Assembly: GCF_028737195.1 (NCBI RefSeq)
Contig: NZ_JAQZAJ010000002.1
Coordinates: forward strand, 372,001-436,000
From: Pseudovibrio exalbescens
Lineage (GTDB): Bacteria; Pseudomonadota; Alphaproteobacteria; Rhizobiales; Stappiaceae
Length of the DNA stretch: 64,000 nucleotides
Direction of reading: 5' to 3'
Shown piece by piece: positions 1 through 64,000 of the stretch; the first letter of the stretch is position 1, and every line of letters begins with the position of its first letter. Both the position numbers and the translations under genes were made by a program. The notes under the pieces are model-generated. The model had not been told where the DNA came from and ran no database searches. It saw nothing but the letters and a program-made list of their open reading frames with translations.

Positions 1-2
1 AT

Positions 3-578
3 CCGGTAAACTGGCTGTTGCCATTTGCCTATTCCGGATTGCTGTTCTGCTACATTTCCGTCTTCGCGCTGTTTCCAATGATCCCAACCTTTGCTGTGTC
101 CTCCCAGTATTTGGCATCCATCATGATTGGTGCCGGTATGGTTGGTACCGTAGTGGGCATTGTTGTTGCCAAGCGCTACCCGTTGCGTCTGCCCATCATG
201 CGTTGGTGTGGTCTTGCCATGACCGGCTTTGCCGCGCTTATGATCACCACTTCAAGTCCGATGGTAGCGACAGCATCCGCCTTTCTCGCTGGCTTCTTCC
301 TGTTCGTGCCGATGACTTGTCTCGTTACGTTGCCTCAGGAGCTGCCGGGCATGAACCCAGGTCGCATCACCATCATCTTTGCAATGTTCTGGTCAATTTC
401 CTACATCATCGAAACCGCTCTGATGTATGCAGCGGGCGTCATGGCTGATCAGACTGGCAACATCTCGATTGCAGCGACCTTTGCGGTGGCATGTTCCGCC
501 ACCCTGTTCATCTCAACGTTCTTCCTGCCGGAAACCGGTAAAAAGAAACTTCACTCTGTTGCACCTGCAAAAGCATAA
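3..578 (+). CDS. MFS transporter, C-terminal half (5' end outside window)
   Basis: The reading frame is open to the first base of the window, so this is the end of a longer gene and the TTG near base 18 is not a true start. The visible 190 or so residues form about six hydrophobic segments, the normal C-terminal half of a 12-helix major facilitator. A basic stretch (AKRYPLRL) sits on a predicted cytoplasmic loop. The protein ends in a short polar tail rich in lysine. Its stop lies 12 bases before the next gene, so transporter and esterase are probably one operon. Substrate and direction of transport cannot be told from this half. Confidence 0.8.
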   Translation, partial: PVNWLLPFAYSGLLFCYISVFALFPMIPTFAVSSQYLASIMIGAGMVGTVVGIVVAKRYPLRLPIMRWCGLAMTGFAALMITTSSPMVATASAFLAGFFLFVPMTCLVTLPQELPGMNPGRITIIFAMFWSISYIIETALMYAAGVMADQTGNISIAATFAVACSATLFISTFFLPETGKKKLHSVAPAKA

Positions 579-590
579 AAGGGGGCCCCA

Positions 591-1526
591 ATGCGTCAAG
601 TAAGTCCAAAGCTCGTTCCATTTCTTGATCAGTTCAACAAGACCATTGCGGAGCTTATTGCGAATGGCTTCAAGCCGAACGCAATCAATGCTCGTGAAGC
701 ACTGGCAAACATGACCAAGACACATGTCACGGACATTCCAAAGGTCGCGCTGATACAGGACGATCTGATTTATGCGGAAGGCTACAACGTACCGGTTCGC
801 ATTTTTAACCCGGCTCCAGAAGAAGAGCTTCCTGTTCTGGTGTACTACCACGGCGGCGGCCATATGGCGGGCAGTGTCACGGTGTATGACCCGCTCTATC
901 GCAAGATGGCTCTGGCAACGAAACACATCGTGGTCGCACCAGAGTATCGCCTTGCCCCTGAGCATCCGTATCCAGCAGGTGTCGAAGATTCCTATGCAAC
1001 ACTGCGCGGCGTTTGGGATGCGCTTGACCGTCGTGGCATGAAGTACAAGCGCGAGCTGTCCATCGGCGGCGACTCCGCTGGCGGCGCACTGGCAACTGCG
1101 GTTGCGCATCTGGCGCAGTTCGATGTCAACGTAACCATCAAGAAGCAGCTCCTGGTCTATCCATGCGTCGACTACACCATGGATACACCGTCCTACACCG
1201 AAAACGCTGTTGGCTATCTGCTGCACACCGCAAAATGTGCATGGTACTTCGACAACTACTTCAAGAAAGGCGAATGCCGTAAAGCCGCGTCCACCCTGTT
1301 CAAAGACTTCACTCGCCACCTGCCTGAGACATTTGTGGTCACGGCGGAGTTCTGCCCACTGCGTGATGAAGGCAAGCTCTATTATGAGAAGGTGAAGGAA
1401 GCAGGCGTGCGCGCAGAGCATCTCTACTTCAACGATATGACCCATACCTTCCTGAATTTGGAAGATTTGGTCAAGGAAGAGTGCCAGTTGGTCTACTCCC
1501 GCATGAATGAGTTCTTAAACAGCTAA
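591..1526 (+). CDS. alpha/beta hydrolase of the HSL (family IV) esterase group
   Basis: The protein has 311 residues, normal for bacterial hormone-sensitive-lipase-like esterases. It carries the oxyanion motif HGGG near residues 87-90, the nucleophile elbow GDSAG (Ser 162), a likely acid in PLRDEG (Asp 259) and the histidine in MTHTF (His 285), so the triad looks intact. No signal peptide is seen; it should be cytoplasmic. Such enzymes cut short-chain carboxylic esters or related amides. A purine-rich GGGGG lies just before the ATG. The preceding MFS gene suggests that an imported ester is hydrolysed here, or that the product is exported; the substrate is unknown. Confidence 0.85.
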   Translation: MRQVSPKLVPFLDQFNKTIAELIANGFKPNAINAREALANMTKTHVTDIPKVALIQDDLIYAEGYNVPVRIFNPAPEEELPVLVYYHGGGHMAGSVTVYDPLYRKMALATKHIVVAPEYRLAPEHPYPAGVEDSYATLRGVWDALDRRGMKYKRELSIGGDSAGGALATAVAHLAQFDVNVTIKKQLLVYPCVDYTMDTPSYTENAVGYLLHTAKCAWYFDNYFKKGECRKAASTLFKDFTRHLPETFVVTAEFCPLRDEGKLYYEKVKEAGVRAEHLYFNDMTHTFLNLEDLVKEECQLVYSRMNEFLNS

Positions 1527-1550
1527 GAACCGTTCAGACTCGATGCGCTG

Positions 1551-1571
1551 CGGGGCCCTTTTGGGGCCCCG
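1551..1571 (+). terminator. Rho-independent terminator after the esterase gene
   Basis: A GC-only stem (CGGGGCCC with GGGCCCCG) closes on a TTTT loop, about 25 bases after the esterase stop. The following T-run is short (GTTTGCGTTT), so termination may be incomplete. Confidence 0.7.
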
Positions 1572-1937
1572 TTTGCGTTTGAGCATCAGTTTTCCCGAGA
1601 GCTGGGTATTTTCCTGTGTTTTTTTGGATTAAAAATTCTGACTTTATTGAGTATTGATTATTGATAAAGAGCTCGATTCATAAGTCATAACATATGAAGT
1701 CATCACATTAATTGAATAGTTAAATCGTTAAATAAATAGAAAACTTCATTATACAACAAATACTGATGAAATTTCGAAAATCATCACGATTAAATAATTG
1801 AAAATTACGCATGGTTAGGTACGTAATAATACGTCCTGAAGGGGTGGTCTCTGAGAGAATTATTTCATTTTCTCATCGGAAAAGGGCTGTTTCTTCAGGT
1901 TTCCCAATACTCCTTCCAAGGGAAAACGGACAAAAAG
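1572..1937. other. Gene-free, very AT-rich region before the metalloprotease gene
   Basis: No credible gene lies here. From about 1618 to 1810 the sequence is far richer in A and T than its neighbours. It holds short repeated GTTAAAT units near 1720-1735 and an inverted repeat ACGTA-ATAA-TACGT at 1821-1834. It is the natural place for the promoter and regulatory sites of the secreted protease. No single promoter stands out, because many TATAAT-like hexamers are expected by chance in such sequence. Confidence 0.6.
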
Positions 1938-3161
1938 ATGAGCACAACAGCATTTCAAGGTGATGAAGCGGCAAGTCTTGCGAGCACGCCAACATTCACC
2001 AACGACCAGATCGCAGACCAACTGACCACGGGCTATTGGCAAGCCAATGGTCGCCCAACCCGTTCGTTTGATGTCGGTTCAGATGGCGTCCTGACGGTGA
2101 ACCTCTCGGGTCTTACGAACAAAGGCGCGTTTTATGCGTATTATGCGCTCCAGCTCTGGTCAGATGTTACGGGTATTGAGTTTGTTCAAACCCGTGGCAC
2201 GGCGGATATCACCTTTGACGACAATGACAGGGGTGCCTATGCCTACTCAGACCTTTCGGGCAACACGATTACAGCCTCTTATGTGAACGTGTCGACTTCG
2301 TGGATCTCTCGAGATGGTTATGATCTGAACAACTATTCGTTCCAGACCTATGTCCATGAAATCGGTCATGCGTTGGGCTTGGGCCATGCCGGAAACTACA
2401 ATGGCAGCGCAGACTATGGCATCGACAACGACTATACCAACGACAGTTGGCAAGCCTCGATCATGTCCTATTTCAGCCAGACCGAGAACACGTCAATTGA
2501 TGCCACGTTTGCGTATGCTCTCACACCTCAAGTCGCAGACATCATCGCCATTCAGAACCTCTACGGCACAACGGGTACCACCCGGACTGGCGATACTGTT
2601 TACGGCGATGGTGCAGACTCTGGAGATGCGCTTGCCTACATTACGCGCATCGACGAAGCCGTCACGTTCACCGTTTTGGACGATGGCGGCTACGACACCT
2701 TCAATTTCAGCAGTGTTTCTCAAGATCAAGTCATCAACTTGAATGAAGAGGCCATCTCGAGTGTTCGGGGTCACACCGGTAACATGATGATTGCCCGTGG
2801 CACAGAAATTGAAGCAGCCGTGGGTGGCAATGGCGATGACGTGATCATCGGCAACGCATTAGACAACACCCTTGAAGGTGGTGGCGGCAACGACACCCTG
2901 ACTGGTGGCGCTGGGGCTGATGTCTTCGTTTTCGATGCGACCACGCAAGGCTTCGGCGATCGCGATACAATCGTCGACTTTGAAGACGGTATCGATACCA
3001 TTCTGATTGACGATGGTTCGTCCTTCTCAACGGCCAGCTTTGACCTCCTGGAGTTTCTCAGTTCAGGTTTTGACACCAGCATTTCTTGGGGCAATTCAAC
3101 CATCACCCTTGAGAATGTGAGCATTGCCCAACTGGATCAAAGCGACTTCGCGTTTGCTTGA
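1938..3161 (+). CDS. serralysin-like M10 zinc metalloprotease with RTX repeats
   Basis: An extracellular metzincin protease of 407 residues, a little shorter than typical serralysins (about 450-480). The catalytic domain has the zinc motif HEIGHALGLGH at residues 140-150 and the Met-turn SIMSYF at 174-179. The C-terminal part has glycine/aspartate nonapeptides (GGNGDD, GGGGND, GGAGAD) near residues 296-328, which bind calcium, followed by an acidic end typical of type I secretion substrates. There is no Sec signal peptide, as expected. No inhibitor gene and no ABC/MFP/TolC secretion genes lie nearby, so export must rely on a transporter elsewhere. Its AT-rich upstream region suggests tight or silenced expression. 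Confidence 0.93.
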   Translation: MSTTAFQGDEAASLASTPTFTNDQIADQLTTGYWQANGRPTRSFDVGSDGVLTVNLSGLTNKGAFYAYYALQLWSDVTGIEFVQTRGTADITFDDNDRGAYAYSDLSGNTITASYVNVSTSWISRDGYDLNNYSFQTYVHEIGHALGLGHAGNYNGSADYGIDNDYTNDSWQASIMSYFSQTENTSIDATFAYALTPQVADIIAIQNLYGTTGTTRTGDTVYGDGADSGDALAYITRIDEAVTFTVLDDGGYDTFNFSSVSQDQVINLNEEAISSVRGHTGNMMIARGTEIEAAVGGNGDDVIIGNALDNTLEGGGGNDTLTGGAGADVFVFDATTQGFGDRDTIVDFEDGIDTILIDDGSSFSTASFDLLEFLSSGFDTSISWGNSTITLENVSIAQLDQSDFAFA

Positions 3162-3213
3162 CGCGTTGCAGCACTGAAAAGCCTGGCCTTTACCTTCGGC
3201 ATGGGGCAGATCC

Positions 3214-3240
3214 GCCGCTCCCAACAATGGGAGCGGCTTT
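3214..3240 (+). terminator. Rho-independent terminator of the metalloprotease gene
   Basis: A perfect 10-bp stem (GCCGCTCCCA / TGGGAGCGGC) with an ACAA loop is followed by TTTAT, about 50 bases after the stop codon. Confidence 0.85.
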
Positions 3241-3377
3241 ATGTTGGCTGGCACGCGCATCTTAGACGAAAGAAGCCCGAGCCAACTGAGTGCCGAGAAT
3301 CCTTGCCTTTTCGTGAGTTTCGGTCCTTCCTTGGTGGGGCCTCACCTTTCATAATTCCCTTAAAGTAATGCGAGTGA

Positions 3378-3408
3378 TTGACATGAACACTGATTCAGGT
3401 TTCATATA
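3378..3408 (+). promoter_or_regulatory. Candidate sigma-70 promoter of the Liv-type operon
   Basis: A consensus -35 TTGACA lies at 3378-3383. The best -10 candidates are the overlapping TTCATA and TCATAT, 17-18 bases further on. Transcription would start near 3414, leaving a leader of about 80 bases before the binding-protein gene. The rest of the 3162-3493 gap holds the terminator above and nothing else I can name. Confidence 0.5.
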
Positions 3409-3493
3409 GTCGAGGTCGGTAAAACTACGGCAGCTGCATCAGGGGAGGTATGGCGCTGGTTTTCCGACTGATCTATTGGGGAGGAAAATCGAA

Positions 3494-4690
3494 ATGGCGT
3501 CTCTACTGAGACAGCTGGCGGCTTCTGCGCTGGCTGGAGTTTTAGCCGTTTCTGCAGGCGCATTCTCGGCGCAAGCAGATCCAATCAAAATCGCACATGT
3601 CTATGGTAAGACAGGTCCTTACGAGGCCTACGCCAAACAGTCGCATGTTGGCCTGATGATGGGGCTGGAATATGCCACTGAAGGCACCATGGAAATCAAT
3701 GGCCGCGAAATCGTCGTCATTGAAAAAGACACGCAGTTGAAGCCAGACATTGGCAAAGCTGTTCTGGCCGAAGCCTACGGAGACGATGAGGTCGATATCG
3801 CCGTCGGTCCCGTATCTTCCGGTGTGGCGCTGGCAATGCTTCCGGTAGCGGAAGAATATGAGAAGATCCTCATCGTCGAGCCTGCGGTTGCAGACAGCAT
3901 CACCGGCTCCAACTGGAACCGCTACGTCTTCCGCACCGGTCGCAATTCATCTCAAGATGCCGTTGCAAATGCTGTCGCGCTTGGTGCCGAGAACGTCTCC
4001 ATTGCAACGCTGGCGCAGGACTATGCATTCGGCCGCGATGGGGTGGCAGCCTTCAAGGAAGCGCTGGCAGGCACCGGTGCCAAACTGGTGTTCGAAGAAT
4101 ACGCCCCAACCGACACCAAGGATTTCACCGCGAGCGCACAGCGCATTTTCGACGCCTTGAAAGATGAGCCAGGCCGCAAGTTCCTGTTTGTCATTTGGGC
4201 TGGTGGGGGCAATCTGATCAGCAAGGTGCAGGCCATGGAGCCGGGCCGTTTTGGCATTGAAATTGCCACGGGGGGCAACATCCTTGCAGCCATGAAAGCC
4301 TACAAGGCTTTGCCGGGTATGGAAGGCGCCACCTACTACTACCATGACATCCCTCAGAACCCGGTGAACGAGTGGCTGGTCTCCGAACACCAGAAACGTT
4401 TCAACGCGCCGCCGGATTTTTTCACTGCGGGCGGTATGACGGCAGGTCTTGCGATTGTTGAGGCCATCCGAAAGGCAGGGTCCACCGACACCGAAGAGCT
4501 GATCGCAGCCATGGAAGGTATGGAATTCGACACCCCCAAGGGCAAGATGCTTTTCCGTCCGGAAGACCATCAGGCTCTGCAGGCCATGTACCACTTCAAG
4601 ATCAAGGTTGATCCGGATGTGGAGTGGGGCATTCCGGAGTTGGTGCGCGAGCTGTCCATTGAGGACATGAACATTCCAATCCGCAACTAA
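3494..4690 (+). CDS. branched-chain amino acid-type ABC transporter, periplasmic binding protein
   Basis: A 398-residue class I periplasmic binding protein of the Leu/Ile/Val-BP fold (HAAT family). The N-terminus has an Arg, a hydrophobic core and an AQA-D cleavage site, so it is Sec-exported. The mature part opens with IKIAHVYGKTGPYEAYA, typical of the ligand cleft edge. I chose the ATG behind GGGGAGGAA rather than the in-frame TTG six codons earlier, which lies on top of that ribosome site. It is the first gene of the importer operon. The family binds amino acids, amides, urea and many aromatic or aliphatic acids, so the ligand is open. The downstream CoA genes favour a carboxylic acid. Confidence 0.88.
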   Translation: MASLLRQLAASALAGVLAVSAGAFSAQADPIKIAHVYGKTGPYEAYAKQSHVGLMMGLEYATEGTMEINGREIVVIEKDTQLKPDIGKAVLAEAYGDDEVDIAVGPVSSGVALAMLPVAEEYEKILIVEPAVADSITGSNWNRYVFRTGRNSSQDAVANAVALGAENVSIATLAQDYAFGRDGVAAFKEALAGTGAKLVFEEYAPTDTKDFTASAQRIFDALKDEPGRKFLFVIWAGGGNLISKVQAMEPGRFGIEIATGGNILAAMKAYKALPGMEGATYYYHDIPQNPVNEWLVSEHQKRFNAPPDFFTAGGMTAGLAIVEAIRKAGSTDTEELIAAMEGMEFDTPKGKMLFRPEDHQALQAMYHFKIKVDPDVEWGIPELVRELSIEDMNIPIRN

Positions 4691-4702
4691 CCAGCCAACA
4701 AA

Positions 4703-4745
4703 GGAGGAGCAGGGCGTCTCACAACGTGCATCGCCTTGCACCTCC
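4703..4745 (+). promoter_or_regulatory. Stem-loop between binding-protein and ATPase genes
   Basis: GGAGG at 4703-4707 can pair with CCTCC at 4741-4745, enclosing a small hairpin GTGCA-TCGCCT-TGCA(C). It sits in the 132-base gap behind the binding-protein gene, where ABC operons often carry a hairpin that stabilises the upstream mRNA. The GGAGG is a strong ribosome-binding sequence with no convincing gene behind it. Confidence 0.4.
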
Positions 4746-4822
4746 ATCGTTTCCTGCGCTTTCCAGCGGTCGGCCGCCGGATTGTCGGGTGAAGTGCATC
4801 TTGTCGGGGCGGGAACTGCAAC

Positions 4823-5593
4823 ATGACTGAAGAACATCCAATACTTGAAACGCGGGATCTGACCATTCGCTTTGGTGGGCATGTCGCGGTAGATCACGTG
4901 AGCTGTGCGTTCAAGCGTGGCACGCTTACAGCAATTGTCGGGCCGAATGGCGCAGGGAAGACCACATATTTCAATCTCATCTCCGGCCAGCTGAAGGCAT
5001 CCGCGGGGCAAGTCATCCTGAACGGCGCTGATATCACCCGTGCGTCCGTTCCAGAGCGGACGGATCGTGGCATTGGCCGCGCCTTCCAGCTCACCAACCT
5101 GTTTCCCTCCCTGTCCGTGCGAGAAAACGTGCGTCTGGTGGCACAGGCCAAGGCCGGATTGGGTTTTGACATGTTTTCCGTTGCCGAAAGTCACATTGAA
5201 CTCATAGAGCGTGCGGAGCACGTGCTGGCGGAAGTCAATCTGATCGATTCCGGCGAGCAGATTGTCTCGGCATTGCCGCATGGGGACCAGCGAAAGCTGG
5301 AAGTGGCGCTCATGATCGCCTTGGGGCCGCAAGTGCTTATGTTTGATGAGCCGACTGCAGGTATGAGTGTTGATGAGGTGCCGATCATTCTGGATCTGAT
5401 CAAGTCCCTCAAGCAGGACATTGACCGCACCATCCTGCTTGTGGAGCACAAGATGGACGTGATCCGGTCGCTGGCAGATCGCATCATCGTCTTGCACAAC
5501 GGGGCCCTTGTTGCTGATGGCGACCCTGCGGAGGTGATTGCCTTGCCCGTGGTGCAAGAGGCCTATCTTGGCAAAGTTCCGGAGGCCGCGTGA
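4823..5593 (+). CDS. ABC transporter ATP-binding protein, LivG type
   Basis: A 256-residue cytoplasmic ATPase with Walker A GPNGAGKT, the Q-loop region FQLTNLFPSLSVREN and Walker B LMFDEPTAGMS. The signature segment reads LPHGDQRKLEV where LSGGQ-like sequence is usual, as in LivG proteins. The LivG-specific insertion after the Q-loop (residues about 105-130) is present. It should pair with the LivF-type subunit. The stop codon overlaps the next start by one base. Confidence 0.92.
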   Translation: MTEEHPILETRDLTIRFGGHVAVDHVSCAFKRGTLTAIVGPNGAGKTTYFNLISGQLKASAGQVILNGADITRASVPERTDRGIGRAFQLTNLFPSLSVRENVRLVAQAKAGLGFDMFSVAESHIELIERAEHVLAEVNLIDSGEQIVSALPHGDQRKLEVALMIALGPQVLMFDEPTAGMSVDEVPIILDLIKSLKQDIDRTILLVEHKMDVIRSLADRIIVLHNGALVADGDPAEVIALPVVQEAYLGKVPEAA

Positions 5594-6318
5594 TGAAAGA
5601 GCCTCTTCTCACCCTCTCTGGTGTTCACACTCATATTGGCCCCTATCACATTCTTCAGGGCGTGGACCTTGTTGTTCCCAAGGGGGGCGTTTCCGTTCTT
5701 TTAGGTCGTAACGGAGCCGGAAAGACCACCACACTTCGCACCATCATGGGCCTTTGGCAGGCCAGCGAGGGCACGATTCTGTTTGAAGGGCAGGACATTA
5801 CCAAACTGCCAACCCCAGAGATCTCACGCGCAGGCATTGCCTTTGTGCCGGAAGACATGGGCATCTTCACAGATCTGACGGTGGCGGAAAACATGACCCT
5901 TGCAGCAGCACGCGGACCGCTGGATCCCGATCGCCTTGAGTGGATCAAGACATTGTTTCCGCCAATCCGCACCTTCTGGGAGTCCTCGGCCGGAACCCTG
6001 TCTGGTGGCCAAAAGCAGATGCTGTCGGTTGCTCGCGCCATCATTGAGCCGCGCAAGCTGATCTTGATTGATGAGCCGACGAAGGGTCTGGCGCCGGCCA
6101 TTATCAAAGCCATGAGTGACGCACTTCTGGAGTTGAAGGAAACGGACACCACAATCCTCTTGGTGGAACAGAATTTCTCCATGGCCTCAGCTGTTGGAGA
6201 CACCGTTTCAGTCATGGATGACGGACACATCGTTCATGCGGGCGAAATGGCCGAACTTGCTGGTGACGCTCGGATGCAGGAACGACTTATGGGATTGAGC
6301 CTGGAGGCCCACCAATGA
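5593..6318 (+). CDS. ABC transporter ATP-binding protein, LivF type
   Basis: A 241-residue ATPase with Walker A GRNGAGKT, signature LSGGQKQML and Walker B LILIDEPTKGLAP, the last typical of LivF. I start it at the ATG that overlaps the livG stop by one base. A GTG directly before it is possible but adds one residue only. It overlaps the next gene by four bases (ATGA), so the subunits are translationally coupled. Confidence 0.92.
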   Translation: MKEPLLTLSGVHTHIGPYHILQGVDLVVPKGGVSVLLGRNGAGKTTTLRTIMGLWQASEGTILFEGQDITKLPTPEISRAGIAFVPEDMGIFTDLTVAENMTLAAARGPLDPDRLEWIKTLFPPIRTFWESSAGTLSGGQKQMLSVARAIIEPRKLILIDEPTKGLAPAIIKAMSDALLELKETDTTILLVEQNFSMASAVGDTVSVMDDGHIVHAGEMAELAGDARMQERLMGLSLEAHQ

Positions 6319-7343
6319 GCGACACAACAATCAAGCCGCGCATTGAAAAAGCGCCTGTTCTTGAGCGCATCACCACTGCGCTTCCAATTGCACTTGTACC
6401 CGTTCTGGCGGTACTGGGGTTCGTTGCCATTGGCGATCCCGCCGCCTGGCTCACCCTCACTGTGGCCGGTTTGGCCATGGGGTTGATGATCTTCATCATG
6501 GCATCGGGCCTGACCGTCGTCTTCGGCCTCATGGACGTGATCAATTTCGGCCATGGAGCGTTTATCTCCGTAGGCGCGTTTGTTGGCTTCTCCATTCTCA
6601 TTTGGCTTGGTGGCTGGACGGCTTCCAGCAGTGTGTTCTTAAACCTTGCCGCCGTTTTCCTCGCCATTCTGGTTTCGATGGTGGCCACTGGGCTCATGGG
6701 CTATGCGTTTGAGCGGGTGATCGTCATGCCGGTTTACGGCCAGCACCTGAAGCAAATCCTTGTGACCATGGGCGGGCTTATCGTGGCCCAGCAGCTCATT
6801 CATGTGTTCTGGGGGCCCGATGAAATTCACGTGGCACGGCCAGAAAGCCTGCGCGGCTCCATCGTTATTGGTGAGGCAGCTATTGAAAAGTATCGTCTCG
6901 TTGCGGTCGGCATCGGCGTTGCCTTGTTTCTGGCCATGCGCCACGTCTTGAAGTCTACCAAGATTGGCCTCTTGGTTCGCGCCGGTGTTGAGAACGGCGA
7001 GATGGTCGAAGCCTTGGGATATCGCATTCGCCGCTTGTTCCTCATCGTCTTCATGGTTGGCTCAGCGCTGGCCGGGCTCGGCGGCGTCATGTGGGGGCTC
7101 TATCAGGAAACCATCACCGCCCACATGGGCTCGGAAATCATGGTGCTGGTGTTCATCGTGGTCATCATTGGCGGCCTTGGCTCCGTAGAGGGCTGTTTCA
7201 TCGGCGCGCTACTGGTTGGTTTGCTGTCTAACTACACGGCGTTCCTCGCACCAAAGGTGGCTCTCGTATCCACCATTGCGCTCATGGTCATCATCCTGAT
7301 GTGGCGTCCTCAGGGGCTTTACCCCGTCGTCAAGGCAAAGTGA
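6315..7343 (+). CDS. branched-chain amino acid-type ABC permease, LivH type
   Basis: A 342-residue inner-membrane permease with about eight to nine hydrophobic helices. It carries the LivH-like segment GLMDVINFGHGAFISVGAF near residues 70-90 and an EAA-like loop around GYRIRRLFL. The C-terminus has GGLGSVEGCFIGALLVGLL, also typical of the family. It should form the transmembrane pore with the LivM-type subunit encoded next. Confidence 0.9.
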   Translation: MSDTTIKPRIEKAPVLERITTALPIALVPVLAVLGFVAIGDPAAWLTLTVAGLAMGLMIFIMASGLTVVFGLMDVINFGHGAFISVGAFVGFSILIWLGGWTASSSVFLNLAAVFLAILVSMVATGLMGYAFERVIVMPVYGQHLKQILVTMGGLIVAQQLIHVFWGPDEIHVARPESLRGSIVIGEAAIEKYRLVAVGIGVALFLAMRHVLKSTKIGLLVRAGVENGEMVEALGYRIRRLFLIVFMVGSALAGLGGVMWGLYQETITAHMGSEIMVLVFIVVIIGGLGSVEGCFIGALLVGLLSNYTAFLAPKVALVSTIALMVIILMWRPQGLYPVVKAK

Positions 7344-7354
7344 GGCACAGACAA

Positions 7355-8416
7355 ATGCTGAAAACTCTCCTCTCAGGTGACAATCCTCGCAGCAAAGTGT
7401 TGAGCCTTGTTCTGCTTGCGGTTGTCATTTCGCTGGCGTTGGCACCCTTTCTGTTTCCGGGCACCAAATCACTGGAAACGGCGGCGCGCATCTGCATCTT
7501 CATTGTTCTGGTGGCCAGCTACGATCTGCTGCTGGGCTATGCGGGTATCGTGTCGTTCGCCCACACCATGTTCTTTGGCATTGGAGCCTATGGAACGGCC
7601 CTCGCGTTGTCAGCTACCGGGCCAACGTTCCTGTCGATCCTCTGGGGCACAGGTGCAGGTGTGGTCATCGCTGCCGCCTTCGCGCTGGCGATTGGTCTTT
7701 TCTCCCTGCGGGTAAAGGCAATCTTCTTCGCCATGGTAACGCTGGCTGTGGCCAGCGCCTTTGCCATTGCCGTTTCTCAAGCCTCTTGGCTCACAGGTGG
7801 TGAGGATGGCCTCAATTACCGTATTCCGCGAGAACTCACACCTGCCTTCAAACTTTTGCCGGACAAGGTTTTCGGCGTGCGCATCAATGGCAAGCTGCTG
7901 AACTACTATCTGGTCTTCTTTTCCTCCGCGATCCTGTTCATCGTCATGCTCCGCATCGTGAACTCGCCCTTTGGCCGCACGTTGCAGGCTGTGCGCGACA
8001 ACGCGTTTCGGGCAGAGGCTATCGGCTATCGCGTTATATGGTATCGCACCACGGCAACGGTCCTTTCCGCGGTCATGGCAGCTTTGGCCGGGTCTCTGCT
8101 TGCCATCTGGCTGCGCTACACGGGCCCGGCCACCACTCTTTCCATGGAGATCATGATTGATATCCTTCTGATGGTGGTGATCGGCGGCATGGGAACCATG
8201 TACGGCGCCATATTGGGCGCAACCATCTTCATTCTGGCGCAAACCTATCTGCAAAACCTGATGGGCGTGGCAGCTGACGCCACCAGTTTTGTGCCGTTCA
8301 TCTCTCATCTGGTGGAGCCGGAACGTTGGCTCTTGTGGCTTGGGGTGCTCTTCATTCTGTCGGTCTATTTCTTTCCAAGCGGCATTGTTGGTCGGCTTAG
8401 AGAAATGAAATCATGA
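7355..8416 (+). CDS. branched-chain amino acid-type ABC permease, LivM type
   Basis: A 353-residue inner-membrane permease. The first acceptable ATG (MLKTLL) lies 11 bases after the livH stop with GAGG in front; the in-frame GTG further upstream would overlap livH and is less likely. Features are the conserved segment LLLGYAGIVSFAHTMFFGIGAY near residues 50-70, many hydrophobic helices, and the C-terminal GGMGTMYGAILGA. The last bases overlap the following hydrolase start (ATGA), which ties that enzyme to this importer. Confidence 0.9.
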   Translation: MLKTLLSGDNPRSKVLSLVLLAVVISLALAPFLFPGTKSLETAARICIFIVLVASYDLLLGYAGIVSFAHTMFFGIGAYGTALALSATGPTFLSILWGTGAGVVIAAAFALAIGLFSLRVKAIFFAMVTLAVASAFAIAVSQASWLTGGEDGLNYRIPRELTPAFKLLPDKVFGVRINGKLLNYYLVFFSSAILFIVMLRIVNSPFGRTLQAVRDNAFRAEAIGYRVIWYRTTATVLSAVMAALAGSLLAIWLRYTGPATTLSMEIMIDILLMVVIGGMGTMYGAILGATIFILAQTYLQNLMGVAADATSFVPFISHLVEPERWLLWLGVLFILSVYFFPSGIVGRLREMKS

Positions 8417-9204
8417 CTTCCAAACTGTATTGGCGGGAGGAGGGCAGTGGTTCACCCCTGGTCCTTCTCCACGGCTGGGCGTGCCATGGTGGTTTCTTTG
8501 AGGAGCAGGTGAGGGCGCATCGCGGCAGGGCACATGTTCTGGTGCCTGATCTTCCGGGCCATGGCCAAAACCTCAATGCCGCAGAGCTCACCATTGAGGC
8601 CGCGGCAGACGCCGTGTTTGCCGAGTTGGAGCGCCGAAATCTAAGGGATGTCACTCTGTGCGGTTGGTCCATGGGGGCCCATGTGGCCTTTGCCTTGGCG
8701 CAGCGGCACGGCACCAATCGGATCCGACAGTTTGTGGCAGTTGATATGGCGCCGAAGGTTCTAAACGATCCGGAGTGGCCGTTCGGCTCATTGGGCGGGC
8801 TGGACGAAGCCCGTAATCACCACTTGCTGGCAACGCTGGTCCCGAGCTGGGCGGGGCTGGTTCCCAAAATCGCGCAGCGCATGTTCGCCACTGGCGCGCC
8901 CTGTGATCCGGGCAAGCTCATGCATGCAGAAGAAGAAATCCGCCGCGCCAACCCAGAGTTATTAAAGCCCATGTGGGCGTCGCTCACTACGCAGGACTTT
9001 CGTTCGCTCGTCACAGCTTTAGGAAAGCCGCTTCATTTGGTGTTTGGGGGACAAAGCGCCCTTTATGGCGCTGGAACGCGCAATTGGTATCTGGACCATG
9101 TTCCCGGAGTGGAACTCAATCTGTTTGAAGCAGCGGGCCACAGTCCCCATCTGGAAGACCCCGAGCGCTTCTCACAAGTGCTTGGAGCCCTTCTGGCCTC
9201 GTGA
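8413..9204 (+). CDS. alpha/beta hydrolase translationally coupled to the importer (BioH-like fold)
   Basis: A 263-residue cytoplasmic alpha/beta hydrolase. It has the oxyanion motif LLHGWACHG near residue 20, the nucleophile elbow GWSMG (Ser 86) and a terminal histidine in AAGHSPHLEDP (His 243). The strand that normally presents the catalytic aspartate reads VFGGQSALYG, without Asp, so the acid may be displaced or absent. Sequence style recalls BioH, but no biotin genes are near. The four-base overlap with the LivM-type gene suggests it acts on what the importer brings in, for example an ester or lactone. Function is inferred from context only. Confidence 0.8.
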   Translation: MTSKLYWREEGSGSPLVLLHGWACHGGFFEEQVRAHRGRAHVLVPDLPGHGQNLNAAELTIEAAADAVFAELERRNLRDVTLCGWSMGAHVAFALAQRHGTNRIRQFVAVDMAPKVLNDPEWPFGSLGGLDEARNHHLLATLVPSWAGLVPKIAQRMFATGAPCDPGKLMHAEEEIRRANPELLKPMWASLTTQDFRSLVTALGKPLHLVFGGQSALYGAGTRNWYLDHVPGVELNLFEAAGHSPHLEDPERFSQVLGALLAS

Positions 9205-9207
9205 AAA

Positions 9208-9230
9208 GCCCGGCAAAGAGCCGGGCCTCT
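9208..9230. terminator. Terminator between convergent operons
   Basis: A perfect stem GCCCGGC-AAAGA-GCCGGGC is followed by CTCTTTG on the plus strand and preceded by GAAAA, so it can act in both directions. It fills the 39-base gap between the importer/hydrolase operon and the opposing CoA operon. Confidence 0.8.
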
Positions 9231-9243
9231 TTGTCTCATTGGA

Positions 9244-9615
9244 TCACTCTTTGCCCACGTCTTCCACGTAGACCAGAGCGCGTCCTTCGCAGACGAGCGT
9301 ACCGGTCTGAGTGGTGCATACAGTTGCCAGATCCACCAGGTGTTTTTCGGGCCGCAGCCGCGTCACCGTCACGCGGGCAGTCAGCGGTTCGTCGAGAGGA
9401 GCATCCTGCAGGAAGTTCAAATCCTGCTTGAGATAGTTGGTGCCACGTCCGGGCAACTTGACTCCCAGAAGGTAAGAAAACAGCGCCCCAATCAGGGGCC
9501 CCGGCACGGTGCTGTAGTGACCCGGTACAGTGCCTGCCTGACGGGCAAAGTTGGACATGTCTTGTGAGCTGAAGCTACGCGTGATCTCAGCAAATGCGCC
9601 AAGTTCCAGTTTCAT
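9244..9615 (-). CDS. MaoC-like hot-dog protein, degenerate active site (candidate non-catalytic subunit)
   Basis: A 123-residue protein with the size and pattern of a single hot-dog domain. It starts MKLELGAFAEITRSFSSQD and its ATG overlaps the stop of the preceding MaoC gene (ATGA). Where catalytic MaoC hydratases have a GD-NPIH segment and a later HG-M segment, this protein reads RQAGTVPGHYSTVPGPLIG; the Asp/His pair is not recognisable. It therefore probably serves as the structural partner of the protein encoded just upstream, as in heteromeric MaoC hydratases of steroid catabolism (ChsH1/ChsH2). An independent thioesterase-like role is possible. Confidence 0.75.
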   Translation of the reverse strand: MKLELGAFAEITRSFSSQDMSNFARQAGTVPGHYSTVPGPLIGALFSYLLGVKLPGRGTNYLKQDLNFLQDAPLDEPLTARVTVTRLRPEKHLVDLATVCTTQTGTLVCEGRALVYVEDVGKE

Positions 9616-9995
9616 GCCGCGCCTCCTGAGAGTAAGCACTCTCCCGTCAAAACAGGCTTGTTGTCTGTCCCTCGTTTCGCCTCCAGAACGATCTTGTTCG
9701 GATCTTCTTCCGATGACGTGAGGCTGAAAATCACTTCTTCGCCCGCATAGGTCGGATTGGGAAACACAAGAGCCTGAAATGCGTGTTCGAAGTCCGGCCA
9801 CTCTCTTTTAAGCAGGCCAAACAGGCGTGTGTAGAGCAACATGCCATGTGACACGGTGCGTCCAAACCGTGTCCGCGCGGAAAACTCCGGGTCAACATGA
9901 ATTGGATTGTCATCACCTGACAGTTCGGCAAAATCATCAAAGTCTTGCTGCGTTGGAACCCAGCGTTCTTGAATGCTCTGGTTCAGGACGCTCAT
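9612..9995 (-). CDS. MaoC family (R)-hydratase, catalytic type
   Basis: A 127-residue single hot-dog protein with the full hydratase signature FAELSGDDNPIHVD followed by TRFGRTVSHGMLLY, giving the catalytic Asp and His of R-specific enoyl-CoA hydratases. It would add water to a trans-2-enoyl-CoA, or remove it from the 3-hydroxy form. Its start overlaps the acyl-CoA ligase stop by one base and its stop overlaps the second MaoC gene by four, so the three proteins are made in coupled fashion. The natural substrate is unknown. Confidence 0.88.
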   Translation of the reverse strand: MSVLNQSIQERWVPTQQDFDDFAELSGDDNPIHVDPEFSARTRFGRTVSHGMLLYTRLFGLLKREWPDFEHAFQALVFPNPTYAGEEVIFSLTSSEEDPNKIVLEAKRGTDNKPVLTGECLLSGGAA

Positions 9996-11527
9996 CAGAC
10001 CTCCTCCGCTTCATTGGTAAACGTGTTTTTCAAGATATTCTTGCGCACTTTGCCTGCAGCTGTGCGTGGCATTTCATCGACCACTTGAAAGCTCTTTGGC
10101 ACTTTGTAGGCGGCTAATCGTTCACGGCACCACCCGGTCATGTCAGCGGTGTTCAGGTCAGCGCCTGGGCGCTCAATCAGGAAAGCAGCCCCCACTTCGC
10201 CCCACTTGGCGTCCGCGACACCAATCACCACGGCTTCCAAAATGGCTGGATGCGTGGTCAGAACCTTCTCTACTTCCGCGGGGTAGACGTTCTCGCCACC
10301 GGAGATGTACATGTCCTTGATGCGATCAATGATATAGTAGTAGCCATCTTCGTCGCGCTGGGCGATATCGCCGGATTTTAGCCATCCGTCTGGCGTAAAG
10401 GTTGCTGCAGTCGCCTGCGCATTTCCCATGTATCCGGGCGTAATTCCCGGCCCCCGTAGCTGGAGTTCGCCAGTCCCGGCACCTTCAACAATGCGGCCGT
10501 CGACACCCTCAAGACGCACATCCGTCAGCATTTGCGCCTTGCCCACAGACCCGACCTTGAGTGGCGCGCTGGCTTTGTCCATCAAGAACACGGTTGGTCC
10601 GGTCTCGGTCATGCCCATGCCATTGCAAATAGTTGCGCCCCGTTCCATGAACTCTGTCAGGAGGTGCGCCGGGATGGGCGCGCCGCCACAGCCCAAAGAG
10701 TTGAGCTTGGTGAAGTCCACGTCATCAATGCGCGGATGCAGCGAAAGCGCTTGGTAAATCGCAGGCACGCCGAAGAAAGCGCTGACTTTACCTCCGGCCA
10801 AGAGATTAATTACCGCATCTGCATCAAACTTGCGCAGCACCGTGGAGCAGCCCCCAGCCAGAAACAGGGGCAGGGTCAACAGGTTGATGCCAGCCGTATG
10901 AAACAGCGGCAAGAAGTTCACACTGGTATCGGTGCTGGTAAGGTCGACGGCCTGACCATAGTTGACGGCATTGGCCCAGGCCATCCCCGCCGTTTGGATC
11001 ACAGCCTTCGGGTTGCCTGTGGTGCCAGAGGTGTAGAGCAGGTACCAAGGCGCATTGCTCGCAATGGGGCGAGCCTCTGGCGAATTTGCAGGGGCGGCGG
11101 CCATCATTGCGCTCAAGTCGTGTTCGCCGTCTCCCTCCAGATTGCACAGAGGCAGATCGACGCGTGCTTTCAGGTCATGCGCCGCCTCAGAAAAAGCGTC
11201 ATCGTGGATCAGCAGCGTCGCCTCTGACAATTTCAGGATCGGCTCCAGCTCGGCTACGGGTTGACGCCAGTTCAGCGGTACGAGAATGAGGCCGGTCTTC
11301 TGTGCTGCAAACAGAATGGAAAAGAACTCAACATGGTTGAGGCACAAAATGGCAACCCGGTCCCCGGTTTGTAAACCCATGTGCGCAAGGCCTGCAGCGA
11401 TGCGTTCTGCCTGCTCATTGAGGGCGGCAAAGGTGAACTCCTGCCCGCTCTCCAAATCAATAAACGCCAATGCGTGCGGCGAAAGCCCTGCGCGCTTTGC
11501 CGCCATATCTGTAACCCATTCCATCAT
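9995..11527 (-). CDS. acyl-CoA synthetase (AMP-dependent ligase)
   Basis: A 510-residue ANL-superfamily ligase. It has the phosphate-binding loop LLYTSGTTGNPKA near residue 170, the hinge region IDRIKDMYISGGENVYP near 410, and the C-terminal catalytic lysine motif PRTAAGKVRKN near 490. The usual reaction is acid + ATP + CoA to acyl-CoA + AMP + PPi. No acyl-chain-specific signature can be read by eye. It is the second structural gene of the tetR-led operon and would activate the acid before the crotonase and MaoC steps. Confidence 0.9.
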   Translation of the reverse strand: MMEWVTDMAAKRAGLSPHALAFIDLESGQEFTFAALNEQAERIAAGLAHMGLQTGDRVAILCLNHVEFFSILFAAQKTGLILVPLNWRQPVAELEPILKLSEATLLIHDDAFSEAAHDLKARVDLPLCNLEGDGEHDLSAMMAAAPANSPEARPIASNAPWYLLYTSGTTGNPKAVIQTAGMAWANAVNYGQAVDLTSTDTSVNFLPLFHTAGINLLTLPLFLAGGCSTVLRKFDADAVINLLAGGKVSAFFGVPAIYQALSLHPRIDDVDFTKLNSLGCGGAPIPAHLLTEFMERGATICNGMGMTETGPTVFLMDKASAPLKVGSVGKAQMLTDVRLEGVDGRIVEGAGTGELQLRGPGITPGYMGNAQATAATFTPDGWLKSGDIAQRDEDGYYYIIDRIKDMYISGGENVYPAEVEKVLTTHPAILEAVVIGVADAKWGEVGAAFLIERPGADLNTADMTGWCRERLAAYKVPKSFQVVDEMPRTAAGKVRKNILKNTFTNEAEEV

Positions 11528-11566
11528 GCCCTCCCCGCATGTTTGTGAGTCTGATCCTCTTGAAAC

Positions 11567-12340
11567 TTAGTGCCTGTTGGTGAAGCGCTGCATTCCTTCT
11601 CGGGTGTCTGGCGCGGATATGCGCTCCAGAAAACGCGCCTTTTCCTGATCCAGCCGAGCCTTCACTTGGGCGCGGCGCGGCGCATCCCAGACGTTTGCCC
11701 GTGTCGCGGCGAGTGTACTGGCGTTCATCTCCCGAATGCCGCCAAGCCATTCTTGAATGCCCGTGTCCAGCTCCTCTGTTTCAACCACGCGGCTCGCCAA
11801 TCCCAGTGAAACGCATTCCTCAGCGCTGAGCCGAGTGTTGAGGTACTGCACCTCCAGCGCTCTGGCCGTTCTAATCTTTTCCGGTAGAAGTGCCGTCCAG
11901 CCGCCATCTGGGCCAAAGCCCACCACACCGTAGTAGGGTTGGACGAAGGCGCGCTGGCTCATGATCACCATGTCGCTAGCCAGAACAAATCCCACCGAGC
12001 CTCCGGTCACGGGGCCATTTACCCGCGCGATCACCGGGGCCGGGAATGCCAGCAGCTTCATGAGTGCATCATGCAGGCCGCCCACAACCCGTTCCGAGTA
12101 AGCCCGTAGCTGTTCCGGGTCGCTCGCAGCCTCCAGAAACGCGCCTACGTCGCCACCAGTCGAGAAGCTTCGGCCTTCCCCGGTCAGCACCAACGCCCGC
12201 GGCGCAGCCGCTTTAGCCGCCTCAATGGCCCTGTGAAGATCGTCAAGCACCTCGGGCACCAGAGCATTATGGCGCTCTGGGCGGTTGAGGCGAATTTCAG
12301 CCCAGTCATCATGAAGGGTCAGCTTGACGAGTTCAGTCAT
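11567..12340 (-). CDS. enoyl-CoA hydratase/isomerase (crotonase) family protein lacking both hydratase glutamates
   Basis: A 257-residue crotonase-fold protein. It has the N-terminal RLNRPERHNAL segment and the oxyanion-hole region NGPVTGG. Classical hydratases have one catalytic Glu after GGG and a second in a PE segment. Here the first position falls in GGSVGF and the second reads QPYYGVVGF, so both are missing. An Asp in GFGPDGG (residue 145) sits where isomerases of the PaaG/ECI type and CoA dehalogenases keep a catalytic acid. Isomerase or another crotonase reaction is therefore likelier than hydration, which the MaoC proteins could supply. One base separates it from tetR. Confidence 0.85.
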   Translation of the reverse strand: MTELVKLTLHDDWAEIRLNRPERHNALVPEVLDDLHRAIEAAKAAAPRALVLTGEGRSFSTGGDVGAFLEAASDPEQLRAYSERVVGGLHDALMKLLAFPAPVIARVNGPVTGGSVGFVLASDMVIMSQRAFVQPYYGVVGFGPDGGWTALLPEKIRTARALEVQYLNTRLSAEECVSLGLASRVVETEELDTGIQEWLGGIREMNASTLAATRANVWDAPRRAQVKARLDQEKARFLERISAPDTREGMQRFTNRH

Positions 12341-12341
12341 G

Positions 12342-12968
12342 TCAGGAAGGCCTCAGTCCGTTGACGATCAGATCGTGGGTGGTCTCAACGATGTCATCGA
12401 CAGGGGTCTCGTCTCCCCAGATCACGGCCCGCTCTCCGAGTGCTCGAGCCATCCCCATGAGAGCCCAGGCGCGCGTATGCGCATCTCCCGGGCTCACCTG
12501 CCCAGCTTCAGCCGCAGCAACGAGTCCCTCCCGATAGCCATCGGCAAAAGTGTCGTAATAGGCTTTGTAAGCGTCCGGGGCCACAAACATGGCCTCCTGC
12601 ACAACGCGGTAGAGATCCGGGTGAGCGCGCACAAACTCCAAAAACGCCTTCAAGCCAGCCTTTTCTGCGGCCAGCCGGTCTGTTGCATCCCGTGCCACAG
12701 AGGAAAGCTCCCGGCGCACGAGTCGGCCCATTTCAATCACCAGCTCGTGAAACACTTCCTCTTTGCTTTTGAAGTAGATGTAAAACGTGCCTTGGCCCAC
12801 GCCCGCTTCTCGCGTGATGTCGCCAATGGAAGCCTCGTTGTAGCCTTGCGCGCCTATCACGCGTTCTGCTGCGGTCAGGATTGCTTTTTTTGTTGCTTCA
12901 CCGCGGGCTGTTTTTGGCTTGGTCGGCGCTTTTGCCCGCCCTGCGGTGGCGTTTTGGGATCGCGGCAA
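12342..12968 (-). CDS. TetR family transcriptional regulator of the CoA operon
   Basis: A regulator of about 208 residues with a basic N-terminal tail rich in Ala/Lys/Pro and a clear TetR helix-turn-helix (KKAILTAAERVIGAQGY ... ASIGDITREAGVGQGTFY). I chose a TTG start because GGAG lies seven bases before it. An ATG 39 bases upstream would put the start codon inside a perfect palindrome and has no ribosome site. It is the first gene of the operon and the palindrome just upstream is its likely operator, so autorepression released by an acyl-CoA is plausible, as in other TetR regulators of fatty-acid genes. Confidence 0.85.
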   Translation of the reverse strand: MPRSQNATAGRAKAPTKPKTARGEATKKAILTAAERVIGAQGYNEASIGDITREAGVGQGTFYIYFKSKEEVFHELVIEMGRLVRRELSSVARDATDRLAAEKAGLKAFLEFVRAHPDLYRVVQEAMFVAPDAYKAYYDTFADGYREGLVAAAEAGQVSPGDAHTRAWALMGMARALGERAVIWGDETPVDDIVETTHDLIVNGLRPS

Positions 12969-12994
12969 GCTCACTCTCCGGTTTGACAATGTTG

Positions 12995-13018
12995 AAACAT
13001 GAATCACTATTCATGTTT
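12995..13018. promoter_or_regulatory. Perfect palindrome, probable TetR operator
   Basis: Ten-base arms AAACATGAAT and ATTCATGTTT are exact inverted repeats around a CACT spacer. The site lies 27 bases upstream of the TTG start chosen for the adjacent tetR gene, where a promoter for the minus-strand operon is expected. Confidence 0.7.
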
Positions 13019-13251
13019 GGCGCCGCAAAAGCAAGCGCTATCGCCTCAGCCGCCTAATCAGTTTGGGTAGGGCCTGACAGGTTCGTTGATGTTTTCAGAT
13101 CTGGAGAGGTTAGAATGCCGCGGCTGCAATGATGCGCAAGTGACAGCCAGCAGAGGTTTGCTCAGAACAAATCTCGTCCAACGCCTGGCTGAGAGGCACC
13201 GCTCTCAAAGCAAGCTCATTATTTTGGGGTCACGATGTTTGGCAGGGAAAA

Positions 13252-13328
13252 TGGCGCACCCGATAGGATTCGAACCTATGGCCTCTGCCTTCGGAGGGCA
13301 GCGCTCTATCCAACTGAGCTACGGGTGC
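13252..13328 (-). tRNA. tRNA-Arg (anticodon CCG)
   Basis: The minus strand gives a complete 77-base cloverleaf. The acceptor GCACCCG pairs with CGGGTGC, and the D-arm contains AGCTCAGTTGGATAGAGC. The anticodon stem CTGCC/GGCAG holds the loop CTCCGAA (anticodon CCG), the T-arm has GGTTCGAATCC, and CCA is encoded. It reads CGG arginine codons. The tRNA stands alone and no integrase gene or repeated 3' end is visible beside it. Confidence 0.97.
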
Positions 13329-13671
13329 TTGATGTCACGGCACAAGTTGTGCCGGAAGCGTTCTCGTCTTTAACCGATCTGCAGCGACAGAGCAACGCCC
13401 CAGTTGCAATAGTTCGCCACAATGTGGATACGCGTTCTTGGACGGGGGCTCCCGCATTATGTGCGCCTTTCTGCTGCCAAGCGACCTGCATGGCATGAAG
13501 TGGTCGTTTGGCGCGGGGGGCGCAGATCGGTTTTGAGCCGTGACAAGCTCCAGCGCTGAGCGTACACTTATTGAGAGCACATCAATCATGTTCACGCAAT
13601 TGTTGCATTAAGTTCATTCAAGTGTCGTGGCCGCACCGTAAGGCCTTCCCTTCAACAAGGGGAGTTTACTT
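13329..13671. other. Intergenic region with no gene seen
   Basis: Between the tRNA and the phosphoesterase gene I find no credible coding sequence or clear hairpin. It should contain the promoters of the tRNA (minus strand) and of the phosphoesterase. AAGGGGAG about ten bases before the next ATG is that gene's ribosome site. Confidence 0.6.
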
Positions 13672-15675
13672 ATGACCACCAAGATCACGAGACGCAGCTT
13701 TCTTGCAACCTCCAGTAGTCTGGCGTTGGGGGCGGCAATCATGCCTTCTTTCGTTATTCGAGCGAATGCAACGCCCAAGGCCGGCGAGTTGGCCATGGTT
13801 CCAGCGCCCCACAATCCCAAAGGTGCTTTCGATCGCCTCTTCCTTTTGAAGGGGGATGCACTGGGCGGTCCGATCTCCGCGATTGTCTCTGAAAATGGTG
13901 AGCAGGTGCCGGAAGCGGCCTTGAAAGAGGGCGAGCAGCGTGTGCTGCGCCTGCTGCATTTCAATGACATGCACAACCACCTCACCGAGTTTCATGGCAA
14001 GCGCGGCGATACGCACCGTTTCTCCCAGATCGTTAAAATGGTGAAAGAAGCTAAGGCGAATGCACAGGAAAACGAGATCGTGTTGTTCCTGTCCGCCGGT
14101 GACGATCACACCGGATCCATTTTTGACGAGCTGATGGGCTGGGCACCGGATGAGTTTGTGGTGGATGCCGGTTATCGCGCTTATTCAGAGGCCGGATTGG
14201 ACATTTCCGTTCTCGGTAACCACGAGTTCGACCGTGGTGCAGAACAGCTCCGCATCGGCCTGGAAAACGACTGCACATTCCCCGTTCTTTCAGCGAATGT
14301 GTATGGCTCTGACCACATGAAGCCGAACGAGCACTACGCACCAGCAGCCGTGGCCGAAGTGAAGGGCCTGCGCATCGGCTTCATCGGCCTCACCACAGCC
14401 ATTGACACCCGCGTCGGTCAGCCAAGCGATCCGAACCTGGCCGTTGCAAGCCCGGTGGATGCCATCAAGAACCTTTATCCGGCCGTAGAAGCGGTCTCAG
14501 ATGTTGTGGTCATCCTTAGCCACTGCGGCTATGGCAAGGGCCAACACGCAAGTGGTAAAGCAGCCACTGCCCGCACCATCGGTGATGGAGATTTTGCCAT
14601 CGCAGAGGCCGTTGGTCCGATGATCAAGAAGCCTGCGGTTCTCGTTGGCGGTCACTCCCACACCCTGTTGAACGAAGAGGGGCTGGATCAGGGCAACATG
14701 GTCAATGGCCTGTTGCTCACACAGGCGCTTGCCCACGGCAAGTATCTGGGTGACATCTCCATGTCCGTCGCCGCTCACAAGGGACAGGATGGTTGGTTCA
14801 ACTCTGTCACATTGCACCCAACCAAGAAGCGCGATCAGCGCGTTGGGGCGGATGACCCTAGTTTTGCGAGCTATGAGCAGCCAGCAGACTATGATGTCGC
14901 CTTTGAGGATGCTGTTATCGCGCCAATGGTGGCCAAGCTCGATGAAAAGCTGGCAGAGGTGATTGGAACGGTCTCCGACGACACCTTGGTCAACACGAAG
15001 CGCACCATTGCGGACCGCTATGTAGGCGAAAGCGCGTTGGCCAACTTCATGAACGACACGCTCATCAAGCAGTCCTCCACGTTCCCTGGTGGCGCGGTTG
15101 ATTTTGCTCTGTTCAATGCGACCGGCCTCTCTACAGGTATCCATAAGGGGCCTTTGACATTCCGTCAGTGGTTCGATGTGATGCCATATGCAGATGCGGT
15201 GCATGTAGCCACCATGACCGGCGCACAAATCCGTGACTTCCTGAACAACAATGCAAAGCGTTTGCTGCGTCCGGAAGAGGTTGAGGGCACCGACCTGACG
15301 GGCTTCGTCTCCCGCGGCTTCCTGCATTTCTCCTCTGGCATTCGCTATCAGATCGTGCTTGGCAACAGCGCAGCTGAAGCGAAAGCGGTCAACATCACCC
15401 TTCAGGGCAAGCCAATTGAAGAGGTGTTGGATCAGGAGTTTAAAATGGCGTTCAACACCTACATCTCGCTGGGTGGGTTTGGTGAAAGCTGGAACGGCAA
15501 GCCGATTGGCGGCGGCGTCGCGGGTGACATCCCAAGCATGGATGTACGCAAGCTGACCTTCAATCACACGGGTCTTGTCTACCGCAACGAGATTATTGCG
15601 GCGATCCGGGAGATGAAGTTCATCTCACCTGAAACCGGTGTACTGCTCGACGAGCGCCTGCGTGTTACAGCCTGA
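13672..15675 (+). CDS. Tat-exported 5'-nucleotidase / metallophosphoesterase family protein
   Basis: A 667-residue protein whose N-terminus has a twin-arginine motif (RRSFLAT) before a hydrophobic stretch, so it is exported folded by Tat. The calcineurin-like metal-binding motifs follow: HFNDMHNH near residue 100, LSAGDDHTG near 145 and GNHEFDRG near 185. The C-terminal half fits the 5'-nucleotidase substrate domain (for example NFMNDTL). The family releases phosphate from nucleotides, 2',3'-cyclic nucleotides or related esters in the periplasm. It is monocistronic, with a terminator behind it. About 80 residues of unknown role lie between signal and catalytic domain. Confidence 0.88.
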   Translation: MTTKITRRSFLATSSSLALGAAIMPSFVIRANATPKAGELAMVPAPHNPKGAFDRLFLLKGDALGGPISAIVSENGEQVPEAALKEGEQRVLRLLHFNDMHNHLTEFHGKRGDTHRFSQIVKMVKEAKANAQENEIVLFLSAGDDHTGSIFDELMGWAPDEFVVDAGYRAYSEAGLDISVLGNHEFDRGAEQLRIGLENDCTFPVLSANVYGSDHMKPNEHYAPAAVAEVKGLRIGFIGLTTAIDTRVGQPSDPNLAVASPVDAIKNLYPAVEAVSDVVVILSHCGYGKGQHASGKAATARTIGDGDFAIAEAVGPMIKKPAVLVGGHSHTLLNEEGLDQGNMVNGLLLTQALAHGKYLGDISMSVAAHKGQDGWFNSVTLHPTKKRDQRVGADDPSFASYEQPADYDVAFEDAVIAPMVAKLDEKLAEVIGTVSDDTLVNTKRTIADRYVGESALANFMNDTLIKQSSTFPGGAVDFALFNATGLSTGIHKGPLTFRQWFDVMPYADAVHVATMTGAQIRDFLNNNAKRLLRPEEVEGTDLTGFVSRGFLHFSSGIRYQIVLGNSAAEAKAVNITLQGKPIEEVLDQEFKMAFNTYISLGGFGESWNGKPIGGGVAGDIPSMDVRKLTFNHTGLVYRNEIIAAIREMKFISPETGVLLDERLRVTA

Positions 15676-15707
15676 TCATCGCTCTCATTGCATGAGATGA
15701 AGGCTTA

Positions 15708-15737
15708 CGGGGCGGCTTGATGAGTCGCCCCGAATTT
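15708..15737 (+). terminator. Terminator of the phosphoesterase gene
   Basis: CGGGGCGGCT pairs with AGTCGCCCCG (one G-U wobble) around a TGATG loop, then AATTTGATT. The 260 or so bases that follow, up to the next gene, show nothing else recognisable. Confidence 0.75.
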
Positions 15738-16009
15738 GATTCAATCTTTACCTTGCGCATCCTGCACTTTCCCCGGTGGCCTCACATGCGCACAAGAAAT
15801 ATGACAGCGCGACGACGCACGGGATACAAATTCCGCCGCATTTGAGGGTTAGGCAGCGCTCTCTCAGCGGAATCGGGCGGTTCAGCTGGTTTCTATCTCC
15901 ACCCTTTGTTAACCATGGATGTGGGATGTACGCCCCGCACGCCAACCATTACTTGTTCTGGCGGGCGCTGGGTTCCTCAGATTGCAACAACTGGAAGATG
16001 ACGCGCGAA

Positions 16010-16444
16010 ATGGTAATGAAGAAGCTGCTGACAGCACTGATTATTTCCGCAGGCCTCATTGCCTCGACCGGGGCGAAAGAGGTGCCGCTCATCTGGGGTG
16101 AAAAGCAGGAAATCCAGAGCGTGGTGAAGCAGCTGGACCTGCCGGATGACAAGCGCAATCTGGTGCACATGATCCTTGAGGAAGCCCGCGTGAACGCCCG
16201 CCGTATCTATCAGGACGCCGGTGCTGAACTGGGTGAAACCACAAACATGATCCAGCGCGTGCAGATTTCACCGCGCATGGCAGAGCTTGAGCGCGAGATC
16301 ATGATGGACCTTTCCGCCATCCTGACAGAGGCAGAACTGAGCGAGTTCCGCCGCAGTGCCACCCTTGTCAAACTGCGGGCGAGCCAGCAAAACAGCCGTC
16401 AAAACGACGAAACCACAACAGCCGCTGCCCTTTTCGCACGCTGA
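16010..16444 (+). CDS. small secreted protein of unknown function
   Basis: A protein of about 144 residues. The start is set by GGAAG about 12 bases upstream and by the signal peptide that follows (MKKLLTALIISAGLIASTGA). The mature part is mainly charged helix with EARVNARRIYQDAGAEL and later a segment rich in Glu/Arg. An all-helical periplasmic protein, loosely like CpxP/Spy-type or heavy-metal-sensor proteins, is possible, but no motif proves it. It converges on the Ugp-like operon with only 11 bases between stop codons. Confidence 0.6.
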   Translation: MVMKKLLTALIISAGLIASTGAKEVPLIWGEKQEIQSVVKQLDLPDDKRNLVHMILEEARVNARRIYQDAGAELGETTNMIQRVQISPRMAELEREIMMDLSAILTEAELSEFRRSATLVKLRASQQNSRQNDETTTAAALFAR

Positions 16445-16455
16445 TCCGGCGAGGG

Positions 16456-17313
16456 CTACTTGATGCCCGCTCGCATGAAGCTCTGCACGAACTGCCGCTG
16501 AAACAGCAAGAACGCGATGAGCAAAGGGCCGGATGTCATCAGCGTAGCCGCGTTGATAACCGACCATTCCACTCCGGAATCAATTGCCGCAAACACCGAA
16601 AGCCCCACCGTCACAGGGCGCGTCTCCACTGAATTCGTAATGATCAACGGCCACAGGAAGTTATTCCAGTGGTGGCTCACGGACACGAGCCCATAGGCAA
16701 GATAGGTCGGTTTGGCGAGCGGGATGTACACCCGCCACAGAACGCCAAGAGGGCTTGCGCCTTCAACGCGCGCGGCTTCGTCCAGCTCCATGGGAATGGT
16801 CTTGAATGTTTGGCGCAACAGAAAAATGCCGAACCCGGACGCCATGTAGGGCAGCCCAATGGCGGCAATGGTATCCACGAGCCTCAGATCGCGAATGGTC
16901 TTGTAATTCTCCACGATCAGAATGTCCGGCATCACCAGAAGCTGCAACAGCACCAGCGCGAACAGGAAGTTGGAACCGGGAAAGGTGAAACGGGCAAAGG
17001 CATAGGCCGCGAGCGTGCACAGCACGAACTGGCCAATCAGGATCATGCTCACCAAAATCGTGGTGTTGAAGAAGTAGCGCGCAAACGGGGTAGCCGCCCA
17101 GGCTTCCTGAAAATTCTCCAGAGTCACTGGTGCAAACAGCTCAAAGTTCGCTTCATAGGCTGCCGGGTGAAACGCCGTCCAGATAGCATAGAGCAACGGG
17201 GCCGCCCACAACAGGGCCAGCGTCCATGCGCCGACGGTGTTGAGCAGGCGGTCATAGTCAAACCGCGGCTTTTCCGCGAGTTCGGCATTGATGTGAGAAA
17301 GGGTCTGGCTCAT
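16456..17313 (-). CDS. ABC sugar/glycerol-3-phosphate permease, UgpE type
   Basis: A 285-residue inner-membrane permease with six predicted helices and the EAA loop DEAARVEGASPLGVLWRVYIPL typical of MalG/UgpE proteins. Its start overlaps the preceding permease gene by four bases. It is the last gene of the operon and should pair with the UgpA-type subunit. Confidence 0.88.
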   Translation of the reverse strand: MSQTLSHINAELAEKPRFDYDRLLNTVGAWTLALLWAAPLLYAIWTAFHPAAYEANFELFAPVTLENFQEAWAATPFARYFFNTTILVSMILIGQFVLCTLAAYAFARFTFPGSNFLFALVLLQLLVMPDILIVENYKTIRDLRLVDTIAAIGLPYMASGFGIFLLRQTFKTIPMELDEAARVEGASPLGVLWRVYIPLAKPTYLAYGLVSVSHHWNNFLWPLIITNSVETRPVTVGLSVFAAIDSGVEWSVINAATLMTSGPLLIAFLLFQRQFVQSFMRAGIK

Positions 17314-18188
17314 CGGTAGTGCACCTTGCGGTCCATGAAGAAGAACTGGCCGAGGGCGATCAGCGACAACAACACCAGAAGCACCACCGTCAAGGTGGCG
17401 GCATAGGCGGTATCCCAGAACTTGAAGGCCACTTCGTAGATGTAAAACAGCAGCAGAGAGGAGGCATTGTCCGGACCGCCACCAGTCATGGTGAAGATAT
17501 GGTCCACCATTCGGAACGAGTTGATGACGGCGTTGATAGACACAAACAGCGTGGTCGGCATCAACAGCGGGAAGGTCACCCGCCAGAAGAACGTGCTCCG
17601 GCTTGCCCCTTCAATGGCTGCGGCCTCCCGTAAAGACGGTGGGATGGTCTGCAGCGCGGCCAGATAGAAGATCATGAAGAACCCGGCTTCTTTCCAGATC
17701 GTCACCACCATCATGCAGATCAGCACCGTCTCCTGAGAACCCAGCCAACTGTTTTCCGGCAAGCCGAAAAAGCCCATGCGGATCTGGTCAATCAACCCGA
17801 AACCCGGCGTGTAGAAGAACAGCCATATGTTCGCGACAGCAATCAGCGGCAGCACGGTCGGGGCGAAAAAGGACATGCGCACCAAACTGCGGCCCTTTAG
17901 TTTGTCGTTCACCCACAAGGCCATCAGAAGCGATAGGAAGATGGAAGCGGGAATGGTCGCCAGCGCGTACCACAAATTGTTGGTAAGCACCTTCCAGAAG
18001 GTGGGGTCGTTGATCAGGTTCTCGTAGTTGGCAAGGCCTACAAACTTGGCCTCGCGTCGCCCACGCGGTGTTGAAAAGAAACTGTTTATGACTGTGGTCA
18101 CCGCCGGAACATGGGTGAACGCCATCAGCATCACCATGGCAGGGAAAAGCAGCAGCCAGCCATAGATCCATTGCAGGCGTTGGGTCAT
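17310..18188 (-). CDS. ABC sugar/glycerol-3-phosphate permease, UgpA type
   Basis: A 292-residue permease of the MalF/UgpA type with six main helices and the EAA loop REAAAIEGASRSTFFWRVTFPL near residue 190. The segment FRMVDHIFTMTGGGPDNAS near 230 is characteristic of UgpA-like permeases. It lies 73 bases after the binding-protein gene, with a strong hairpin in the gap. Confidence 0.88.
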   Translation of the reverse strand: MTQRLQWIYGWLLLFPAMVMLMAFTHVPAVTTVINSFFSTPRGRREAKFVGLANYENLINDPTFWKVLTNNLWYALATIPASIFLSLLMALWVNDKLKGRSLVRMSFFAPTVLPLIAVANIWLFFYTPGFGLIDQIRMGFFGLPENSWLGSQETVLICMMVVTIWKEAGFFMIFYLAALQTIPPSLREAAAIEGASRSTFFWRVTFPLLMPTTLFVSINAVINSFRMVDHIFTMTGGGPDNASSLLLFYIYEVAFKFWDTAYAATLTVVLLVLLSLIALGQFFFMDRKVHYR

Positions 18189-18229
18189 GGTCAGTGTCCT
18201 TGCAAGAGCGCGTGTTCGGGGCAGGGAAA

Positions 18230-18254
18230 CGGAGCCGGCACGTGACCGGCTCCG
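18230..18254 (-). terminator. Hairpin between binding-protein and permease genes
   Basis: On the minus strand CGGAGCCGG pairs with CCGGCTCCG over a seven-base loop, followed by TTTCCC. It lies directly behind the binding-protein stop and should protect that mRNA or end part of the transcripts, so that the binding protein is made in excess over the permeases. Confidence 0.65.
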
Positions 18255-18261
18255 CAGATCA

Positions 18262-19551
18262 TCAGCGGTATTCTGCGAGAATGCGGTCGGCTTCGGCCTG
18301 CGCGTCCTTCAGAGCCTCTTCGGCGCTCTTCGTGCCGGTGATTGCGGCATGCAGGGCGTCATTGAAGATGCGGGTGATGCGCTGGTTCTGGTAGGTGGAC
18401 AGTTCCGCCACAGCAAACTCCAGCTGCTCGCGGGCCACCAGAGCAGGTGGGAAGTCGGCAACATAAGCCTTCATCTCGTCGGTTTCCCAGGCAGCAGGCG
18501 TAGGCGCAACATAGCCGGTTGCCATGGACCACTTGGCAGCCTGCTTAGGCGCGGTGATCCACTTCACGAAATCGACAGAAGCGCGCTTCTGCTCATCGGT
18601 GGAATCCTTGAAGATGTAGAAGTTACCGCCACCGGTCGGCGCGCCGCGGCGCTCCTTGGCAGGCAGCATGGCCACACCGAAGTCGAACGGCGCGTTGTCA
18701 CGCACGTTTGTCAGGTTGCCGGTAGAGGTCCACATCATAGCAGTGTTGCCTTCAAAGAAAGCTTTCGGGGTGGAGCCCCATTCGATGATGCCCGGTGCCA
18801 TCACTTCGTGCTTGGTGGAAAGGTCCACGAGGTACTGAAGAGCTTCAACAACCTTCGGGTCATCGAAGTTGGTCTTGTTCCCTTCGGAGTTTGCCAGAAT
18901 GACACCGTTCTGCGTGGTCAGACCCTGGAACAGCCAATAAGGGAAGCCAGAGGAAGGAATACGCACGCCCCACTGGGTTACGTTGCCGTTGTCGTCTTTC
19001 TTAACCAGCTTCTGGCCGAAAGAAACCATTTCTTCCCAGTTTGCTGGTGCCTTTTCCGGGTCAAGGCCTGCTTCCTTGAAGGCTTCCTTGTTCCAGTAAA
19101 GAACTGGCGTGGAGCGCTGGAAAGGAATGCCGTAGGTCTTGCCGCCCGTCTGGGAGTTCTCCATGAAAGCCGGGTAGAAAGAGTTCAGCCATGCCTTGTC
19201 GTCGTCAGAAGTGGCGATCTCGTCAAACGCAACAATCACGTCTTCATCAATCAGGGTGAACATGTCCACGGACAGGATCACGGAAAGCTGAGGAGGGTTG
19301 CCACCGCGCGCCGCAGTCAGGGCCTTGGAAACGGTGTCCTGATAGGAGCCGGCGTAAATCGCGTCGATCTTCACGTCCGGGTGCTGCTCCATGTAGGAGT
19401 TGGTCAGCTCTTCAATGGTTTGTGCGGCCTTGCCACCCACTGCAACCGGAAAATAGAACTCCAGATCCACAGCATGTGCGCTTGCAAGCGTACCAAGGGA
19501 AAGGGCAGCGGCAGATGCCGCCATCGTCAAGGACTTGAAAAGGGATTTCAT
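18262..19551 (-). CDS. ABC transporter periplasmic binding protein, UgpB-like
   Basis: A 429-residue class II (extracellular family 1) binding protein. The start is the ATG of a clear Sec signal peptide (MKSLFKSLTMAASAAALSLG ... AHA) behind AAAGGA; 56 in-frame codons upstream are not used. The mature part resembles E. coli UgpB in the segment IPFQRSTPVLYWNKEAFKEA, where UgpB also has PF..STPVLYYNK.AFKKAG, and in TSTGNLTNVRDNAPFDFGV. That favours glycerol-3-phosphate or its diesters as ligand, but another polyol phosphate or sugar remains possible. Confidence 0.87.
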   Translation of the reverse strand: MKSLFKSLTMAASAAALSLGTLASAHAVDLEFYFPVAVGGKAAQTIEELTNSYMEQHPDVKIDAIYAGSYQDTVSKALTAARGGNPPQLSVILSVDMFTLIDEDVIVAFDEIATSDDDKAWLNSFYPAFMENSQTGGKTYGIPFQRSTPVLYWNKEAFKEAGLDPEKAPANWEEMVSFGQKLVKKDDNGNVTQWGVRIPSSGFPYWLFQGLTTQNGVILANSEGNKTNFDDPKVVEALQYLVDLSTKHEVMAPGIIEWGSTPKAFFEGNTAMMWTSTGNLTNVRDNAPFDFGVAMLPAKERRGAPTGGGNFYIFKDSTDEQKRASVDFVKWITAPKQAAKWSMATGYVAPTPAAWETDEMKAYVADFPPALVAREQLEFAVAELSTYQNQRITRIFNDALHAAITGTKSAEEALKDAQAEADRILAEYR

Positions 19552-19625
19552 GGATGTATATCCTTTAATTGCCTCTATGTTCGGGGGCATTCCAGTGCGC
19601 TTCCCGCCAGTAGGGCGGCGCGCTT

Positions 19626-20717
19626 TCAAGCCGGATTGAGTTGCAGCTCTTCCGGCTTGATTACGTCCCGGCGTTTGCCGGTTGTTCGGTTGAAGGTCAG
19701 GCTCTTGGCGGCATCCCATGTCAGCTTCATGGTGTCTCCCGTCTTCACAGCCTTGCGGCCCGGCACACGGGCCACCAGCTGCGCGCTTCCCACCTTGAAT
19801 GTTGCAAGGGTATCGGCACCCAGATATTCCGTTGCTTCCACGCGCGCGGCCACGCCGGCCTCGTCACTCAGCTCAATGTCTTCCGGACGAATGCCAAGCA
19901 GCGCGTCTTCCGGGGCCTCCGGAAAAAGGTCGGGGCCGCTCAATTCGGCATCGCGCAGGCCGTGAAGCTCGGCAATGTTCATGGGCGGTGTCCCAATGAA
20001 CCGCGCTGTGAACACGCTGCCGGGATAGGTGTAGAGCTCATGCGGACTGGCGGCCTGCTCCACCTCTCCATTGTTCAACAACACCACCTGATCGGCCATG
20101 GTAATGGCCTCGGTCTGGTCGTGGGTCACATACACCATGGTCAGGCCAAGCTTCTGCTGCAGGGCGCGGATTTCCACCCGCATCTCGTGGCGCAGCTTCG
20201 CATCTAGGTTGGAAAGAGGCTCATCCATCAGGCAGATCGGCTTTTGCGAAACGATCGCGCGGCCAAGGGCTACGCGTTGCTGCTGCCCGCCGGAAAGCTG
20301 CGAAGGTTTGCGTTCAAGCAGCGCGCTGATCCCAAGGATCTCTGCCGCCCGTTTCAAGCGTTCATCCCGGTCCGCGCGCGAGACACGGCGCACCTTCAAG
20401 CCAAACAGGATGTTTTCCGCAACGCTCAGGTGCGGAAACAACGCATAGTTCTGAAAGACCATGGCCAAGTCGCGCTGGGCCGGGGAGGCATGGGTAACGT
20501 CCTTGCCGCCAATGATAATCTTGCCGGATGTCGCCTGCTCCAGACCTGCAATAAGGCGAAGGGTCGTGGACTTGCCACAGCCGCTCGGCCCCAGAAGTAC
20601 GGTAAAAGAGCCGCTTGGAATGGACAATGAAATGTCGTTGACGGCGTTCAATCCACCCCAGCTCTTGGTCAGATTGGCGAGTTCAACGCTGGTGGAGCTG
20701 GTGTCTTGAAGGGTCAT
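19626..20717 (-). CDS. ABC transporter ATPase, UgpC/MalK type
   Basis: A 363-residue ATPase. It has Walker A GPSGCGKST, signature LSGGQQQRVALGRAI, Walker B LMDEPLSNLDAKLR and a C-terminal MalK-like regulatory domain containing GIRPEDIEL. I start it at MTLQDTSS, where the ATG overlaps the stop of the DeoR regulator by four bases. A 74-base gap with a weak hairpin separates it from the binding-protein gene. Together with UgpA/E-type permeases it powers the importer. Confidence 0.92.
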   Translation of the reverse strand: MTLQDTSSTSVELANLTKSWGGLNAVNDISLSIPSGSFTVLLGPSGCGKSTTLRLIAGLEQATSGKIIIGGKDVTHASPAQRDLAMVFQNYALFPHLSVAENILFGLKVRRVSRADRDERLKRAAEILGISALLERKPSQLSGGQQQRVALGRAIVSQKPICLMDEPLSNLDAKLRHEMRVEIRALQQKLGLTMVYVTHDQTEAITMADQVVLLNNGEVEQAASPHELYTYPGSVFTARFIGTPPMNIAELHGLRDAELSGPDLFPEAPEDALLGIRPEDIELSDEAGVAARVEATEYLGADTLATFKVGSAQLVARVPGRKAVKTGDTMKLTWDAAKSLTFNRTTGKRRDVIKPEELQLNPA

Positions 20718-21541
20718 GTCTTCTGATCCGGGTTGCAGATAACAAGCTCTGCGTTGGATTTGGCAATCAGGCGCATAATCGCCTCTGGCGGCTCGCGATC
20801 GACGAAGATTTTCGTAACATCTGTGATCCAACCGCCGCGCACATGGGCATGACGGCCAAACTTCGAGTGGTCGAGCACCAGATAGGAGCGACGACAATTG
20901 GCAAGGATCGCCTGACGGGCAGACACTTCGTCCTCGTGGAAGTCGAGCAGGGTGCCGTCTGCATCTACGCCCGCCACACCAAAAATGCCGATGTCGAATT
21001 TATACCCCTTGAAGAACTCTTCGGCCTTCAGGCCCAGCACATCGCGGTCGCCGTGGCGCAGGCGTCCGCCCGCAATCGTCACGTCGGTGACCGGGTTCTT
21101 CAAAGCGGCAATCGCCACATTTATGTTGTTGGTGTAGACCTTTAGCCCCTCATGGGTGTCCAGAGCCTGTGCCACCATCTCTGGCGTCGTACCAATGGAA
21201 AACCCAAGGCTGGCACCGTCTGGTATTTGCCCGGCGACGACGGAGGCAATGCGCTTTTTAGCGTCCAGATTCAGGATCTTGCGGGCCGTGTAAGCAATGT
21301 TGTGCGGCGTCGCAGGTTCGTCCACGCCGCCATGCACGCGGCGCAATAGCCCCAGCTCGCTCAGCCGATTGATGTCGCGGCGAATGGTCTGCGTGGTCAC
21401 GGAGAACTTCTCCGCCAGCAGTTCAACACTTACAAAGCCGCGGGCCTTCACCAGCTTGAGGATCTCGGATTGCCGCGGGCTAATGCTCTGATTGGAGGGT
21501 GATAGGTCGCTCAACTCAGTCCACCACATTGTTTTATTCAA
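20714..21541 (-). CDS. DeoR/GlpR family transcriptional regulator
   Basis: A 275-residue regulator with the DeoR N-terminal helix-turn-helix (PRQSEILKLVKARGFVSVELLAEKFSVTTQTIRRD..) and a C-terminal sugar-phosphate-sensing domain (the IGTTPEMVAQAL loop is the phosphate-binding region of the family). It is the first gene of the Ugp-like operon and overlaps the ATPase gene, so it very probably controls it, with a phosphorylated sugar or glycerol-3-phosphate as inducer. About 19 residues precede the usual N-terminus, so a later start is possible. Confidence 0.9.
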   Translation of the reverse strand: MNKTMWWTELSDLSPSNQSISPRQSEILKLVKARGFVSVELLAEKFSVTTQTIRRDINRLSELGLLRRVHGGVDEPATPHNIAYTARKILNLDAKKRIASVVAGQIPDGASLGFSIGTTPEMVAQALDTHEGLKVYTNNINVAIAALKNPVTDVTIAGGRLRHGDRDVLGLKAEEFFKGYKFDIGIFGVAGVDADGTLLDFHEDEVSARQAILANCRRSYLVLDHSKFGRHAHVRGGWITDVTKIFVDREPPEAIMRLIAKSNAELVICNPDQKT

Positions 21542-21628
21542 ATGAACATTGCCGCGCTCATATGAAACTAATGTGATGGTTTGCTGAACTTTTGACTTCC
21601 CTTAACGAAAATAGGGAGGTCTGCTTAA

Positions 21629-22306
21629 TCAGGTGAGCTGAGTGAAAAACTTGAGACGCGCCTTGTGCGCTTCAGCGATATGATGCCGTGCGGCCCTGTC
21701 TGCACGATCAAGATCACGCTTCACAATCGCGTCTACAATCTCTGCGTGCTCGTCAATCGCTTGACGACGACGGTCATCGTCCGTCAGCGTGGTGCCAGCC
21801 AACAACAGCAGAGACAGCCGCATATGGTCGATCTGCTCAACCAGATACCGGTTGTGCGAGGCAAGGTAAAACCGGCGGTGGAATTCGCGGTTGGTGCGGA
21901 TCAAGCGCTCCGCATCTGCAAGGTGCTCTTTGTCAGAGGCCACCATCTCTTCTAGAATCTCGATCTCCGCACTCGAAGCATGTTGGGCAGCCAAGCGTCC
22001 CGCAGTGCCTTCCAGCACTTCACGCAGAAAGTAGAGTTCGCTGATCTGGTTGTGGTCCAGCGTGGGGATCACCATGCCCCGGTTCGGTTCATGAACCGCA
22101 AGCCCCTGTGCCTCAAGGCGCTTCAAGCCTTCGCGGATTGGTGTCCGGCTTACGCCAAATTTTTCCGCCAGCTCCGCTTCTCTCAAACGGCTGCCCGGTT
22201 TGAGCTCACGTGCTTCAATGGCTTTGATCAGGAGGCGGTAGATTTCCGCCCCGTTTGGAGAGTTGGCAACCACGGTATCTCTACTTTCTCCTAGGGACTT
22301 CAGCAT
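21629..22306 (-). CDS. GntR family transcriptional regulator, FadR/FCD subgroup
   Basis: A regulator of about 225 residues. The winged helix-turn-helix (IYRLLIKAIEARELKPGSRL ... KFGVSRTPIREGLKRLE) is followed by an all-helical FCD ligand domain with EFHRRFYLASHN, which holds typical metal-ligating Asp/His positions. The start is uncertain: the chosen ATG has no good ribosome site, and an upstream start adds 21 residues of low quality. It lies 109 bases downstream of the 6-phosphogluconate dehydrogenase gene on the same strand and may regulate sugar-acid metabolism. Confidence 0.85.
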   Translation of the reverse strand: MLKSLGESRDTVVANSPNGAEIYRLLIKAIEARELKPGSRLREAELAEKFGVSRTPIREGLKRLEAQGLAVHEPNRGMVIPTLDHNQISELYFLREVLEGTAGRLAAQHASSAEIEILEEMVASDKEHLADAERLIRTNREFHRRFYLASHNRYLVEQIDHMRLSLLLLAGTTLTDDDRRRQAIDEHAEIVDAIVKRDLDRADRAARHHIAEAHKARLKFFTQLT

Positions 22307-22414
22307 GAGTTGCGGATGTAAAGACCCACAGCTCCCTAATTCTTTTAGCAAAATAGCAGGGTACCGCAACGGTCCCTGCTATAAAACATCGTGGTTCTCG
22401 TTATGAGTGTGGAT

Positions 22415-23842
22415 TTATGCGCCGCCAGCAGGCCAAGGACCGTGGAAACCGGAGCCTTCCTTGTCTGTGCGCTCAAATCCGTGCTGACCGAAGAAGTCAC
22501 GCTGACCCTGAATGACGTAGGCCGCTGTCCGCTTCTGGCGCATCATCTCAAATGAACCCATGGCTGCGGCAAGACCCGGCATTGGAATGCCGGAGAGGAT
22601 CGCTTTGGAGAGCGTCTCCCGCAGGCCCGGTGCCGCATCCTTCATGCGCTCTGCAATGGTCGGTGCCAGATACAGAGAAGGCAGCTCAGGATTTTCATCA
22701 TAGGCAGAGGCGATCTCATCCAGAAAGCGGGAACGGATAATGCAGCCTTGACGCCAAATCCGGGCGATCGTGCCCATTGGCAGGTCCCAACCGTTCTCTG
22801 TGCCGCCTGCAGCCAAAACCGCAAAGCCTTCTGCATAAGCCGCGATCTTGCCCGCAATCAGCGCGCGCTCGCAGGCATCAATGCCAGCCTGCTTGTCTTC
22901 CCAGGACTGCGGCACTTCGTTGTTTGGATAGATCTCGGCGATCTCCTGACGCAGCGCCCGGTTTGCGGAAATGCAGCGCGAGGCGACAGCAGCGTCAATG
23001 CCGGTGGCTGGTACGCCAAGCGCATGCGCTTCAACGGCAGACCAGCGGCCGGTGCCCTTTTGGCCCGCCGTATCAAGGATCACTTCCAGAATTGGCTTGC
23101 CGCTGTCCTCGTCGATCACGCCCATCACATTGGCGGTGATTTCGATGAGGTAAGAAGCCAGAGGGCCTTCGTTCCACTTCTTGAACACGTCAGCCTGCTC
23201 TGCGATGGAAAGCCCGAGGCACTTGGTCAGCACTTCATGCACTTCTGCGATCATCTGCATATCGGCATATTCAATGCCATTGTGCAGTGTCTTCACAAAG
23301 TGGCCAGCGCCTTCCGGTCCCATCAATGCAGAGCAGGGTTCGCCATCATGCTTGGCGGAAATCGCGTCAAGAATTGGCTGAATGCGGGTATACGCAGCTT
23401 CAGATGCGCCCACCATGATGGACGGACCGTGACGCGCGCCTTCTGCGCCGCCGGAAACACCCATGCCGACAAAGGTGAATGGCGTGTCGGCCAGCTCGCG
23501 ATAGCGGCGGTTGCTGTCGTGGTAGTCGCTGTTGCCAGCATCAATCAGAATGTCGCTCTCGGAGAGGAACGGCTTCAGCGCTTCAATCTGCTGATCAATC
23601 GCTTCGCCCGCTTTCACCATCATGATGATCGGGCGCGGGGCCTTGATGGCCTTCACCAGTTCTTCAAGGCTGTAGCACGCGATGAACTGATCTTTCAGAT
23701 GAGCCGCATTTTCCATGAAGGCTGTTGTCTTTTCCGGCGTCCGGTTAAACACAGCAACCTTGTATCCATTATCTGCAATGTTCAGGGCCAGGTTGGCACC
23801 CATGACCCCCAGTCCGATGAGGCCGATATCCGCCTGTGTCAT
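22415..23842 (-). CDS. gnd: 6-phosphogluconate dehydrogenase, decarboxylating
   Basis: A 475-residue full-length enzyme of the oxidative pentose phosphate pathway: 6-phosphogluconate + NADP+ to ribulose-5-phosphate + CO2 + NADPH. Visible features are the Rossmann motif GLGVMGANLALNIAD, the NRTPEKT segment that reads the NADP phosphate, GVSGGAEGARHGPSIMVG for substrate binding, and the catalytic-lysine region FVKTLHNGIEY. The C-terminal all-helical dimer domain is complete. AGGAG sits seven bases before the ATG. No zwf or pgl gene is adjacent. Confidence 0.96.
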   Translation of the reverse strand: MTQADIGLIGLGVMGANLALNIADNGYKVAVFNRTPEKTTAFMENAAHLKDQFIACYSLEELVKAIKAPRPIIMMVKAGEAIDQQIEALKPFLSESDILIDAGNSDYHDSNRRYRELADTPFTFVGMGVSGGAEGARHGPSIMVGASEAAYTRIQPILDAISAKHDGEPCSALMGPEGAGHFVKTLHNGIEYADMQMIAEVHEVLTKCLGLSIAEQADVFKKWNEGPLASYLIEITANVMGVIDEDSGKPILEVILDTAGQKGTGRWSAVEAHALGVPATGIDAAVASRCISANRALRQEIAEIYPNNEVPQSWEDKQAGIDACERALIAGKIAAYAEGFAVLAAGGTENGWDLPMGTIARIWRQGCIIRSRFLDEIASAYDENPELPSLYLAPTIAERMKDAAPGLRETLSKAILSGIPMPGLAAAMGSFEMMRQKRTAAYVIQGQRDFFGQHGFERTDKEGSGFHGPWPAGGA

Positions 23843-23950
23843 GTCAGAACTCCTGAAGTTGTTCTTGTCGAGAACCGTTTCTTGCGCGGTTCGGCTTTGT
23901 CGCCCCTATGCAGCATTTGCACGCATTAAAACTCTGCCAGTGGCATAGGC

Positions 23951-23983
23951 AAAAAAATGGGCCTTGCCAAGTGCCAAGACCCA
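23951..23983 (-). terminator. Terminator of the lactate dehydrogenase gene
   Basis: On the minus strand TGGGTCTTG pairs with CAAGGCCCA (one G-U wobble) and is followed directly by TTTTTTT. It lies 25 bases after the dehydrogenase stop and separates it from gnd. Confidence 0.85.
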
Positions 23984-24007
23984 TTCTCTCTCATTGATTA
24001 CCGCAGA

Positions 24008-24988
<981 letters not shown>

Positions 24989-25049
24989 TTAGGGTTGGTT
25001 CATGGCAATCTGCAACCTTAGTCTAAGCAAAACAGCAGGACGTGACAAA

Positions 25050-25946
25050 TTAGCGCTGACACGAGCCACAGAAAAACGTCGATCTGCCATTTTGCACCAC
25101 GCGTTCAATGGTGCCGCTACAGTCCGGCTTGCGGCAGGGCTGGCCCTCTTGATCATAAACGGCAAAGCTGTGCTGGAAATAGCCAAGAGAGCCGTCGGTT
25201 TGAACGTGGTCTTTAAGCGTCGAGCCGCCCGCTTCTATGGCCTCTGCCAGCACGTCGCGAATGCAGGTTGCTAAAAGGTCCCGCTTTTCCTTTTTCTTGG
25301 CACCTCGCCCGCTGATGCTGCCCGCTGCAGCAGATGGGTTCAGCCCGGCTCGCCACAACGCCTCGCATACATAGATGTTGCCAAGGCCTGCAATGAACTT
25401 CTGGTTCAACAGCGCAGCCTTGAAGCTGGTCTTCTTGCCCTCAAAGATGTGGCCGAGATAGGCGCCGTCCAGCTGGTTGCCGAGGGGCTCGATCCCCATT
25501 TGCGCAAACAGCTTGTGCTCGTGCAGGCCCCGTCGCTCAATCAGATCCATGAAACCAAAGCGGCGCGGGTCATTGTAAACCACACGGGCGTGGGCCCCGC
25601 TTTGTTCGTTGTTCAGATGAAACACCACGTGATCATGCTGGGGCAGCTTGGAGGCCGGGTAGTAGGTGTCCGCCAGCGGCGCGCCGTTTTCCGATACGTC
25701 GATGCGGAACGAGCCGGACATGCCCAGATGCATGACAAGCACATCACCGCTTTCCATGTCACCCATCAGGTATTTCGCCCGGCGTCCAAGGCTGGTCATG
25801 CGCACGCCGGTCAGGCGTTCAACAAACTTGTCGGGAAACGGAAAGCGCAAGTCAGGCCGGTTCTGTTCAATCCGCGTTATGATTGATCCCTCAAAATGGG
25901 GCGCGAGGCCACGGCGAACCGTTTCCACCTCTGGTAATTCAGGCAT
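25050..25946 (-). CDS. mutM: formamidopyrimidine-DNA glycosylase
   Basis: A 298-residue Fpg/MutM base-excision repair enzyme that removes 8-oxoguanine and formamidopyrimidines and cuts the abasic site. The N-terminal [14 protein letters not shown] supplies the catalytic Pro 2 and Glu 3 and fixes the start. The H2TH region and [17 protein letters not shown] follow. A C-terminal zinc finger (C-X4-C-X16-C-X2-C) ends the protein, all cysteines present. It is divergent from ubiE over about 124 bases, a usual arrangement in alphaproteobacteria. Confidence 0.96.
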
Positions 25947-26070
25947 GGTTGATCCAAGTAATGAGTGGACGCATGCTCCGGTTGATACCGTTGCATATCT
26001 GAGCCGCAACAATAGCGCTCCGGAATATCCTGTACTATGGTCCGCAGCGAATTGGAGAAAAATTGAAAAA

Positions 26071-26874
26071 ATGGCGCGCGATACTTCTTCTACAGCTCGC
26101 AGTTCTGTGAGCGATCCCGCAGAAATGGCCACCAGCTTCGGTTTTACCACCGTCAAGGAAGGTGAGAAGCAAGACCTCGTGGATGACGTTTTCCACAAGG
26201 TGGCCACCCGCTACGACCTCATGAATGATCTGATGTCCGGCGGCATGCACCGGTTGTGGAAGGATGCCATGATCTCCGCGCTCAACCCACCCACTCACGG
26301 CGCCCGCCCTTGGCGGTTGCTCGACGTGGCTGGCGGCACGGGCGACATCGCGACACGGGTTGTCGAGCGCTCGGGTAAAACGGCCTCCGCCATCGTCTGC
26401 GACATCAATGGCTCCATGCTGGGTGTCGGCAAGGAACGCGCCGCAAAGGCCGGGTTGTCAGAGCACATCGAGTTTGTTCAGGGCAACGCAGAAGACCTGC
26501 CGTTCCCGGACAGTCATTTTGACGCCTACACCATCGCCTTTGGAATTCGCAACGTGCCGCAGATCGACAAAGCACTGCAGCAGGCCCATCGCGTTTTGAA
26601 GCGCGGCGGCCGCTTCATGTGCCTTGAGTTCTCGCAGGTGGATGTGCCCGCCCTCGACAAGGTCTACGACCTGTTTTCGTTTCACGCGATCCCGAAAATG
26701 GGCGCGATGGTCACGGGCGATGGCGATCCTTACGCCTATCTGGTCGAATCGATCCGCAAGTTCCCGAACCAGGAACGCTTTGCCGAGATGATCCGCCGCG
26801 CCGGGTTCCAGCGTGTCACCTACCGCAACTACACAGGTGGCATTGCCGCTCTGCACTCTGGCTGGAAACTGTAA
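26071..26874 (+). CDS. ubiE: ubiquinone/menaquinone biosynthesis C-methyltransferase
   Basis: A 267-residue class I SAM-dependent methyltransferase. The N-terminal [19 protein letters not shown] and the motif [18 protein letters not shown] are UbiE signatures, followed by the SAM loop [13 protein letters not shown] and IAFGIRNV. It methylates the benzoquinol ring during ubiquinone synthesis. The chosen ATG is the first plausible one; the longer frame upstream lies over mutM. Six bases separate it from ubiB, so they are one operon. Confidence 0.95.
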
Positions 26875-26880
26875 CCGAAT

Positions 26881-28464
26881 ATGCTCAAATCCATTCTGCC
26901 GTTTTTCCGTCTGGTCATTGCAGGCTTCGTCATGGCGCGCGAAGGGGTGTTCGGCCTCGCATCGCTGCCAGACACGCCGCCCGCCGCGCGTCTTGCACTT
27001 CGCATCATTCGTCTCGTCGAGCGGCGCGGCGTTCAGAAGAAGGACGCAGCGGCCCGCCTGACAGACGCGCTGAACCGCCTTGGGCCCTCTTACATCAAGC
27101 TCGGCCAGTTTCTCGCGACCCGGCCGGATGTGGTGGGTCGTGAGGCGGCAAAGGAGCTGTCTTCGCTCCAAGACAATGTGCCTGCTTTCGACACCAATCA
27201 CGCGCGCGCCACCATCGAAGACCAGTTCGGCGTGAAGGTCGAAGAACTCTTTGAGGAATTTGGCGAACCGATCGCTGCAGCGTCCATCGCGCAGGTTCAC
27301 ACGGCGCAAATTCGCACGCCCTCCGGGGAGCTTGAGAAGGTCGCCGTCAAGGTGCTGCGCCCGGGCGTTGAGCGCCGCTTCCAGCGCGATCTTCAAAGCT
27401 TTTATTTGGCGGCTAATTTTGTCGAGCGCTTTGTGCCTGCCAGCCGCCGCCTGCGCCCGCTTGCCGTGGTCGACACACTGGCCCGCAGCGTCGCGGTCGA
27501 GATGGACTTCCGCATGGAAGCCGCCGCGCTCTCCGAGATGGCTGAGAACATCAAGGAAGATCCGAACTTCAAGGTGCCTCAGGTCAACTGGCCCCGCACG
27601 TCCCGCTCCATTCTCACCATGGAATGGATCGACGGCATCAAGCTGACCAATCTGGAAGCGGTTGAAAACTCAGGTCACAACCTGCCAGAGCTTGGCAACC
27701 ACGTCATTCAGAGCTTCTTGCGTCACGCACTGCGCGACGGCTTCTTCCACGCCGACATGCATCAGGGCAATCTGTTCGTTCAGGACAACGGCACCCTCGT
27801 TGCCGTGGACCTAGGCATTACCGGGCGGCTCGATGTGGCCGAGCGCCGCTTCCTTGCCGAAATTCTCTATGGTTTCATCACCCGCGACTACCGCCGTGTT
27901 GCCGAGGTTCATTTCGAAGCAGGGTATGTCCCGTCAAATCAGGATGTGGATGTGTTCGCGCAGGCGATCCGCGCCATCGGTGAGCCCATTCACGGGCACG
28001 ACGCCAGTGAAATCTCCATGGCGCGTCTGCTCACACAGCTGTTCGAAGTGACTGAGCTGTTCGACATGCACACCCAGCCTCAGCTGATCATGCTGCAAAA
28101 GAACATGGTCGTGGTGGAAGGCGTGGCCCGCACGCTGAACCCGCATCTGGACATGTGGCGCACGGCAGACCCGGTGGTGCGCACCTGGATCCAGAGCAAC
28201 CTCGGACCCGGCGGCAAGATTTCAGACCTGGCATCCAGCATTGGCGTGCTCAGCCGCATGGCGACCAGTCTGCCGATCCTTGCCGATCGCGCCGCGCGCC
28301 TCTCTGGAGATCTGGAGTCCATGGCCCATCACGGCCTGCGCTTTGACGAAAAGACCGCAGAGGCCATCGGCAAGGCAGAGGCGCGTCACAGCCGTTCCGG
28401 GCGCTGGGCGCTCTGGGTCATCGCGGCATCTCTGGCCGCACTGGCGTACTCGCAGATCGTGTGA
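26881..28464 (+). CDS. ubiB: ubiquinone biosynthesis regulatory kinase/ATPase UbiB
   Basis: A 527-residue ABC1/ADCK-family protein. It has the KxGQ motif (SYIKLGQFLATRPD) near residue 72, the A-rich loop AAASIAQVH, VAVKVLRPGVE with the conserved lysine, HADMHQGNL and the metal-binding VDLGITGR. One or two C-terminal membrane helices (WALWVIAASLAALAY) anchor it. It supports ubiquinone synthesis, probably by extracting lipid intermediates from the membrane. Confidence 0.94.
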   Translation: MLKSILPFFRLVIAGFVMAREGVFGLASLPDTPPAARLALRIIRLVERRGVQKKDAAARLTDALNRLGPSYIKLGQFLATRPDVVGREAAKELSSLQDNVPAFDTNHARATIEDQFGVKVEELFEEFGEPIAAASIAQVHTAQIRTPSGELEKVAVKVLRPGVERRFQRDLQSFYLAANFVERFVPASRRLRPLAVVDTLARSVAVEMDFRMEAAALSEMAENIKEDPNFKVPQVNWPRTSRSILTMEWIDGIKLTNLEAVENSGHNLPELGNHVIQSFLRHALRDGFFHADMHQGNLFVQDNGTLVAVDLGITGRLDVAERRFLAEILYGFITRDYRRVAEVHFEAGYVPSNQDVDVFAQAIRAIGEPIHGHDASEISMARLLTQLFEVTELFDMHTQPQLIMLQKNMVVVEGVARTLNPHLDMWRTADPVVRTWIQSNLGPGGKISDLASSIGVLSRMATSLPILADRAARLSGDLESMAHHGLRFDEKTAEAIGKAEARHSRSGRWALWVIAASLAALAYSQIV

Positions 28465-28489
28465 GTCGGTCAAAAACCTATCTAAACTC

Positions 28490-28548
28490 AAGGCTGAGAT
28501 GGGAAGGGCAGCATTCTGCAGCGCTTCACCTGCTCAGCCTTTTGTTTG
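28490..28548 (+). terminator. Terminator after ubiB
   Basis: AAGGCTGAG and CTCAGCCTT form a perfect nine-base stem enclosing 34 bases with an inner hairpin (GCAG-CATT-CTGC). TTGTTTGTT follows. The remaining gap to the next gene holds an imperfect inverted repeat near 28674-28709 and no gene. Confidence 0.6.
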
Positions 28549-28743
28549 TTCAGAAAAAACAAAGCTCTCCCAGCGGTTTGTGCAGTGCGTGAACCTGTTT
28601 CATCCACTCCCCGACAATTTTAATTATGAATTGTAAGCGGGTTTAAAAAGCCGAAAACCTGATAGAACTGGTGTATTCATAAGTTGCCTTAGCGGAAGCA
28701 ATGTGAATAAACTATTCTGATAAGCGCTGCGTGGAGAGAGACA

Positions 28744-29409
28744 GTGTCAGACCACTCAGAATTGGGAACACGAGGAAGATTGTTGGACAGTGCGGAACGC
28801 CTGTTGGCCGAAAAGGGGCTGGCAAGCACATCCGTGCGCATGATCACGGAGCATGCGGGTGCCAACGTCGCTGCTGTAAATTATCATTTCGGCAGCAAGG
28901 AAGATCTTGTTCGTGCGGTCCTGAAACGTCGCCTCCGGGACATTGACGACATGCGCATCCAGCGCCTTGACGCATTGGAAGTGGGTGGTCGTAAGCCGTC
29001 GCAGGAAGAGGTCGTGCGTGCTTTTCTCGAGCCTCTCATCGTGCAGGGCATCTCAAGAGAGACGGGGCGTCTTGTGCCATTCGTGGTGTTGATCCGGCAG
29101 GTCTTGTCAGACCCTGAAGCTGGTCAGAAGATCATGAAGAGCTGGGAACCTTCCACCGTGATGGCCCGCACGTCGCAGGCCTTGGCCCGTGCTTTGGGCA
29201 CGGAAACACCGTCCGGGCCGCGGGCGCAACTTCTCATGATGCTCATGCATAGTGCAGCGCTTGAAGCGCTCTACGTCATCACCGGGGCTGGCAACATGCC
29301 CTACGAGCAGACCATGGACAGTGACGAGGTGGTCGAAAGCACCATTCGTTATGTCACCAGCGGTGTTGGTGCCTTCTTCCAGGAACAGGACGTGTTGGAA
29401 GACGCTTGA
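28744..29409 (+). CDS. TetR family transcriptional regulator
   Basis: A 221-residue regulator with a GTG start behind GAGAGA. The helix-turn-helix reads LLDSAERLLAEKGLASTSVRMI ... ANVAAVNYHFGSKEDLV, the standard TetR fold. The C-terminal ligand domain is not specific. It stands alone between the ubiE-ubiB operon and alkB (opposite strand), so its target is unclear. An imperfect repeat TATTCA..TGAATA upstream could be its operator. Confidence 0.88.
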   Translation: MSDHSELGTRGRLLDSAERLLAEKGLASTSVRMITEHAGANVAAVNYHFGSKEDLVRAVLKRRLRDIDDMRIQRLDALEVGGRKPSQEEVVRAFLEPLIVQGISRETGRLVPFVVLIRQVLSDPEAGQKIMKSWEPSTVMARTSQALARALGTETPSGPRAQLLMMLMHSAALEALYVITGAGNMPYEQTMDSDEVVESTIRYVTSGVGAFFQEQDVLEDA

Positions 29410-29467
29410 TTTCCTTTGAGAAAACGAGGCTATGGCGCTCCGGCGGTTTTCAACCGCATCGAAAAGC

Positions 29468-30091
29468 TCAGAACGGTGTCACCCGTCGCAGGGTTAAGTT
29501 GAGCCGGCCGCCGGCGCTAAGCAAGGGTGAGCTTCCCCACATCACTTTGGATATGCCGTGGTAGCACAGCCGCGCCGCGCCTCCGAACACGATCACGTCG
29601 CCAGAAGTCAGGGTGATGGATTGTGTCTTGCCACCTCGTGTGGTCTGGCCTACGCGAAAAAGCGCCGTGTCGCCGAGGCTCACGGAAACCACAGGTGCCT
29701 CAAAAGTGCTTTCATCCCTGTCTTGATGAAGGCCCATCTTGGCTCCTTCTCCGTAGAAGTTGACAAGGCATGCTTCCGGGGGCGCAAGGCACTCAGCCAC
29801 ATCTTCCCAAAGCTTCAGCATGATCTCCGGCATGGGCGGCCACGGCGCGCCCGTTGTCGGGTGTTCCCGCTGATAGCGGTAGCCGGTCCGGTCCGAAACC
29901 CAGCCGAGAGAGCCGCAATTGGTCATCTGCACTGAAAAAGGTGTCCCTGTGCGCGGCATCACGGGTTGATACAGCGGCGCTTGCTTCACAACATCCCGCA
30001 GCAGCGCCACCATAGCCCTTTGATCTGAAGCGTCAAAGTAGCCGGGGAAGTAGCGAAAGCCCTCTGGCAATGTGGTTGGCAGTTCAAGCAA
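29468..30091 (-). CDS. alkB: alpha-ketoglutarate-dependent DNA repair dioxygenase AlkB
   Basis: A 207-residue Fe(II)/2-oxoglutarate dioxygenase that demethylates 1-methyladenine and 3-methylcytosine. The iron motif H-x-D is in GLHQDRDES, the distal His in CYHGISK and the 2-oxoglutarate arginines in RLNLTLRRV. The start is a TTG (MLELPTTLPEG). It is convergent with the preceding tetR gene and divergent from the GltB-domain gene. No ada gene is adjacent. Confidence 0.93.
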   Translation of the reverse strand: MLELPTTLPEGFRYFPGYFDASDQRAMVALLRDVVKQAPLYQPVMPRTGTPFSVQMTNCGSLGWVSDRTGYRYQREHPTTGAPWPPMPEIMLKLWEDVAECLAPPEACLVNFYGEGAKMGLHQDRDESTFEAPVVSVSLGDTALFRVGQTTRGGKTQSITLTSGDVIVFGGAARLCYHGISKVMWGSSPLLSAGGRLNLTLRRVTPF

Positions 30092-30238
30092 AGCGGTGCC
30101 TCAAGTCCTTTCTCGCAAGGCCATTATAACGCGTAAAAGCTGCCTGATGAATGCAATTGCACCATTTGGCTTGCAACCTGCAACGCAAGGGGTGCTTAAT
30201 GGCCTCAGCCACTAGCCAGTAAAGAGGGTGTCCAGCAC

Positions 30239-31738
30239 ATGGATATGCTACCGCCGCTCATCATCACAATCCTGAATGTATTTGCCGCCTGCTTTGCGCT
30301 TCTGCTTGTGATTGTCGTGGGCACACTTGTGACCCTGTACATTCTGGACCGCCGTCAGCATGCCGATGCCATCCGCCACAACTTCCCCGTCGTTGGGCGT
30401 TTCCGTGGCCTCTTCACTTACTTGGGCGAGTTTTTCCGCCAGTACTTTTTCGCCATGGACCGGGAGGAAATGCCGTTCAATCGAGCGGAGCGGAATTGGG
30501 TCGACAATGCGTCCGAGGGGCGAGACAACACGCAGGCCTTCGGCTCCACAAAGAACCTTCGCGAGCCCGGCACCGCCATTTTTGTGAATACGCCCTTTGC
30601 CAAGCTCGAGCGCGAGTATTCAAATCCCGAAACCCTGCGTATCGGCCCCTATGTGGCTCAGCCCTATGACCCGCCGAGCTTTTTCAATATCTCTGGCATG
30701 AGCTATGGCGCATTGTCCCGTCCAGCCGTCCTTGCGCTCTCCAAAGGGGCCAAGCTTGCGGGTTGTTGGATGAACACGGGCGAAGGCGGTTTGTCCCCCT
30801 ACCATCTGGAGGGTGGCGCAGACATCGTCTTTCAAATCGGCACCGCGAAATACGGTGTTCGCACTTTGGAGGGCGAGCTTGACGAAGCGAAGCTGCGGCA
30901 GATCACCGAATACCCGCAGGTGAAGATGGTGGAGATCAAGCTCTCCCAAGGGGCCAAGCCGGGCAAGGGCGGCATGCTGCCCGCAGAAAAGGTCACCGCC
31001 GAGATAGCCAAGATCCGCGGCATTCCAGAAGGAACGCCGTCTTATTCGCCCAATCGGCATTTGGAAATCGGCAATGTGCCAGAGCTTCTCGATTTTATTG
31101 ATCGCGTGCGTGGCATTGCTGGAAAACCGGTCGGGATCAAGCTGGTGGTCGGCACAACGGAATGGCTCCATGACCTGTGCGCCGAGATCAACAAACGCGG
31201 CATCGAAACGGCACCGGACTTCATCACCATTGACTCCGCAGACGGTGGTACCGGCGCTGCGCCCATGCCCTTGATGGACAATGTAGGCCTCACCATTCGA
31301 GAATCGCTTCCCATCGTGGACGACATTCTGCGGCTTCACGGGTTGCGCGGGCGCACCAGGCTCATTGTGTCTGGCAAGCTGGTCACGCCTTCTGCGGTCG
31401 CTCTGGCGTTGTGCGGCGGGGCTGACTTCACGGTTTCAGCCCGCGGCTTCATGTTCGCGCTGGGGTGCATTCAGGCGCTCAAGTGTAACCGCAATACATG
31501 TCCCACTGGCATCACCACCCATAATCCAGCCTTGCAGGAGGGGCTGGATCCGTCAGACAAGAGCGTCCGCGTCGCGCGGTACTGCGAGTCCTTGCGCAAG
31601 GAAGTGGAGATGATTGCACATTCCTGCGGCGTCGATGATGCGCGCAGATTGTCGCGAGAACATGTGCGTGTGGTGCAGGCCAATGGCCTGTCCGTTCCTC
31701 TGGACACCTTATACCCCCATTCTCAAGTAGGAGTCTGA
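30239..31738 (+). CDS. membrane-anchored FMN-binding glutamate synthase-family protein
   Basis: A 499-residue protein. A single N-terminal membrane helix (LIITILNVFAACFALLLVIV..) precedes a GltB-type FMN domain with MSYGALSRPAVLALSKGA. The cysteine cluster GCIQALKCNRNTCPTGI matches the Fe-S site of glutamate synthase. The glutaminase domain and the GltB C-terminal domain are missing, so it is not a normal glutamate synthase. Related stand-alone proteins occur in many bacteria with unproven function. A terminator is not obvious after it. Confidence 0.88.
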   Translation: MDMLPPLIITILNVFAACFALLLVIVVGTLVTLYILDRRQHADAIRHNFPVVGRFRGLFTYLGEFFRQYFFAMDREEMPFNRAERNWVDNASEGRDNTQAFGSTKNLREPGTAIFVNTPFAKLEREYSNPETLRIGPYVAQPYDPPSFFNISGMSYGALSRPAVLALSKGAKLAGCWMNTGEGGLSPYHLEGGADIVFQIGTAKYGVRTLEGELDEAKLRQITEYPQVKMVEIKLSQGAKPGKGGMLPAEKVTAEIAKIRGIPEGTPSYSPNRHLEIGNVPELLDFIDRVRGIAGKPVGIKLVVGTTEWLHDLCAEINKRGIETAPDFITIDSADGGTGAAPMPLMDNVGLTIRESLPIVDDILRLHGLRGRTRLIVSGKLVTPSAVALALCGGADFTVSARGFMFALGCIQALKCNRNTCPTGITTHNPALQEGLDPSDKSVRVARYCESLRKEVEMIAHSCGVDDARRLSREHVRVVQANGLSVPLDTLYPHSQVGV

Positions 31739-31820
31739 TGCGTTTTCCAAAGAAAATGTGAATTACCTGAGGGTGGTAACGTTCACATAACGGATGAACC
31801 AGTTATATCCCGGTCCAGCA

Positions 31821-31849
31821 CTTGCGACGTAAAAAGACCCCTCTTATAT
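31821..31849 (+). promoter_or_regulatory. RpoH (sigma-32) heat-shock promoter of dnaK
   Basis: CTTG, an 18-base spacer, then CTTATAT match the alphaproteobacterial sigma-32 pattern CTTG-N17/18-CyTATnT at every specified position. The start point near 31857 leaves a leader of about 120 bases. No CIRCE-type repeat (HrcA site) is seen in the leader. Confidence 0.8.
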
Positions 31850-31978
31850 ACCCTGAGACGTTTCGATCTGTCAGATCGCGGGTCTAACTTTTGTAAGTGG
31901 GGACCGGCTGCCGCATGCAACGCAGCTTAGTCCGAACGCCTTATGGGTTCGGTCGGTCTGCCGAAAGGAGAGTAAAAT

Positions 31979-33898
31979 ATGGCAAAGGTCATTGGTATCG
32001 ACCTCGGCACGACAAATTCGTGCGTATCCGTAATGGACGGTAAGAACGCGAAGGTGATTGAGAACGCCGAAGGCGCGCGCACCACACCTTCCATGGTTGC
32101 ATTCACCGACGATGGTGAGCGCCTCGTGGGTCAACCAGCAAAGCGTCAGGCAGTTACAAACCCAACAGACACTCTGTTTGCGGTAAAGCGCCTCATCGGT
32201 CGTCGCTATGACGATCCGACAGTAGCTAAAGACAAGGACCTCGTACCTTACAAGATCGTCAAGGCCAATAACGGTGACGCTTGGGTCGAGGCAGAAGGCA
32301 AGGACTACTCCCCTTCCCAGGTATCTGCTTTCATTCTTCAGAAGATGAAGGAAACCGCAGAATCTTACCTCGGCGAAACGGTTGAGCAGGCTGTCATCAC
32401 CGTACCGGCATACTTCAATGATGCGCAGCGCCAGGCAACCAAGGATGCCGGCAAGATCGCGGGTCTGGAAGTGCTGCGTATCATCAACGAGCCAACCGCT
32501 GCGGCGCTGGCTTACGGCATGGACAAGGAAGACGGCAAGACCATCGCGGTTTATGACCTTGGTGGCGGTACGTTCGACGTGTCCATTCTGGAAATCGGCG
32601 ATGGCGTCTTCGAAGTGAAGTCCACCAACGGTGACACCTTCCTCGGTGGTGAAGACTTCGACATGCGTCTCGTTGACTATCTGGCCGAAGAATTCAAGAA
32701 AGAGCAGGGCATTGACCTCAAGCAAGACAAGCTGGCTCTGCAGCGTTTGAAGGAAGCCGCGGAAAAGGCCAAGATCGAGCTGTCCTCCGCTTCTCAGACC
32801 GAGATCAACCTGCCGTTCATCACCGCAGACCAGACAGGTCCAAAGCACCTGACTCTGAAGCTGACACGTGCCAAGTTCGAGCAGCTGGTGGATGACCTTG
32901 TTCAGCGCACCGTTGAGCCAATGAAGGCAGCCTTGAAAGACGCAGGTCTTGCAGCAGGTCAGATCGACGAGATCGTTCTCGTTGGTGGTATGACCCGTAT
33001 GCCTAAGGTTCAGGAAGTGGTGAAGAACTTCTTCGGCAAGGATCCGCACAAGGGCGTGAACCCGGACGAAGTTGTGGCCATGGGCGCTGCCATTCAGGCT
33101 GGTGTTCTGCAGGGCGACGTGAAGGACGTTCTTCTTCTCGACGTGACCCCGCTGTCCCTCGGCATTGAAACCCTCGGCGGCGTGTTCACCCGTCTGATTG
33201 ATCGGAACACAACCATTCCGACCAAGAAGAGCCAGGTGTTCTCCACCGCAGAAGACAACCAGACCGCTGTGACCATTCGTGTGTTCCAGGGTGAGCGCGA
33301 AATGGCTGCGGACAACAAGATCCTCGGCCAGTTCGATCTGGTCGGCATTCCGCCAGCACCGCGCGGCGTGCCACAGGTTGAAGTGACCTTCGACATCGAC
33401 GCCAACGGCATCGTGAACGTGTCCGCAAAGGACAAGGGCACCGGCAAGGAACAGCAGATCCGCATTCAGGCTTCTGGTGGTCTCTCCGATGCTGACATCG
33501 ATCAGATGGTCAAGGACGCTGAAGCTCACGCTGACGAAGACAAGAAGCGCAAGGAACTGGTCGAAGCCAAGAACCAGGGCGAAGCTCTGTACCACTCCAC
33601 CGAGAAGTCTCTCAAGGAGTATGGTGACAAGGTTTCTGCCGATGACAAGTCCGCAATCGAAAGCGCCCTTGCAGCTTTGAAGACTGCAATGGAAGGCGAA
33701 GACCTTGAGGACATTCAGGCCAAGACCCAGGCGCTGGCAGAAGTTTCCATGAAGCTCGGCGAAGCCATGTATCAGGCTTCTCAGGCTGAAGAGGAAGCTG
33801 CGAGCGAAGGCGACGACGGTGACGTCCAGAAGCCTGTAGACGATGTGGTTGACGCTGACTTCGAAGAAGTCAAGGACGACGACAAGAAGTCTAACTGA
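31979..33898 (+). CDS. dnaK: molecular chaperone DnaK (Hsp70)
   Basis: A 639-residue full-length Hsp70. The ATPase domain begins with [13 protein letters not shown] and has the linker [19 protein letters not shown] near residue 390. The peptide-binding domain and a helical lid with an acidic tail follow. GAAAGGAGAG lies before the ATG. It refolds proteins with DnaJ, encoded 415 bases downstream. The 33899-34313 gap carries a hairpin and no gene. Confidence 0.98.
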
Positions 33899-33909
33899 TA
33901 AAGACGAGC

Positions 33910-33940
33910 GCGCCCCGTTAGAGTTTCTCTGGCGGGGCGC
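33910..33940 (+). terminator. Long hairpin after dnaK without a U-tract
   Basis: GCGCCCCG pairs with CGGGGCGC. Two G-U pairs and AGAG/CTCT extend this to a 14-bp stem with a TTT loop. ATCCTATC follows rather than a T-run, so it may attenuate or stabilise the dnaK mRNA more than terminate it. Confidence 0.6.
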
Positions 33941-34313
33941 ATCCTATCAGGGCTTCTAGATGCGCCCTGAAGAATTACGAGTATGACTGTCTGGTTGGGT
34001 ATTGCCAGCGCGCAGGCACTCAGGTCATCTGGTTCATTCGGGAATGATGACCGCTTGAGGGGGCTTGCACTCGCATGGCGCGTTTGCCATATGCGTCCAA
34101 AGAGATGTGACCCAACGGGCGAAAGTTTAGTCCGTCACACAGCGGATACTTGAAGATTGACCGGGGCAGTTTCCCCGAAACCACGAGCAGTTATTGGCGC
34201 AGGCGGAATGCCGCCTGAAAATGCCGCAGTCGAACTGGGTGCAGACGTTTGGTTCGAGCTGGTTCTTGGTGTGTGTGCCAAACCCTGCTGCAGTGTTGGA
34301 GCGAAATTTAGAA

Positions 34314-35441
34314 ATGTCGAAACGGGACTACTATGAGGTGCTCGGCGTATCGCGGGAGGTAGACGAAAAGGCCCTCAAAAGCGCCTATCGCAAGCTGGCG
34401 ATGAAGTACCACCCCGATCGCAATCCGGGTGATGAAGAGGCTGAAGCCAAGTTCAAGGAAGTCAGCGAAGCCTACGACACCTTGAAAGACGCCCAGAAAC
34501 GCGCGGCCTACGATCGTTACGGCCATGCAGCGTTTGAAAATGGCGGCTTTGGTGGTGGCGCTGGCGCGCACGGCGCAGACTTCGCTTCTGCCATGTCGGA
34601 CATCTTCGACGAGTTCTTTGGCGGTGGCGGCGGACGTCGCGGCCCGGGCCGGGAGCGCGGCGCGGATCTGCGCTACAATCTCGACATCACGCTGGAAGAA
34701 GCTTACACGGGTAAGGAAGTCGAAATTGAGGTGCCAACCTCAATCACGTGCGACAACTGTTCCGGTTCGGGCGCAAAGCCCGGCACCCAGCCCAGCACCT
34801 GTACCACCTGCGGCGGCGTTGGCCGTGTGCGCGCGGCTCAGGGCTTCTTCACCATGGAACGCACCTGCCCAAGCTGTCAGGGGCGCGGTGAAATCATCAC
34901 CGATCCTTGTGAAAAGTGTGGCGGCACCGGGCGCACGACCCAGAACCGTACCCTGTCCGTGAACATCCCGGCGGGCATCGAAGACGGCACCCGCATCCGC
35001 CTTGGCGGTGAGGGAGAGGCAGGCCTGCGCGGCGGGCCGGCGGGGGATCTTTACATCTTCCTGTCCATCCGGCCCCATGAGTTCTTCCAGCGCGATGGCG
35101 CGGATATCTTCTGCCGCGTGCCGATTTCCATGACAACCGCAGCCCTCGGCGGCCAGTTTGAGGTGCCAAGCCTCGATGGCTCCACCGCGCGTGTGAAGGT
35201 GCCGGAAAGCACCCAGACGGGCAAACAGTTCCGTCTGCGCAGCAAGGGCATGCCGGTCATGCGCTCGCATCAGCATGGCGACATGTACATTCAGGTGGTG
35301 GTGGAAACCCCATCCAAGCTGACAAAGCGTCAGCGCGAGCTGCTGCAGGAGTTCGAAAGCGAGTCCTCAGGCGAGAACCATCCAGAGTCGACGGGCTTCT
35401 TTGCCCGCGCAAAGGAGTTCCTCGAAAATCTGAAGGGCTGA
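34314..35441 (+). CDS. dnaJ: co-chaperone DnaJ (Hsp40)
   Basis: A 375-residue type I DnaJ. The J-domain has [12 protein letters not shown] and the HPD motif in KYHPDRN. It is followed by a Gly-rich linker, four zinc-binding repeats ([32 protein letters not shown]) and the C-terminal substrate domain. The start is fixed by the conserved MSKRDYY; upstream in-frame codons are not part of the family. It stimulates the DnaK ATPase. Confidence 0.97.
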
Positions 35442-35495
35442 TCCGGCAGGGCTTGTAATATCTTACAGAATGATGAAAATCAGGCTGTTGTAGAT

Positions 35496-36116
35496 ATGGA
35501 GAGTTGCATGCTGAGCGAAACGAAAGGCCGGGCGAACAGTGCTCTGAAAAAGCTTCGCAAAGACATGCAATTCGTTCTGGAATGGGCAGGAAACCCGCTT
35601 CAGGTTGGGGCAGTGGCCCCTTCAAGCCCTTATCTCGGTCAGCGGATGGCAAGCTACATTCCGCCTTACTCAAGGAAACCCGTGCTGGAGCTTGGCCCCG
35701 GCACAGGGGCGGTCACAGCCGCTGTTCTCAAGAGCGGCATCGCCCCGACACGGCTGATCGCCTTGGAGTACAGTCCTGAATTTTGTGAGACGCTGCGGCA
35801 GAAGTTTGATGGCATTTCCGTTGTCCAGGGTGATGCCTACAACATCGCCGCCACCCTGCCGCAGTTGCCACAGGAGAGCCTTTCGGCCATCGTCTCCAGT
35901 TTGCCGCTCATGAACAAAGCCCCTCGTGCTCGCCTTGCATGTCTGCGCGCAGCGCTGGACTATCTGGAGCCGGGCGCACCGTTCATCCAGTTTTCGTATG
36001 CCCTGAAGCCGCCGGTCTCTGTCAAAGGCACGGAATTGACAGTGGAGCGGTCCAATTGGATCTTTAAAAACCTCCCGCCTGCTCGGGTCTGGGTCTATCG
36101 CCGTGCTGCCTTCTGA
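35496..36116 (+). CDS. pmtA: phosphatidylethanolamine N-methyltransferase, PmtA type
   Basis: A 206-residue SAM-dependent methyltransferase with the SAM loop VLELGPGTGAVTAAVL and the N-terminal segment VGAVAPSSPYLGQRMASY typical of bacterial PmtA. It converts phosphatidylethanolamine to phosphatidylcholine in up to three steps. Position directly behind dnaJ is common in alphaproteobacteria. An alternative ATG four codons later has an equal claim. The family also contains rRNA-methyltransferase-like relatives, so the substrate is inferred. Confidence 0.85.
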   Translation: MESCMLSETKGRANSALKKLRKDMQFVLEWAGNPLQVGAVAPSSPYLGQRMASYIPPYSRKPVLELGPGTGAVTAAVLKSGIAPTRLIALEYSPEFCETLRQKFDGISVVQGDAYNIAATLPQLPQESLSAIVSSLPLMNKAPRARLACLRAALDYLEPGAPFIQFSYALKPPVSVKGTELTVERSNWIFKNLPPARVWVYRRAAF

Positions 36117-36233
36117 GCACACAAGACCCGTCACGAACCGTGACGCCTGCACATGCGTGGAAGCTGCAATGACCAGATCTGGTCAGGGTCACCCTGGCAT
36201 GCCTTGCAATTCACTATTGAGGATACGGCTTTC

Positions 36234-36824
36234 ATGACTCCCAAGATTTTGGTGTTCTCCGGCTCCACCCGCTCCCAGTCCTACAACGCGCAACTGGCGG
36301 CGCTGGTTGCCAAACATGTGGCGCTCGAAGGCGCAGACGTGACCCTGCTCAACCTCTCTGATTACCCACTGCCCCTTTACGATGGTGACCTTGAAGAGGA
36401 GCAGGGGGTGCCGGAAAACGCGCTCAAGCTGAAACGGTTGATTGACCAGCATCATGGTGTCTTCATCGCCTCTCCAGAGTACAACTCCTCCATCTCCCCC
36501 CTTCTCAAGAACACACTGGACTGGATCAGCCGCGTGCGGGAAGACGGTGAAGAGCCTCTGGAGGTTTACACCAAGGCGATCTATGCCATCGGCGGCGCAA
36601 CGCCGGGGCTTCATGGCACCATGCGCGGCCTCATTCACCTGCGCACGATCATGGAAGTCTCGTTGGGCTGCTTGGTGCTGCCGGACATGATCACCGTGAA
36701 TTTCGCGGCTAAGGCATTTGATGAAAACGGGGAGCTGGCCAAGGAGCCAGCGCAGAACCGCCTTAATAAAATGGTGCAGCGTTTGGTAATGGAAGCGCGC
36801 AGCCGGACAATACGTAGTCACTGA
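36234..36824 (+). CDS. NADPH-dependent FMN reductase
   Basis: A 196-residue flavodoxin-fold reductase with the FMN phosphate loop FSGSTRSQSYN at the N-terminus and the flavin-ring segment SPEYNSSISPLLKNTLDW near residue 80. The start MTPKILVFSGS fits the family; the longer frame has no ribosome site. Such enzymes reduce FMN, quinones, chromate or azo dyes using NAD(P)H. No partner monooxygenase is adjacent. Confidence 0.88.
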   Translation: MTPKILVFSGSTRSQSYNAQLAALVAKHVALEGADVTLLNLSDYPLPLYDGDLEEEQGVPENALKLKRLIDQHHGVFIASPEYNSSISPLLKNTLDWISRVREDGEEPLEVYTKAIYAIGGATPGLHGTMRGLIHLRTIMEVSLGCLVLPDMITVNFAAKAFDENGELAKEPAQNRLNKMVQRLVMEARSRTIRSH

Positions 36825-36842
36825 CTAATTATTGCCAAGAAG

Positions 36843-36871
36843 TTGGCAAGCGCCAGATCACTGCATACATA
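36843..36871 (+). promoter_or_regulatory. Candidate sigma-70 promoter of hslVU
   Basis: TTGGCA at 36843-36848 is followed after 17 bases by TACATA. No match to the RpoH pattern was found here, although hslVU is a heat-shock operon in many bacteria. Confidence 0.35.
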
Positions 36872-36936
36872 TGAAAGCGGTGACTTGATAACTATTGAGA
36901 TTTAGAACTGCAAAACAGCAGTTTGGAGTGTATTTG

Positions 36937-37506
36937 ATGAGTGAACATGGTGAGCCACAACAGTGGCACGGCACAACAATCTTGACAGTACGGAAAGGCG
37001 GTAAGGTTGTTATCGCGGGTGATGGTCAGGTTTCGCTGGGCCAGACCGTGATTAAGGGCACCGCACGCAAGGTGCGTCCCCTTGCCAAGGGCGAGGTCAT
37101 TGCAGGCTTTGCCGGTGCCACCGCAGACGCTTTCACACTTTTTGAGCGCCTTGAGGGAAAGCTGGAGCAGTATCCCGGACAGCTGATGCGCGCCTGTGTA
37201 GAGCTGGCGAAGGATTGGCGTACAGATCGGTATCTGCGCCGCCTTGAGGCCATGATGCTGGTGGCGGACAAGAACATTTCTCTCGTTCTCACGGGCACGG
37301 GCGACGTTCTTGAGCCGGAAAATGGCGTCATGGGCATTGGCTCTGGTGGCAACTATGCCCTGTCCGCAGCCCGCGCTCTGGTCGACACAGATCTTTCTGC
37401 CGAAGAAATCTGTCAAAAGGCCATGGCCATCGCAGCAGACATTTGTGTCTACACAAACAACAACCTGACCATCGAAACGCTGGAAGATACATCGGGCGCA
37501 GCATAA
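36937..37506 (+). CDS. hslV: ATP-dependent protease proteolytic subunit HslV (ClpQ)
   Basis: A 189-residue N-terminal nucleophile peptidase. After a short propeptide the conserved [21 protein letters not shown] begins, whose first Thr is the catalytic residue after processing. The start MSEHGEP gives the propeptide length normal for alphaproteobacteria. It forms the 12-subunit barrel that works with HslU, encoded 88 bases downstream. Confidence 0.97.
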
Positions 37507-37594
37507 GCTCGCCTCGATTTGTCGGTTCAAACAGACCGGAGAAGGGGTGCCACGCCTTGGGTCCTTTCAAATCGGTGCTAGGAAAGATGATAGA

Positions 37595-38899
37595 ATGAGC
37601 AATTTCTCTCCACGCGAGATCGTATCCGAGCTGGATCGCTACATCATCGGACAACATGATGCCAAGCGCGCCGTTGCCATTGCCTTGCGCAACCGCTGGC
37701 GCCGTCAGCAGCTGGAAGAAGGCTTGCGAGAAGAAGTTCTGCCAAAGAACATCCTGATGATTGGCCCAACCGGTGTGGGTAAGACGGAAATTTCTCGCCG
37801 TCTGGCCAAGCTTGCCAACGCGCCATTCACCAAGGTTGAAGCAACCAAGTTCACCGAAGTTGGCTACGTCGGCCGCGATGTGGAACAGATCGTTCGCGAT
37901 CTGGTCGAAGCTGGCATCACCTTGGTGCGCGAGCGCAGCCGGAAGGAAGTTGAAGCCAAAGCCCATCTTCTTGCGGAAGAACGGGTTCTGGACGCTTTGG
38001 TTGGCCCGAGCGCCAGCCCGTCGACGCGTGATACCTTCCGCAAGAAGCTGCGTGAAGGCGATCTGGACGACAAGGAAATCGAGGTTGAGGTCCGGGCTCA
38101 GCCCTCAATGCCAAACTTCGACATTCCCGGCATGCCCGGTGGCGGCAGCATTGGCGTGATGAACCTTTCGGACATGCTCGGCAAGGCTTTTGGCGGTCAG
38201 ACCAAGAAGAAGCGTGTCAACGTCCGCGACAGCCATCAGCTGCTGCTGACCGAAGAATCCGACAAGCTGCTTGATGAAGAAAAGATCGTGCATGAAGCCA
38301 TCGATCTGGTCGAAAATCACGGCATCGTCTTCCTGGATGAGATTGACAAGATCTGCGCCAAGGATCACCGCGGCGGAGATGTTTCCCGCGAAGGTGTGCA
38401 GCGCGACCTGCTTCCACTGATCGAGGGAACGGTTGTTTCCACCAAGCACGGCCCGGTCAAGACAGACCACATCCTGTTCATCGCCTCAGGGGCGTTTCAT
38501 GTGGCCAAGCCGTCTGATCTCCTGCCGGAGCTTCAGGGCCGCCTGCCAATCCGCGTTGAACTGAAAGCACTCACCCGCGACGACTTCCGCAGCATTTTGA
38601 CGGACACCGAGGCAAGCCTCATCAAGCAATATGTCGCGCTCATGGGCACGGAAGAACTCACTGTCGAGTTCACGGATGATGCGATTGAAGAGATTGCCAC
38701 CATCGCGGTGGACCTCAACGCCAACATTGAGAACATCGGCGCACGTCGCCTTCAGACGGTGATGGAACGTGTTCTGGATGAAATCTCCTTCACCGCGCCA
38801 GATCGCGCAGGCGAGACGGTTGTTATCGATGCGGAGTTTGTCCGCCAGAATATTGGTGATCTGGCAAAGAATATCGACCTGTCTCAGTTCATCCTTTGA
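37595..38899 (+). CDS. hslU: ATP-dependent protease ATPase subunit HslU (ClpY)
   Basis: A 434-residue AAA+ unfoldase. It has the N-terminal [17 protein letters not shown], Walker [10 protein letters not shown], the pore loop [10 protein letters not shown] and Walker [11 protein letters not shown]. The intermediate domain (about residues 110-240) is a likely substrate gate. The C-terminal end LSQFIL docks into HslV. The start MSNFSPRE is the family start; the longer frame is not supported. Confidence 0.97.
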
Positions 38900-38993
38900 T
38901 TAACCCAGCCTGGTGCCGTAACAATATGACGGTTAGGGAGGGCTTGCAGGCTCCGGCAACAGTCTGCAAGCCGCACGGGATCGGAGCTTAAAG

Positions 38994-39488
38994 ATGGTTG
39001 CGATACGCAAAGCAAATGAAGAGGGGCATCGACGAAAGTTTCTGGTCGTCGTCGATGATACACCGGAATGTGGCCGCGCTATTGTGTATGCCGCCCGTCG
39101 TGCAGCACGCACCGGCGGCGTTGTAGTGCTGCTTTATGTCATTGCCCCGAGTAATTTCCAGCATTGGCTGGGTGTAGAAGACATCATGCGAGCCGAAGCG
39201 CAGGAAGCTGCGGAAACAACGCTGGCAAAGGCCGCAGAGCGTGTGCGCGCTGCTGCCCGCACGGAGCCGGAGCTGGTCATTCGTGAGGGCACTCGCTCAG
39301 ATGAGATCATGGACCTCATTGATCAAGATGCCGATATTGCGACCCTCGTTCTGGCTGCTGGCACCTCAAAGGAAGGCCCTGGGCCCCTTGTGTCGTCCAT
39401 AGCTGGCAAGTCCGCCGGATCGTTCCCCATCCCAATTACCATTGTTCCGGGTAATTTGGATGATGACGCGCTCGCGGCTCTGGCATAA
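38994..39488 (+). CDS. universal stress protein UspA family
   Basis: A 164-residue single Usp domain starting KFLVVVDDTPECGRAIVYAA. The ATP-binding signature region is seen in weak form (LVLAAGTSKEGPGPLVSSIAGKSAGSFPIPITIVPG), so nucleotide binding is likely but not certain. It lies between hslU and nfuA with about 95 and 160 bases on either side, so it is probably expressed alone. Confidence 0.88.
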   Translation: MVAIRKANEEGHRRKFLVVVDDTPECGRAIVYAARRAARTGGVVVLLYVIAPSNFQHWLGVEDIMRAEAQEAAETTLAKAAERVRAAARTEPELVIREGTRSDEIMDLIDQDADIATLVLAAGTSKEGPGPLVSSIAGKSAGSFPIPITIVPGNLDDDALAALA

Positions 39489-39649
39489 TAGGGTACTAAT
39501 CCCATATTATGCGTAGAATTGCGGTTATGCGAAAGTTGCTTGGAAAACCGAGCTTCACGGTAGCAGTCGCGATCGGAATTAAATAAGACAACACCCTCGT
39601 ACAGGCTGCAGTGGGTTCATTGTGGCCTCGAAACCATTTGGAAGTGGCT

Positions 39650-40210
39650 ATGTTTATTCAGACCGAAGTGACGCCCAATCCTGCAACACTCAAGTTCCTG
39701 CCGGGCCGTATCGTGCTGCCTGAAGGCACGCTGGATTTCCGCAGTGCTGAGGAAGCGGCGGTATCGCCATTGGCTGAGAGCCTGTTCCAGATCCCGGGTG
39801 TGGTCGGCATTTTCTTCGGCCACGACTTCATCACCATCACCAAGGATGACACCGATTGGCAGCATTTGCGCCCGGCGATCCTCGGTATGATCATGGAGCA
39901 CTTCATGTCCGGCGCGGAAATCCTTCGCGGCGACAGCAAGGGTGATGGGGATATCGGGGAAGAGTTCTTCGATGAGGGTGACGAAGAAACCGTGACCATG
40001 ATCAAGGACTTGCTAGAGACGCGCGTTCGTCCGGCTGTTGCGCAGGACGGCGGCGACATTACCTTCCGAGGATACAAGGAAGGCATCGTCTATTTGACCA
40101 TGCGCGGCGCGTGCGCCGGGTGCCCGTCATCAACGGCCACCTTGAGCCATGGCATTCAGAATTTGATGCGCCATTTTATCCCGGAAGTTCAAGAGGTTAG
40201 ACAGCTCTAG
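39650..40210 (+). CDS. NifU family Fe-S scaffold/carrier protein (Nfu type)
   Basis: A 186-residue protein with an N-terminal Nfu domain (MFIQTEVTPNPATLKFLPG, as in mitochondrial NFU1) and a C-terminal NifU-like domain with the cluster-binding CXXC in RGACAGCPSSTATL. It carries 4Fe-4S clusters to targets; the radical-SAM MiaB encoded 2.7 kb downstream would be one possible client. The start at MFIQTE follows the family. Confidence 0.93.
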   Translation: MFIQTEVTPNPATLKFLPGRIVLPEGTLDFRSAEEAAVSPLAESLFQIPGVVGIFFGHDFITITKDDTDWQHLRPAILGMIMEHFMSGAEILRGDSKGDGDIGEEFFDEGDEETVTMIKDLLETRVRPAVAQDGGDITFRGYKEGIVYLTMRGACAGCPSSTATLSHGIQNLMRHFIPEVQEVRQL

Positions 40211-40339
40211 TTTTACTCAAGGGTAAGCATGTAGTTAGTTCTACCCAGTGAATTTGGTGGGAATAATACGATCGAGACTAATGGGCTAGAACTTAATGGT
40301 TGCTCGACAAAAACAGCAGCGGGCGCTAAGCCAAATCCT

Positions 40340-41020
40340 ATGAAACTGCTTGCTATAGATACAGCTTTAAGCTCGTGCGCTGCTGCCGTTTTGACCGTCG
40401 AAAACGGCGAGGAAACGATCGTGGCACAGAGTGAAGATTTGGGCCGCGGCCATGCTGAGCGTATCATGAGCATGGTGTCGGGCGTGATGGCGGAATCTTC
40501 CACCACCTTCAATGCGCTGGACCGTATCGTCGTTAATGTTGGACCGGGCAGTTTCACAGGCCTTCGCATTGGCCTGTCCATTTCCCGTGGCTTTGGGCTT
40601 GTGTTGGGCAAACCGGTCGTGCCGGTAACCACCCTTTCAGCCATTGCCGCTGAGGTGTTGGTGCAACCTTCCAATGACCGGCCTTTGCTCGTGGCGCTCG
40701 ATGCGCGCCGGGACGAGGTATACTGTCAGACGTTCACGGCGCAGGCCGAACCTCTGGGTGAGGCCAAGGTCTCCACAGTGAAGGATCTGGCACACGATCT
40801 GCCGGCAAATGCTCTGTTGGCCGGGTCTGCAGCTCTGGCTGTTGCCAAGGCCGCTGGCGTGGACAGTGAGGCAGTGCGCAGCGAAGCTGCTTATGCCTCC
40901 ATCGAGTTTGTGGCCCGACTTGGCCTGAATGCACCTGTTCCACAAAAAGCGCCGATGCCGCTTTACCTTCGCCCGCCTGATGCCAAGCCACAGGAGCGGG
41001 GACGGATCCTTCGTCAATGA
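40340..41020 (+). CDS. tsaB: tRNA threonylcarbamoyladenosine synthesis protein TsaB
   Basis: A 226-residue ASKHA-fold protein with the N-terminal MKLLAIDTALSSCAAAVL and GPGSFTGLRIGLSISRGF, both characteristic of TsaB. It joins TsaD and TsaE in making the t6A37 modification of ANN-reading tRNAs. It overlaps rimI by four bases, the usual pairing. Confidence 0.94.
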   Translation: MKLLAIDTALSSCAAAVLTVENGEETIVAQSEDLGRGHAERIMSMVSGVMAESSTTFNALDRIVVNVGPGSFTGLRIGLSISRGFGLVLGKPVVPVTTLSAIAAEVLVQPSNDRPLLVALDARRDEVYCQTFTAQAEPLGEAKVSTVKDLAHDLPANALLAGSAALAVAKAAGVDSEAVRSEAAYASIEFVARLGLNAPVPQKAPMPLYLRPPDAKPQERGRILRQ

Positions 41021-41505
41021 GCCTTGAGTGGTTCAAAGCGCCGCCGCCAATCATCCGCAAAACGACCCTGCAAGACCTGCGAAGTCTTGCAGACATCCAT
41101 GCGCAGTGCTTTCAGCCGGGCTGGGGGCGGGCAGAGCTGGCCTCGCTCTATGAGCAAAAAGGCGTCGTGTTTTTCACCGCAACGCCCTCGGGTGCGTTCG
41201 AGCGCCGGGATCCAATAGGCTTTCTTGCACTGCGAATTGTTGCTGATGAAGCTGAGGTTTTGACAATAGCCGTCTCTCCAAAGTATCAGGGGAAAGGCGT
41301 TGGCCGAAAGCTGATGGAGGATGGCCTCTTCCACCTCTATTCAGAACGCGTGGAAATGCTGTTTCTGGAAGTGGATGACACCAACGTTTCTGCGGTATCC
41401 CTCTACAAGAAACTGGGATTCAGGCAGGTGGGAGAGCGCAAGGGCTACTATTCCAATAGCGAAGGTAGTGGAACGGCGCTTGTCATGCGTTGCGATCTCC
41501 GGTAA
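41017..41505 (+). CDS. rimI: ribosomal protein S18-alanine N-acetyltransferase
   Basis: A 162-residue GNAT acetyltransferase with the acetyl-CoA motif VSPKYQGKGVGRKLMEDG and a C-terminal AVSLYKKLGFRQVGERKGYY segment typical of RimI. It acetylates the N-terminus of ribosomal protein S18; overlap with tsaB supports the name. Confidence 0.9.
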   Translation: MSLEWFKAPPPIIRKTTLQDLRSLADIHAQCFQPGWGRAELASLYEQKGVVFFTATPSGAFERRDPIGFLALRIVADEAEVLTIAVSPKYQGKGVGRKLMEDGLFHLYSERVEMLFLEVDDTNVSAVSLYKKLGFRQVGERKGYYSNSEGSGTALVMRCDLR

Positions 41506-41566
41506 TCGCACAGTCAGAATTTGAGAGATAGGCCGAGACTGCGACGGCATTGAGGTGAATTGTTCC

Positions 41567-42004
41567 ATGGTTGCTGAGAATGAAATGACACTCATCGAGC
41601 TCTGCGCGCACAAGGGAATGCGCATGACAGACCAGCGTCGCGTCATTGCGGATGTCATTCAGGCAGCAGAAGATCATCCGGATGTGGAAGAGCTTTACCG
41701 CCGCGCAGTTGAAATTGACCCCAAGATCTCCATCTCCACGGTTTATCGGACTGTGAAGCTGTTCGAAGACGCTGGTATCATCGAGCGCCATGATTTTCGT
41801 GATGGCCGTTCGCGCTATGAAACAGTGTCAGAAGAACATCATGATCACCTGATAAACCTGCGCACCGGCGACGTTATCGAGTTCCGCAGCGAAGAGATCG
41901 AGAAAATTCAGGAAGAAGTCGCGCGCAAGCTGGGCTTCAAGCTGATCGATCACCGTCTGGAGCTTTATGGTGTTCCGCTGTCCGATGAAGACACAGAGGC
42001 CTAA
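41567..42004 (+). CDS. Fur family metalloregulator (Fur/Mur type)
   Basis: A 145-residue Fur-fold repressor: helix-turn-helix with RMTDQRRVIADVI and ISTVYRTVKLFEDAGII, then the metal site EEHHDHLI. The cysteine pair that follows this site in E. coli Fur (CLDCG) is replaced by NLRTG, so the structural zinc site of that type is absent. Alphaproteobacterial proteins of this kind (Mur) often sense manganese. GAGGTG lies 11 bases before the chosen ATG. The next gene starts four bases after its stop. Confidence 0.92.
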   Translation: MVAENEMTLIELCAHKGMRMTDQRRVIADVIQAAEDHPDVEELYRRAVEIDPKISISTVYRTVKLFEDAGIIERHDFRDGRSRYETVSEEHHDHLINLRTGDVIEFRSEEIEKIQEEVARKLGFKLIDHRLELYGVPLSDEDTEA

Positions 42005-42008
42005 CTAG

Positions 42009-42899
42009 ATGCATTCAGCCAAAGCAATTGTTGTTATTCTGCTTTTGACAATTGCAACGCTGATCATGATCCCCCTGCAATGGGTGGCCATGAAGCTCGA
42101 TCTCAAGGTCCAGCGTAAACTGCCGCTTGTCTGGCATCGCATTGCCTCCACGTTGATGGGCATTCGGGTTCACCAGGAAGGGGGCGCGGTTGACCATCGT
42201 CCGCTCCTGATTACGGCGAACCATTGCTCTTGGCTCGATATCGTGGTGCTGGGCCGCACCATGCCGCTCAGCTTCATCGCCAAGTCCGAAGTTGCAGGCT
42301 GGCCAATCTTTGGCCTCTTTGCCAAGTTGCAGCGCACGATCTTTGTGAACCGCAGTCGCCGTTCGGATACCGGCAAGGTGACCCGGGAAGTGGCGGATCG
42401 CATGGCCTCTGGGGATGCGATCGTGTTGTTTGCTGAAGGCACGTCGTCAAATGGCAATCAGGTTCTCCCTTTTCGCTCCGCTCTCATTGGTGCTGTTCAT
42501 CATGCCATGGGAGATGGGGAGGGGGATAAAGCTTGGGTGCAGCCGCTTGCCATCAGCTACACCCACCTTCACGGCATGCCCATGGGCCGGTTCTGGCGTC
42601 CCCACGTCGCTTGGTATGGCGACATGGAACTGCCGGGCCATCTTTGGATGCTGCTCAAGGAGGGCGGGCTTGATGTGCACCTTACATGGGGTGAGCCAAT
42701 TCCATTGGTCGGCACCTTCAACCGCAAGCAGCTGACCAGCGAGCTTGAGAACACCGTTCGTACCATGATGGTCGGAACGCTGATCGGCGCAGAAAATCAC
42801 GATTTCGTTCAAACCGACGCAGACGAACGCATCGACTTCTCAAGCGACGAAAAAAAGTTTAAACGAGACGCAACAGACGACATGAAGGCCGCCAGCTAA
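42009..42899 (+). CDS. 1-acyl-sn-glycerol-3-phosphate acyltransferase family protein
   Basis: A 296-residue PlsC-family enzyme. A hydrophobic N-terminal helix anchors it in the membrane. The acyltransferase HX4D motif is in NHCSWLDIV and the second block in FAEGTSSNGNQVLPF. It would transfer an acyl chain to lysophosphatidate; the related OlsA-type activity on lyso-ornithine lipid cannot be excluded. It is probably cotranscribed with the fur-like gene. Confidence 0.9.
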   Translation: MHSAKAIVVILLLTIATLIMIPLQWVAMKLDLKVQRKLPLVWHRIASTLMGIRVHQEGGAVDHRPLLITANHCSWLDIVVLGRTMPLSFIAKSEVAGWPIFGLFAKLQRTIFVNRSRRSDTGKVTREVADRMASGDAIVLFAEGTSSNGNQVLPFRSALIGAVHHAMGDGEGDKAWVQPLAISYTHLHGMPMGRFWRPHVAWYGDMELPGHLWMLLKEGGLDVHLTWGEPIPLVGTFNRKQLTSELENTVRTMMVGTLIGAENHDFVQTDADERIDFSSDEKKFKRDATDDMKAAS

Positions 42900-42958
42900 G
42901 AGCGGCGATTTCAGACAGAAGGTTTCGGCACTGCGCTGACAGGTGCCTAGAGGACTAA

Positions 42959-44371
42959 ATGGAAAATCTGAACCAAGAACAAGCTGCCGTAGCTCAAGCT
43001 CAGACATCTGAAAACGCCGAGAACAAGAAGGCGTCACGCAAGGTTTTCGTGAAAACCTATGGCTGTCAGATGAATGTCTACGATTCCGACCGCATGACCG
43101 ATGCGCTCTCCAACGATGGATATGAGAGCACGGACACGCTGGAAGACGCGGATCTGGTAATTCTGAACACCTGTCACATCCGCGAAAAGGCGGCGGAAAA
43201 GGTGTATTCGGAACTGGGCCGTATCCGCAAGCTTAAGGAAGAAAAGGCCAAGGATGGCAAGGACATGATGGTTTCGGTCGCAGGCTGCGTTGCGCAGGCG
43301 GAAGGGGGAGAAATCTCTCGCCGCGCACCAGTCGTTGACCTCGTTGTCGGTCCTCAGAGCTACCACCGCCTGCCGGAGCTTCTTAAGCAGGCTAAGGAAG
43401 GCCAGAAGGTCGTCGAAACCGAATTTGACATTGAAGACAAGTTCAAACATTTGGCAACGCCTTCAAAGGAAGCTGTTCGCAAGCGCGGCGTCACGTCGTT
43501 CCTCACGGTTCAGGAAGGCTGTGACAAGTTCTGCACCTTCTGCGTGGTGCCTTATACCCGCGGTGCGGAAGTCTCTCGTTCCGTCGAGCAGATTGTTGGT
43601 GAAGCCAAGCAGTTGGCTGCCGCTGGCGTGCGTGAGCTCACGCTTCTCGGCCAAAATGTGAACGGTTGGCATGGTGCTGGCGCGGATGGCCGCGAATGGG
43701 GACTGGGGGAATTACTTTTCGAGCTTGCAAAGATCGATGGCCTCACCCGATTGCGTTACACCACGTCTCACCCGCGTGACATGGACGATGCCCTGATTGC
43801 AGCGCACCGCGATCTGGATATCCTGATGCCGTATCTGCACCTGCCGGTACAGTCGGGATCTGATGCCATCTTGAAGGCCATGAACCGCAAGCACACCCGC
43901 GATGACTATTTCCGGCTGATAGACCGCATCCGTGAGGCGCGTTCGGACATCGCCATGTCTGGGGATTTCATCGTCGGCTTCCCTGGTGAAACAGATCAGG
44001 ATTTCCGCGACACCATGGACTTGGTGGAACGGGTTGGTTACGCCTCCGCATTCTCCTTCAAGTACAGCCCTCGTCCGGGTACGCCAGGTGCGCTGCTTGA
44101 AGAGCAGATCGAAGAAAACGTTAAGAGTGAACGCCTTGCAGAGCTACAGGCGCTGCTCGCGCACCAGCAACAGGCGTTCAATGCCTCACTTGTAAATCAG
44201 CGCATCGAAGTGCTTTTTGAAAAGATGGGCCGCAGAGAGGGTCAGTTGGCTGGCCGTTCACCCTGGCTCCAGCCGGTTCATGTAAATGCACCAGCAGAGT
44301 TGTACGGTGAAATGGCAACGGTAGAAATTGTAGGCAGTTCTGCAAATAGTCTGGAAGGCCGACTGATTTAG
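42959..44371 (+). CDS. miaB: tRNA-2-methylthio-N6-dimethylallyladenosine synthase
   Basis: A 470-residue radical-SAM methylthiotransferase. The N-terminal UPF0004 domain has cysteines in [21 protein letters not shown] and SVAGCVAQ. The radical-SAM triad is in [10 protein letters not shown]-terminal TRAM domain binds the tRNA. It holds two Fe-S clusters. About 20 extra N-terminal residues rich in Gln/Ala/Glu precede the conserved part. Confidence 0.96.
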
Positions 44372-44419
44372 GGGCAAGATAGGTATGCGCATAACGCGCA
44401 GGCTAAACGGAGGCACTGA

Positions 44420-45508
44420 TTGAAGGGCAACGCCCACTCCAAGTCTGCATCGCAGGCTAACATGCGACCCGCAGCCGCGTCAGATATGATGCATGTGGTT
44501 CTCGCGTTCGAGGACAACCGACTGGTTGGAGACCTGTTCGGTCAGTTCGATCAAAACCTAGCTCTTATTGAGCAGCGAATTGGCGTAGATGCCGTGGCTC
44601 GAGGCAATCAGGTCACGATACGCGGCAGCAAGTCAGGATGCGAACAGGCCAAGCTCACGCTTGAAGCCTTGTACTCGCGGCTTCAAAAGGGCCATGAGGT
44701 GCATCCGGGCGATGTAGACGGCGCCATTCGCATGGCAGAAGCAGCCGAAGCGCAGCTCACCCTGCCAACAATGGAGCCCAAGTCCCGTCTGGCCTTTGCC
44801 CAGATTTCTACGCGCCGCAAGACGCTGATCGCCCGCACGCCTACTCAGGATGCCTATATCCGCGCCATGGATCGGTCCGATCTGACCTTTGGCGTTGGTC
44901 CGGCAGGTACGGGTAAGACGTATCTCGCGGTGGCTTATGCGGCTGCCCTGCTGGAACGCGGTGAGGTCGATCGTATGATCCTCTCCCGTCCTGCCGTAGA
45001 AGCGGGTGAACGTCTTGGCTTTCTGCCGGGCGATATGAAGGAAAAGGTGGATCCGTATCTGCGCCCGCTCTATGACGGCCTCAACGACATGATGTCGCCG
45101 GAAAAACTGGAGCGCGGTCTGGAAAGCGGCATGATTGAGGTCGCGCCCCTTGCGTTTATGCGCGGTCGTACCCTGTCCAACGCGGTCGTGATCCTCGATG
45201 AAGCGCAGAACACCACATCCATGCAGATGAAAATGTTCCTGACGCGTCTCGGCGAGAACTCCAAGATGATCATCACGGGGGACCCGTCTCAGGTCGACTT
45301 GCCTCCGGGGCAGATGTCCGGTCTGCGTGAGTCGCTCAAGATTCTTGGCGGCGTCGAAGGCATTTCAGAGGTCCGGTTCACCGAGACGGACGTGGTGCGA
45401 CACGAGCTTGTAGCCCGCATCGTTCATGCCTATGACGAGGAAGGACGACGTCGGTTTGAAGCGCGGCAGGCGGCCAAGGCTGAAGAAACGGCAAATGAGC
45501 AACAATAA
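44420..45508 (+). CDS. PhoH family ATPase (YbeZ type)
   Basis: A 362-residue protein. An N-terminal KH-like segment ([19 protein letters not shown]) is followed by a P-loop ATPase with [15 protein letters not shown] and Walker [13 protein letters not shown]. The TTG start is supported by CGGAGG eight bases before it; the next ATG is 14 codons on. It overlaps ybeY by 14 bases, and YbeZ-YbeY are known partners in rRNA and RNA quality control. Confidence 0.92.
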
Positions 45509-46004
45509 TCTGGCTGTTGAGCTTGATCTGCTGATTGAGACGGATGGCTGGGCGTCGGAGGAAGACCTGCGACGCCTTGCCGAAAGCGCAATTGGTGCGG
45601 CCTTTCAGTGCGCTGAGCTGGAAGCCGTGCCGCATTCGGAGATTTCTCTTGTCTTTACGGGAGATCCCGAAATAAAAGAATTGAACAGAGAATGGCGCGG
45701 CAAAGACAAGCCGACCAATGTTCTGTCATTTCCAGGCTGTGATGAGGAAGAACCACCATTTGGCCCTCTGCTTGGAGACATTGTTATCGCCAGAGAAACG
45801 GTTGAACGGGAGGCTGAAGAGCTCGGCATCCCATTTAAAAACCATCTGACGCATCTTCTCGTCCACGGAACTCTTCACCTTTTCGGGTATGATCACCAAA
45901 TAGACGAGGAAGCTGAAGAAATGGAGGATCGGGAACGGCAAATTCTGGCCAGCCTGAACATTCCTGATCCTTATGCGGATGCTCCGTTGAGCGCCGATAC
46001 TTAA
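45495..46004 (+). CDS. ybeY: endoribonuclease YbeY (16S rRNA maturation)
   Basis: A 169-residue zinc protein with the signature [15 protein letters not shown] that supplies the three histidines, and [17 protein letters not shown] upstream. It trims the 16S rRNA 3' end and takes part in ribosome quality control. The start MSNNNLAVE overlaps the PhoH-type gene; an earlier in-frame ATG lies well inside that gene. Confidence 0.95.
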
Positions 46005-46017
46005 ACCCTTTGAGCTC

Positions 46018-47199
46018 ATGGTGGGCCTCAAGGAATCTATTGAGAAAGAGATGACTGGTTCTGAACCGCGAAGTACCGAAGGGGGCACAGCCTCCGAGGG
46101 AAGTGAAAAAACGCAAGATGCAAGCCCGCGAGCGACGTTGGCTGCCGATGATGCCTCCGAACCACCGGAGACCAAGCCCGGTTTTTTTGCCGGGCTAGGA
46201 AGCGCCTTCAAGGCCTACAAGAAGAACCGCCGTGGCAAGTCCGGTTCCCTCCGCGAGAACTTGGAGGACGAACTCTCTCGCGAGAGCGTCGATGCGGACA
46301 ATGACTCCTTTACCGCCTCTGAGCGCGAGTTGCTTGCCAACATTTTGCAGCTGCGCGAATCTCGCGTTGAAGACGTGATGATTCCGCGCGCAGACATAGA
46401 AGCGGTTGAAGACACCATTCCTATTGCCGATCTCATGGAGTATTTCCGTGAGTCTGGGCACTCGCGCATGCCGGTCTACCATGAAAACCTCGATGACCCT
46501 CGAGGCATGGTGCACATCAAGGACTTGATGTCCTACATGGCAGAAGAAGCGGGCATGCCGAAGCGCAACGGCAAAAGAAAGAACGGCGAGCGTCTGGAAA
46601 ACGGAAATGGCAAGGACACGGTCGTACCAGAGATGGATCTGGGGCGCATTGATTTGTCACGTCCTTTGTTCAAGACCGGTTTGATACGGCCCTTGCATTT
46701 TGTACCGCCCTCCATGTCCTCTCTGGATCTCATGAAACAGATGCAGGTCACGCGTGTTCAGATGGCCTTGGTCATTGACGAGTATGGCGGAACCGACGGT
46801 CTGGTCTCTCTGGAAGATATCGTGGAAACGGTCGTTGGTGACATCGAAGACGAGCACGATGAAGCTGAAGAGGCGATGATCACCACCGTTCGCGACGGCG
46901 TGTGGGCGGTAGACCCTCGTATTGACCTTGAGGATCTGGAAGAAGAGATCAAAACCGGCTGGGAAATCGGCGAATTGACCGAGGACGTCGATACGCTTGG
47001 GGGGCTGTTGTTTACGCTTCTGGGTCGTGTACCGGTTCGCGGCGAGCTGATCTCTGACCGCCATCTGCCAGGCTATGAGTTTGAAGTGATGGATGCTGAT
47101 CCACGGCGGATCAAGCGCTTGAAGATCTACAGACGGCGTCAGGAACAACGCGCAGGTCTGGTGAGAAACCGAACAAAACGTGCAGAGGCCGCCGAATAG
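46018..47199 (+). CDS. CBS-domain protein of the CorC/TlyC (hemolysin C) family
   Basis: A 393-residue cytoplasmic protein. An acidic, low-complexity N-terminus of about 80 residues comes first. Two CBS domains follow (VEDVMIPRADIEAVE and the region around VQMALVIDEYGGTDGLVSLED), then a C-terminal CorC_HlyC transporter-associated domain. There is no DUF21 membrane domain, so it is the soluble CorC type, linked to magnesium/cobalt efflux. It keeps the usual place between ybeY and lnt. An insertion rich in Lys/Gly/Asn separates the CBS repeats. Confidence 0.9.
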   Translation: MVGLKESIEKEMTGSEPRSTEGGTASEGSEKTQDASPRATLAADDASEPPETKPGFFAGLGSAFKAYKKNRRGKSGSLRENLEDELSRESVDADNDSFTASERELLANILQLRESRVEDVMIPRADIEAVEDTIPIADLMEYFRESGHSRMPVYHENLDDPRGMVHIKDLMSYMAEEAGMPKRNGKRKNGERLENGNGKDTVVPEMDLGRIDLSRPLFKTGLIRPLHFVPPSMSSLDLMKQMQVTRVQMALVIDEYGGTDGLVSLEDIVETVVGDIEDEHDEAEEAMITTVRDGVWAVDPRIDLEDLEEEIKTGWEIGELTEDVDTLGGLLFTLLGRVPVRGELISDRHLPGYEFEVMDADPRRIKRLKIYRRRQEQRAGLVRNRTKRAEAAE

Positions 47200-47236
47200 G
47201 CGGTCTTTTCACTCTTTAAAACCAGGGGCCCTGGCC

Positions 47237-48853
47237 ATGACATCGTTGTCGCTGTTTGCCGAGCGTGTCGCTCGTCCATTCCTGCTGTCATGGGGGCTAC
47301 GTCGATCGTTGCTCGCCACGACCCTTGGGGCCGCCGCGGCGGTGTCCATGCCGCCCTATGGCGCCTTTCCGCTTCTTTTCCTGTGTTTCCCCTGCCTCAT
47401 ATGGCTTTTGGATGGCGCGACCGCCAGCTCGGAGGGGGATAAGCGGCGAAACGCGCGTCGTTTCTTCTCCATTGGCTGGGCCTTCGGCTTCGGTTTCTTT
47501 CTGGTTGGTCTTCTCTGGATCGGTGAGGCCTTCCTGGTGGAGGCGGAGACCTATGCGTGGATGATGCCGTTTGCCGTGGTTATCCTCCCCGCAGGTCTGG
47601 CCTTATTCCCTGCTGTCCTCCTCTCGCTTGCCAGCCTCTTCTGGCGGCAAGGACCCTCTCGCATATTGGTATTTGCCGTCGCATTCACGCTATGCGACTA
47701 CGTGCGCGCCCACGTTTTTACCGGGTTTCCCTGGAATTCTTGGGGTTACGCCGTTGTGCAGAGTGATCAGCTGGTGCAGCTCGCGGCCTACATCGGATTG
47801 TTCGGCCTAAGTTTTCTGGTGTTGTTTGTTGCCGCAAGTCCGGCCTTGCTTCTGAAAGAGAGTAACACTGGAAGTCGTAAGCCTGTTTTACTTTTGGCCG
47901 GGGTTCTGGCAATCGCCGCGCTGGTACTGGGAACACTGCGCTGGACGGACCGCAGTCAAGCATTCGTAGAGCCGAATATTCTAATTGTGCAGCCAAATGT
48001 ACCGCAGAGCGAGAAGTGGAAGCCTGAAAATCGTGACAAGCTTTTGCCGCACTATTTGGAGATGACCGCTGCGGCGCTTAAAGGTGAGAAAAATGATTCA
48101 ACTCGCCTCATCTTTTGGCCTGAATCTGCATTTCCATTCTTATTGACGCAAGAGCCTGGCGCGCTCGCCATGATTGCTGAGGTGCTTCCACAGAATACTT
48201 ACCTAATCACAGGTGGTATTCGTGCGGACTATGGCGCGCAGGGAGCCACTAACTTCTACAATAGTGTCTATCTGGTTGACGCTAATGGAATTGTGGTTGA
48301 CGTATACGATAAGGTGCGTCTGGTGCCGTTTGGGGAGTACCTCCCATTCCGTGAAATCCTGCAATCTATTGGTGTAGAGCGCCTTGTGCCGGCGCCCAGC
48401 GACTTCACGGCGGGCTATCGTTACAGATCGATTAGTATTTCTAATGATCTTAGTTTTCAGCCCCTGGTCTGTTACGAGGCGATTTTCCCGCAATCTCGGC
48501 TTAATATGTCAGAAAGGCCGCAGTTTCTGGCAAATATAACTAACGATGGGTGGTTTGGAGACAGTTCCGGCCCCTATCAGCACCTGATGCAAGCAAGGAT
48601 GCGCGCTGTCGAACAAGGTATTCCAGTGATACGTGCAGCCAACACAGGTGTTTCTGCGGTGATTAGCCCTCACGGTGAAATACTATCAGAAGTTGTCTTG
48701 AATAGGGCGGGTCGCATCAAAGCAGCTCTCCCAAAAATACTGGAACCTACACTCTATGGAAGATGGGGTGACTGGATTTCTCTGGTGTTTATTCTCGGTT
48801 GTGTTTGTCTCCTATTGGTATTTGGGGTACTTTTACCTGCTCGTAGAGATTGA
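47237..48853 (+). CDS. lnt: apolipoprotein N-acyltransferase
   Basis: A 538-residue inner-membrane enzyme that adds the third acyl chain to lipoproteins. Several N-terminal membrane helices precede a nitrilase-fold domain. The catalytic triad is in FWPESAFPF (Glu), YDKVRLVPFGEYLPF (Lys) and VCYEAIFP (Cys), all present. A last helix lies at the C-terminus. Base composition changes inside the gene: the first half is GC-rich like its neighbours, the part after about 47,980 is clearly more AT-rich with other codon choices, yet the frame is intact. Confidence 0.94.
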   Translation: MTSLSLFAERVARPFLLSWGLRRSLLATTLGAAAAVSMPPYGAFPLLFLCFPCLIWLLDGATASSEGDKRRNARRFFSIGWAFGFGFFLVGLLWIGEAFLVEAETYAWMMPFAVVILPAGLALFPAVLLSLASLFWRQGPSRILVFAVAFTLCDYVRAHVFTGFPWNSWGYAVVQSDQLVQLAAYIGLFGLSFLVLFVAASPALLLKESNTGSRKPVLLLAGVLAIAALVLGTLRWTDRSQAFVEPNILIVQPNVPQSEKWKPENRDKLLPHYLEMTAAALKGEKNDSTRLIFWPESAFPFLLTQEPGALAMIAEVLPQNTYLITGGIRADYGAQGATNFYNSVYLVDANGIVVDVYDKVRLVPFGEYLPFREILQSIGVERLVPAPSDFTAGYRYRSISISNDLSFQPLVCYEAIFPQSRLNMSERPQFLANITNDGWFGDSSGPYQHLMQARMRAVEQGIPVIRAANTGVSAVISPHGEILSEVVLNRAGRIKAALPKILEPTLYGRWGDWISLVFILGCVCLLLVFGVLLPARRD

Positions 48854-49042
48854 CGCGAGGCAAGAAATATCGTCAACATAGACTTGCGTGAGATGAGTGG
48901 TGGTCTTCGCGGTAAAGGCGAATTGTATCGCGATCTCTAATGCACTGCCGAAACAAAAAAGCGAAGTCCTGCTTCAGCAGTACTTCGATAAAAAGCAACT
49001 GACGGTTAGTAACCACAATTATGAAAGAAGAGGGCCGTTGCA

Positions 49043-49450
49043 ATGGCCAGTAAAAAGGCACCTAATCCCATCGATGTTCATGTCGGGAGCAGAGTCCGGC
49101 TTCGTCGCATGATGCTGGGCATGAGCCAGGAAAAGCTTGGCGAAAGTCTCGGAATCACCTTTCAGCAAATCCAGAAGTACGAAAAAGGCACAAACCGCAT
49201 AGGCGCAAGTCGCTTGCAGCACATCGCGACAATTCTGAAGGTTCCGGTTGCCTTCTTCTTTGAAGATGCGCCCGGATCGCCAGAAGAAGCTCAAGGGGTC
49301 GGGGACAACCCTCAAACGACCTATGTGGTTGATTTTTTATCTTCGTCGGACGGTCTGGCGCTCAACAAGGCGTTCGTGCGCATTGAAGATCCCAAAATTC
49401 GAAAAAAGCTAGTTGAACTTGTCAAGAGTTTAGCGGGCGAAGACGCTTGA
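49043..49450 (+). CDS. XRE-family helix-turn-helix regulator
   Basis: A 135-residue Cro/CI-type regulator with a canonical helix-turn-helix (RVRLRRMMLGMSQEKLGESLGITFQQIQKYEKGTNRI) and a short C-terminal extension ending in KLVELVKSLAGED. Homologues sit in the same place before metK in many rhizobia-like genomes. Its target is not shown by the sequence. A promoter should lie in the AT-richer 190-base gap after lnt. Confidence 0.92.
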   Translation: MASKKAPNPIDVHVGSRVRLRRMMLGMSQEKLGESLGITFQQIQKYEKGTNRIGASRLQHIATILKVPVAFFFEDAPGSPEEAQGVGDNPQTTYVVDFLSSSDGLALNKAFVRIEDPKIRKKLVELVKSLAGEDA

Positions 49451-49468
49451 ATTTTCGGATTGATGCGC

Positions 49469-49553
49469 CACTTGAAAAGTTGGACTTGACCAAGTGCACT
49501 ACCTTGGTTCATTAACGTGCTGAAGCGGCGGGTTTCCGTCGCTTCTTTGTTTT
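49469..49553 (+). promoter_or_regulatory. Possible structured leader or promoter-plus-hairpin before metK
   Basis: CACTTG (49469-49474) can pair with CAAGTG (49491-49496). The overlapping ACCAAG (49489-49494) can instead pair with CTTGGT (49503-49508). A 10-bp hairpin GAAGCGGCGG-GTTT-CCGTCGCTTC (49522-49545) with TTTGTTTT after it follows, only 24 bases before the metK ATG. Alternatively, TTGACC at 49486 with TCATTA 17 bases on is a metK promoter and the hairpin terminates the upstream gene. No known SAM riboswitch consensus was recognised. Confidence 0.4.
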
Positions 49554-49577
49554 ATCTTCCCAGAAGGACGTTTGCCA

Positions 49578-50762
49578 ATGGCTCGTCAAAGCTATCTTTT
49601 TACTTCCGAGTCGGTCTCTGAAGGCCACCCGGATAAGGTCTGCGACCGCATCTCGGACGCAGTTGTTGATGCCTTCCTCCGCGAAATGCCGGAGGCACGT
49701 GTTGCCTGTGAAACGCTGGCAACCACCAACAAGTTGGTTATCGCCGGCGAGACGCGCGGCCCTGCATCTATCACCAAGGACTACATCGCTCATCTTGCGC
49801 GTATGGCCGTTAAGGATATCGGCTACGAGCAGGAAGGTTTCCATTGGGAAAACCTGGACATCGACGTCATTCTGCATGGCCAGTCTGCGCATATTGCGCA
49901 GGGTGTCGATGCATCTGGCGACAAGGATGAGGGTGCAGGCGATCAGGGTATCATGTTTGGATATGCCTGCCGCGAGACGCCAGAGCTGATGCCAGCTCCA
50001 ATTCTGTATTCTCACAAGATCCTGCGCATGTTGGCGGAGGCTCGCAAGTCGGGTCATGAGCCAACCCTTGGTCCTGATGCCAAGAGCCAGGTCACGGTGC
50101 GCTATGAAGACGGTAAGCCGGTTGGTGTGACCTCCATCGTGCTGTCCACTCAGCATCTAGACGAAGCCATGACTTCCAACGATGTACGCTCCGTTGTCGA
50201 ACCGTACATCCGCGCAGCGCTTCCGGCGGAGTGGATCAGCCCAGAGACCATTTGGCATATCAACCCGACTGGCAAGTTCGTCATCGGTGGCCCGGATGGT
50301 GACGCTGGTCTGACCGGCCGCAAGATCATCGTGGATACCTACGGCGGCGCAGCTCCACACGGTGGTGGCGCGTTCTCCGGCAAGGATCCGACCAAGGTGG
50401 ATCGCTCGGCAGCTTATGCCGCGCGCTATCTGGCAAAGAATGTTGTGGCCGCAGATCTTGCGGACCGCTGTACAATTCAGCTCTCCTATGCGATCGGCGT
50501 TTCCGAACCTCAGTCTGTGTTTGTAGATCTGCACGGCACTGGCAAGGTGGCAAATTCGGCGGTTGAGCGCGCTCTGCGCGAGGTGATGAGCCTGACGCCG
50601 CGCGGCATTCGTGAGCACCTTGGTCTTAACAAGCCAATTTACGAGCGTACCGCAGCATATGGCCACTTTGGTCGTGAAGCAGAGCAGGACGGCGGCTTCT
50701 CTTGGGAGCGCGTTGATCTGGTTCACACCCTTCACCAAATGCTGGAAAAAGAATACGCTTAA
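49578..50762 (+). CDS. metK: S-adenosylmethionine synthetase
   Basis: A 394-residue enzyme making SAM from methionine and ATP. Visible motifs are [18 protein letters not shown] at the N-terminus, the hexapeptide GAGDQG and the phosphate loop [19 protein letters not shown]. The ATG (MARQSYLF) is preferred over a TTG two codons before. SAM made here feeds several enzymes of this window (UbiE, PmtA, MiaB, TrmB). Confidence 0.97.
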
Positions 50763-50785
50763 AACTGAAGCGATAGAGGAATTGC

Positions 50786-50815
50786 ATCCGGCCGGCATCT
50801 TGTCGGCCGGATTTC
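50786..50815 (+). terminator. Hairpin/terminator between metK and trmB
   Basis: ATCCGGCCG and CGGCCGGAT form a perfect nine-base stem with a nine-base loop, then TTCTG. It ends just before the trmB start, so some read-through into trmB is likely. Confidence 0.65.
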
Positions 50816-50823
50816 TGTAAGTC

Positions 50824-51531
50824 ATGACTGATCATTACAAAGGGTCTTTTTTCGGCCGCCGCGTCGGCAAGCCGCTAAAAGACCGCCAGACGCGCCTAAT
50901 CGAAGATTTTCTGCCAACGATTGCCGTTGATCCGACCACTCAAACGCCGCAGGACCTGAAATCACTTTTCGGGCCGGAGGTTGAGCAAGTGTGGTTGGAG
51001 ATTGGCTTTGGCGGTTCCGAACACTTGATGCATCGTGCGCGCCAGAATCCGGCCATAGGCTTCATTGGGGTAGAGCCGTTTCAAAGCGGTATGGCCAAAG
51101 CCGTCGCTTCGGTTCACGATGAAGGCTTGAAGAACGTGCGCCTTTATGATGATGACGCGACCAAGCTGCTTGATTGGATGCCGGCGCAATGTCTGGATGG
51201 TGTTTATCAGCTCTATCCCGACCCTTGGCCGAAGAAGAAACACTGGAAGCGTCGCTTCGTAAATCAGGTCAACCTGACCCGTATTGCCCGTGCACTGAAG
51301 GTCGGATGCCAATACCGTTTTGCGAGCGATATTGATACCTATGTGGATTGGACCCTTGCCCACTGCCGGCAACATCCGTCATTCGAATGGCTGGCAGAGC
51401 GCCCTCACGACTGGCGTGAGCCATGGGATGGTTGGCCGGGCACCAGGTACGAGCGAAAAGCAATTCGCGAAGGCCGTATCGGGCGTTACCTGTCTTTTGA
51501 GCGTTTGCGGGACGGTCAGACCGATCTTTAA
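50824..51531 (+). CDS. trmB: tRNA (guanine-N7-)-methyltransferase
   Basis: A 235-residue SAM-dependent methyltransferase that makes m7G46 in tRNAs. Motifs are the SAM loop WLEIGFGGSEHL, FIGVEPFQSGMAKA and the family signature YPDPWPKKKHWKRRFVN. The N-terminal FFGRRVGKPLKDRQTRLIE is typical of alphaproteobacterial TrmB. Confidence 0.95.
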   Translation: MTDHYKGSFFGRRVGKPLKDRQTRLIEDFLPTIAVDPTTQTPQDLKSLFGPEVEQVWLEIGFGGSEHLMHRARQNPAIGFIGVEPFQSGMAKAVASVHDEGLKNVRLYDDDATKLLDWMPAQCLDGVYQLYPDPWPKKKHWKRRFVNQVNLTRIARALKVGCQYRFASDIDTYVDWTLAHCRQHPSFEWLAERPHDWREPWDGWPGTRYERKAIREGRIGRYLSFERLRDGQTDL

Positions 51532-51566
51532 GCGCGATAAACTCATGCGTATGGGCCTCTTTTTTG

Positions 51567-51594
51567 TTGCATAAGACAGGTAAATGTCTATATT
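51567..51594 (+). promoter_or_regulatory. Candidate promoter upstream of rimP
   Basis: TTGCAT and TATATT are separated by 16 bases, which would start a transcript near 51601. It is the best sigma-70-like pair in the trmB-rimP gap and may drive the rimP-nusA-infB operon. Confidence 0.45.
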
Positions 51595-51635
51595 GCGCTC
51601 AAGAGTTCTCATCCGGCTCGTAAAGAGCGATAGGA

Positions 51636-51665
51636 GAGTGGGCCCGGACGGACCCGCTCTTTTTT
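51636..51665 (+). terminator. Terminator or attenuator in the rimP leader
   Basis: GAGTGGGCCC pairs with GGACCCGCTC (one wobble, one mismatch) around GGAC, followed directly by TTTTTT. It lies about 35 bases behind the candidate start point and 90 before rimP, so it either ends trmB transcripts or attenuates the operon. Confidence 0.75.
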
Positions 51666-51752
51666 ATTACCTGGGCCGGCCTGAAGGCTCACGTTGATGA
51701 TCCGAGCGCACATTTTTGAGCTGCGCTCCATAACAATCATAAAAGGTGAGAA

Positions 51753-52340
51753 GTGGAAGATCACGATCCGAGAATTGTTAAGGAACAAGGGCTTGAGGCC
51801 CGTGTTGCCGCAATTGTAGAGCCGGTCATTGAAGATCTTGGCTATCGGCTCGTGCGCATCCGTGTCAACGGCAACAATGGATGCACACTGCAGATCATGG
51901 CTGAGCGTTCGGATGGCACGATGACCGTCGATGGATGCGAAGAGATCAGCAAGGCTGTGTCTCCGGCATTGGACGTGGATGATCCGATTAGCGGTGCATA
52001 CCACTTGGAAATTTCTTCGCCGGGTATTGACCGCCCGCTCGTTCGCGTAAGCGACTTTGAGCGTTGGGCAGGTCACCTTGCGAAAATCGAAATGGCTGTT
52101 CCTCAGCAGGGGCGCAAGCGCTATCGCGGCATCATCGCTGGTGTCGAAAACGGTAAGGCTGTTGTCAAGATAAGCGACGTTGCGCCGGGTGAAGAAGATA
52201 CAGCCCTGTTGCCGCTGGAAGAAATTGGCGAAGCGCGGTTGATCCTGACCGACGAGCTGATTGATGCGGCACTGAGTGCAGACAAGGCGGCAAAGGCCGC
52301 CCGTGGTGAAAACGTCGACGAAGATTCTTACCACCACTAA
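51753..52340 (+). CDS. rimP: ribosome maturation factor RimP
   Basis: A 195-residue protein that helps assemble the 30S subunit. The N-terminal domain has [18 protein letters not shown] and the family motif [12 protein letters not shown]; an SH3-like C-terminal domain follows. The start is GTG behind AGGTGAG. It heads the classical rimP-nusA-ylxR-infB-rbfA-truB operon. Confidence 0.95.
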
Positions 52341-52436
52341 GAATGAAACCGTCCTTCGGGGCAGGCTCGCTGAGCCACCGTTTTTGTTGAGAGGCCTGCA
52401 AACAAGCGTGCAGGATGTTGAAGGAGTTGATGAGAC

Positions 52437-54116
52437 ATGGCCATCAGCGCAAACCGACTGGAACTGCTGCAGATCGCTGATGCGGTTGCCCGCGAAAAGT
52501 CGATTGACCGCACGATTGTGATCGATGCCCTGGAAGATGCAATCCAGAAGGCTGCCCGGTCTCGCTATGGTACGGAGACCGAGATCCGTGCTGAAATCAA
52601 TTCAAAGACAGGTGAAATTCGCCTGCAGCGCCTCCTTCATGTGGTTGAGCAGGTTGAGAACGTATCTACTGAGATTGCGTTGGTCGATGCGAAGTCGCGT
52701 AACCCTGAAATTGGCCTGGGCGATTTCGTTGCTGAGCCTCTGCCGCCTCTGGACTTCGGCCGTATCGCCGCGCAGTCAGCCAAGCAGGTCATCGTTCAGA
52801 AGGTCCGCGAAGCAGAACGCGATCGTCAGTATGATGAGTTCAAAGATCGCATCGGTGAAGTGATCAACGGCGTCGTCAAACGCGTTGAATATGGCAACGT
52901 GATTGTCGACATCGGGCGCGGCGAAGCAATTGTACGCCGTGATGAGCTGATCCCACGTGAAGTGTTCCGCAATGGCGACCGTATCCGTGCCTACGTTTAC
53001 GATGTGCGCCGCGAGCAGCGCGGTCCGCAGATTTTCTTGTCACGCACGCACCCTCAGTTCATGGCCAAGCTGTTCATGCAGGAAGTGCCTGAAATCTATG
53101 ACGGTGTCATCACCATCAAGGCAGTGGCGCGCGATCCAGGTTCCCGCGCTAAGATCGCGGTTTTGTCAAATGACAGTTCCATTGATCCGGTCGGTGCCTG
53201 TGTGGGTATGCGTGGCTCTCGCGTTCAGGCCGTTGTTGGCGAACTGCAAGGCGAAAAAATCGACATCATTCCTTGGAATGAAGACGCGGCAACTTTCATT
53301 GTGAACGCGCTTCAGCCTGCTGAGGTTGCCAAGGTTGTTCTGGATGACGAATCCGAGCGCATTGAAGTTGTTGTTCCAAACGACCAGCTTTCCCTGGCAA
53401 TCGGTCGTCGCGGTCAGAACGTTCGTCTTGCTTCTCAGCTGACCGGCTGGGGCATCGACATCATGACAGAAGCCGAGGAATCCGAGCGTCGCCAGAAAGA
53501 GTTCCAGATCCGCTCCGATCTGTTCCAGGCCAGCCTCAACGTCGATGAGATGGTGAGCCAGTTGCTTGCATCTGAAGGCTTCACTTCAATCGAAGAAGTG
53601 GCGTATGTTGATGTCGAAGAAATCGCTTCTATCGAAGGCTTCGATCCTGACACCGCTGACGAAATTCAGGCCCGCGCGCGTGAATTCCTGGAAGAGCAGG
53701 AAGAAGAGTTGCGCAAGCAGCGTGAAGAGCTGGGCGTTTCTGAAGTTCTGACAAACGTTCCGGGTCTGACCTCCGCTATGCTGGTTGCACTCGGCAAGGA
53801 CGACATCAAGACAATCGAAGACCTTGCTGGTTGCGCGGCTGATGATCTTATCGGCTGGACCGAGCGCCGCGATGGTGAGACAGTACGTGTCGACGGTACT
53901 CTGACCGGCTACGAGCTCTCTCGTGCGGATGCTGAGTCGATTGTGATGGCAGCCCGCGTTGCGGCCGGTTGGATCGAGCCGGAAGAACTCATTGAAATGG
54001 AAGCCGAAGACTCTGACGAGGATGCGGCAGAAGAGTCCGAAGAGGACGCAGGTGTTGACGCAGACGCCGTTTTCGAGCAAGAGAGCGGTGCAACGCAGGA
54101 AGACACCGAAAAATAA
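52437..54116 (+). CDS. nusA: transcription termination/antitermination factor NusA
   Basis: A 559-residue protein. An N-terminal RNA-polymerase-binding domain (residues 1-125), an S1 domain (VINGVVKRVEYGNVIVDIGRGEA), and two KH domains (GACVGMRGSRVQAVVGEL; LAIGRRGQNVRLASQL) are in normal order. The C-terminal part has two helix-hairpin-helix-like repeats and a long acidic tail rich in Glu/Asp. It controls pausing, termination and rRNA antitermination. Confidence 0.97.
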   Translation: MAISANRLELLQIADAVAREKSIDRTIVIDALEDAIQKAARSRYGTETEIRAEINSKTGEIRLQRLLHVVEQVENVSTEIALVDAKSRNPEIGLGDFVAEPLPPLDFGRIAAQSAKQVIVQKVREAERDRQYDEFKDRIGEVINGVVKRVEYGNVIVDIGRGEAIVRRDELIPREVFRNGDRIRAYVYDVRREQRGPQIFLSRTHPQFMAKLFMQEVPEIYDGVITIKAVARDPGSRAKIAVLSNDSSIDPVGACVGMRGSRVQAVVGELQGEKIDIIPWNEDAATFIVNALQPAEVAKVVLDDESERIEVVVPNDQLSLAIGRRGQNVRLASQLTGWGIDIMTEAEESERRQKEFQIRSDLFQASLNVDEMVSQLLASEGFTSIEEVAYVDVEEIASIEGFDPDTADEIQARAREFLEEQEEELRKQREELGVSEVLTNVPGLTSAMLVALGKDDIKTIEDLAGCAADDLIGWTERRDGETVRVDGTLTGYELSRADAESIVMAARVAAGWIEPEELIEMEAEDSDEDAAEESEEDAGVDADAVFEQESGATQEDTEK

Positions 54117-54245
54117 AATGGTCAGTTGTGCGCGGCGAGCCTTGGCTTGGCTGCGCACCTGCAGTTTTCGGAAAGTAGATTTTAGCTCGTTTGAGTGCGC
54201 AGTTTTGCGTCACTGAGCTGAGGCAAAGAATTAGGTAAGGTGTAA

Positions 54246-54893
54246 GTGGCGAAGAAAAATGAACCGACCGAACGGAGCTGTGCGGTAACCCGCGATGTGC
54301 TCCCGGTAGATGATCTTCTTCGCTTCGTACTGGCGCCTGATAACACTGTTGTTGTTGATGTAAAAGGAACACTTCCGGGCAGGGGAGTGTGGGTCACGGC
54401 GACGCGTGAGAAGGTCGAAGAAGCGATAAAGAAACGCGTCTTCGCCCGGGGCTTTAAGGAGCAGGTTACCGCCGAAGAAGGTTTGGCCGACCAAGTCGAG
54501 AAGGTTTTGGAACAGAAAGCTCTAGGCGCTCTGTCTATCAGTCGAAAGGCAGGTGAATTGGTCACCGGCTTTACCAAGACTGAGAGCGCATTGAGATCCG
54601 GCGGTGTGCTGGCTCTGCTCCATGCCACAGATGCTTCGGATGATGGCGTTAAGAAACTGGCTGCCATCGCCGCTTCGATGAATACTAACGGCGGAACACG
54701 TGCGGTGCTTCGCCTGTTTACCTCGGCGCAAATGAATTTGGCATTGGGCCGGGACAACGTGATACATGCTGCATTGCTGGCCGGTCAGGCTGGTCGGAAT
54801 TGCCTAAACCAGGCGCAGAGACTTGCGCGGTTCAGGGGCACTTCCAACCAATCTGATGTAGCTGGTTCAAAGGGTGCAGTAGCGCAGGACTGA
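54246..54893 (+). CDS. YlxR-domain RNA-binding protein with L7Ae-like C-terminus
   Basis: A 215-residue protein. The N-terminal part ([20 protein letters not shown] ... [15 protein letters not shown]) is a YlxR/DUF448 domain. The C-terminal part ([20 protein letters not shown] ... [20 protein letters not shown]) resembles an L7Ae/L30e fold. This fused form is usual in alphaproteobacteria, while Gram-positives keep two genes (ylxR, ylxQ). It is thought to bind RNA; the exact role is not established. The GTG start follows AGGTAAGG. It lies seven bases before infB. Confidence 0.9.
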
Positions 54894-54900
54894 AGGCAAT

Positions 54901-57780
54901 ATGAGCGATACCAAAAACACTGACGACAAACAGGGCACCGGCGAGCGTAAGACGCTTGGCCTCAAGCGAGGCGGCGTTGAAAAAGGCACTGTAAAGCAGA
55001 GCTTTTCGCACGGCCGCTCTAAGGCTGTCGTCGTGGAAAAGAAGAAGCGCCGCGTTGTGGTGCCGGGCCAAGAGGGCTCAGCCAGCACGGCTTCTTCATC
55101 CGCGCCGTCTGCACCAAAACAACAAGAAACCCGTCCGCAAGAAGCTCGTCGTGGTGCTGGTGAAGGTCAGCGACGCGGTGACGGCGGACGCAGTGGCAAT
55201 AACCGCAACAACAACAACCAACGTGGTGGTCAGCGTCGTGGCAACGGCGGTGGACAAGGCGGTGGTGCCGGTGCACAGCGGACCCTGACCAAGGGCGAAG
55301 CAGATGCACGTCTGGCCGCGCTGCGCGAAGCACAGCTGCGTGAGGTTGAAGACAAGAAGCGCCGCGCTGAGCAGGAGCGTCAGCGGATTCTGGCAGCTGA
55401 GCAAGCCAAGAAGGAAGCTGAAGAACGCGCAAAGCGTGAAGCTGAAGAAGCCGCTGCACGCGCCAAGGCTGAAGAAGAGGCCAAGGCAGCAGCGCTCGCT
55501 CGCGCAAACGAAGAGCCAGTAGCCAAGCAGGACGCAAAGCCAGCCAGCAAGCCGGAAGGCGCAGCGAAGAAGCCTGCACCGCAGACACGTGAAGGTCGTC
55601 CTGCGCGTGATGACCGTCCACGCGAAACCCGTCCAACCCGCACCATGCGCGATGGCAAGCCGCCTCGTCTCGATGGTCCGCGTCCAGGCGCACGCAAGCC
55701 GGGTGAAGGCACCAAGCCGGGTGAGAACAAGCGTCCAGCAGGTGGTCGCGGTCCTCAGGCTCCAGCTCCATCACCGGCTGATCTTGAAGCCTTGGAAGGC
55801 GCCAAGAAGACACTCAAGCCTGTTGTAAAGAGCCCAGTGAAAAAGGCTCCTGCTCCGAGCAAGCCTGCCCGTGGCGGAGATGAACGTCGTCGGTCCAAGC
55901 TTACCATCACGCGTGCTACGGGTGATGACGAGGGTCGCAGCCGTTCATTGGCCTCCATGCGCCGCCGTCGCGAGAAGGAAAAGCGTCAGGGCAACCAGCA
56001 GCAGGTGGCTCGCGAAAAGGTGAGCCGCGAAGTGACATTGCCTGAAGCCATTACCATTCAGGACCTGGCGAACCGTATGTCGGAACGCGCTGTTGATGTC
56101 ATCAAACTGCTGATGAAGCAGGGCCAGATGCTGAAGATCAACGATGTGATCGATGCAGATACCGCTGAACTGATCGCGGAAGAGCTGGGCCACACCGTTA
56201 AGCGCGTGTCCGAAGCGGATGTTGAAGAGGGTCTGTTCACACTCGACGACAAGGTTGAAGACCTTCAGGCGCGTCCACCGGTAGTGACCATCATGGGTCA
56301 CGTTGACCATGGTAAGACCTCTCTGCTTGATGCCCTGCGTGAAGCAAATGTTGTATCCGGCGAAGCTGGTGGCATTACGCAGCACATCGGCGCATATCAG
56401 GTGGAGCAGAACGGCCAAAAGGTTACCTTCATCGATACCCCAGGCCACGCAGCGTTTACCGCAATGCGTGCCCGCGGTGCCAAGTCAACTGACGTTGTGA
56501 TCCTTGTGGTTGCAGCAGACGACGGTGTGATGCCGCAGACGAAGGAAGCTATTCAGCACGCCAAGGCGGCTGACGTGCCGATCATCGTTGCGATCAACAA
56601 GATCGATAAGCCAGATGCTGATCCGAACCGGGTCCGTAACGATCTTCTGCGTGAAGAAATCGTCGTGGAGTCCATGGGCGGTGACGTGATTGATGTCGAG
56701 GTCTCTGCGAAGCAGCGGATGAACCTGGACAAGCTGATCGAAATGATCCTGCTTCAGGCAGAAGTGCTTGAGTTGAAGGCAAACCCTGAGCGCGCCGCTG
56801 AAGGTACTGTGATCGAAGCCAAGCTCGACAAGGGCCGTGGTCCGGTTGCGACCGTTCTGGTTCAGAAGGGTACTCTGCGTGTAGGTGACATTCTGATCGC
56901 AGGCACTGAATGGGGCCGCGTCCGCGCAATGCTTGACGAAAACGGCAAGCAGGTTGATGTGGCTGGTCCATCCAAGCCCGTTGAGATCCTTGGCTTCCAG
57001 TCAACGCCAGCTGCTGGTGATATGGTTGCCGTGGTCGAAAACGAAGCACGTGCTCGTGAGATCTCGGATTATCGTCAGCGTCAGAAGCGCGATAAGATGG
57101 CTGCTCGCATCGCAGGTTCACGCGGATCTCTGGAAGCCATGATGAAGGGCCTTCAGGAAGATGGCCGCAAGGACTTCGCCGTTGTCGTCAAGGCAGACGT
57201 GCAAGGTTCTGCGGAAGCGATCCAGGCATCTTTGGAAGAACTTGGCAACGACGAAGTTGGCTGCCGCGTGATTGCAGCGGGTGTCGGTGGGATCACCGAA
57301 AGCGACATTACGCTCGCGATGGCGTCCAAGGCACCGATCATGGCGTTTAACGTTCGTGCAAACAAGCAGGCGCAGGAAGCTGCCCGTCGCGAAGGCATTG
57401 AGATCCGCTACTACAGCGTGATCTACGATCTGATCGACGACGTGAAGGCAACCATGTCTGGCATGCTGGCACCAGAGCGCCGCGAGACTTTCCTTGGTTA
57501 CGCGGAGATCAAAGAGGTCTTCAACATCACCAAGATTGGCCGTGTGGCTGGTTGTCTCGTCACCGAAGGTGTCGTGCAGCGTGGCGCACAGGTTCGTCTG
57601 CTCCGCGACAACGTTGTGGTGCACGAAGGCGAATTGGGTACGCTCAAGCGCTTCAAGGACGAGGTCAAGGAAGTGGAATCCGGCGTCGAATGCGGCATGA
57701 ACTTTACAAACTACAAAGACATGCGCGTTGGCGATGTGATCGAGTGCTTCCAGGTTGAAGAGATCGCTCGCTCGCTCTAA
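54901..57780 (+). CDS. infB: translation initiation factor IF-2
   Basis: A 959-residue GTPase that brings initiator tRNA to the 30S subunit. The long N-terminal half is low-complexity: an Arg/Gly/Asn-rich stretch near residues 85-125, a charged Glu/Lys/Ala helix near 140-205 and a Pro/Arg/Lys-rich region to about 310. The GTPase domain begins near residue 465 with [16 protein letters not shown] and NKIDKPDA. Domains II, III and C2 are complete to the end VEEIARSL. Internal starts giving shorter forms are possible. Confidence 0.97.
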
Positions 57781-57812
57781 AGCCTCGCTTCGATTTGAGA
57801 AAAATCCATTAC

Positions 57813-57843
57813 ACGCCGGCGGGGCCTTGCTCCTCGCCGGCGT
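57813..57843 (+). terminator. Hairpin between infB and rbfA
   Basis: ACGCCGGCG and CGCCGGCGT form a perfect nine-base stem with a 13-base loop. Only CTTACAC follows, so it is more likely a processing or stabilising element than a full terminator. Confidence 0.5.
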
Positions 57844-57864
57844 CTTACACTGAGAAGTACAAAA

Positions 57865-58284
57865 ATGGCAAAAGCACGCGATGAGTTTGCAGGTCAGCCG
57901 TCACAGCGCCAGCTGCGCGTTGGCGAGCTTATCCGCAAAGAACTCAGTGACATTCTTTCCCGTGGCCGACTGAGCGATCCCGATCTAGACGGTGTAATCT
58001 TGACGATCCCTGAAGTGCGAATGACGCCGGATTTGCGTTGGGCTACAGTGCTGGCCATGCCGCTGGGTGGTCAGAACACGGAAAACGTCATTGAAGCGCT
58101 GAACCGCAGCGCAAAGTATTTCCGCGGTCAGGTGGCCCGCCGTGTCACCATGAAGCACATGCCGGAACTGCGCTTTGTCGCGGATACACGGTTTGATGAT
58201 GACGATCGCATTACGCGTCTGCTTCAGGACCCGCTGGTAAAGCGCGACCTTGAACGCGATGATGACGCCGACACCAACGAATAA
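57865..58284 (+). CDS. rbfA: ribosome-binding factor A
   Basis: A 139-residue KH-like protein that binds immature 30S subunits. Conserved segments are RQLRVGELIRKELSDIL and MPELRFVADTRFDD. It sits between infB and truB as expected; truB begins 20 bases after its stop. Confidence 0.94.
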   Translation: MAKARDEFAGQPSQRQLRVGELIRKELSDILSRGRLSDPDLDGVILTIPEVRMTPDLRWATVLAMPLGGQNTENVIEALNRSAKYFRGQVARRVTMKHMPELRFVADTRFDDDDRITRLLQDPLVKRDLERDDDADTNE

Positions 58285-58304
58285 TCAAAATAACAAAGAG
58301 CTGA

Positions 58305-59258
58305 ATGAGTATGGCGCGGCAGCAGCAGCGACGCAGAAAACGTTATCCAGTCAACGGTTGGCTGGTTCTTGATAAGCCTTTGAACCTGACCAGCAACGAA
58401 GCTCTTGGCAAGTTGAAGCGCATCTTCCATCCGGAAAAGGTGGGGCACGCAGGGACGCTGGATCCTCTTGCCTCTGGCTGTTTGCCTATTGCCTTTGGCG
58501 AGGCAACTAAGACCGTTCCGTATGTCATGGACGGCCGCAAGGTATACCGTTTTGAAGTTACTTGGGGCATTCAGACCACAACGGATGATGCGGAAGGCGA
58601 GACTGTAAAGACTTCCGATGTGCGGCCTGATGCGGCGGCAATCGGCGCTGTCCTGCCGGAATTCCGCGGCACGATTCAACAGGTGCCGCCAATCTTCTCC
58701 GCCATCAAGGTGGATGGAAACCGCGCATATGACCTTGCCCGCGACGGCGAGGATGTTCAGCTTGAAGCCCGTCCGATTGATGTGCACCGCCTCGATTTGG
58801 TTGAATGCATTGATGAAAACCGTGCCGTATTTGAAGCGGAGTGCGGCAAGGGAACCTATGTGCGTGCATTGGCTCGTGACATCGGCGAGCGCCTTGGGAC
58901 ATGCGGGTACGTGACCGACCTGCGCCGTCTTTTGGTGGGCCCGTTTGGTGAGCACGAGATGGTGGACTTCGACGAGCTCGCGGCGATTGCTGAAGAGGCG
59001 GAGAGTGAAAACCCACTTGAGAACCCCGAGCTGATGGAGTGCCTGTTGCCTGTTGAGGCAGGTTTGGCGCAACTGACTGGGGTGGTGGTGAGCGCTGATG
59101 CAGCAGCACGGCTCAAACGCGGCATGTCAATTATCTTGCGCGGCGCTTCAGCACCCATTGGGCCTGAAGAGGTTTATGTCACCTCCGGTGGAACCCTGAT
59201 TGCGTTCGGGGAAGTCGCGAAAGGTGAGTTCAAGCCCAAGCGCGTCTTCAATCTCTAA
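58305..59258 (+). CDS. truB: tRNA pseudouridine-55 synthase
   Basis: A 317-residue enzyme that makes pseudouridine 55 in the T-loop of tRNAs. The catalytic Asp is in GHAGTLDPLASGCLPIAFGEATK. GWLVLDKPLNLTSNE at the N-terminus and ECGKGTYVRALARDIGE are also typical. The start is either of two close ATGs two codons apart. The C-terminal PUA-like domain is present. Confidence 0.96.
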   Translation: MSMARQQQRRRKRYPVNGWLVLDKPLNLTSNEALGKLKRIFHPEKVGHAGTLDPLASGCLPIAFGEATKTVPYVMDGRKVYRFEVTWGIQTTTDDAEGETVKTSDVRPDAAAIGAVLPEFRGTIQQVPPIFSAIKVDGNRAYDLARDGEDVQLEARPIDVHRLDLVECIDENRAVFEAECGKGTYVRALARDIGERLGTCGYVTDLRRLLVGPFGEHEMVDFDELAAIAEEAESENPLENPELMECLLPVEAGLAQLTGVVVSADAAARLKRGMSIILRGASAPIGPEEVYVTSGGTLIAFGEVAKGEFKPKRVFNL

Positions 59259-59486
59259 GGCTTTTGAGCATTTCAGATTCCTCTGGCATTTCGGATGGTT
59301 TTCCTCCATAGTCCCGCCGCTGGGTGAGGAGAACTTGCCCGGTCGTTTTGTGCCAACTAGACCATGCTGGACGACATCTCGGCATGGCCAACGGTTGGGC
59401 AAGGCCTCGCGATAGAGGCAAAGCCACGCCAGTGGCTGTCAAAAACACAGCCCTTAATTCAGGGGCGAAACAAAAAGGAAAAGACG

Positions 59487-59756
59487 ATGTCGATTACTCC
59501 TGAGCTCAAAGCTGAGCTGATCAAGGAATACGCCACTAAAGAAGGCGACACCGGTTCCCCAGAAGTACAGGTTGCGATCCTGACGCACCGCATCACGGCT
59601 CTGACCGAGCACTTCAAGGACCACAAGAAGGATAACCACTCCCGTCGTGGTCTTCTCAAGATGGTTAGCCAGCGTCGTAAGCTGCTTGACTACGTGAAGG
59701 CTAAGGACGAAGCACGCTATCAGTCTCTGATCCAGCGTCTGGGTATCCGCCGCTAA
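59487..59756 (+). CDS. rpsO: 30S ribosomal protein S15
   Basis: An 89-residue S15 with [17 protein letters not shown] and [23 protein letters not shown], normal size and complete. The start MSITPELK is preceded by AAAAGGAAAAG. The 228-base gap after truB should carry its own promoter and the leader used for autoregulation in other bacteria, but no known leader structure was recognised. Confidence 0.97.
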
Positions 59757-59771
59757 AGTGGCAATGGAAAG

Positions 59772-59804
59772 CGCGGCGGCACTACTTCCGCCGCGTTTTC
59801 GTTT
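59772..59804 (+). terminator. Terminator of rpsO
   Basis: CGCGGCGG pairs perfectly with CCGCCGCG over an eight-base loop, then TTTTCGTTT. The 200 bases before pnp contain no gene; in other bacteria this gap carries the RNase III-cut pnp leader. Confidence 0.85.
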
Positions 59805-60010
59805 AAACAGGATGGTGGTACGGGGCAGGATTGCCGGTGTCTTTTGATTTGAAAGATACTCGTCGTCTTGCCTGTGATTAATCACCCTCTCCTGCAATGG
59901 AAAGGATGGTTGCGGCTTGAAACCCAAAAGCTGCAATCGTCACGGCAATAAAGTGACGGTTCCGTATTTGGCCCAACCGTGGGCCTGCCGAACGGAACGA
60001 ACGTTAGGAT

Positions 60011-62152
60011 ATGAATATGTTTGATATACATCGCGTGGAAGTCGATTGGGGCGGACGCCCTCTCATCCTCGAAACTGGTAAAGTAGCTCGTCAGGCCGAT
60101 GGCGCCGTGATGGCGACCTATGGTGAAACCAAGGTTTTGGCAACGATCGTTGCTGCGAAGGAACCTAAGCCAGGTCAGGATTTCTTCCCGCTTACCGTGA
60201 ACTATCAGGAAAAGGCATACGCTGCTGGCCGCATCCCAGGTGGCTACTTCAAGCGCGAAGGCCGTCCTTCTGAGCACGAAACTCTGACATCCCGTCTGAT
60301 CGACCGTCCAATCCGTCCACTGTTCGTGGATGGCTTCAAGTGTGACACTCAGGTCATCATCACCGTTCTCAGCCACGACCTTGAGAACCAGCCAGACATC
60401 TTGGCAATGGTTGCAGCTTCTGCAGCTCTGACCATCTCTGGCGTTCCATTCATGGGCCCAATCGGCGGTGCACGCGTTGCGTACATCAACGAAGAGTACG
60501 TTCTGAACCCAACCGTTGACCAGATGGAAGAAACCGCTCTGGACCTCATCGTTGCAGGTACTTCAGACGCGGTTCTGATGGTTGAATCTGAAGCACAAGA
60601 GCTCTCTGAAGAAGTGATGCTCGGCGCAGTGATGTTCGGTCAGCAGGGCTTCCAGCCGGTTATTGATGCAATCATCAAGCTGGCTGAAAAAGCTGCGAAG
60701 GAACCACGTGAAGTGGTTGTTCCGGACCATTCAGATCTGTTTGCCAAGATCAAGGAAATCGCTGCAGACGACCTTGGTGCCGCTTACTCCATCACGCAGA
60801 AGACCGAGCGCAAGAACGCTATTGATGCTGCAAAGGCTAAAGTTGTTGCAGCTCTCATCACTGATGCTGAAGATGCACCAGAAGCCGTTGTTGTAGGCGA
60901 TCTCTTCAAGAAGCTGGAAGCTGAAATCGTACGTGGACGTATTCTGGACACTGGCAGCCGTATCGACGGCCGTGACCTGTCTACTGTTCGTCCGATCATG
61001 TCTGAAGTTGGCATCCTGCCACGCGCACACGGCTCCTCACTGTTCACCCGCGGTGAAACACAGGGCCTCGTTGTCGCAACGCTGGGTACTGGCGAAGACG
61101 AGCAGTTCGTTGACTATCTGGAAGGCACCAAGAAGGCTACTTTCTTGCTGCACTACAACTTCCCTCCATACTCCGTTGGTGAGACCGGTCGTATCGGTTC
61201 TCCAGGTCGCCGCGAAATCGGTCACGGCAAGCTCGCTTGGCGCGCTGTAAACCCGATGCTGCCTGCACACCACGATTTCCCATACACCCTGCGTGTTGTC
61301 TCTGAAATCACCGAGTCCAACGGTTCCTCTTCCATGGCAACCGTTTGTGGTACCTCTTTGTCCCTTATGGACGCTGGTGTGCCCCTGAAGGCGCCTGTTG
61401 CTGGTATCGCGATGGGTCTCATCAAGGAAGGCGATCGCTTCGCAGTGCTCTCCGACATCCTTGGTGATGAAGACCACCTCGGCGACATGGACTTCAAGGT
61501 AGCCGGTTCTGAGAACGGTGTTACCGCGCTGCAGATGGACATCAAGATCGACGGTATTACCGAAGAGATCATGAAGGTTGCTCTGGAGCAGGCAAAGGGT
61601 GGTCGTATCCACATCCTCGGCGAAATGTCCAAGGCAATCACCGAGGCCCGTGCGGAGCTTGGTGAGCATGCACCACGCATCGAAGTGATCAAGATCCCTG
61701 TCGACAAGATCCGTGAAGTGATCGGCTCCGGCGGCAAGGTGATCCGTGAGATCGTCGAAAAGACCGGCGCTAAGATCAACATCGAAGACGATGGCACCGT
61801 CAAGGTTGCGTCCGCAGACGGTAAGGCCATCAAGGCCGCGCTGAACTGGATCAACTCCATCGCTGCTGAGCCTGAAGTCGGTGTGATCTACGAAGGTACT
61901 GTTGTGAAGTGCGTTGACTTCGGCGCATTCGTCAACTTCTTCGGCGCACGTGATGGTCTGGTTCACATTTCCCAGCTTGCACCAAAGAAGGTCGCCAAGG
62001 TCACAGACGTGATCAAGGAAGGCGACAAGGTTTGGGTCAAGCTCATGGGCTTCGACGAGCGCGGCAAGGTTCGTCTCTCCATGAAGGTCGTAGACCAGGA
62101 GACCGGTAAGGAAATCGCAAAGGATGAGGAAAAGGCTGAAAAGTCTGAGTAA
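60011..62152 (+). CDS. pnp: polyribonucleotide nucleotidyltransferase (PNPase)
   Basis: A 713-residue phosphorolytic 3' exoribonuclease. Two RNase PH domains are joined by a helical linker. A KH domain ([19 protein letters not shown], near residue 560) and an S1 domain ([19 protein letters not shown], near 625) follow. The catalytic Asp region [13 protein letters not shown] is intact. Codons are strongly biased, as in highly expressed genes. It degrades mRNA and trims RNA ends, usually under autocontrol. Confidence 0.98.
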
Positions 62153-62176
62153 TCTTCTTTTGAGATCGTGAATGAA

Positions 62177-62209
62177 AAGGTCGGCCTCCGGGTCGGCCTT
62201 TTTTGTTTT
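62177..62209 (+). terminator. Terminator of pnp
   Basis: AAGGTCGGCC and GGTCGGCCTT pair over TCCG (two G-U wobbles), followed by TTTTGTTTT, 25 bases after the stop. Confidence 0.88.
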
Positions 62210-62246
62210 GCTGGCTTACTTCAGGGCTGAGGGCGTCAACTTCTGT

Positions 62247-62585
62247 TTAGTTGATGAGGTTCAGCGGGTTTTCATCGTTGTTGTTTGTGCTGTCGCTGGC
62301 CTCTACAAGAATGCTCACGCCCATGCGGCCAAACGAATAGAGCACACCGGGCGAACCAATATTCCATGTGCCGTCTCCTGCGTTGTACTTGAGAAAAACA
62401 AGGCCTCTGGGTACTTGCAAAACAATTTGAGTGTCTTGGGTGTAATCATAATCGAGCAGCTTGAATGATGAGCCATGTTGAATGGGGAAGGAGGCCACTG
62501 GCATAACAGACGGCTTCTGAAAGCCCACCTGCCACGTTTCCGGCTGGTCGGTCTCACATAAAAAGGAGAGGTCGTACTTTGCCAT
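62247..62585 (-). CDS. hypothetical protein, possibly beta-rich
   Basis: An open frame of 112 residues from the only ATG (MAKYDLSFLCETDQPETW). It is rich in Phe/Tyr/Val and in Gly-Asp-Asn turns, as in a small beta-sandwich; the style faintly recalls RhiA-like proteins, which I cannot confirm. The frame continues upstream without a stop as far as the EamA stop codon, so a TTG start 30 codons earlier is possible. No good ribosome site is seen. It probably shares the EamA transcript. Confidence 0.45.
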   Translation of the reverse strand: MAKYDLSFLCETDQPETWQVGFQKPSVMPVASFPIQHGSSFKLLDYDYTQDTQIVLQVPRGLVFLKYNAGDGTWNIGSPGVLYSFGRMGVSILVEASDSTNNNDENPLNLIN

Positions 62586-62696
62586 TGAGGTCTCACAATC
62601 GCCTTGGGACGTTGTCTCGTTGACGCGTTCCAGACGAAACTGTGAGAGGCCTGCAACGGGGGCAAAGGCCCCCAAAGCTGCCGTTTCAATGAATGC

Positions 62697-63578
62697 CTAC
62701 AATGCTGCAGGCTTGCTTGGCACGAGGGCGCGGCGACCATTTACCAGAATATAGATGCCGCTCAACACGATAATGCTGGAGCCAAGAAGCATCATGAGGT
62801 CTGGCGTTTCGCCAAAGATGGCAAACCCAAACCCAAGTGCAAACAATAGCCGGGAATAGCGAAACGGCGTTACAACGGAAACCTCACCAGTCCGCATCGC
62901 CACGGTGAGGGCGTAGTAGGCGCCGATGCCGATTACAGTGGCGCCTGAGATGGCAAACCAACTAAAGGCATCAGGCCAGACGAAGCCGCTCGTGGCAGCC
63001 GCATAAACGCCTCCGGTCGGCACGAGGACCGCGAAGCCGTAGACACCTAGCTGCATGTTGGAAAGCGCTGGCGGAGCTGCTCTCGTCGCTAAATCGCGCC
63101 CCGCAAAGCCCAGCATTCCGAGAACAGCCAAAATAGATGTCAGCTGAAAGGCTTCGGGTGTAGGCTTGATGACCAGAAGCACACCAATAAAACCGATGAG
63201 AATGGCAATCCAGCGCTGCCAGCCTACGCGCTCGCCCATGAACACGGCCGCCCCCAGTGTTACCGCAAGAGGTGTTGCCTGCAAAATCGCCGAAGTGCTG
63301 GAGAGCGTGCTGAGCGCCAGAGACAAAATGAAGAACAGCCGGCCGGAGATCTCGAACACGGCACGCATGGCCAGCGTTTTGTTCATGGCCTGCGGTACAA
63401 GGGCCCGTTCGCCTCTACGCCAGGTGAGCAACAGAAAGCCCACCATGCCACCAAGGCCAAACAGCATCAGGATCTGTCCGACAGGTACGCCGTCTGCAGC
63501 CAGTTTCACGAACATATCTTCAACGGCAAAGCCAAGCATGGCGAGCACCATCCAGGCGCTGCCCCTAATGTTTTCCAT
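62697..63578 (-). CDS. EamA/DMT-family transporter
   Basis: A 293-residue membrane protein with ten predicted helices forming two EamA repeats. The N-terminus GSAWMVLAMLGFAVEDMFVK and the first-repeat motif ILQATPLAVTLGAAVFMGERVGWQRW are typical. The family moves metabolites, often amino acids or nucleosides, outwards. The substrate cannot be read from the sequence. Confidence 0.9.
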   Translation of the reverse strand: MENIRGSAWMVLAMLGFAVEDMFVKLAADGVPVGQILMLFGLGGMVGFLLLTWRRGERALVPQAMNKTLAMRAVFEISGRLFFILSLALSTLSSTSAILQATPLAVTLGAAVFMGERVGWQRWIAILIGFIGVLLVIKPTPEAFQLTSILAVLGMLGFAGRDLATRAAPPALSNMQLGVYGFAVLVPTGGVYAAATSGFVWPDAFSWFAISGATVIGIGAYYALTVAMRTGEVSVVTPFRYSRLLFALGFGFAIFGETPDLMMLLGSSIIVLSGIYILVNGRRALVPSKPAAL

Positions 63579-63738
63579 GGTTAGACGAGCCTCAATACGC
63601 GGAAGGTGGGAGAGAACCGAACAGAGGTTTGGTGGCTTAATAAGAGGGAGCCTAAGCCGGTTCTCCTAAGGGGTCTACGTATATTTATGGAGGAGTTGTT
63701 GAGCCAACATCATTTGACGCTTCCGTAAGCAGGCCAAA

Positions 63739-63787
63739 TTGCGAATAGCTTCAGTCCCTGCTATATGCTTCTACACCTTTAGTAGAA
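63739..63787 (+). promoter_or_regulatory. Candidate dapB promoter with inverted repeat at the start point
   Basis: TTGCGA and TATATG are 17 bases apart. TTCTAC-ACCTTTA-GTAGAA (63769-63787) lies where transcription should begin, so it could be an operator or a hairpin at the 5' end of the mRNA. Confidence 0.4.
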
Positions 63788-63819
63788 ACAAAGGCGCAGA
63801 CAAACCTCGGGGGACGGCG

Positions 63820-64000
63820 ATGAGTGAGATGCGACTGGTTGTTGTTGGGGCGGCGGGACGAATGGGCCGCACCTTGATTCGCACCGCAACAGAGATGGAC
63901 GGGGTCGTTGTCACTGGCGCCATTGAGCGGGAGAGCTCGGAGTTTCTTGGCCATGATGCTGGTGAGTTGGCAGGCTGTGGTTCGCTCGGTGTGAAAGTGA
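63820..64000 (+). CDS. dapB: 4-hydroxy-tetrahydrodipicolinate reductase (5' part, runs off the window)
   Basis: The first 60 residues are visible: [20 protein letters not shown] gives the NAD(P)H-binding GxxGxxG motif at the very N-terminus, and [19 protein letters not shown] follows, both diagnostic of DapB. The enzyme reduces dihydrodipicolinate in lysine and peptidoglycan precursor synthesis. GGGGGAC lies before the ATG. Confidence 0.9.

Follow-up and report, generated by a model that had tools for sequence, protein, structure and literature searches.

An importer operon and a facing acyl-CoA ligase operon in Pseudovibrio exalbescens, probably one TetR-controlled system for short-chain PHA breakdown products

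The two operons that face each other at positions 3494-13018 of the window, which is the whole 64,000-nucleotide stretch of DNA from a marine bacterium analysed here, are probably one TetR-controlled system for the use of short-chain PHA breakdown products, either (R)-3-hydroxybutyrate (3HB) or short oligomers of it. In the proposed pathway, for which the direction of each reaction is inferred, a Liv-type importer would take up 3HB or short oligomers, the coupled alpha/beta hydrolase would cleave in the cytoplasm whatever ester bonds are left, the ligase would form an (R)-3-hydroxyacyl-CoA, and a MaoC2/MaoC1 pair, presumably a complex with one working active site, would dehydrate this to a 2-enoyl-CoA that would feed ordinary beta-oxidation, with the crotonase-like protein as an optional isomerase. 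TetR would bind one palindrome before each operon, and would presumably be released by a CoA ester of the pathway. The computed basis of this reading consists of gene content, the shared palindrome, co-occurrence, residue patterns, and the PHA enzymes found in orthologous operons. A narrower proposal is offered more tentatively: that the importers constitute a dedicated ABC family for polyester oligomers. In this version (R)-3HB oligomers would pass the inner membrane uncut and be hydrolysed in the cytoplasm; the monomer would then be activated with CoA and lose water on a MaoC enzyme of two parts instead of undergoing oxidation by 3HB dehydrogenase, and a single TetR would control the whole.

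All genes of both operons are present and intact, and the features of the locus are as follows.

3381-3400: putative TetR operator before the importer operon, ACATGAACACTGATTCAGGT, zero mismatches to the pattern
3494-4690, plus strand: binding protein of the importer (Peripla_BP_6; signal peptide by eye), with V and I at the places of LivJ T102 and E226
4823-5593, plus strand: importer ATPase 1, LivG/UrtD-like
5590-6318, plus strand: importer ATPase 2, LivF/UrtE-like
6315-7343, plus strand: importer permease 1, LivH/UrtB-like (BPD_transp_2)
7355-8416, plus strand: importer permease 2, LivM/UrtC-like (BPD_transp_2)
8413-9204, plus strand: alpha/beta hydrolase with nucleophile elbow GWSMG, no signal peptide by eye
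9208-9226: likely terminator, a hairpin where the two operons converge
9244-9615, minus strand: MaoC1 (MaoC-like), LPGRGTNYLKQ kept, catalytic motif GDxNxxH lost
9612-9995, minus strand: MaoC2, hydratase-2 motif SGDDNPIH, predicted catalytic partner
9995-11527, minus strand: acyl-CoA ligase (AMP-binding), proposed (R)-3-hydroxyacyl-CoA synthetase
11567-12340, minus strand: crotonase-fold protein, D145 matching the PaaG aspartate, PaaF glutamates replaced by G117 and Y137
12342-12968, minus strand: TetR-type repressor, TTG start
12997-13016: putative TetR operator before tetR, palindrome ACATGAATCACTATTCATGT

For TetR the TTG start was preferred, since a gene that began at the GTG at 13007 would extend into the operator. 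Gene content and overlaps bear out the preliminary description of a complete Liv-type importer with a coupled alpha/beta hydrolase, facing tetR, crotonase, ligase and two MaoC genes: after a 132-base gap behind the binding-protein gene the importer operon has spacings of -4, -4, 11 and -4 bases, and the minus-strand operon, read from tetR to the last MaoC gene, has spacings of 1, 39, -1 and -4. The shared terminator of that description holds in part, since the 39-base gap between the operons does contain a hairpin (GCCCGGC/GCCGGGC, fold z = -2.1) that is followed by a T-rich tail, but its role as a terminator is plausible and not proven, because the region has 15 such sites against 10.7 in shuffles. 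None of the eleven genes encodes an acyl-CoA dehydrogenase or a thiolase, as had been noted in arguing that this is not ordinary beta-oxidation. Three features were absent from the earlier account: the operator palindromes are paired, only one of the two MaoC proteins has the catalytic motif, and the crotonase has lost both of the glutamates of a hydratase.

Pattern matching and a genome scan place the same palindrome upstream of both operons. Among 30 genomes of known operon status, searched to 60 bases past the start, it precedes the importer in 15 of the 16 that have the ligase operon (own genome included; L033 is the single one without it) and in none of the 14 that lack the operon (Fisher 2e-7, the genomes not being independent). 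An initial version of this test, in which operon presence was judged within the fetched stretch and the search ended at the start codon, had given 37/49 against 20/75. Of the 20 operon-less positives, 18 come from the window's family and two are Tepidamorphus MAGs; their operon may lie beyond the fetched stretch, and in G020, G028, G032 and G036 it is present in the genome. Several of the 12 negatives do have the site, but shortly after the start as aligned. In the class sample, the palindrome occurs with at most two mismatches in 6 of the 8 MaoC1 genomes besides our own, the exceptions being L151 (3 mismatches) and L156 (5 mismatches, with the importer downstream of the ligase operon in the same direction), and in none of the 9 genomes examined out of 16 with the importer but without MaoC1; L165, which has ligase and TetR, no detected MaoC1, and two mismatches, was kept out of this count. 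Further matches in the own genome lie at C11:441249 and C1:745813, both within reading frames, and at C11:889214. The association of the palindrome with operon presence supports the view that the two operons would form one TetR regulon, and the paired operators make this regulon directly testable.

Co-occurrence and linkage agree with the shared operator in supporting the conclusion that the two operons are one co-regulated pathway, as the preliminary description had supposed. All 16 genomes with the ligase operon also have the importer, and among 385 Alphaproteobacteria MaoC1 was found in 11 genomes, 9 of which have the importer, every one within 5 kb; the two exceptions belong to a single genus (hypergeometric 7e-7 and 2e-10, with genomes treated as independent; four binding-protein candidates were scored per genome). 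Of 92 non-redundant loci from relatives, chosen by binding-protein similarity, 35 carry both the importer and the ligase operon; this adjacency is more than chance, and the linkage persists through rearrangement. Of the 398 genomes in the phylum sample, 8 gave a MaoC2: importer and operon are both present in the own genome, L167, L168, L169 and L173, the operon stands alone in the stretch in L170 and L172, and L171 has neither. The ligase operon likewise lacks an importer in the fetched stretch of L153 and L154. Conversely, 16 of the 25 importer genomes in the class sample lack MaoC1, so that the independent occurrence which was to count against a joint pathway is one-sided: the ligase operon is mostly accompanied by the importer, but the importer is often alone. 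Where the importer occurs without the ligase operon in Pseudovibrio relatives, a BASS symporter gene lies alongside it, and a 50% relative stands beside a beta-oxidation gene set. In Pannonibacter and a number of roseobacters the importer repeatedly has an SDR and an aldehyde dehydrogenase gene nearby; in L113, however, such a pair adjoins a peptide-type importer, and the two genes are given no place in the proposed pathway.

The residue patterns of the enzymes bear on which reactions the pathway would contain. In the alpha/beta hydrolase, proposed to be a cytoplasmic oligomer or ester hydrolase, S86 and H243 are at least 95% conserved over 50 rows. The nearest solved relatives of the ligase are 8weu/8wev, under the names feruloyl-CoA synthetase (8wev) and fatty-acyl-CoA synthase. 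MaoC2, which aligns with 1iq6, has the GDxNxxH motif in 49/49 rows, and MaoC1, which aligns with the other part of 1iq6, has lost it in 55/58 (kept in L173, L178 and L179); the best reading of these motifs is an (R)-specific pair of which one member would have lost its active site. We liken the pair to the HadAB paired hydratases, although the match is weak (24.7 bits). At the positions of PaaF E109 and E129, which we take to be the catalytic hydratase glutamates, the crotonase has G in 47 of 48 rows and Y in all 48, and the aspartate of PaaG D144 is likewise kept in all 48. The crotonase lacks the hydratase residues, and several loci do without it, so that isomerisation can be no more than an accessory step; epimerisation from (R) to (S) through MaoC and crotonase was dropped on account of the two lost glutamates. 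If the substrate is a 3-hydroxyalkanoate, the MaoC step is more likely to be dehydration of an (R)-3-hydroxyacyl-CoA than hydration. Of the steps predicted earlier, uptake, ester hydrolysis and CoA activation are retained, hydration probably gives way to dehydration, and isomerisation is reduced to an accessory role.

The substrate, which the preliminary description had left unnamed, is suggested by the relatives, in which enzymes acting on PHA lie within orthologous importer operons. In Pseudomonadota other than Alphaproteobacteria these operons include a 3HB-oligomer hydrolase (PF10605, above 1000 bits) and an extracellular PHA depolymerase (NF050059, 371-400 bits, cut-off 280). In one family of 120 genomes five have the importer, and four of these combine oligomer hydrolase, ligase and both MaoC genes in the operon, the fifth being split at contig ends; the oligomer hydrolase also occurs in two further genera (L198, L203), and a short-chain extracellular depolymerase lies between the binding-protein and ATPase genes in L198, L202, L210 and L211, of three genera. 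In the order that holds these loci, 6 of the 21 importer loci examined have one or both hydrolases and 15 have neither. A 3-hydroxybutyrate dehydrogenase gene adjoins the importer in L143 (TIGR01963, 369.8 bits, cut-off 307), and one 68% identical to it lies about 2.4 kb from the importer in L057, both loci being in the window's half of the binding-protein tree; L210 has a weaker one (PRK12429, 259.5 bits, cut-off 258, under the TIGR01963 cut-off), and a similar gene in L200 was rejected as a generic SDR (TIGR01963, 216 bits). The PF10605 name alone is no proof, because relatives on Microvirga and Pseudomonas luteola plasmids have other neighbours, AtuA and citrate or TTT transporter genes.

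The window's own operons contain neither the oligomer hydrolase nor the extracellular depolymerase. A PF10605 search of 61 genomes, the own genome included, gave no match, but the control genomes gave none either; PHB-depolymerase-family matches in the own genome are all below the cut-off, which is exceeded in only one of the 16 ligase-operon genomes. An NF050059 member in the own genome would probably have surfaced in that search, since three such members score 49.8-65.4 bits against TIGR01840. With so few depolymerases above the cut-off, these bacteria would therefore live on products made by others.

A broader reading, in which the importer lineage serves 3-hydroxy or other short carboxylic acids and esters generally, PHA use was recruited in the non-alphaproteobacterial branch alone, and the window handles the ester of a different hydroxy acid, is unlikely. 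In its favour, and against a PHA substrate in the window, only 9 of the 163 loci fetched that have the binding protein, counting duplicates, carry a PHA hydrolase, and all 9 are from outside the Alphaproteobacteria; no oligomer hydrolase or PHA depolymerase lies near any fetched alphaproteobacterial importer, and the linked binding proteins fall within one clade of the tree, whose sister is the half that holds the window's protein. Importers without the ligase operon, the BASS neighbour, and the beta-oxidation neighbour of the 50% relative also fit it. Against it, the ligand-site positions are near-invariant among 145 binding proteins, including the PHA-linked ones, the 3HB dehydrogenase linkage falls in the window's half, and the ligase-MaoC operon occurs in both halves, one genus combining it with the oligomer hydrolase.

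Uptake of a phenylpropanoid ester of the ferulate or coumarate type, with a feruloyl esterase, a feruloyl-CoA synthetase and hydration and cleavage by the crotonase, is very improbable. Liv-type importers for aromatic acids are known, and the name of 8wev points the same way, but the crotonase lacks the hydratase glutamates, scores 79.9 bits against a cut-off of 276 on the p-hydroxycinnamoyl-CoA hydratase/lyase model, and is absent from several loci, and no aromatic-pathway gene recurs among the identified neighbours, which are a minority of all neighbours.

Amino-acid specificity of the importer would have spoken against a single pathway. S79, T102 and E226 of LivJ are, we assume, its contacts to the alpha-amino acid; the S79 place is kept in 145/145 binding proteins, but that of T102 is V in 144/145 and that of E226 is I in 138/145, so that the amino-acid contacts are, by residue, lost. 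That this is an importer of branched-chain amino acids, tied to the adjacent acid-degrading operon by position alone, is scarcely credible: the permeases carry that database name and the family-level match is to Liv and urea importers, but these residues, a binding-protein score of 64 bits against a Liv cut-off of 477, and the operator common to both operons all speak against amino-acid import, which was rejected.

The importer and CoA module is conserved in Alphaproteobacteria and other Pseudomonadota, no description of such a system was found in the literature searched, and bacterial uptake of the products of extracellular PHA depolymerases has so far been poorly described. If the proposed pathway is correct, the module would mark the organisms that live on PHA fragments in the sea and in soil, bacteria that do not depolymerise could live on fragments of bioplastic (PHB, a bacterial polyester) released by others, and the ‘branched-chain amino acid’ label on the permeases would be corrected. 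The closest solved relative of the binding protein, 3n0x/3nnd (E 6.8e-186), deposited as a ‘possible substrate binding protein’ and without relevant literature that we found, would gain a testable ligand.

Among known systems, the five-part architecture of one binding protein, two ATPases and two BPD_transp_2 permeases in one operon, together with the domain families and the retained S79, is that of LivJ/LivK-FGHM and UrtABCDE (HAAT), from which the importer differs in its scores far below the curated level, its lost contacts, and its linkage to ester and CoA enzymes. The PhaJ-type (R)-specific enoyl-CoA hydratase (1iq6) is represented by MaoC2 for the catalytic motif and by MaoC1 for the remainder; unlike PhaJ and the paired hydratases, the two parts are here separate short genes in a catabolic operon, with the MaoC1 motif mostly lost. 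PHB users follow a route through 3HB-oligomer hydrolase and extracellular PHA depolymerase, as far as the available part of PMC2864759 describes it; these enzymes occur inside orthologous importer operons, but the window's operons would instead leave the ester step to a small cytoplasmic hydrolase. The hbtABC system of Ruegeria pomeroyi, which the accessible part of PMC10130141 calls the only confirmed bacterial 3-hydroxybutyrate uptake system, shares the substrate class proposed for the window's importer and, compared by gene count alone, has three genes (SPO2571-2573) against the five components found here.

All of the genes named in the preliminary description were found intact in the window. 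Overlaps of 4 bases couple the two MaoC genes and, in the importer operon, the ATPases, the first permease and the hydrolase. The 39-base gap between the two operons holds a hairpin with a T-rich tail. The features required for the argument are the following:

3381-3400: copy of the tetR palindrome, before the importer
Plus strand: importer operon (binding protein, two ATPases, two permeases, alpha/beta hydrolase)
Minus strand: facing operon (TetR, crotonase-fold protein, AMP-ligase, two MaoC-like proteins)
12997-13016: palindrome before tetR

The proposal that both operons serve one pathway is supported by neighbourhood linkage, by co-occurrence across genomes, and by the presence of the palindrome before both. 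A set of 109 binding-protein loci, drawn from 60 relatives (29 loci) and from the genome collection (the best 80 of 367), was reduced to 92 by the removal of redundancy, and the ligase or TetR of the operon lies within the fetched stretch in 35 of these, in downstream facing (23), downstream same-direction (6), upstream same-direction (5) or divergent (1) arrangement. The hydrolase is also present in 34 of the 35 linked loci; among the remainder it occurs alone in 16, and 41 have neither hydrolase nor operon. In the window's own genome and the 60 relatives, the ligase (E <= 1e-100) was detected in 16 of 61, all within the 30 that have an orthologous binding protein (hypergeometric 7e-7, a value which treats the genomes as independent, though they are related). 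Among 385 Alphaproteobacteria, MaoC1 occurs in 11, the binding protein in 25 and both in 9, at a distance of at most 5 kb in all 9 (2e-10, which again treats related genomes as independent).

The expectation of joint presence and absence holds in one direction: the operon usually accompanies the importer, but the importer often occurs without the operon, MaoC1 being missing from 16 of the 25 importer genomes in the alphaproteobacterial sample, so that the importer can serve without the operon. In the two MaoC1 genomes without an importer, the hydrolase adjoins a retained set of TetR, ligase and both MaoC genes, and two loci of the phylum sample (L170 and L172) have the operon without an importer in the stretch. 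In ten Pseudovibrio-type loci (L044, L049, L094, L096, L102-L105, L107 and L110), a gene of the bile acid:sodium symporter family lies between the binding-protein and ATPase genes; these loci have neither the hydrolase nor the ligase operon, the L049 member scores 174.8 bits against TIGR00841 (under the cut-off of 326.3), and the importer may serve another fate there.

The palindrome before the importer goes with the presence of the operon in the genome. In 30 importer genomes of known operon status, it is found before the binding-protein gene (with at most two mismatches) in 15 of 16 genomes with the operon, the window's own included, versus 0 of 14 without it, 13 of which belong to the window's own genus; shuffled upstream regions match at that threshold in 0.2-0.8%. 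The genome scan gave one further exact match, inside a reading frame. Genome G020 keeps the palindrome before the importer even though the ligase operon is about 160 kb away, so what the palindrome tracks is the repressor rather than proximity.

Part of the evidence on the substrate comes from relatives outside the class. A phylum search, in which MaoC2 was found in 8 of 398 genomes, pointed to G738, where TetR, the binding protein, two ATPases, two permeases, the ligase, a 3-hydroxybutyrate (3HB)-oligomer hydrolase (PF10605, 1093 bits, full length), MaoC2 and MaoC1 form one run. In the family of G738 the binding protein occurs in 5 of 120 genomes, with the full run in four and its parts split over two contig ends in the fifth, and each of the five has one match to the oligomer hydrolase (E <= 1e-60). 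A genome paper (PMC2864759) describes the Cupriavidus metallidurans member as an orthologue of the H16 oligomer hydrolase. In a sample of 280 genomes of the order, taken as Burkholderiales, the binding protein occurs in 22; 21 loci were examined, a contig-edge locus being excluded, and polyhydroxyalkanoate (PHA) hydrolases lie within the importer operon in 6 and in none of the other 15:

L173, L203: 3HB-oligomer hydrolase
L198: 3HB-oligomer hydrolase and depolymerase
L202, L210, L211: depolymerase

Against NF050059, the extracellular type 2 short-chain-length PHA depolymerase (cut-off 280), L198, L211 and L202 score 371, 386 and 400 bits, and the L210 enzyme, which has an Esterase_PHB match, is 84-89% identical to the L211 copy. 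The L210 operon continues with a thiolase, a CoA ligase and a 3HB-dehydrogenase-like gene, with a TonB receptor opposite. Such TonB-dependent receptors, of which L172 has one (4120-6405) and L210 another (9809-12262), adjoin the hydrolase or face the binding protein, and are a possible route for oligomers across the outer membrane.

None of the alphaproteobacterial loci fetched has a 3HB-oligomer hydrolase or PHA depolymerase beside the importer. A 3HB dehydrogenase and a sigma54-type regulator lie near the importer in L143 (a Mariluticola plasmid) and L057, in the window's half of the binding-protein tree, and such regulators also occur near it in L095, L135, L204, L206, L207 and L208. PF10605 relatives are found as well on three plasmids of Microvirga and Pseudomonas luteola (L189-L191). 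There they recur in a set with AtuA, LysR, a small protein and a transporter gene, either a citrate symporter or a TTT binding protein; the set may belong to a different hydroxy-acid ester pathway, and it cautions against relying on the family name.

The binding protein bears on whether the substrate carries over to the window. In the search of the relatives its orthologues are at least 57% identical, the other matches listed are at most 32% identical, and 50% relatives occur elsewhere. At the places of LivJ A100, T102, Y150 and E226 and a conserved serine, which we take to be the amino-acid contact positions, the 145 binding proteins keep S in 145 and have P for A100 in 144, V for T102 in 144, F for Y150 in 145 and I for E226 in 138. 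This pattern, which spans ligase-linked and PHA-linked proteins, speaks against amino acids as ligands and for a single ligand class family-wide. In a tree built from 73 of the 145 rows, the PHA-linked proteins fall together with ligase-linked and ABH2-linked ones in a single clade (ABH2 being a second alpha/beta hydrolase) and the window lies in the sister half, so that a PHA assignment of the window crosses a deep split; ligase linkage requires at least five changes on the same tree. In L146 (Haematobacter), a 50% identical binding protein lies beside a beta-oxidation set (acyl-CoA dehydrogenases, thiolase, ligase), from which the outer family seems to handle acids too.

An ester step near the importer is frequent, in the form of the coupled hydrolase, ABH2 or the esterase of L168. 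The coupled hydrolase conserves S86 and H243, and no signal peptide was seen in it by eye. Loci that lack it can have another esterase in its place: in many loci that have no ligase operon the importer is accompanied by ABH2, and in L168 MaoC1 is followed by an esterase of the hormone-sensitive-lipase type. L168 also carries an 823-aa NHL-repeat protein (5565-8036) inserted between crotonase and ligase. In the window, an Abhydrolase_3 (hormone-sensitive-lipase type) esterase lies at 591-1526, on the importer's strand and two genes upstream of it; its top NCBIfam match is LipP1 (258.8 bits, cut-off 350), the best family also for the L168 esterase. The gene at 1938-3161 encodes a metalloprotease of the serralysin type that carries an RTX repeat (Peptidase_M10_C, HemolysinCabind).

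MaoC2 has G-D-x-N-x-x-H in all 49 rows and aligns to the front part of the (R)-specific hydratase 1iq6, while MaoC1, which lacks that motif in 55 of 58 rows and keeps L-P-G-x-G-T-x-x-x-K-Q, aligns to the remainder. Both motifs are present in MaoC1 of L173, L178 and L179, which suggests that MaoC1 derives from a complete hydratase whose active site was lost, and the pair is read as one hydratase, presumably a complex. For the crotonase-fold protein we assume the roles of E. coli PaaF E109 and E129 and of PaaG D144; G occupies the E109 place in 47 of 48 rows and Y the E129 place in all 48, so the protein is, judged by these replacements, no ordinary hydratase, and the aspartate of D144 is kept in all 48. 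It was not found in the fetched stretches of L059, L130, L131, L134, L138, L145, L152-L154, L165 and L172, some of which are shortened by contig ends and two of which (L145 and L153) are taken to be one plasmid.

In the proposed mechanism, 3HB oligomers would be released by an extracellular depolymerase, the organism's own or a neighbour's, and in some species trimmed by a surface or periplasmic hydrolase; the PF10605 proteins have a lipobox by eye. The oligomers would then pass through the importer to the cytoplasmic hydrolase, the ligase and the MaoC pair, whose 2-enoyl-CoA would enter beta-oxidation, and in species with a linked 3HB dehydrogenase the same import would feed acetoacetate. The predicted cytoplasmic location of the hydrolase favours an oligomer rather than the monomer as the imported form. 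Two proteins of the window's genome match TIGR01840 at 37.6 and 25.7 bits (cut-off 107.85) and NF050058 at 69.5 and 39.7 bits (cut-off 150); since both depolymerase-family matches fall under the cut-off, the window's organism would be a scavenger. A literature search, which reached few subscription papers, returned no description of the combination, of a Liv-type importer for this substrate class or of the MaoC pair; the individual parts are of known kinds.
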